Shown here: positions 1 to 23,096 of the stretch, one piece after another | How the letters are laid out: every line of letters starts with the position of its first letter | Position numbering within the stretch: the stretch's first letter is position 1 | From: a virus | Reading direction: 5' to 3' (one strand) | DNA length: 23,096 nucleotides | Virus record (IMG/VR): IMGVR_UViG_3300027797_000150 | Span: 1-23,096 of that record | Notes under the pieces: generated by a model | Told to the model about the DNA's origin: nothing | Database searches by the model: none | The model's input: only the letters and a program-made list of their open reading frames with translations | Translations under genes and position numbers: made by a program

Positions 1-204
1 GATACCACTGAAATCAACGTTGCTTAAATCAAGAGTTGGAAATCCAAGAAATCCAATACCTCCAAACTCAAGCCCGCCCGACTTACGAACAGCCTTAGCG
101 TCCCTCATCTGTTTAGACGAAATAGAACCCTTCTTGGCTACCGTACGCACACCAGCTGGAGCCTTAGATGCTGGTTTGTTGGTTCTTACAATAGGTTTAG
201 CCAT
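1..204 (-). CDS. Unrecognised protein downstream of tape measure, N-terminal 68 residues only
   Basis: The reading frame begins with ATG at 204 and stays open for 68 codons to the window edge, so the C-terminus is missing. The start overlaps the tape measure stop as TAATG, and a purine stretch GAGAGACGA lies just upstream, which suggests translational coupling. The first 45 residues are basic and rich in Lys, Ala and Ser. They are followed by a Gly/Phe/Leu-rich part containing FGGIGFLGF. I do not recognise the family. Its position directly after the tape measure gene of a contractile tail suggests a baseplate or tail-hub protein, but that rests on gene order alone. Confidence 0.7.
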   Translation of the reverse strand, partial: MAKPIVRTNKPASKAPAGVRTVAKKGSISSKQMRDAKAVRKSGGLEFGGIGFLGFPTLDLSNVDFSGI

Positions 205-3200
205 TATCGTCTCTCACTACTAGTACGTTCAGCGCGCTTGATCTTATCAAGAACCTTGTTTGCAAGAGCTTCCTCATCCATACCAGCACTCGCATTCACT
301 TCAATGGTGTAGTAGTTGCTTGTGGAGCCACCACCACTACCGCCTCCGCCAACATAGGAAGAAGAAGAGTCACCAACAGGTGGCACAACATGAAGATGAC
401 GTTGTTCTCCTGGGCCTCCGTGAAACTCTGCGAAACCACCAGCTTCTTTCACATTCTGTGAGTATGAAACAAGGTTGTCACCTGTGAGGTCAAAGGCTCG
501 ACCTGTGATGTGATCTGAGTTCATTGAACCAACGTTTGTGTTTCGGATACCCGAGGTGATGAGGCGTTTCCCTGGTGTCATTGCGTTGAAACTGCTGTGT
601 GCAGCGAGGGTGCGACTGAAACGAGAAGTTGTTGTGTCGCCTGATCCTGATCCTGATCGTGGCATTTGCATCCACTCTTTCTGCTGATCAGTTAATTTAT
701 CTCCCCATCCATTTGCTGCGCCGCCAGGAACTGCTGGCACTACAGAAGTTGTCACAGGAACAGCAGGGGCGGGCTGTCCAGTCAAGGCGGCCCTAATTGC
801 ATCCGCAGCATAAGTTCCTCCGGTTTGCATGGCTTGCTGCATGGCTGATGCTGAGTTCTGCATTGTTCCGCCAAGCACTGTTTGAAGCTTGCCCATTGTT
901 TCTGGAGTTACTTCAAGTCCTTGTTCTTGAAGCCATTTGGCTAGATCTGTTGTTCCAGTTGATAAAGCTTGAGCAATTGGTTTACCACTAGAAGCAGCTT
1001 TCAAAGCAATTTCTTGCATCTTGTCTTCAAAGTCCTTGTTGAACTTGCCGTCAAACTGCATACGTGCAAATGGGTCTGTCTTTGAGTTATTTATCTCGTC
1101 AATCATTCCACCAGAACGATTACCCTCTGCATCAACTTCTCCGTAGATGGAGTTCTCAAGTTGAGAAATTACATTCTTGGCTACGCCACGCTTCTTTGCT
1201 TGCTCAAGCACCGCCAAGAGCTGATTCTGAAGCATCCCATTCTCGCCAGCTTTGCCAGTAAGTTGCTCAAACGAAACATTCCCTGCTGAAAGTTCAGACA
1301 TTGAGTTGTTGATTATTTCGTTGAGTGTTTCACCAGCAACTCTCGTGCCTTCAGATGCGCTAACAGTTCCCTTTGTGCTAAGCAGTGTCTGAAGTTGAGT
1401 TTCAAGACGGCTACGCGACTCAGCAACAGCCATATCTGCCTGCGTCTTACCAAACAATGAACGACCGAAACGTCCAGCACCATTAGATATACGTGTTGCG
1501 GTATCTCCAACCATCCCAATGAGTTTGTTGAAGTCCAGAATGCCTGGAACCACATCAGAAAGCGAACGACCCGTCTTCTTGAATAAGTTCGCTACTTGAT
1601 CCATAGAGATACCAAGACTCTCAGTTACATCACTAGTCTTCTTACTGTTTGCGCTGAAATGCTTCTGCTTAGTAGTAATTTCCTTCAAAGATCTTGCGTA
1701 ATCTTCACCAGCGGCAGCAGCATCAGGATATTTCTCCTTCAATGCATCTAGGTCTTTATTTAACTGTGCAATGTCTCCGTCATACTTTGAACCAGCAAAG
1801 GCTTTAAGTGCTCCTACTGCGTGTTTATCGTCGCCCTTTCCGCTCATAGAGGCGAGAGTGGCAGCAGAAGCTCCTCGAGCTTTCAAGAACTTCTGGGCGT
1901 ATTTCTCAATTATGTCGTCTTCGGAACCGAGATCTTTACCATCAAGTGTTCCGCCCTTAAACTTGAATGCTTCCTCTGTTCGGCTTGTCTTTCGGGTGAC
2001 AGTTTCCTGCTTGACAGAAGTGGCGCCAGTTTCTTTCTTCAGATATGCAACAAAGTCTTTCTGTATCTTTGCTTGAGCTGCCACCTTCTTGGCTTCTTGT
2101 TTCTTAATCCTGGCTTCTAGATTGGTACTTGACCCAGCTACAAGTTGATCAAGTCCCATCCTCTCCCGATTAGCAGCGTCTCGAGCTTGAACGAAATCAT
2201 CCTGAGTGTTGAACGTTCTTCCATCAAAGATTGCTGATCGCATATTTGCTGCTGATGTTTGTCGGTTCTGATCCCGAAGCTTCCCAGCATTTCTGTAGGC
2301 AGAGATACCACCAATCAGACCGCCGCCAATAGCACCGATGGCCATACCCCAAGGGCCGAAAGCAGCACCCATAGAAGCACCCATACCGGCACCACTCAAA
2401 GCCCCACCAGCAGCGGCCATACCTTGATTTGTTCCAGCTCTCTGTTGAATGTAAGAACCAAGCATCGTTGCACCAACAGTTGCGGCCATACCGCCCGCTG
2501 CTTTACCAAACTGTTTCGCCGAATCCTTCACGAATGCTTTAGCCTGGGTCTTGCCAGCCAATTTCGCCGCCGCATCAGCATCTTTCCTAATTTGCGCTCT
2601 CGTAACAGGATCCTTGTGTGCGCCGCGAATCGTGTTCATATCACGTGCTCGCTTCAGGGCTTCTTTATCGTCAACCGACATTCCCGTCTTTGTATCAATG
2701 TAGCCACCCATCATTGGATCCTTCTTTAATCCAAGAAGATGAGGGTTTGACATCAATCTCTTATCTTCGGCATGCGCGTCTCTTAGCGAGAATCTTGCAT
2801 GATCACCGAAACTGGTTGAATACCCGCTTTGGTAAGCAGCACCCGCACCCTTTGATGACCCAAGTACCGACAAACCAAACCCCATACCATTGCGCATGTT
2901 CTGAGAGAACTGTCCACCACGTTGACCCGATAACAAAGCGGCAGGAAGAACACCAGCACCAGCAGCACGATTGGCTTTGTAATTAGCATTACTTGTAGCT
3001 GCAGCTTGCGTCCTTGCGCCGAAACCAGACATGCCCATCATCAACGGCATTGCGAGCATTCCGAGAGGGCCAGCGCCCATACCCATACCGCCAGCCATCA
3101 TGGCGGCACCAGCAGCACCCTTACCGCCCATCTTTCCTCTGCCACCCATCATCTTGCCCATAAGCAGAAGAGGGAGAAGCATCTTGAACGGGCCGCCCGT

Positions 3201-4706
3201 AAGGCTCGCAACAACACTGCTTAATCCGAGGAACATCTGAAGGATTGGTGCCAAGACTGCCTTCAACTGGAACAAGCCATCAATGACGTTGTGAAGGATG
3301 TCGCCAAAGTTCTCAATAGCAACAGTGAACCCACTGAGGCTTTGACCCTCAATAAGACCGTTGAACTTTGTCAGTGCATAAACAAGGTTCTCTCCGATTA
3401 CTTTCGCAATCGGTTTCAGAACACTCTTGTAAAGCTTGTCCCAGCCTGCTGTGAGTTTCGTTAATGCACCACCCATGCCGCCAAAGAAGTTACGGATGGC
3501 AAGACCCATGCCTCTAATCTTGTCGCCCCAACCTAGGATGTTGGGCATGTTGGCGTTGATTGAGTTTGCGAGTTTGTCAAACATCCTCGTGATGATGTTG
3601 TTGTTTGCGTCACCAATCTTGAACAACTGAGGGAACACCTTCTGAAGCGTTCCGTTAATCTTCAGAACAAATGTGCTGATTTCGCGTTCAACCAAGTTGA
3701 TTGGCCCCTGGAACGTCTTCAAGAACGGCTCACCAAGACGCGTTAACTGTTCCTTAACCCCTCTGAACGAAGCCTTCAACCTTCCGATAAGAGTGTTGTT
3801 GATCTGCTCAAGAGCCCCGTTGAAAGGAAGTAAAGCTTTGAGTTTGCCTTCGTTGACAGCAGCGAAGAACTTCTGATACGAGACCGTTCCGGCTTTGGCC
3901 GCAGCAGCACCCTTTGCGGTTCCACCAGCCATCTCATCGAAAGCCTTAGCAAGCATCGGAGCCGACTGTTGAAGTTCTGCGTAGGTCTTAGCAGTAATCT
4001 TCTTGTCTTTCTCCGCCTGCATCATGGTCTTCTGGATTTCAGCAAGTTTCTTGGGGTCGCCCATTGCGTAGTCGGCGTACCGTGCAAGTTGGTTACGGAA
4101 AGCTGCGTCAATCGTCTTGCCCTGGGAAGCGGCTGACTGAATAATGCTTCCCATTGTCTTTGCGTCAAACATTGCGAAACGCCTATCCGCATAGACAGCG
4201 TTCGTTTGTGATCGAGACTCTTTCATCCCGCCCATCAACGGGGCCATGGTTGCAGCCTGTAGTTCCCGCATAGCAGCCAGAACCGTACCTATGGCCGCTA
4301 TGGCGACCCCTGCCGCGGCTCCAGTCCCCCTTAGGAGGGCGTGGAAGCCTTTCATGGCGTACTGCCCTGCTATGAGGGCTAGTTTCATTGCTGCGAGTGC
4401 TGCAGTAAATCCAAGGAACTCAATGCCAGCAAACTTGGCAAACTTACCAAGCCTTCCAAACATATTCTTGAGGGTCTCACCAGTCTTAGCGAGCTTGTCG
4501 TGATCACCAGACAGCCTCTTGCTAGTTCTAGACATATTGTCAAGGTCGTTGTTGAACGACTTACTAGCACCAGAAGCACCCTTGGAGGATTGCTCTAGTG
4601 CTTTGAGACGCTTCTCTAACGCCGCTAAACGGGCTTCAGCACCAGCATCATCAACATCTACTTTGATGTTTACGTTGGCGGTCGCTCCGCCTCCAGTCAT
4701 GCTCAT
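204..4706 (-). CDS. Tail tape measure protein (1500 aa) with C-terminal M15-type peptidase domain
   Basis: This long tail protein would fill the tube, set tail length and pass into the host envelope on injection. It follows the tail chaperone pair, the standard place for a tape measure gene. The N-terminus has a short beta stretch (VNIKVDVDD) and then a coiled coil over about residues 20-80. Hydrophobic segments follow at about 85-150. A Met/Gly-rich hydrophobic stretch lies near 505-565 and a glycine-zipper-like segment near 760-805. About residues 1365-1441 form a peptidase-like domain, listed separately. A Gly/Ser linker and a short amphipathic tail (NYYTIEVNA to the end) close the protein. 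The ATG at 4706 follows a strong GGAGGGGG ribosome site; a second ATG two codons later is also possible. The full length would span at most about 225 nm at 1.5 angstrom per residue, less the globular parts. Confidence 0.92.
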   Translation of the reverse strand: MSMTGGGATANVNIKVDVDDAGAEARLAALEKRLKALEQSSKGASGASKSFNNDLDNMSRTSKRLSGDHDKLAKTGETLKNMFGRLGKFAKFAGIEFLGFTAALAAMKLALIAGQYAMKGFHALLRGTGAAAGVAIAAIGTVLAAMRELQAATMAPLMGGMKESRSQTNAVYADRRFAMFDAKTMGSIIQSAASQGKTIDAAFRNQLARYADYAMGDPKKLAEIQKTMMQAEKDKKITAKTYAELQQSAPMLAKAFDEMAGGTAKGAAAAKAGTVSYQKFFAAVNEGKLKALLPFNGALEQINNTLIGRLKASFRGVKEQLTRLGEPFLKTFQGPINLVEREISTFVLKINGTLQKVFPQLFKIGDANNNIITRMFDKLANSINANMPNILGWGDKIRGMGLAIRNFFGGMGGALTKLTAGWDKLYKSVLKPIAKVIGENLVYALTKFNGLIEGQSLSGFTVAIENFGDILHNVIDGLFQLKAVLAPILQMFLGLSSVVASLTGGPFKMLLPLLLMGKMMGGRGKMGGKGAAGAAMMAGGMGMGAGPLGMLAMPLMMGMSGFGARTQAAATSNANYKANRAAGAGVLPAALLSGQRGGQFSQNMRNGMGFGLSVLGSSKGAGAAYQSGYSTSFGDHARFSLRDAHAEDKRLMSNPHLLGLKKDPMMGGYIDTKTGMSVDDKEALKRARDMNTIRGAHKDPVTRAQIRKDADAAAKLAGKTQAKAFVKDSAKQFGKAAGGMAATVGATMLGSYIQQRAGTNQGMAAAGGALSGAGMGASMGAAFGPWGMAIGAIGGGLIGGISAYRNAGKLRDQNRQTSAANMRSAIFDGRTFNTQDDFVQARDAANRERMGLDQLVAGSSTNLEARIKKQEAKKVAAQAKIQKDFVAYLKKETGATSVKQETVTRKTSRTEEAFKFKGGTLDGKDLGSEDDIIEKYAQKFLKARGASAATLASMSGKGDDKHAVGALKAFAGSKYDGDIAQLNKDLDALKEKYPDAAAAGEDYARSLKEITTKQKHFSANSKKTSDVTESLGISMDQVANLFKKTGRSLSDVVPGILDFNKLIGMVGDTATRISNGAGRFGRSLFGKTQADMAVAESRSRLETQLQTLLSTKGTVSASEGTRVAGETLNEIINNSMSELSAGNVSFEQLTGKAGENGMLQNQLLAVLEQAKKRGVAKNVISQLENSIYGEVDAEGNRSGGMIDEINNSKTDPFARMQFDGKFNKDFEDKMQEIALKAASSGKPIAQALSTGTTDLAKWLQEQGLEVTPETMGKLQTVLGGTMQNSASAMQQAMQTGGTYAADAIRAALTGQPAPAVPVTTSVVPAVPGGAANGWGDKLTDQQKEWMQMPRSGSGSGDTTTSRFSRTLAAHSSFNAMTPGKRLITSGIRNTNVGSMNSDHITGRAFDLTGDNLVSYSQNVKEAGGFAEFHGGPGEQRHLHVVPPVGDSSSSYVGGGGSGGGSTSNYYTIEVNASAGMDEEALANKVLDKIKRAERTSSERR
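384..614 (-). other. M15-type (D-Ala-D-Ala / endopeptidase-like) zinc peptidase domain inside the tape measure protein
   Basis: Within the tape measure protein, about residues 1365-1441 match the pattern of peptidase M15 enzymes. There is an ITSGIR entry motif, then SDHITGRAFDL giving a zinc-ligand His (1399) and Asp (1406), a GGFAEFHG stretch, and a closing RHLHVVP giving a His-x-His pair (1437, 1439). Family knowledge: M15 enzymes bind zinc through His, Asp and His and cut peptide cross-links or stems in peptidoglycan. Inference: the domain opens the host wall locally while the tape measure protein leaves the tube. All ligand positions appear intact. Gly/Ser-rich linkers flank the domain on both sides, which suits an independently folding module. 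Confidence 0.8.
640..657. repeat. Three tandem copies of CCTGAT
   Basis: Three perfect 6-bp copies lie inside the tape measure gene. On the coding strand they read as alternating Ser-Gly codons, forming the flexible linker just before the peptidase-like domain. They could vary in copy number by replication slippage without breaking the frame. Confidence 0.8.
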
Positions 4707-4747
4707 TGCTAGTCACCCCCTCCGTTAGTTAGGACGGCAACCACAAG

Positions 4748-5002
4748 CTATTTAGCCTTCATTTGCTTGGCTTGCTCTTCATGGTCGCGCGATATGACTT
4801 TAGCACAGGCGACTCTTAGCAACCACAGATGCTCCGATGAGTCAAGTACCGAAATCGGGTCTATGTGGAATGTCTCTGCGACTCTCGCCGAAGAGACTAT
4901 GTAGGGATCTTCAAGCAGCCACTCTATGGCTGCTTCGTAGGGTCCACCTGTTCGACGCTGTCGTTGAATCCTGCAGCCTCCATGATCGCCAGAGCTGTAG
5001 CT
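4748..5002 (-). CDS. Tail assembly chaperone T region, reached by -1 frameshift from G
   Basis: A second frame stays open from 5002 to a TAG at 4748 and carries protein-like sequence, including EAAIEWLLEDPY and DSSEHLWLLRVACAKV, with a basic C-terminus. It overlaps the end of chaperone G and lies -1 relative to it. There is no ATG or GTG early in this frame, so it is unlikely to be an independent gene. In long-tailed phages the frame after the sheath/tube genes and before the tape measure gene is typically made as a G-T fusion by ribosomal frameshifting, and the T part recruits the tape measure protein. With a shift at 4939-4945 the fusion would be about 221 residues. The listed start is the limit of the open frame, not a start codon. 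The alternative is a rare internal start such as TTG, which would give only a short fragment. Confidence 0.75.
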   Translation of the reverse strand, partial: SYSSGDHGGCRIQRQRRTGGPYEAAIEWLLEDPYIVSSARVAETFHIDPISVLDSSEHLWLLRVACAKVISRDHEEQAKQMKAK

Positions 5003-5412
5003 TCAATGTGTGGCTCAACAACATAGATTGAACGAATTGCGTCCTGGACTCGATCTGCGCCAACCATGTTCATGATTTCTTCAGAACCGAAAGTTACAGG
5101 CTCTGTGTTCTTGTCGGTGACAATTTCGTTGTCAATAAGGATTCCAGAGCAAGTGTTAGCGAGTACATAGCAAGCGAACTTGGTTGCGTCCATGCCGTTC
5201 TTTGTGTCTTCACCAGAGTTACGTCGCCATGCGCGAACTTGATTCTGGTTGATGTTTGGCGAGTAACGAATGACCATTGATGGGCGTTCCGGAACCTCAA
5301 GGTGAATCTCGGGTCGGCGTACCTTCTTGGCTAGTTCGCTCTTTAACCTGTCAAGAACATTGTTGCTCTCAACTTTGGCCGTGTAAAGCTCGTCGTCAGT
5401 ATTGAAGTCCAT
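4924..5412 (-). CDS. Tail assembly chaperone G (162 aa)
   Basis: This protein sits between tail tube and tape measure genes, the invariant place of the G chaperone that coats the tape measure protein during tail assembly. It starts MDFNTDDELY and has charged helical sequence throughout, with a hydrophobic middle (FACYVLANTCSGILIDNE) and a C-terminal helix (ATALAIMEAAGF). The ATG at 5412 is chosen because GGAGGA stands eight bases before it; a longer frame to 5463 has no ribosome site and runs into the intergenic hairpin. The frame ends at TAG 4924, only four codons past the likely shift point, a spacing often seen in G/G-T pairs. The family assignment rests mainly on position, size and the overlapping T frame. 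Confidence 0.8.
   Translation of the reverse strand: MDFNTDDELYTAKVESNNVLDRLKSELAKKVRRPEIHLEVPERPSMVIRYSPNINQNQVRAWRRNSGEDTKNGMDATKFACYVLANTCSGILIDNEIVTDKNTEPVTFGSEEIMNMVGADRVQDAIRSIYVVEPHIEATALAIMEAAGFNDSVEQVDPTKQP
4939..4945 (-). promoter_or_regulatory. Best candidate -1 slippage site, GGACCCT
   Basis: Read in the G frame this is G GAC CCT. After a -1 slip the second tRNA re-pairs perfectly (CCC), but the first (Asp on GGA) re-pairs poorly, so this is not a canonical X XXY YYZ heptamer. It is the best of the codon pairs I examined between 5002, where the T frame opens, and 4924, where G stops. Confidence 0.3.
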
Positions 5413-5437
5413 AGTGTTATTCCTCCGTAGTAGTAAG

Positions 5438-5453
5438 CAGCCTGTTTGGGCTG
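5438..5453 (-). other. Small hairpin between tail tube and chaperone G
   Basis: The transcribed strand reads CAGCC-CAAACA-GGCTG, a perfect 5-bp stem with a 6-nt loop, in the 78-nt gap between the tube stop and the chaperone start. No run of U follows, so it does not look like a strong intrinsic terminator. It could lower read-through from the highly expressed tube gene or protect an mRNA end. Chance occurrence is quite possible. Confidence 0.35.
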
Positions 5454-5490
5454 AACAAACCATACCACGAGGATGACCCTGTGGGGACTA

Positions 5491-6000
5491 CTAACTTGTG
5501 GCTGGGGCTGCAGCTACTGGAGCGGCTGGAGCGCTACTTGAGTCTGTTGACGAACTTACAGCAAATGTCAAAGAGAAGGTAGCAGGACCGCCCGATGAGG
5601 CATCGCCGTCTGGCTCTGTGATGTTTACAAGAATGCAATTCTCGTATTTGCGAGTGTAACCAGTCTGAACTCCGTCTGCGTCAAGGGTGATGATTTCAAC
5701 CCTGAAGTACTTCTTGCCAACCTTGTTTCTGTATGTAGAAATCAACGGGGCGTCAACTAATGGGTCGTAATGGCGAGTAACCGTTACATCGCCAACTTCA
5801 ATAACTGAAGGGAGAACTTCGGGGAATGTTGATCCGCCGTCGTAAACCTTCTCAACAGAAGCCTGCACTTCACCACCAGAAACCTGGGAGAAGTATGGAC
5901 GCGTAGTTGACGAGAACTGGTTGAGTACCTCGGCCGTACCACCCATGCCGGTTAAAGAGATGACTTTAGCGACTACTTGTCTTTGGGAAATCTTTGCCAT
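5491..6000 (-). CDS. Tail tube protein (169 aa)
   Basis: This is the inner tube subunit of a contractile tail, of the T4 gp19-like type in size and beta-rich composition. It lies directly after the tail sheath gene with an 18-nt gap, the usual arrangement. The core has alternating beta-type segments (VTVTRHYDP, KKYFRVEIITLDADG, ATFSLTFAV) and ends with a Ser/Ala/Pro-rich tail of about 20 residues that is probably unstructured. The ATG at 6000 is preceded by an AAGGAA ribosome site. The conserved PLVDAPLIST region and the EPDGDASSGG loop fit tube proteins of this class as I remember them. The assignment is strong because of the sheath neighbour. Confidence 0.88.
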   Translation of the reverse strand: MAKISQRQVVAKVISLTGMGGTAEVLNQFSSTTRPYFSQVSGGEVQASVEKVYDGGSTFPEVLPSVIEVGDVTVTRHYDPLVDAPLISTYRNKVGKKYFRVEIITLDADGVQTGYTRKYENCILVNITEPDGDASSGGPATFSLTFAVSSSTDSSSAPAAPVAAAPATS

Positions 6001-6018
6001 TGTCTGTTGTTCCTTCTG

Positions 6019-7491
6019 TTACAAAGCCGTCGTCAAGGACGACTTGGTGATTGTGAGTGTGATCAGGTCAGCAACACCAGAAACACGCACACCGATGGAA
6101 GCACTAATCTTCCCCTCAGCAAGTGCAGTAACTGGATTGAGAGAATCCGACACGTCGACGCGATAACCACGGTCAATGTCGTTACCAAACGCATCAACCA
6201 TTGCGTAAACGCCACCCTTGTTCTTGGTGTTCTCCATGATTGTGGTCAAAGCAGAAGCGATTGACCCAAAGAGTGTCTTCCTGCTGTCAATTGTTGAGAA
6301 CACAAACTCCTCAAGAGCCTTCTCGGACTCGGAAGCGATTTGGTTAACCGTGTCGCGGTACGTGATGTACCTCCAGTTTCCAGTGTCATTTGAAGCAGAA
6401 CGGGCACCATAGATGCGTACCTGACCATCAATAACCCGGATTGCGTTCACTTTGCCTTCATCAAGTGCATTAGAGATGGTCTTTGGAACCTTCGTTGTTG
6501 CACCGTTTGAGGAAAGACCTACGACATACCGTGCAGCTGATGCAATTCCTGCACCTGGCTTCCAAGGCCCACCAACTCCAATGACTTGGCGTGCCCTTGC
6601 TGCAGCAGCGTAAGACTCAGGACTGATTACCCTTGTTGATCCGAGACCGTCAGGAACCACAACTTGTGGCCAGAAGAAAGCAATATGGCTTGCATTTGTC
6701 TTGTCTGTAGCTGTGCTTCCACCGTAGTTACCTGCTGCTGTGATCGCTGAGGTGTAAGAGGTTGCTGCACTAAAGCTTGCAAATGCAACCCTACGAGTTG
6801 CTACTGCATGAGCAAGAAGACCATCCCAGATTGTTGATCCGTAATAACCAGGGGCTGCTACGGCACCAGTACCGAACTCTTCTGAGAAATCATCAAGAGC
6901 GGTAACTACTGTTGCGTCAACAATGGTGTCAGTGTCGGCATCGCCACCAGTGAGTGTTACGTCATGGCTGTATGGGATGTCTTCTGAAGCACCTGCGGTT
7001 GCTACAAGAATGTTTGGAATTGCTGCGTTGATGTCAGCAATTGCGGCTGCACTGGTTTCGTATCCTGCGCCAGCAAAGATTTGAGCACCATTGAGTGTGA
7101 TTGTGATTGAGAACTCACTACCAGCCTTTACAACTTCGGCTGTAATTCCTGTTCCCCAAGAGCCAGGGTTGGCGGCGGTAAGGGTGATGGCGGTATCTCC
7201 ACCACTAGCGTCAAGAAGGTTTCCTGTTGATGTCGTCGGTACAGTTCCTACAAGCCTGTTAACAACGGCACGAATACCGCCCTCTTCAAAGAATGTCTGA
7301 ACATGCTGATACAGCTTGCCGTCACCTGTGTAGTCACCGTATTCGGCAACAAACTCGGCCATACTCCTGACAACGAATGCGTCGGTACGACCGCGCTCTG
7401 CAATACCCACAATAAACAGCGTGCTGCTTGGGGCCTGTTCTGCACCGGCACCGCCGATACGAACACCTGTGTTGACGACTACGCCCGGCAT
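6019..7491 (-). CDS. Tail sheath protein (490 aa)
   Basis: This is the contractile sheath subunit that surrounds the tube and shortens to drive it through the host envelope. The N-terminus (MPGVVVNTGVRI) and the segment HVQTFFEEGGIRAVVNRLVG are typical of sheath proteins. A variable, Thr/Ala-rich insertion of about residues 70-200 probably forms the exposed domain. The C-terminal part contains KTISNALDEGKVNAIRVI, WRYITYRDT and DIDRGYRVDVSD, followed by the final beta strands used for inter-subunit handshakes. The length is normal for the family. The start overlaps the stop of the preceding gene as TAATG. This gene establishes the myovirus morphology. Confidence 0.95.
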   Translation of the reverse strand: MPGVVVNTGVRIGGAGAEQAPSSTLFIVGIAERGRTDAFVVRSMAEFVAEYGDYTGDGKLYQHVQTFFEEGGIRAVVNRLVGTVPTTSTGNLLDASGGDTAITLTAANPGSWGTGITAEVVKAGSEFSITITLNGAQIFAGAGYETSAAAIADINAAIPNILVATAGASEDIPYSHDVTLTGGDADTDTIVDATVVTALDDFSEEFGTGAVAAPGYYGSTIWDGLLAHAVATRRVAFASFSAATSYTSAITAAGNYGGSTATDKTNASHIAFFWPQVVVPDGLGSTRVISPESYAAAARARQVIGVGGPWKPGAGIASAARYVVGLSSNGATTKVPKTISNALDEGKVNAIRVIDGQVRIYGARSASNDTGNWRYITYRDTVNQIASESEKALEEFVFSTIDSRKTLFGSIASALTTIMENTKNKGGVYAMVDAFGNDIDRGYRVDVSDSLNPVTALAEGKISASIGVRVSGVADLITLTITKSSLTTAL

Positions 7492-7880
7492 TAGTTCTCC
7501 TTCGCCACTTTGTTCTTTGTGGATTTCTTGGTCTTGGTTTCTTCGCCTTCAGCGTCAGAATCTTCTTCCGCTGTAAGGTTCGCTTCTTCTGCTTCGTCAG
7601 CAACCGCTTCTTCTTCGAGTTTGACCTCGGGTTCCGATTCTGTTACTGGCTCTGGTTCGGGAGCTACGACTGGTTGCTCAGGCTTTGATGCCGAAGTATC
7701 CTGCTTTGAGGACAATAGCACCACAGCACCACAGTTGAGTGCAGAGGTCAATACCTCATCATTGAGTTCTACTTCTGCCGAAGAACGTGCGCCAACAGAA
7801 CGCCCGCTTGAAGAGATCTGAACGCGTTCTTGCGTCACATTGAAGATTGTTCCTGTGGCCATGCCGGCAATACTAGCCAT
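7491..7880 (-). CDS. Small protein with acidic low-complexity tail (129 aa), unknown
   Basis: I do not recognise this protein. Residues 1-55 look folded and beta-rich (GTIFNVTQERVQISSSGRSV and a VVLLSS strand). The remainder, about 60-120, is dominated by Glu, Ala, Pro, Ser and Val, is very acidic, and ends in a basic Lys-rich patch (TKTKKSTKNKVAKEN). Its start overlaps the stop of the upstream gene and its stop overlaps the sheath start, both as TAATG, so it is co-translated with neck and sheath genes. It may be a small virion or neck component, or a chaperone-like partner for the sheath. An ATG six codons in (7862) is an alternative start. Confidence 0.75.
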   Translation of the reverse strand: MASIAGMATGTIFNVTQERVQISSSGRSVGARSSAEVELNDEVLTSALNCGAVVLLSSKQDTSASKPEQPVVAPEPEPVTESEPEVKLEEEAVADEAEEANLTAEEDSDAEGEETKTKKSTKNKVAKEN

Positions 7881-8479
7881 TAGTTTGCTTCCGTCCGTGA
7901 AAGCACAGAAAGATCAACCGTAAGTTCGTTGGGATTCTCAACAGTTGGAACATACCTTGGCTTACGAGTAATTGCCTCATTTAGGTTCAAGGTGTATCCA
8001 AGAAAGGCTCCACAGATTGCTCTATCGCCCTTTACATAGGTGATATCCGAGAACTCTTCCCTCAGTGTTGTCTCGTCAAGAAGGAGATCGTGATCTTCAT
8101 CATCCAAAGAAATAAGTGATGCCCTATCAAGAAGGGCCGCTCTAATAACCGTAGTCAGTCTGTCCCGTGATTCTGTTGCAAGTTCAGCATGATCCTGCCT
8201 GACCCAGATGTAAGTCCTCATATTGTACGACACTCTGTACACAGGGTTCAGACCATCCACATAGTCAATCCTGGTCATTGACGGGGTTGAAAGACTCACC
8301 GTTATCACCATCGGCCAATGATCCAAAGACGGAGGCTCGTAGGAAAGGTACTTCTCGGGAACAGGAAGCCTGTCCGAATCAAGATTCCAAAGGTTTCTAT
8401 ACCCAACAATCCTGTCAGGCAAATCACCCTCAAGATAAGAAGAGACATATTCCTTCGCTGTCCAAGGTCCAGACATCAT
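7880..8479 (-). CDS. Tail terminator / neck-like protein (199 aa)
   Basis: Position between a Mu gpG-like tail completion protein and the sheath points to a neck or tail terminator protein, which caps the tube and joins it to the head connector. The sequence has a helical start (WTAKEYVSSYLEGDLPDRIV), a central beta region (WPMVITVSLSTP, YRVSYNMRTYIWVR) and a helix (TTVIRAALLDRA), then a second beta part. This alternation of strands around a single helix fits terminator-type proteins, but I did not identify a diagnostic motif. The ATG at 8479 gives an ATGA overlap with the upstream stop. Confidence 0.65.
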   Translation of the reverse strand: MMSGPWTAKEYVSSYLEGDLPDRIVGYRNLWNLDSDRLPVPEKYLSYEPPSLDHWPMVITVSLSTPSMTRIDYVDGLNPVYRVSYNMRTYIWVRQDHAELATESRDRLTTVIRAALLDRASLISLDDEDHDLLLDETTLREEFSDITYVKGDRAICGAFLGYTLNLNEAITRKPRYVPTVENPNELTVDLSVLSRTEAN

Positions 8480-8958
8480 GGCAGAAGCGCCTTCAAGTCG
8501 TTGGCGTAGGAATCAGGGACGATGTGTGCCCTAATCCTGCGAGCCATGAGATCAGCAAAGCCAGGCGGTTCAAATACGATTTCGCGTTTAGGAAGATTGC
8601 CTTTGCGACTGCCGTACTGATGGAACGAGGCGATTTCGCTCTCAATGGTGAGTGTCGCATCTCTTGCGCCAACATCACCCCTGCCCATAAGGACAGCAGT
8701 TCTGAGTGTTCCGTTATTAACAAGGATTGGGGCGAAAGGTGGTATCCCATTCTCTGCTCGCCATGCCGAGGTGGCCGGCGCAAGTGGTGCCCAGCCTCCG
8801 ACCATTGACCCAGAAGAGTCAAAGTTATTACCGAAAGCAGTACGAAGAAAGGCAATACCTTCCATGAGTGGTTCACGGTACGAACCCATGTTCCGCCTCA
8901 TTGCGGCTAGTTCGCTGGTGTCCACATCAACGTTGACCTTGATGGTCGTTGAACTCAT
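8476..8958 (-). CDS. Tail completion / virion morphogenesis protein, Mu gpG / HK97 gp10-like (160 aa)
   Basis: The C-terminal half holds the pattern FHQYGSRKGNLPKREIVFEPPG, close to the His-Gln-x-Gly ... Pro-x-Arg motif of phage virion morphogenesis proteins (Mu gpG type). These complete the tail or neck so that head and tail can join. Upstream, NNFDSSGSMVGGWAPLAP matches the family's 'GW.pl' region, followed by LVNNGTLRTAV. The N-terminus begins with a beta strand (TIKVNVDVDTSEL) and a short helix. The gene overlaps both neighbours by four bases (ATGA), so it belongs to a tightly coupled neck cluster. Confidence 0.8.
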   Translation of the reverse strand: MSSTTIKVNVDVDTSELAAMRRNMGSYREPLMEGIAFLRTAFGNNFDSSGSMVGGWAPLAPATSAWRAENGIPPFAPILVNNGTLRTAVLMGRGDVGARDATLTIESEIASFHQYGSRKGNLPKREIVFEPPGFADLMARRIRAHIVPDSYANDLKALLP

Positions 8959-9581
8959 ATTTGCTTGCGCCTCAACGGATCAAGATTGCGTTTCTCCGCC
9001 TCGGTCAAACCAACCTCGGCGATTGTTGCTGCTCTGTTCTGGAAGTCTTTGAGACCGACGACATCGTCTGTCATGTTCTGCATCTCTCGAGCGGCCATAC
9101 GCAGAATTACCTGCTTTACATGGGCATTTGGTGCCATTCCTGCGTTGTAGGTGATGACAATCTTGTCCCCAGACCAGACGGAATAGATGTCAAGACCCCA
9201 TTTCCTTACGAGGTAATGGTCATTGGGTTGCAACTCCAACGGAGGGGTTCCTTCTGCACCATTGAAGGCATACACAAAGACGCTTTCAACATCAACAATG
9301 GGAGCATTTGGAAGATGCAACTGAAACGGTGGTCGTAGAACAGGAACGATTGAGTTGGCTGTATCTAGGGTTCTGTCGTAGAAATATGACTCCGTGTTCA
9401 CCCAAAGGTTGTCCTCAGGGATTACATACGTGTAGACAAACTCGTTGACCTCTACGGGTCGGCTAAGGAAAGTCTCAACCTCGGCCTGTGCGCCAGCAAG
9501 CACGAGTTCGGCAGCGTCTTGCTGTCGGTTCGTGAGCGAACGATCCATATAGGCCGTAAGTTCCCGTACGGAGACGATCAT
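8955..9581 (-). CDS. Head-tail connector protein, HK97 gp6-like (208 aa)
   Basis: This is probably the adaptor that binds below the portal and forms the first ring of the neck. The N-terminal part is helical (VSVRELTAYMDRSLTNRQQD, VLAGAQAEVETFLSRPVEV) and matches the usual pattern of gp6-like adaptors, in which such a helix pair ends in a 'fl.RpVe' motif. A beta-rich insertion follows (about residues 48-150). A C-terminal helix (HVKQVILRMAAREMQNM) comes next, then a flexible charged end. An AAGG ribosome site precedes the ATG at 9581. It is the most upstream clear structural gene of the leftward tail module, although the portal itself lies 11 kb away on the other strand. Confidence 0.75.
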   Translation of the reverse strand: MIVSVRELTAYMDRSLTNRQQDAAELVLAGAQAEVETFLSRPVEVNEFVYTYVIPEDNLWVNTESYFYDRTLDTANSIVPVLRPPFQLHLPNAPIVDVESVFVYAFNGAEGTPPLELQPNDHYLVRKWGLDIYSVWSGDKIVITYNAGMAPNAHVKQVILRMAAREMQNMTDDVVGLKDFQNRAATIAEVGLTEAEKRNLDPLRRKQI

Positions 9582-9591
9582 CTACGACCTT

Positions 9592-9948
9592 CTACTTCTT
9601 CTTGTTGCTACGAAGCTTTGCTGCTGCTCCACGCAAGATACGCGAAAGTGCGCCACCACGACCTTGTTGAGCCTTTGGGGTGCGCGGTGCGCTTGTGTTC
9701 TTTGGTACCCGTGGTGCTTGAGGTCCTCTTGGAGTCCTTGTGGTTCCTGGGGCTGGAGGCACATTCGGCCCTGTAGCAGGAGGACCTGTTGGTGGTGGGA
9801 AAGCTGGAGATGGTGCGTTTGGTGTCACAAGACTGTCCAAGTAATCCGTGCCATAGCCAACGGGGTTTCCGTCTCCGTCATAGACAACGCCAGGACCGTA
9901 AATAATCGGTGCCCTCTCGGTGTCTGTTCCTCGTCTTCCTGGTGGCAT
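9592..9948 (-). CDS. Pro-rich protein with basic C-terminus (118 aa), unknown
   Basis: I do not recognise this protein. Residues 1-40 are moderately polar (YGPGVVYDGDGNPVGYGTDY). About 45-95 are very rich in Pro, Ala, Thr and Gly. The last 25 residues are strongly basic (RGGALSRILRGAAAKLRSNK then KK), as in proteins that touch DNA or membranes. The start is placed at ATG 9948 because AAGGAG stands exactly six bases before it; a TTG two codons upstream overlaps that site and is unlikely. It is the first gene of the leftward connector and tail block, after a 69-nt gap that probably holds a promoter. It is likely disordered and might be a minor virion protein. Confidence 0.75.
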   Translation of the reverse strand: MPPGRRGTDTERAPIIYGPGVVYDGDGNPVGYGTDYLDSLVTPNAPSPAFPPPTGPPATGPNVPPAPGTTRTPRGPQAPRVPKNTSAPRTPKAQQGRGGALSRILRGAAAKLRSNKKK

Positions 9949-10017
9949 ATCCAACTCCTTCGTAAGGGCTCTAGTGCCTACAACCGTACCATTGTGCAGG
10001 AGTTGGTGACGAGAAGG

Positions 10018-10572
10018 TCAGTTGTCTCTGTTGACTGGCCTCTCGAAACGCATCTCGCCGGCAATCGCTGATCCAGGCTTCGGAGCCTCTACTGGTATCC
10101 AGCCACGTGAGTAGGTGTGTTCCTTCAGGGACTTCTGCTTCACATAGGAGCCGTCAGCGAGGATTTCAAACTCTTCCCTCGTCATGACGAGAAGACTCTT
10201 CAAAGTTTGATCATCGTATTTGCGCGATGCTCTGATTGTCTTGAGAAGGTTGGATGTCTTCTTAGCAACAGACATTCCTTTGGATCTATTCAGCCTGATG
10301 TGCATCATCATTGCGTCAACCTCATCGCAGGAAACCCAAACGACAGGAACTTCACTGCCGAATCTTGCCTGTACGCCTTTGTTGTCTTTGGCGATAACCC
10401 AACGCAGGTTCCCATCAATGATGGTTCTATCTTCGGCCCTGACGATGATTGGCTGTAGCCATCCCCAGTCGGTCATTGACTGAATCAGCGACCTCTCATC
10501 GGGACGCAATAAATGGCTAGTAGACCATGGTGCTGGTCGTAGCGAATCAATTTCTACGGTTTCTATGTTCAC
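10018..10572 (-). CDS. ParB-like N-terminal-domain protein, second copy (184 aa)
   Basis: The first 90 residues match a ParB/sulfiredoxin-fold domain. There is IETVEIDSLRPAPW, then SMTDWGWLQPIIV, then IIDGNLRWVIAKD, which supplies the family's G-x-x-R box (Gly54 to Arg57), followed by VPVVWVSCDEVDAMMMHIRLN. The C-terminal half is charged and helical (GMSVAKKTSNLLKTIRASRK). Known members act as CTPases, nucleases or kinases, so the reaction here is not determined. I chose GTG 10572 because it overlaps the stop of the PP-loop gene as GTGA, like other joins in this operon; ATG 10593 or 10599 are alternatives with a GGGGA upstream. It closes an operon that opens with another ParB-like protein. 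Confidence 0.8.
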   Translation of the reverse strand: MNIETVEIDSLRPAPWSTSHLLRPDERSLIQSMTDWGWLQPIIVRAEDRTIIDGNLRWVIAKDNKGVQARFGSEVPVVWVSCDEVDAMMMHIRLNRSKGMSVAKKTSNLLKTIRASRKYDDQTLKSLLVMTREEFEILADGSYVKQKSLKEHTYSRGWIPVEAPKPGSAIAGEMRFERPVNRDN

Positions 10573-11366
10573 GAATCCTCGTCCATGAAGCATCCACATG
10601 TTCCCCAATCGTCTTTGTCAAACATCTGTGGTGCATCCTCTATCTGTGTACGGAAAGCCTTCAATGTCAATGGGAAGGTTTCCTTGTTTACGGTCTTCTT
10701 GAGAATCGCAACGTTCTTTCCAAGCATTACTCGCGTCTTCTCTTCTTCTGCTTCCCATTCCAAGTATCTCGGTTTATTCCATTCAAGCAATAGTTTCCAA
10801 GAAGCCTGTCCTCCGCGAACACAGGCCCCGCCACAGTTTGCATGACTGAAGCCTGCAGCGTAAAGACGTGGTGGTTCTATTCCCATACTTCGGAACTTCT
10901 CCAGAAGTGCGTACTTCTCTATGTATGGCGCATCCATCATTGGTGCTTCTATCTTCCATGGAAGCCACAATGGTTCAGCCTTCTCGAAACGATGTGGTTC
11001 TGTCCAGTCAAATCCAAGGTAGATGATTGATGACTCTGGTGGACAGTTGTGTTTAATCCACTTATTGAGAGCTTCTCTCTTGAGGATTCTTGAACAGACA
11101 GCAAACCTGTTGTTTGGCACAACACGCTGATCACGCCCAACCTGCATCGGATTTCTGCCGTCTCTAATTATGATCCACTCCCACCGTGGGGAAAGTGCTT
11201 TGACCACCTGTTCGGCGAAACGCCAGTTATCTTCGTCCTCCACCATTGTGTCGGCAGTCAGCAGGACAAGCCTGTCCTCTGGTTGTGCTTGCTCTTGTAC
11301 ACGGAAAGCCACTTCGGCACTCCCTGCTCCTGTGGAGAACTGTACGCATCTAACTATTCCTGTCAT
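10569..11366 (-). CDS. PP-loop / PAPS-reductase-like protein with variant ATP motif (265 aa)
   Basis: The fold order is that of adenine-nucleotide alpha-hydrolases. The N-terminus reads VRCVQFSTGAGSAEVAFR, where the loop is STGAGS (residues 11-16) in place of the usual SGGKDS. Next come LVLLTADTMVEDED, a CSRILKRE box (Cys91) and LGFDWTEPHR. Cysteines near the C-terminus are Cys178 and Cys182 (NCGGACVRGG) and Cys257 and Cys259 (GTCGCF), which could bind a metal or cluster. As I recall, phage proteins of this subfamily share the S-x-GAGS loop and these cysteines, so the variation may be a family trait rather than decay. The ATG at 11366 is chosen because AGAAGGG precedes it. It lies 5 nt after the canonical PP-loop gene. 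Confidence 0.82.
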   Translation of the reverse strand: MTGIVRCVQFSTGAGSAEVAFRVQEQAQPEDRLVLLTADTMVEDEDNWRFAEQVVKALSPRWEWIIIRDGRNPMQVGRDQRVVPNNRFAVCSRILKREALNKWIKHNCPPESSIIYLGFDWTEPHRFEKAEPLWLPWKIEAPMMDAPYIEKYALLEKFRSMGIEPPRLYAAGFSHANCGGACVRGGQASWKLLLEWNKPRYLEWEAEEEKTRVMLGKNVAILKKTVNKETFPLTLKAFRTQIEDAPQMFDKDDWGTCGCFMDEDS

Positions 11367-11370
11367 TTCT

Positions 11371-12516
11371 CTACCCTTCTGTAAGTCCTTGATTGTATGT
11401 CTGTTCGGCGGCTGCCCGCTTCTTCCAGTCCTTAGTCTTTGGCCCAACTGGTCGAGCAGAAGTGTTATGAAACTCATTCATAATTAGATTTCTGATTAGC
11501 CACGACAACGGGTATGAGACCGGGTCAAGAATGTGCTTCTTTCTGTAGTCAGCAACAAAGGCTAACGCAACAGTCCTAATCCCCGGAGTGAGCATGTTCT
11601 CGTTAATGCAACGCTTAACACCATCCCAACCCTGATCTGCGTAGTCGTCAATGTACGCATCAACATCAAACTCAGGCCACAACCTGTGCTGAGCATCAAC
11701 CTGGGGAAAGCAGTCATAGAGAGTGTCAAACCATGCAGGTTCTGCTGCCGTATAGTCGCGCAACCTTCTGATACTTACTGAGTGGAGCGGGATACCGACG
11801 CGTTGTACTCCACCAACCATTGCGGCAAGGTCGTAGTACTCACACCATTCGGCACCGTGTTCTTCGCTGATGAACTTCAACACGTCAGCCGATATCCAAT
11901 CGTAGATAGGTTTCGCAAACATCAACGGGATTGACTTCTCAAGTTTGTATGGACGAGTGATGTAGTTCTCGTTGAGCTTGTTTACAACAGATCTAAATCT
12001 CACCATTGACTCGTTCGCACGAACACCAGTAATGAAAGCCGTACGACCCTTCTTGCCTTGCATTGTGTAATAGTCAATTGCTTCAGGGATTGCTTGATAG
12101 TTGCTTAGACCGAAATGTCCTGCATGGATAGCCCATGGCGGCATCTCCCTAACAAGCCTTCCTTGCTGTTGGCGCATACCAGACCAAAGCAATACATATT
12201 CTCGCTTACCTAGAACCCAGCATTCTTGCCCAACCGGAAGGCAGTACCACTCCATATCAACCCAGTCGTAGCTACGAACTTTGTTGATGAAATCAATAAC
12301 TACTGGACTGACCATCTCTTCATCTCTGAAGATGACTTTGACGGGGCCAAGACCACGCGCCTCGTGAATCTCCTTAGCGAGATACAAAGCAGCAGTTGAG
12401 TCTTTGCCACCAGAGAACTGAACACAAACCGTGTCGAAGGTGTCGTAGATGTGTTTCATCCTCTCGCGCGCCGCGTCAACACATGACATATCAAGAAACA
12501 TTCTTTGCCTAGCCAT
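11371..12516 (-). CDS. PAPS-reductase-family PP-loop ATPase with DUF3440-like C-terminus, IbrA-like (381 aa)
   Basis: The intact PP-loop VCVQFSGGKDSTAAL (SGGKDS at residues 35-40) shows an ATP pyrophosphatase that adenylates a substrate, as in PAPS reductase and its relatives. Downstream are VKVIFRDEEMVSP, a FITGVRANES box, and AKPIYDWISADVLKFI, which matches the 'PIydWt..Dvw' segment of IbrA-like proteins. The rest (RRLRDYTAAEPAWFDTLYD, then a long helical region) is typical of the DUF3440 extension. In enterobacteria IbrA is paired with IbrB, a ParB-like protein, and ParB-like genes are present in this operon too. The ATG at 12516 has GAGGTAAG upstream and overlaps the preceding small gene. 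The true substrate of phage members is unknown. Confidence 0.88.
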   Translation of the reverse strand: MARQRMFLDMSCVDAARERMKHIYDTFDTVCVQFSGGKDSTAALYLAKEIHEARGLGPVKVIFRDEEMVSPVVIDFINKVRSYDWVDMEWYCLPVGQECWVLGKREYVLLWSGMRQQQGRLVREMPPWAIHAGHFGLSNYQAIPEAIDYYTMQGKKGRTAFITGVRANESMVRFRSVVNKLNENYITRPYKLEKSIPLMFAKPIYDWISADVLKFISEEHGAEWCEYYDLAAMVGGVQRVGIPLHSVSIRRLRDYTAAEPAWFDTLYDCFPQVDAQHRLWPEFDVDAYIDDYADQGWDGVKRCINENMLTPGIRTVALAFVADYRKKHILDPVSYPLSWLIRNLIMNEFHNTSARPVGPKTKDWKKRAAAEQTYNQGLTEG

Positions 12517-12700
12517 CAGTACTTACCTCTTCATCTGCCTGTTCCCATGTCATGCCGTATAGGACTTCAGGATTTCTATGACAAATACCGCATCTACCTA
12601 TTGCGTGATAACCGTGGGTCTTCCAAAGCCGACAACACCTCGCTACCGTTTCTGGACCCCATTCATTGCGAAGACGCATTCGTCCTTCACTGCTCGTCAT
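12509..12700 (-). CDS. Small Cys/His protein (63 aa), possible zinc-binding
   Basis: The frame has Cys22-Cys23, His29, His32 and a C-x2-C-H cluster (Cys37, Cys40, His41) in ARCCRLWKTHGYHAIGRCGI and the residues after it, which could hold one zinc ion. It ends in an acidic tail and overlaps the start of the PP-loop ATPase by eight bases. Two starts are possible: ATG 12700, which overlaps the upstream stop by 14 nt but has no clear ribosome site, and ATG 12682, five nt after that stop with AAGGA very close. I do not recognise a family. The placement inside the ParB/PP-loop operon and the metal-type residues make a real gene likely. Confidence 0.6.
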   Translation of the reverse strand: MTSSEGRMRLRNEWGPETVARCCRLWKTHGYHAIGRCGICHRNPEVLYGMTWEQADEEVSTDG

Positions 12701-12932
12701 GTGGCAGTTCTTTGGTTTCTTTGTTCTGAATCCATCCGCTGTAGGAGATCTTGGTTGGAAGGTTTGACGATACCGATGTTGGTACAAACGAATACGATGC
12801 ACCAGTTGGGTTGTCGTACTTCTCAACCATCTTCACCGAACCGTCAAGATTGAACTCAACCCTCTTTACTTTCGGGCAAGCAGTGACGGGGTGTTCCCCA
12901 CCAAGGCAGTACTGGCATTTCTTGTCTTCCAT
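12687..12932 (-). CDS. Zinc-knuckle (CCHC) protein (81 aa)
   Basis: The N-terminus carries CQYCLGGEHPVTAC, which is exactly the C-x2-C-x4-H-x4-C zinc knuckle (Cys6, Cys9, His14, Cys19) known from nucleic-acid-binding proteins. A beta-type stretch follows (KRVEFNLDGSVKMVEKYD), then a Ser/Pro-containing tail. The ATG at 12932 is chosen over a GTG four codons earlier because GAGG stands six bases before it. It starts two bases beyond the stop of the ParB-like gene (TGAGATG), so the two are translationally linked. It may present single-stranded DNA or RNA to the neighbouring enzymes; this is inferred from the motif and location only. Confidence 0.72.
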   Translation of the reverse strand: MEDKKCQYCLGGEHPVTACPKVKRVEFNLDGSVKMVEKYDNPTGASYSFVPTSVSSNLPTKISYSGWIQNKETKELPHDEQ

Positions 12933-12933
12933 C

Positions 12934-13710
12934 TCAAACCTCACTATGTGCGTCTATGAATGATGTGATCTTCTGTGCGATTGTGTCACCGTCGTAACCT
13001 GGGTTGGCTCTCAACCATTTCAAGAAATCCCACCAGCGAGACATCTGCTCATGATCATCAAACACGACATTGTAGGAGAACACTGCTTGTTTCGACCCAG
13101 AGTTTCCAGTTGTTCCAGACCCTCCAGCAACAGCTAGTTTCTGATCCATTCCTGCTGGGGCAACGTATCTGTCGCTTCCATCTTCTTGGCGAACCGTATC
13201 CATTACTGGTGCTGGGTCCATTAGTACTGGCGGAATATAGGCACCTGCAGCACCGTTTGCGTTGATTGACGAGTACGACTCGTCTACTTCAGTACCGATG
13301 GCGGCCACTTCGTATTCGTCCCAACCGACTGCATCAAACAATTCAGGGAAGTCATACACGACATCGTTGAGAGCGGCATTCAATAGTTCTGGGTCGGTCT
13401 TTCCAAGATCTGCAACTCTGTTGTCAACCAAGGCAAACGCAAGGGCTTCAGATGTTTCCCCTTCCATCTTCACAGCAGCAACATGAGACCATCCAAGTTT
13501 CTTTACAGCCTGGAGTTGATGGTTTCCTGCCACGACGACATACCTGCCATCCTCTTGTTCTTTGATAACAATCGGCTTTAGTTGTCCGAACTGTGAATAC
13601 GAAGCCATGATGGCATCAACGTTTCCAATGCGAGGGTTACCAGGGAGTGGATCAAGTAATGACACATCTACTGCTAAGTCAATTAAGTTCTGGTTGATAT
13701 TGTGATTCAT
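12934..13710 (-). CDS. ParB-like nuclease/NTPase-fold protein, first copy (258 aa)
   Basis: About residues 8-105 form a clear ParB N-terminal-type domain. It has LLDPLPGNPRIGNVDAIMAS, FGQLKPIVIKEQEDGRYVVV, and the box VAGNHQLQAVKKLG, in which the usual Gly-x-x-Arg ends in Gln65 rather than Arg. LAFALVDNRVADLG follows. A Gly/Pro/Ser linker leads to a C-terminal module (FSYNVVFDDHEQMSRWWDFL, then KWLRANPGY) that I have seen after ParB domains and in some phage methyltransferases. The ribosome site AAGGAG is seven bases before ATG 13710. It heads the ParB/Zn/PP-loop set. Similarity to IbrB is suggested by pairing with an IbrA-like gene, but the C-terminal module differs. Confidence 0.86.
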   Translation of the reverse strand: MNHNINQNLIDLAVDVSLLDPLPGNPRIGNVDAIMASYSQFGQLKPIVIKEQEDGRYVVVAGNHQLQAVKKLGWSHVAAVKMEGETSEALAFALVDNRVADLGKTDPELLNAALNDVVYDFPELFDAVGWDEYEVAAIGTEVDESYSSINANGAAGAYIPPVLMDPAPVMDTVRQEDGSDRYVAPAGMDQKLAVAGGSGTTGNSGSKQAVFSYNVVFDDHEQMSRWWDFLKWLRANPGYDGDTIAQKITSFIDAHSEV

Positions 13711-13729
13711 CTATCTCCTTAGGTGGATG

Positions 13730-14080
13730 TCAGTTGCTCGTCTGAGCTCTAACGTTTGCGTTAATTGTGCGAAGAGCATCAATGGAAGAACGAACTGATC
13801 CAAGTTTCTCTCTCTTTGACTTGATGAGCGCATCGGCAATCTTCCACTCCATGTGGGTGTCGGCAATCTGATAGTCGGCCCATGCTTCACGTTCCTTGAT
13901 TGAACCGTTAGCGGCAAGATACGCCTTTGCCCATTCCGTCTTGAAACGAACTTCTTTCTTTGCAGAGTCAATAGCGAGAGTCTCAAAGACTTCCGTCTCG
14001 CTTTCTAGATCTTCTAGAAGACGCAGGATTTCCTCTTCCACCTCTACTTGGCTGATGGGCGCGTTCCTTGAGTTCTTCAT
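13730..14080 (-). CDS. Small helical phage protein (116 aa), probably recombination-associated
   Basis: Almost the whole protein is predicted helical and charged: VEEEILRLLEDLESETEVFE, then KEVRFKTEWAKAYLAANGSI, then a long helix ending SSIDALRTINANVRAQ. This layout, with the phrase 'aya.gsikEReawad' and the closing 'alRt.na.vr', recalls a conserved family of small phage proteins that often sits near annealing proteins and nucleases. Its biochemical role is not known to me. ATG 14080 is preferred over an upstream in-frame start because GAGG stands five bases before it, and the upstream start would overlap the RuvC-like gene. It follows that gene at 13 nt and precedes the ParB-like gene at 19 nt. 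Confidence 0.75.
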   Translation of the reverse strand: MKNSRNAPISQVEVEEEILRLLEDLESETEVFETLAIDSAKKEVRFKTEWAKAYLAANGSIKEREAWADYQIADTHMEWKIADALIKSKREKLGSVRSSIDALRTINANVRAQTSN

Positions 14081-14093
14081 ATCTACCTCAGTG

Positions 14094-14612
14094 CTATACG
14101 GACGGAAATCCCGACCAGTCAATCTTGTCTAGTGCAGCCATATTGGCTACTGGCCAATCATATTCACTTTCACCGAGGCGCGCTAGTCCCATTTGGCGTA
14201 ATACCCACGCATCACACATATCGTCGGCACCTTTACCGCTCCAGACAATCCCGGTTCTGGCTGAGATAGACGAGACGACTTCGTTCTTGGATGCGTTCCC
14301 TTTGCCTGTGGCGAACTTTGCTCGGCTCGTCGGAGGAACATCAATGTATGCAACCCCCGCTTCGTAAAGGGCGAGTCTCACCACACCACCCAACTCACCA
14401 AGTGCATGAGACTGACTGTTGCGAGAAGAGAACGAATAACCCTCAACTACAACAATCGGGTCGTCTTGTGCGGCCACAACAAGCATGATCCCATCACGGA
14501 TGTTTGCAAGACGTTCCATGCCTTTCGTCTTTGCTTGATAAGCGAACGAACCTTCCTTAGAGCAAACTCCTGTTGAGGAGAGGCTGAGGTCAAGTCCAAT
14601 AACGTTAGGCAT
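14094..14612 (-). CDS. RuvC-like Holliday junction resolvase (172 aa)
   Basis: This is an RNase H-fold nuclease. NVIGLDLSLSSTG provides the first catalytic Asp (Asp8), IVVVEGYSF the Glu (Glu57), and GADDMCDAWVL the C-terminal acidic pair (Asp131, Asp134). The three-strand start and the SQSHALGELGGVVRLALYEA helix fit phage RuvC-type resolvases, which cut four-way junctions and branched DNA before packaging. The length agrees with the family. It is the first gene of its operon and diverges from the plus-strand island. The ribosome site before the ATG is weak (GGTAG), so a promoter close by with a short leader is possible. Confidence 0.88.
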   Translation of the reverse strand: MPNVIGLDLSLSSTGVCSKEGSFAYQAKTKGMERLANIRDGIMLVVAAQDDPIVVVEGYSFSSRNSQSHALGELGGVVRLALYEAGVAYIDVPPTSRAKFATGKGNASKNEVVSSISARTGIVWSGKGADDMCDAWVLRQMGLARLGESEYDWPVANMAALDKIDWSGFPSV

Positions 14613-14702
14613 GTCACGATACTACCAACCGTTGTCTACGGGTTGTCGAGAAATCTGAATGGTATTGTGCTTTCGTACCCCCCCCACGAAAGGACATTAA
14701 AT
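14613..14702. promoter_or_regulatory. Divergent intergenic region between resolvase operon and plus-strand island
   Basis: These 90 bp separate two gene groups transcribed away from each other, so promoters for both directions should lie here or overlap gene starts. On the minus strand TCGACA followed after 19 bases by TAGTAT is a weak -35/-10-like pair. I see no strong sigma70 match on the plus strand. The region also holds an 8-base C run and a hairpin, listed separately. Confidence 0.5.
14670..14692 (+). promoter_or_regulatory. Leader hairpin with C8 loop overlapping a ribosome binding site
   Basis: CTTTCGT (14670-14676) and ACGAAAG (14686-14692) form a perfect 7-bp stem around the 9-nt loop ACCCCCCCC. 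The 3' arm contains most of the GAAAGGA ribosome site of the gene starting at 14703. Folding would hide that site, so the hairpin may control translation of the plus-strand island. Confidence 0.5.
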
Positions 14703-15053
14703 ATGTCAACAGCAGTACTCGCCCCAACAACCATCACATTGAACATTGCTGGAGGATTAAGCACCAGCAGTATCGTCACAATGGCTATGCCGTTCGCTGG
14801 CAAGATCACAAGTGCTTATGTTGCCTGCACCACAGCACCCGTAGGTTCAGCACTTGTCTCAGACCTTAAAGTTGGTTCTGATGTCGCAGCAGCGTTCTCA
14901 ATCGCAGCCGCAGGAACTTCAGACCAAGGCACGCTTACCGCTGCTAATTGCGATTTCGCAGCCGGCGCCCTTGTCAGTCTTGACGTTTCGGCAGTTGGTT
15001 CTGGCACCGCTGGTTCAAACATCACCGTAGCTTTCACAGTCGTTCAAGCCTAA
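14703..15053 (+). CDS. Ala/Ser/Thr/Val-rich beta protein (116 aa), possible virion decoration or fibre-like protein
   Basis: The sequence is low in charge and alternates short beta segments (TITLNIAGG, GKITSAYVACTTAPVGSAL, ALVSLDVSAVGSGTAG, NITVAFTVVQA). It looks like small phage beta-sandwich proteins that I remember near head or fibre genes, with a central 'aagtsdqgtLtaancdFaaG' region. No signal peptide or catalytic motif is visible. The ATG at 14703 is chosen because AAAGGA stands 8 bases before it; an upstream TTG-started extension crosses the hairpin and the C8 run. It opens the three-gene plus-strand island. Probably structural, but the family is not identified. Confidence 0.75.
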   Translation: MSTAVLAPTTITLNIAGGLSTSSIVTMAMPFAGKITSAYVACTTAPVGSALVSDLKVGSDVAAAFSIAAAGTSDQGTLTAANCDFAAGALVSLDVSAVGSGTAGSNITVAFTVVQA

Positions 15054-15082
15054 GCAACAGCAACAACAAAGAGAGCAGCACT

Positions 15083-15787
15083 ATGTCTGGAATCATCGCA
15101 CCATCAATCGTCAACTTTGACTGGACCGTAAGGCAGAGCGACCCTTCTTACCTGAATGTGTCTTTCCCATTCCGTGTCAAGATTGAGTCAATCTGGTTCA
15201 CCACACAGCAACTCTACGGAGCAACCAATGGTCTTTGGAACACCACTGATGGTGAAGGTGGAAACATTTCCGTAGACATTGAAACGACCGAACGACTACT
15301 GCGCCTTGCAGCAGTCAAGACCAAGAACTCAAAGACACAGCATAGCCAGTACGACAATCCATCAGATTGGATGTTTGGCTTTGAGGATGTTGGCTACGAC
15401 GGCTCAGTGACTGACGAACTAAAGCCAACAATGTGGCTCGGCAACCCAGATGATGCTGCTGGAAGAGTTGGGGCATTTACACCACAGCCATACTTTGGCA
15501 ATGGCGTACTTGACCTGCGAAGCACAGCAGCGACACCTATTGACAAGGCCCAAGCATTAAACAATAGTTGGAACGAAGTGGAGCACAACGCAAATACCTA
15601 CCTTGCGGATGTTGCAGTTATGAACACAGACGAAATCCTTCAACTGTTTGTTTACGAAGATGGCGGCGACTGGACAGGCTATGAGAATGACGCAAAGGTC
15701 ACAATCTCGGTTGCTTACACTGGCATCCACGGCACAGATACACCATCGGCTTCAGCTAAGCCATGGACAGCATGGTGGAACGACTAA
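15083..15787 (+). CDS. Unrecognised protein, probably structural (234 aa)
   Basis: I do not recognise this protein. It is acidic, rich in Asp, Asn, Thr and Trp, and shows no transmembrane segment or enzyme motif. Segments such as SYLNVSFPFRVKIESIWFTT and DEILQLFVYEDGGDWTGYEN suggest a beta-sandwich or jelly-roll protein. The C-terminus (AKVTISVAYTGIHGTD, then PWTAWWND) ends in a Trp-rich tag. An AAAGAGAG purine stretch precedes the ATG by about eight bases. It follows the Ala-rich beta protein at 29 nt, and both could be exposed virion proteins, for instance a fibre or decoration with its partner. That remains inference from composition and neighbours. Confidence 0.7.
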   Translation: MSGIIAPSIVNFDWTVRQSDPSYLNVSFPFRVKIESIWFTTQQLYGATNGLWNTTDGEGGNISVDIETTERLLRLAAVKTKNSKTQHSQYDNPSDWMFGFEDVGYDGSVTDELKPTMWLGNPDDAAGRVGAFTPQPYFGNGVLDLRSTAATPIDKAQALNNSWNEVEHNANTYLADVAVMNTDEILQLFVYEDGGDWTGYENDAKVTISVAYTGIHGTDTPSASAKPWTAWWND

Positions 15788-15796
15788 TATCGCCTC

Positions 15797-16450
15797 GTGG
15801 CGAAATTACCATCAACATTTGCGCTTGATACTGGAAACAAGTTAAGCGACAATTTCTTTGACATCCGTTGGATCTCATTTGATCTAAATACCCAAGCACC
15901 GAAACGTTGGTACACCGTTGGCGAAGAACTGCCTGGTGGAGACCTAACCGAGTGGGGATGGGGGGAAGTTGACGCTGAAGGCCGTTTGGTTGTTAAGTAC
16001 TACCGTGAGGAAGTATTTGGATCAGAAGACGAAGTAACCAAACTCTGGTTTGTCCTTCTTGATGGGCGACATATCCAGCCTGCTCACTTTATTCTTCTTG
16101 GATTTGCAGACGGTAGATACCCTTGGGGAACAGTATTGGATGGGTCAGAAGCCTCTCAAGTCCTTGAGAAAGGGTACATGTCCACATGGGCCGCAATGAT
16201 TAACTGGCGCGCTGGAGACCCAATGATTCAGCAAATTACTACTGCCCCGAACTGGCGTCGCAAGAGACTTTCAGTCATGATGTTTGGTGTCTGTGATGTC
16301 GTTAACGCTTGCTACGGGTTTAGTCCTGGAATCGTTATTCATGGCGGTGCAATCACCACCGCAGACGGTGAGAAACTGCGAGATATCTATCCTGGCGGTA
16401 GCAGTCGAATAGATGATCGCATTGGTTCAGTTGGTTCTCAAGAATCGTAG
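15797..16450 (+). CDS. Unrecognised protein with weak GNAT-like C-terminal half (217 aa)
   Basis: The N-terminal half is rich in aromatic and acidic residues (WYTVGEELPGGDLTEWGWGE). The middle (LWFVLLDGRHIQPAHFILLG) resembles the central strands of an acetyltransferase fold. After that, ITTAPNWRRKRLSVMMFGVC resembles the acetyl-CoA-binding 'v.p.wRrrgig..l' segment, but the glycines of that loop are missing. IVIHGGAITTADGEKLRDIY resembles the 'h...lT.dG..la' ending of phage GNAT-like proteins. The start is a GTG nine bases after the previous stop without a clear ribosome site, so coupling is likely. The 3' end overlaps the HNH gene by 13 bp on the opposite strand. Enzyme activity is doubtful. 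Confidence 0.7.
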   Translation: MAKLPSTFALDTGNKLSDNFFDIRWISFDLNTQAPKRWYTVGEELPGGDLTEWGWGEVDAEGRLVVKYYREEVFGSEDEVTKLWFVLLDGRHIQPAHFILLGFADGRYPWGTVLDGSEASQVLEKGYMSTWAAMINWRAGDPMIQQITTAPNWRRKRLSVMMFGVCDVVNACYGFSPGIVIHGGAITTADGEKLRDIYPGGSSRIDDRIGSVGSQES

Positions 16451-16740
16451 GCGTGCTTAGCCAAACCAAGATCAAAGGCTAGTTGCGGGTAATTACCGAT
16501 TCTGTGATGACATTCCCTGCATACACACATCAGATTCTTCTCGTCAAGGATTGAACCACCCTGTGATCGCCTAACTAGTTCATGGACATCCACGGAGCGT
16601 TTCCTGACATAAGTGACCTTCTCGTCATGCGCAGCAAAGACTGGACACGCCTCGCACCAGGGTTTCTCCGAGAGAAGCCTCTCAACAAGCGGTCTCCTGA
16701 GTTTGTATTCTTGTTCCTTCTTCTTGGAACGATGCCTCAT
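16438..16740 (-). CDS. HNH endonuclease (100 aa)
   Basis: The protein is a short, free-standing HNH nuclease. A zinc site is formed by Cys29-x2-Cys32 (WCEAC) and Cys74-x2-Cys77 (VCREC). The catalytic core reads VDVHELVRRSQGG (His53, Glu54), DEKNLMCVC (Asn69) and CHHRIGNYP (His78). The start overlaps the previous stop as ATGA. Phage HNH proteins next to terminase genes often support cutting at packaging sites; this one lies in the same transcription direction as TerL but about 2.5 kb downstream, so either a packaging or a recombination role is possible. The start MRHRSKKK is strongly basic. Confidence 0.88.
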   Translation of the reverse strand: MRHRSKKKEQEYKLRRPLVERLLSEKPWCEACPVFAAHDEKVTYVRKRSVDVHELVRRSQGGSILDEKNLMCVCRECHHRIGNYPQLAFDLGLAKHAYDS

Positions 16741-17243
16741 GCGAGGTCAATATCAATCTCGTCAAACTTCCATTCGCCGGCGAGGCTGAACCACAAGGCC
16801 CTGTCAATCTCGGTCGGGTCGTAGTCAGCATCAAAGGTCATTTCCTTGTGCTTCTCAATAGCCCTACGCATAAAGTCGGCAGAGGCAGCAAACTCGCTCG
16901 GTTCATCGGACTCAATAGCATCAAGCCTGTCGCACTCGTCAAGACGGTTCTCCACATGGAAACGGAACCTGAGAACCTTCTTCTTGCGATCGTCAGCAGA
17001 AGCCTGGGCTTCGGCGAGCAGTTTGATTCCTTCGTCACCAAAGGATTTGTAACGTTCTTTGTCGTCCTCTTGGTGTTCGTCTATCTCAACGACCTGATCC
17101 TCAAGGTTGGCAAGGAGAACAAGGATGTGCTCGCGCCACCTTGAACGGTTCTCGTAAAGCCTGAGATATTTCCTCTGCTCCTCGGTAACCCTGTTCTTGA
17201 CGTCCTCGGCTACTAGTCGTGCGAACGAATCCTCGTTCATCAT
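16737..17243 (-). CDS. Charged helical protein (168 aa), unknown
   Basis: I do not recognise this protein. It is very rich in Glu, Asp, Lys and Arg and mostly helical: DVKNRVTEEQRKYLRLYENR, then SRWREHILVLLANLEDQVVE, then DERKKK-type basic helices and FADY-like acidic ends. A middle part (KKVLRFRFHVENRLDECDRL) could form a coiled coil. The ATG at 17243 has AGAGG seven bases upstream and lies inside the end of the preceding nuclease gene's trailer; a second ATG follows directly. It sits between a Cas4-like nuclease and an HNH nuclease, so it may be an accessory factor of DNA processing, but nothing in the sequence proves this. Confidence 0.72.
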   Translation of the reverse strand: MMNEDSFARLVAEDVKNRVTEEQRKYLRLYENRSRWREHILVLLANLEDQVVEIDEHQEDDKERYKSFGDEGIKLLAEAQASADDRKKKVLRFRFHVENRLDECDRLDAIESDEPSEFAASADFMRRAIEKHKEMTFDADYDPTEIDRALWFSLAGEWKFDEIDIDLA

Positions 17244-17247
17244 GACA

Positions 17248-18024
17248 TCACCTCTTCTTTGACCAGGCGGGGCAGTCTTTCTTGAAGGCGCACCAGTCGC
17301 ACAGTTTGGTCTTGTTTGTCTTGAAGTCGTTCGTTTCGCATGATGTCTTTAGTTCTTCCCAGGCTTTGGAGACAGTTTCCTTCATCTCGGTACGGGCCTC
17401 TATCGTTGGCTCGTAGGCTACTCGGGTTCCTTTGCCCTTGAGGTAAATGAGTTCAGCGTTAGAGACTTTGATCCCCATCGTAGTCTCAACTAGCTCGGTG
17501 TAGATCATGAGCTGCAAGCGTTTGTCCCTGTCGTATGGAGGCTTGGATACCTTGCCTGTCTTGTAGTCAGAGATGGTTGCGCCGTCTTCACCCATGATCC
17601 ACCTGTCGATGAATCCGAGGATTGGGACTCCCTCAATCAGACCGAAGACTTCGTTCTCAACGCCGTCTGGTTCAATTTCGTTTGGATCTTCCAACTTGAA
17701 GTAGTTCTCTACACAAGTCCACGCGTTCCATCTCATCATGTGCTGAGCGTATGGCCCGAGGTAAAGAACGTTCTCTGCGTGTTGCTGCCACTTGTCGTGC
17801 CATTGTTGAACCATAAGTGCTCTTGCGGCGTTAATGGTTCTGCCACCAGGTTCTATCCCGAATAGGGCTTCTAGAACCTCGTGGGTCATGTTTCCGACGG
17901 CCTGAGCCTCGGTTTGCTCTTCAGGGAGTTTGTCTATTCGGCTGTACTTGTACTTGAGAGGACATTGCAACCAAGTTGAAACCGAAGAGGGGGACATCCT
18001 CTCCGGCATCTGTACTGCGGTCAC
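17248..18024 (-). CDS. PD-(D/E)XK nuclease with Fe-S cluster, Cas4/RecB-like (258 aa)
   Basis: The protein begins MSPSSVSTWLQCPLKYKY, the usual opening of RecB/AddB/Cas4-type nucleases, with the first cluster cysteine at Cys21. His48 (GNMTHEVLEALF) and Asp140 (PILGFIDRW) precede the core ISDYKTGK (Asp153, Lys155), and a QLMIYTELVE helix follows. The last cysteines, Cys242, Cys245 and Cys251 (CDWCAFKKDCPAW), complete a four-cysteine 4Fe-4S arrangement. It probably resects DNA ends to make single strands for the Rad52-type protein encoded just upstream. The GTG at 18024 overlaps that gene's stop as GTGA; ATG 18009 is an alternative. Confidence 0.9.
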   Translation of the reverse strand: MTAVQMPERMSPSSVSTWLQCPLKYKYSRIDKLPEEQTEAQAVGNMTHEVLEALFGIEPGGRTINAARALMVQQWHDKWQQHAENVLYLGPYAQHMMRWNAWTCVENYFKLEDPNEIEPDGVENEVFGLIEGVPILGFIDRWIMGEDGATISDYKTGKVSKPPYDRDKRLQLMIYTELVETTMGIKVSNAELIYLKGKGTRVAYEPTIEARTEMKETVSKAWEELKTSCETNDFKTNKTKLCDWCAFKKDCPAWSKKR

Positions 18025-18716
18025 TTATTTACATACTCGCCGTTGAGCTGGATGCGTACGCACTCAGCAATGCAATTCTCAACTTGTGCGTCCGTAGCAG
18101 ACGACTGTGTTGGCTTCTTCTCGCCTGGATAAGTCATACCCCACCATTCAGAGAGAGCGTCTTTCTCGCCTTTGTCCATCTTTGAGAGATGACCAGAGAA
18201 TGTTTCCCACAGAGCAGGAGTGACTCCACCAGTCTTTGCGGGTTGCTTCTCCTGCACCACAGGCTGCTCGTACGCCTCATCGGCATACATTGCGTCTTCG
18301 GTGCGAGCAAGGTAGAGACCGAGACCGATTTGTTGAAGAGCCTTCTTGAGCGCGTCAGAAACAGCACCCTTGAACTCGTCGCCAAGATCCACGATGTCGC
18401 CAGTCTTCTTGCGCTTGATCTGCTGTCCGCCAACACCGTCGTATGTGGCGCTGATGCGTTCGTTGATGTGAGAGTTGTGCAAAGTTACAGTAACTCGCAC
18501 ATGGGCAATAACCCAGTCAGAGTCAATTGCGTCTCGACGTACGTCAATCACTTCGCTTGACCAGTTGCCTACTCCGATGACTTTGTTCATCTTGTTGATG
18601 ACTTCGGCAATCGGTAGATAGGTGAGTGCGCGACCACTCTTGTTTACGCTTCGTTCCATTTCAACGGGGAAAGGATCGGATAGTTGTTGATAAATATCAG
18701 TGCTAGTAGTTGTCAT
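18021..18716 (-). CDS. Rad52-family single-strand annealing protein (231 aa)
   Basis: The core (about residues 10-140) matches Rad52/Rad22-type phage recombinases. There is a helical start, GRALTYLPIAEVINKMNKVI, strands around WVIAHVRVTVTL and the signature VDLGDEFKGAVSDALKKALQ, which continues into QIGLGLYLAR. Such proteins coat single strands and anneal complementary ones. The C-terminal part (from about 150) is a linker and a helical tail likely to contact partners. GAGGAAC precedes ATG 18716 at good spacing. It is coupled to the Cas4-like nuclease by GTGA, so the two form an exonuclease-plus-annealase pair like those used in phage recombination. Confidence 0.9.
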   Translation of the reverse strand: MTTTSTDIYQQLSDPFPVEMERSVNKSGRALTYLPIAEVINKMNKVIGVGNWSSEVIDVRRDAIDSDWVIAHVRVTVTLHNSHINERISATYDGVGGQQIKRKKTGDIVDLGDEFKGAVSDALKKALQQIGLGLYLARTEDAMYADEAYEQPVVQEKQPAKTGGVTPALWETFSGHLSKMDKGEKDALSEWWGMTYPGEKKPTQSSATDAQVENCIAECVRIQLNGEYVNK

Positions 18717-18718
18717 GT

Positions 18719-19246
18719 TTATTGTTCCTCTGTGTCTGGGTCTTGGCCGTCAACGATAGTCATTGCCTGTCGTACGACGATTGATGTCTTTGGTTCGCCG
18801 ACCTCGCAGTATTCATCTGCGATTACGCCGATCTTGGATAGGTTCTTAACTCGCCAGTAAGAGACCGCCCCGTAGGACAGCATCTCTTTCATCATTTCCT
18901 CAGGAGATTTCATCACTTCTCCTGTATCCATGTCAACTGCCGAACTAATAATTCTGCGCGCTACCTCATCGGCAATCTCGGCGTGCTTCCAAGCCTTGCG
19001 TGGGGCACCGATGCGCTTCTCAACGATTGCTCCGTTAATTTCAATTTCTGGATCATCGCCCATCACATCTGCGAGCATTCCGGATACGTGTTCCCAAGCG
19101 TCGGCAATCATCTTCTTGATGGTGTGCAGCTCGGAAACTACAGCGGCCATCTCTCGTGGTGTGCTGCGAAGTTCAACAGCCTGTTGTGTTAATTCGTCAA
19201 TGATGGTCTCCAATTTGGAGACCCTTTCCTGTGGATCTGTACTCAT
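18719..19246 (-). CDS. Conserved phage protein of the recombination cluster (175 aa)
   Basis: The N-terminal 60 residues form a coiled coil (ERVSKLETIIDELTQQAVEL and on). The middle reads IEINGAIVEKRIGAPRKAWK, and the C-terminal half holds DMDTGEV, YWRVKNLSKIGVIADEYCEV. I recall a family with the same 'RkaWdHd ... d..TGEV ... yWRv..L...gi...yC' layout beside annealing proteins and RecB-type nucleases, with no experimentally known role to my knowledge. GAGGAACC precedes ATG 19246. It follows TerL by 34 nt, so a small-terminase role was considered, but no helix-turn-helix was recognised and the recombination context fits better. Confidence 0.75.
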   Translation of the reverse strand: MSTDPQERVSKLETIIDELTQQAVELRSTPREMAAVVSELHTIKKMIADAWEHVSGMLADVMGDDPEIEINGAIVEKRIGAPRKAWKHAEIADEVARRIISSAVDMDTGEVMKSPEEMMKEMLSYGAVSYWRVKNLSKIGVIADEYCEVGEPKTSIVVRQAMTIVDGQDPDTEEQ

Positions 19247-19280
19247 CGGTTCCTCGTTTGTCTAGGGGTAAGGATTATCT

Positions 19281-20591
19281 CTAAGCAATGATGATAGCCC
19301 GACTTCGCTGCGGAAGTCCAAGCCCAGCGAGAAATGAATATGCACCTACACAGGAGTCCACTTGGTCGTCATGGACGGTTGCTTCCGGGAAGGATGACAT
19401 CTCGTCCAACCAAGCCGTCAGCCATGAAGCCCTGACCACTCGAACATTGCCATTAGCCACGGCAGCCCCAAACGGACGCGCTCTAGTGACCTTGTCACCC
19501 GTCGCTCTAATTCCCGAGAAGTCATAGCCAGCAAGGACATAACGGGCATATTGGTCAATGAGGTTCTTGCCTGCCGAACCAGGTTCCTGCTCCATCCTGA
19601 TTGACACCGAAGGGCCGTCTTCCCTTGCCGTCCTACCAATGAGTTCCTCCACCTTGTCGCCCTTAACCCTTGCCCGTTGGACATCAAGCACCCATGCGAT
19701 GCCTTTATCAAACATGACGAGCGTCCCGACCGTCCAGTCGGGGTTGGGGTTTGAGTGGGTGGGTTCGGTTCCAGCAAGGTCCCAATACCTGACCACCCGA
19801 GCCGAACTAGTGGAAATCTCAGGTATCTCAAATGGATCAACTAAGACAAAGTCATCCCTTTGGAACAAGGTTCCGAGGGTTGTTGTCCACCAGTCGCCCT
19901 CTTCAAGCCTTCTGCGTTCAATCGGGTCAAGTTCCTGAAGAGCCCTACGGTACGAATCGGGGTCAATACCTGGGTTGTCGGTCAACTTGGAAGGTACGAA
20001 CACACGTCCGTATTCGTTCCCCTCAACCAAGAACCTCTGCCTCACCCAGTTAGGGGCAGGGTTGGAAGCACATCTCATCCTCAGGGGGACTTGAGACAAT
20101 GGCCCCGAGGAAGGACGGCGCAGACGAGAGAACAAATACCTGTAGTCGGACTCACGGATTTCGGTTACTTCGTCCATCCCGATGAACTGGAGCTCAACAC
20201 CCTTGTATCGCAGATAGTCGTCTTTGTTGTTTAGGTAGCCGAATCCAATTCGTGCGCCAGACGGGAAAGTCGCTGTGTAAGTGTTTGCGTTCCATCTGAT
20301 CTCATCGTGTGGAGCAATCCATTCCCTGAAGCGATCCATAAGTGCTCCAGGAAGAGTGAGGTCTTGCAGGGTACGACGAAAGAGAAGAGCAGAATAACCA
20401 GGAATATCTACATATTGAAGAGCAGCCATCAAGATGGCCGATGACTTACCTCCACCAGCAGCACCACCGAATAATGCTTCCATAGCGTTCGACCTAAGGA
20501 ACACCTTCTGCTGCATTGATGCCCTCTCGGGACAATACGGAGACTCCTTCGGTGTTAGAAACTCAAGAACTTTCTCCCAGTCTGTACTCAT
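19281..20591 (-). CDS. Terminase large subunit (436 aa)
   Basis: This is the ATP-driven packaging motor and genome-cutting nuclease. The ATPase domain has Walker A FGGAAGGGKS (41-50), Walker B LQFIGMDEVTE (Asp140, Glu141) and a coupling motif CASNP (174-178). The RNase H-fold nuclease domain supplies YWDLAG (Asp261), MEQEPGSAGK (Glu314 or Glu316) and VHDDQVDS (Asp398, Asp399). Length and order are normal, and all key residues are present. A GGAG ribosome site precedes ATG 20591. It is the first gene of its leftward operon and is divergent from the portal operon, unlike the usual terminase-portal arrangement on one strand. No small terminase was recognised beside it. Confidence 0.95.
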   Translation of the reverse strand: MSTDWEKVLEFLTPKESPYCPERASMQQKVFLRSNAMEALFGGAAGGGKSSAILMAALQYVDIPGYSALLFRRTLQDLTLPGALMDRFREWIAPHDEIRWNANTYTATFPSGARIGFGYLNNKDDYLRYKGVELQFIGMDEVTEIRESDYRYLFSRLRRPSSGPLSQVPLRMRCASNPAPNWVRQRFLVEGNEYGRVFVPSKLTDNPGIDPDSYRRALQELDPIERRRLEEGDWWTTTLGTLFQRDDFVLVDPFEIPEISTSSARVVRYWDLAGTEPTHSNPNPDWTVGTLVMFDKGIAWVLDVQRARVKGDKVEELIGRTAREDGPSVSIRMEQEPGSAGKNLIDQYARYVLAGYDFSGIRATGDKVTRARPFGAAVANGNVRVVRASWLTAWLDEMSSFPEATVHDDQVDSCVGAYSFLAGLGLPQRSRAIIIA

Positions 20592-20648
20592 ACCACTCCA
20601 TCTACTAGGATTTCAACCACCGCAGCCCAATGAATGTAAGGTGGTAGA
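20592..20648. promoter_or_regulatory. Divergent region between terminase and portal operons, with leader hairpin
   Basis: These 57 bp lie between oppositely transcribed operons. ACCACC (20616-20621) and GGTGGT (20640-20645) form a perfect 6-bp inverted repeat with an 18-nt spacer; the 3' arm covers the AAGGTGG ribosome site of the plus-strand gene at 20649. It could be a leader hairpin or an operator. I see no strong -35/-10 pair. Confidence 0.45.
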
Positions 20649-20840
20649 GTGAGATTACCGCGCCGTGTCCCCCAGAAGATCAAAGACGGAATAGGAGGTA
20701 GAGCTTTCTTTGCATACCTATCCCTGATTATCTTCGTGTTCGCCACGCCTATTGGAGTATTCATGATCAGCCCATCCTACGGTTTCATCTCGCTTGGCGG
20801 TGCCTCTCTTGTTAGCGCATGGATTCTAGGGGCTGAATAA
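20649..20840 (+). CDS. Small membrane protein upstream of portal (63 aa)
   Basis: The protein has a basic N-terminus (MRLPRRVPQKIKDG) and then two hydrophobic stretches, AFFAYLSLIIFVFATPIGVF and YGFISLGGASLVSAWILGA, which should be membrane segments or one hairpin. It starts with GTG, preceded by AAGG seven bases upstream, and its stop overlaps the portal start as TAATG, which strongly supports translation. The size and double-hydrophobic layout are like small holins, but holins rarely sit directly before a portal. A role in membrane attachment of head assembly or in superinfection exclusion is also possible. No family recognised. Confidence 0.72.
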   Translation: MRLPRRVPQKIKDGIGGRAFFAYLSLIIFVFATPIGVFMISPSYGFISLGGASLVSAWILGAE

Positions 20841-23029
20841 TGGCTTGGAATACGACCAATAACAAGTCTATTTCTAACGCTGGGGAGAAAGCCCTACCTA
20901 TGGGCGCACCCATTTCTACAAACCCATCTTTCACTCAGAGGGGTTACCACGACTCGTGGGATATTGAACGGGTCTACCGAGACGGTGTACGTAAAGTTAC
21001 TTGGGTCTACCGTTGTATTGATGCAATCTCTGGAAACCAAGCCCGTCTGCCAATGCTTGGGCACAAAGACAACAAGCCCGATGGTGAAATTGTCAAGGAC
21101 GCCAAGGTTCTAGATCTCCTAAACCGTAGAAGTAACGTCGGCGAAGACTCCTTTGCTTTCCGTTACAGACTCTCGGCTCAGTTGCTCACATCAAGCCGAG
21201 GAGCGTTCGTTGAAGTCTTGCGTGGACGTGGTGGCGATCCAATCGCACTCAACCTTCTCCCACCCCAATACACATCTCCGATTCCTGATCCCAAGAAGTT
21301 CGTATCTGCCTACGAGGTAAGACTGCCGAACATGGGTATTCAGTACATCAAGCCTGAAGACGTACTGTGGTTCAAGCATCCTCACCCTCTTGACCCATAC
21401 CTGTCAATGACCCCAATGGAATCAGCAGGCGTAGCCATTGAGCTTGAGACTCTCGCAAAGTTCTACAACAGAAACTTCCTCGTCAACGATGGACGCCCAG
21501 GTGGCCTTCTCGTAGTTAGAGGCGACATGGACGAAGACGACAAAGATGAACTCAGGTCTCGCTTTCGTGGAAACATCGGTAAGACCGGATCAACAACCGT
21601 CATCGCATCCGCTGAGGGAGTTGACTATGTTGACACAGGTGCTTCACCCAGAGACGCTGCATACATTGAGATGCGCCAAATCTCCAAAGAAGAAATCCTT
21701 TCCGCTTTCGGCGTTCCTGAGTCAATCATCGGTAACGCATCAGGCAGGACATTCTCTAACGCCGTAGAAGAAACAAGAGTCTTCTGGCTTGAGACAATGC
21801 CTCAGCATCTTGAAATGCTTGCGCGTGGACTTGACCCATTGCATCCCGATCTTTATTTCGACTTTGACATCAAAGATGTGCCAGTTCTTCAGATTTCCAA
21901 GCAAGAGAAAGAAAGATTCCTTATGCAGGAGTTCGCTAGTGGTCTTATCACCGCCAACGAATACCGAACAGGAACTGGTCGTAAATTGGTTGACTCAGAA
22001 CTTGCCGATGCAATGTTGGCAAGCCCGAACCTTGCACCAATCGGTAACACCGAGAAGAAGATGGAAGCACCGCCTCAGCCAGGAATGATGGGGCCACCGC
22101 CAGCTGGCGAGCCTGCACCAGAACTTGGACAAGAAGCAGCCATGGGTGAGCAAGCAGGAGAGGCTCCTCTTGAAGAAGGAGTCACTACACCTGATCAAGG
22201 CGTAGCTGCTGACACAATGCTTTCAGCATCAACATCGATCGGTAAATGGGGGACCAAACAAGCACCCGAGAACAACGCAGAAGACGGTTGGGATACCAAG
22301 GAACTTGATGATGCCGATAGGTGGGCCGAGATTCTTGATTCAAACCTAGAGAGGTTCTTTGATCGTCAACAGCGAGTTGTGATAGAGAAGTCTGACGGAG
22401 CGAAAGCAAAGAAATCCCTCATCGCAGGAACACTCACAGCAGCAATGATCTTTGATCTAGATGTCTGGAACAAGCAAATGCGCGACGACATCAGGCCACT
22501 AGTTAAGGCAGTTGTTGAAGATGCAATGCGCACAGCCAACGAACGTACTGGTATGCCGATGGATACTTCAGAAGAAGAAGTTGAGCAGTACATCAATGAA
22601 CAGATGGCCCGGATTGAGAAGTCAAACAATACGACCAGCGACGAAATTGGCGCAGCAATTGTTGTAGCGATGGCTATGGCTCAGGAAGATAAAGAAGAAG
22701 GCGCACCAGCCCTCAAGTCTGCTTTGGTTGCCACTTTCGTTCATCTCCTCGCCAAGAGAAAGAGACTTATTGCCGAGCATGAATCACAGACTGCCTATAA
22801 CGCAGGAATGTGGTTTGCTGGTAAACAAGCAGGTGCAATGAATAAGACTTGGGTGACTCGCAAGGATACGAGCGTAAGAGCGACCCATAGAGAACTGCAA
22901 GGTAAGAGCATCCCTCTTGCTGACGGATTCACGGTAGGGAACGAATCATTGCGATTCCCTGGTGACCCATTAGCACCAGCAGGTTTGACAATTAACTGTC
23001 GATGCAGACTTAGGTTTAGCGTCTCCTAA
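20840..23029 (+). CDS. Portal protein fused to a MuF-type head morphogenesis domain (729 aa)
   Basis: Residues about 30-400 match an HK97-type portal: VTWVYRCIDAISGNQARLPM, the long SRGAFVEVLRG and PEDVLWFKHPHP segments, then EILSAFGVPESIIGNASGRT, FSNAVEETRVFWLETM and a basic C-terminal core. The portal forms the dodecameric DNA gate of the head. A linker rich in Pro, Gly, Ala and Glu (about 410-465) leads to a helical region (about 490-645). The last 80 residues form a MuF (SPP1 gp7-like) domain with AYNAGMWFAGKQAGAMNKTW, TSVRATHRELQG, the PGDPLAP loop and INCRCRLRF at the end. MuF proteins ride with the portal and enter the head. The fusion would give one MuF copy per portal subunit. The start overlaps the small membrane gene as TAATG. 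Confidence 0.92.
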   Translation: MAWNTTNNKSISNAGEKALPMGAPISTNPSFTQRGYHDSWDIERVYRDGVRKVTWVYRCIDAISGNQARLPMLGHKDNKPDGEIVKDAKVLDLLNRRSNVGEDSFAFRYRLSAQLLTSSRGAFVEVLRGRGGDPIALNLLPPQYTSPIPDPKKFVSAYEVRLPNMGIQYIKPEDVLWFKHPHPLDPYLSMTPMESAGVAIELETLAKFYNRNFLVNDGRPGGLLVVRGDMDEDDKDELRSRFRGNIGKTGSTTVIASAEGVDYVDTGASPRDAAYIEMRQISKEEILSAFGVPESIIGNASGRTFSNAVEETRVFWLETMPQHLEMLARGLDPLHPDLYFDFDIKDVPVLQISKQEKERFLMQEFASGLITANEYRTGTGRKLVDSELADAMLASPNLAPIGNTEKKMEAPPQPGMMGPPPAGEPAPELGQEAAMGEQAGEAPLEEGVTTPDQGVAADTMLSASTSIGKWGTKQAPENNAEDGWDTKELDDADRWAEILDSNLERFFDRQQRVVIEKSDGAKAKKSLIAGTLTAAMIFDLDVWNKQMRDDIRPLVKAVVEDAMRTANERTGMPMDTSEEEVEQYINEQMARIEKSNNTTSDEIGAAIVVAMAMAQEDKEEGAPALKSALVATFVHLLAKRKRLIAEHESQTAYNAGMWFAGKQAGAMNKTWVTRKDTSVRATHRELQGKSIPLADGFTVGNESLRFPGDPLAPAGLTINCRCRLRFSVS

Positions 23030-23096
23030 TAAGAGACATTGACCCTTAGTGTTCCTATCTCGGACCGTAGTTCCTCAATCACCAAGTAAAGACGTT
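23026..23096 (-). CDS. Possible C-terminal end of a gene convergent with portal (partial)
   Basis: A minus-strand frame is open from the window edge to TAG 23026, encoding 22 residues that include LVIEELRSEIGTLRVNVSY, an amphipathic-helix-like end. Its stop overlaps the portal stop on the opposite strand, like the convergent overlap at 16438-16450. The frame is too short for certainty, since an open run of this length is common by chance. Confidence 0.4.
   Translation of the reverse strand, partial: RLYLVIEELRSEIGTLRVNVSY

Follow-up and report, generated by a model that had tools for sequence, protein, structure and literature searches.

The conserved core of the locus described here is a triad of genes, ParB1–PP1–ParB2, and not the six-gene set in which the triad lies. 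Its order is conserved across unrelated phages, with PP1 and ParB2 nearly always found together, and the second PP-loop gene of the locus, PP2, is foreign cargo, an independent gene inserted exactly between the two. Our main reading, held tentatively at a probability of about 45%, is that this is an IbrAB-type phage module for the modification of nucleic acids or nucleotides that carries swappable tailoring enzymes, PP2 being the cargo of one lineage; its chemistry and substrate we infer. Unexplained enzyme genes of the PAPS reductase–ParB (Ibr) kind are widespread in tailed phages and often filed as sulfur AMGs or partition proteins; the present data point, rather, to a conserved ParB–PP-loop–ParB module in which the tailoring enzymes can be exchanged.

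Genome context and gene calls

The window, i.e., the whole stretch of DNA that was analyzed, is an IMG/VR virus record of 23,096 bases from a contractile-tailed phage (tail sheath and tail-assembly chaperone genes). It also encodes the terminase large subunit and Rad52-like, PD-(D/E)XK, and RuvC-like proteins. An Rfam search of the window returned no match, and it contains no tRNA genes. Six ORFs are arranged head to tail on the minus strand, their junctions being overlaps or gaps of a few bases, which together with the domain matches confirms the earlier description of six coupled genes framed by two ParB genes. These are ParB1 (12934..13710; 258 aa; PF02195, phrog_723); small protein 1 (12687..12932; 81 aa); small protein 2 (12509..12700; 63 aa), the start of which overlaps the end of small protein 1; PP1 (11371..12516; 381 aa; PF01507, phrog_2302), an IbrA/PAPS-reductase-like PP-loop ATP-pyrophosphatase; PP2 (10569..11366; 265 aa; phrog_424), an SspD/PptA-like PP-loop protein; and ParB2 (10018..10572; 184 aa; phrog_2159), with an IbrB-like ParB/Srx fold. 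The start of PP2 was corrected from the 11477 given by the ORF-caller to the ATG at 11366, while ParB2 most likely begins with the GTG at 10572, which overlaps the PP2 stop codon as GTGA. Upstream and outside the module, a phrog_1389 protein and the RuvC-like resolvase (13730..14612, minus strand) are conserved neighbors in the window's phage family. In a comparison of the window with its relative L006, dN/dS values lie between 0.010 and 0.076 across all six genes, the lowest being that of PP1 (0.01); these low values indicate that the coding of the ORFs is real, and all six genes are under purifying selection as proteins.

Conservation of the triad

A scan of IMG/VR with PP1 returned more than 590 relatives, of which 80 were kept for locus comparison; in the window's phage family within this set, ParB2 directly follows PP1 and ParB1 lies upstream. 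The locus statistics derive from non-redundant loci collected with a second scan, led by the protein of mycobacteriophage Phlyer, and with a ParB2-led scan. Among the divergent loci, a ParB gene occurs downstream of PP1 in 44/46, upstream in 35/42, and on both sides in 28/34, and when ParB2 serves as the anchor, PP1 is found upstream in 28 of 32 loci. The background, measured in similar phage DNA with PP2 as the anchor, is a ParB gene within 3 kb in 0/45 cases upstream and 1/50 downstream. The triad order recurs in mycobacterial, Arthrobacter, Bacillus, Rhizobium, and Faecalibacterium phages as well as in dozens of metagenomic phages; GenBank examples include mycobacteriophage Phlyer (gp1-5), Arthrobacter phage Kovu (gp5-7), Bacillus phage 031MP002 (gp80/81/85), Rhizobium phage L338C, and Faecalibacterium phage FP_Taranis. 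The annotated ParB-PAPS-ParB runs of Phlyer, Kovu, and FP_Taranis represent the same triad in the same order, with PP1 proteins 19–36% identical; their genomes possess no PP2 anywhere and carry other cargo (a GNAT in Kovu). Judged by the refuting condition of the earlier note, independent occurrence of the genes in related phages, the single-system reading holds for the triad and fails for PP2 and the small proteins.

In a second group of phages (L017-type), PP1 is locally alone. The hypothesis that this group has lost ParB2 was rejected, as both of its large genomes, G003 (105.7 kb) and G006 (137.8 kb), retain ParB1 and ParB2 tens of kilobases from PP1. That the triad genes are retained together although unlinked speaks for a functional connection among them.

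The bacterial IbrA/IbrB pair resembles PP1–ParB2, being homologous at the profile level and having the same order. The relatives in bacterial genomes keep the PP1–ParB2 pair only, with a ParB gene downstream in 67/71 loci and upstream in 1/68, compared with 35/42 upstream in phages. Unlike the bacterial pair, the phage module often includes a GNAT or methyltransferase gene and, in the window, the PP2 insert. The pair was already known by name, as were single phages with annotated ParB-PAPS-ParB runs. We found no earlier account of the triad being a conserved unit, of the motif asymmetry between ParB1 and ParB2, of the alternation of GNAT and methyltransferase genes, or of an SspD-like insert, nor did the literature yield a paper on the triad, on PptA of phage VH-5, or on the function of phage IbrAB.

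The PP-loop protein PP1

PP1 matches PF01507 with 34.2 bits (cut-off 22.5) and phrog_2302 with E=1e-71. It possesses an intact SGGKDS loop, a GxRxxES..R motif, a DW motif, and a helical C-terminal domain; the loop and GxRxxES..R are kept over 26 diverse PP1 sequences, while no invariant cysteine is present in alignments of 21 and 26 sequences. An AlphaFold model (pLDDT 84.5), built, like that of PP2, from an input alignment of the window and IMG/VR rows only, finds its closest Foldseek matches in FAD synthase and CysH (PAPS-reductase) domains with E~1e-5. The modeled fold would point to adenylyl chemistry without a reductase cysteine. Because it lacks a conserved cysteine, PP1 was rejected as a PAPS reductase. 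It was likewise not assigned to DndC: it scores 24 bits against a TIGR03183 cut-off of 290 bits and has no conserved Cys. Against the DndC and BrxP profiles its PP-loop region gives E values of about 1e-6, but the similarity is confined to the loop and the cysteine dyad is missing; PADLOC returned nothing beyond weak matches at the level of the loop. The arrangement is of the IbrA/IbrB type, a PP-loop gene with SGGKDS and GxRxxES..R followed by a ParB-fold gene: ParB2 adjoins PP1 in relatives, and in the window the PP2 insert alone separates them.

Two dissimilar ParB proteins

ParB1 (PF02195, E=2.7e-8; phrog_723, E=8e-36) consists of an N-terminal ParB domain and a C-terminal domain conserved in actinophage ParBs. 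With regard to a ParABS system, only the N-terminal ParB domain gives a match, and no ParA was seen among the scanned genes, which are a part of the ORFs of a window that is itself a fragment. The P-motif of ParB1 is GNHQ, the arginine having been lost; upstream ParBs mostly read GNHQ or GNHT, with the arginine in 26 of 88 readable motifs. ParB2 (phrog_2159, E=1e-29; PF02195, 20.4 bits, under the 26.3-bit cut-off) has the P-motif DGNLR, in which the arginine is kept, and thus carries the GxxR arginine expected of an NTP-binding ParB/Srx fold. D52, G53, R56, N94, and R95 are invariant in an alignment of 30 sequences, and the P-motif arginine is present in 91/91 readable downstream ParBs. Nucleotide binding is lost when this arginine is replaced in the ParB folds that have been tested (PMC12704722). 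From this result and the asymmetry of the arginine we surmise that ParB2 is probably an NTP-binding partner and ParB1 its degenerate counterpart.

The main rival to a modification module is a regulatory role, in which PP1–ParB2 would be a pair of co-activators of the IbrA/IbrB kind controlling the transcription of the phage or its host, with ParB1 and the zinc-knuckle protein as further regulators that bind DNA or RNA and the cargo genes as morons. In E. coli, IbrA/IbrB is an activator of prophage gene expression, and several triad phages annotate their homologs as prophage gene expression co-activators. Nucleic-acid binding would suit both the ParB fold and the zinc knuckle, and bacteria preserve precisely the PP1–ParB2 pair. 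A pure regulator, however, would have no need of the complete ATP-pyrophosphatase loop and the GxRxxES..R substrate motif that are maintained over 26 sequences; no HTH was detected in ParB2, and methyltransferase and GNAT genes recur beside the triad. We regard a regulatory role as unlikely.

PP2, an inserted relative of SspD and PptA

PP2 has no Pfam match and belongs to phrog_424 (E=5e-34). Its PP-loop is the variant STGAGS, in which the usual Asp is missing, and it has five conserved cysteines (91, 178, 182, 257, and 259) and a C-terminus of the form (T/S/A)CGCF. The earlier observation of one intact SGGKDS loop (PP1) and one variant loop with extra cysteines (PP2) is thus borne out. The PP2 profile matches PDB entry 21fy chain C, “PptA,” with E=3e-15 over 211 columns, and the part of the chain that aligns has the same sequence as a protein encoded by Vibrio phage VH-5. 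PP2 and PptA have in common a degenerate PP-loop, Cys-91, NC-x(2-3)-C, and a C-terminal Cys pair; the cysteines were compared in an alignment with PptA and two phage proteins that resemble it. SspD is the sulfurtransferase of DNA phosphorothioation. It is matched by PptA with E=2e-11 and only weakly by PP2 (E=0.003). Homology over the catalytic domain, strong to PptA and weak to SspD, together with the conserved cysteines would place PP2 as a distant relative of both proteins, and we guess from its name and homology that “PptA” is a phage phosphorothioation protein. The best Foldseek matches of the PP2 model, in a library reaching to April 2026 from which 21fy is absent, are TtuA, NcsA, and LarE at a TM of about 0.4, the confidence of the model being moderate (pLDDT 70) and low at the Cys loops. 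TtuA, NcsA, and LarE are Fe-S or sulfur transferases. In sum, the earlier suggestion of a nucleotide-modification role is plausible, and one of the two PP-loop proteins, PP2, resembles DNA-sulfur enzymes.

A role in auxiliary sulfur metabolism, with true PAPS reductases boosting host cysteine synthesis, is what the Pfam and PHROG names and the likeness of the fold to CysH would imply. Yet PP1 has no invariant Cys and so lacks the catalytic one that sulfonucleotide reductases possess, PP2 groups with SspD/PptA and has CGC at its end in place of ECG(I/L)H, and the ParB partners are left unexplained. The classification of PP1 and PP2 as sulfur-metabolism AMGs was rejected on the missing cysteines, and we find this explanation scarcely credible.

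Alignment with L008 and L009, the PP1 proteins of which show 83–85% identity to that of the window and which lack PP2, places the inserted gene precisely after the stop of PP1 and before the start of ParB2. Among 20 triad records searched in full, PP2 is present in two, both of the window's own lineage, and absent from 18, including five complete GenBank phages; among the 80 kept PP1 relatives, it is limited to the nearest. Conversely, PP1 or ParB2 is found beside PP2 relatives outside the window's lineage in 0 of 45-50 non-redundant loci, and such triad-less relatives occur in mycobacteriophages of different genera, Bacillus phage Stills, and many metagenomic phages. SspD/PptA-like sulfurtransferases therefore move between phages as single genes. 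A recent duplication giving rise to PP1 and PP2 was rejected, as the two profiles align over the PP-loop only (49 columns, probability 26%).

The earlier note had proposed that the doubled, zinc-finger-containing set of six genes is a single, self-contained pathway with a joint action of the two PP-loop enzymes. Translational coupling and purifying selection for all six genes in the window's lineage speak for it. What stands is ParB1–PP1–ParB2 (both ParB genes in 28/34 loci); the claim of a single system fails because PP2 and the small genes, the latter confined to close relatives, are not co-distributed with the triad, and because PP1 and PP2 are not duplicates of each other. An obligate joint action of PP1 and PP2 is contradicted by these distributions, and the single pathway is very improbable.

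Unlike the SspABCD system, PP2 has no visible Ssp partners and lies inside an IbrAB-type triad: neither a desulfurase nor DndD/DndE nor SspB/SspC was seen near PP2 among the scanned proteins of the window, which is a fragment and whose host could supply such enzymes. The second rival reading, counter-defence or superinfection exclusion, builds upon PP2 being SspD-like without SspB/SspC: PP1 and ParB2 would consume or modify a signaling nucleotide or the NTP pool, and PP2 would imitate or sabotage host phosphorothioation. The ParB/Srx domains of conflict systems are NTPases or nucleases (PMC5512222; PMC10853773), which is in keeping with such a role. Against it, the module lies near packaging and recombination genes and is kept in very diverse phages and even in genomes where its genes are unlinked, more in the manner of a house-keeping function than of a quickly evolving anti-defence gene, and PP1 shows the strongest conservation among the six proteins by dN/dS between the window and L006. 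We consider this reading quite unlikely.

Probably exchangeable genes in or beside the PP1/ParB2 junction

PP1 is followed by a ParB gene in 106 non-redundant loci, directly in 92 of them and across a gap in 14. The gap genes comprise methyltransferases (phrog_11826), GNAT-like and HNH-like genes, and one TauD-like dioxygenase. Taking as cargo whatever lies within the gap or immediately behind ParB2, we found that 32 divergent triads fall into 11 with a GNAT, 10 with a methyltransferase, none with both, and 11 with neither; the mutual exclusion has a hypergeometric P of about 0.005 if the loci are treated as unrelated. Neither type of gene occurs at window-type loci (0/71) or at PP2 loci (0/61). 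PP2 occupies the PP1/ParB2 junction in the window, whereas the GNAT and methyltransferase genes mostly come after ParB2, a position between PP1 and ParB2 being limited to some lineages, so that “the same slot” is approximate. The pattern looks like that of a shared core with interchangeable group-transfer enzymes, and it agrees with the finding that ParB folds fused to methyltransferases or acetyltransferases bind ATP/GTP, as does DndB (PMC12704722). The GNAT and methyltransferase families of the triads are candidate tailoring enzymes, rather than families identified as DNA-modifying.

For a modification module with swappable tailoring enzymes, the following course may be envisaged. With its SGGKDS loop, PP1 would use ATP to adenylate the substrate, a nucleic acid or a nucleotide, at a carbonyl or phosphate oxygen. 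ParB2, as its NTP-binding partner, would hold or scan DNA or handle the nucleotide, and so position or gate the reaction, while ParB1, in which the P-motif Arg is usually lost, could act as a scaffold or recruiter. The cargo enzyme would set the final chemistry, presumably methyl or acetyl transfer in other lineages and possibly sulfur transfer by PP2 in that of the window, where the arrangement of three Cys plus CxC could hold an Fe-S cluster or a persulfide. The resulting product would serve to mark phage DNA or to shield it from nucleases of the host. A more general proposal, in which ParB1–PP1–ParB2 is a modular phage engine for the modification of DNA or nucleotides, its adenylating core being combined with an exchangeable enzyme, encoded in the PP1/ParB2 junction or beside it, that determines methyl, acetyl, or (in the window) sulfur transfer, is rather doubtful; if true, it would lead to a new class of hypermodified phage DNA. 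The function of IbrA/IbrB now becomes directly testable in cultured phages such as Phlyer, Kovu, and Bacillus phage 031MP002.

Small Cys/His proteins

Of the two small Cys/His proteins, small protein 1 alone has a textbook metal motif, a CCHC zinc knuckle (CX2CX4HX4C) that is kept in L006 and L008; small protein 2 has only CC and CxxC and a dN/dS of 0.07. The knuckle pattern is found in 21 of 17,816 small stop-to-stop frames, small protein 1 and its relatives included, and a search of GenBank phages with small protein 1 gave no match at E<=0.01. Both genes are confined to close relatives among the 80 PP1 relatives kept. Phlyer, too, has two small genes between ParB1 and PP1.

Genes associated with the PP-loop and ParB-fold proteins

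In many bacterial and some phage pairs of the PP-loop protein IbrA and the ParB-fold protein IbrB, an SNF2/SF2 helicase-like gene lies immediately 5′ of, and overlaps, IbrA. Among the relatives recovered by searches (L-numbered loci), this arrangement is found at L273:4757-6010, in L276, L277, L278, L282, L298, L310, and L312, and in Streptococcus phage CHPC1148 (L103:2764-3999). SNF2-rel_dom was matched by 15 of 79 neighboring proteins. Together with IbrA/IbrB, the helicase-like gene seems to make up a distinct three-gene branch of this family. Some of these helicase-associated pairs additionally possess a GNAT.

Linkage of the phage triad ParB1-PP1-ParB2 varies. In two large phage records, G003 (L029) and G006 (L039), all three genes are retained yet separated by tens of kilobases; a conserved protein of approximately 140 residues (MQTFVPY..DYRRLGKQRVETLQ) often precedes PP1 in this phage group. 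A small HNH-like Zn protein (CEICGQDKG....H.EDY; L370:3288-3668, also L371, L373, L376, L380, and others) accompanies a GNAT or methyltransferase in 14 of the 32 divergent triads. In one case (L380:6110-6772), genes for a GNAT, an HNH-like protein, and a TauD-like 2-oxoglutarate dioxygenase all lie in the PP1/ParB2 gap of a single triad.

In the window, the plus strand encodes two proteins of 136 and 234 residues (14643-15787) between the RuvC-like and HNH genes, neither of which matched a PHROG at E ≤ 0.001.

In actinophage-like contigs, a recurrent neighbor of the SspD-like gene, at most about two genes downstream of the PP2 relative (L087, L088, L089, L090, and L093), encodes a putative C5-cytosine-methyltransferase-like protein (MKVLSLFSGVGGFDMGLENAG...), so labeled by sequence motif rather than profile search.
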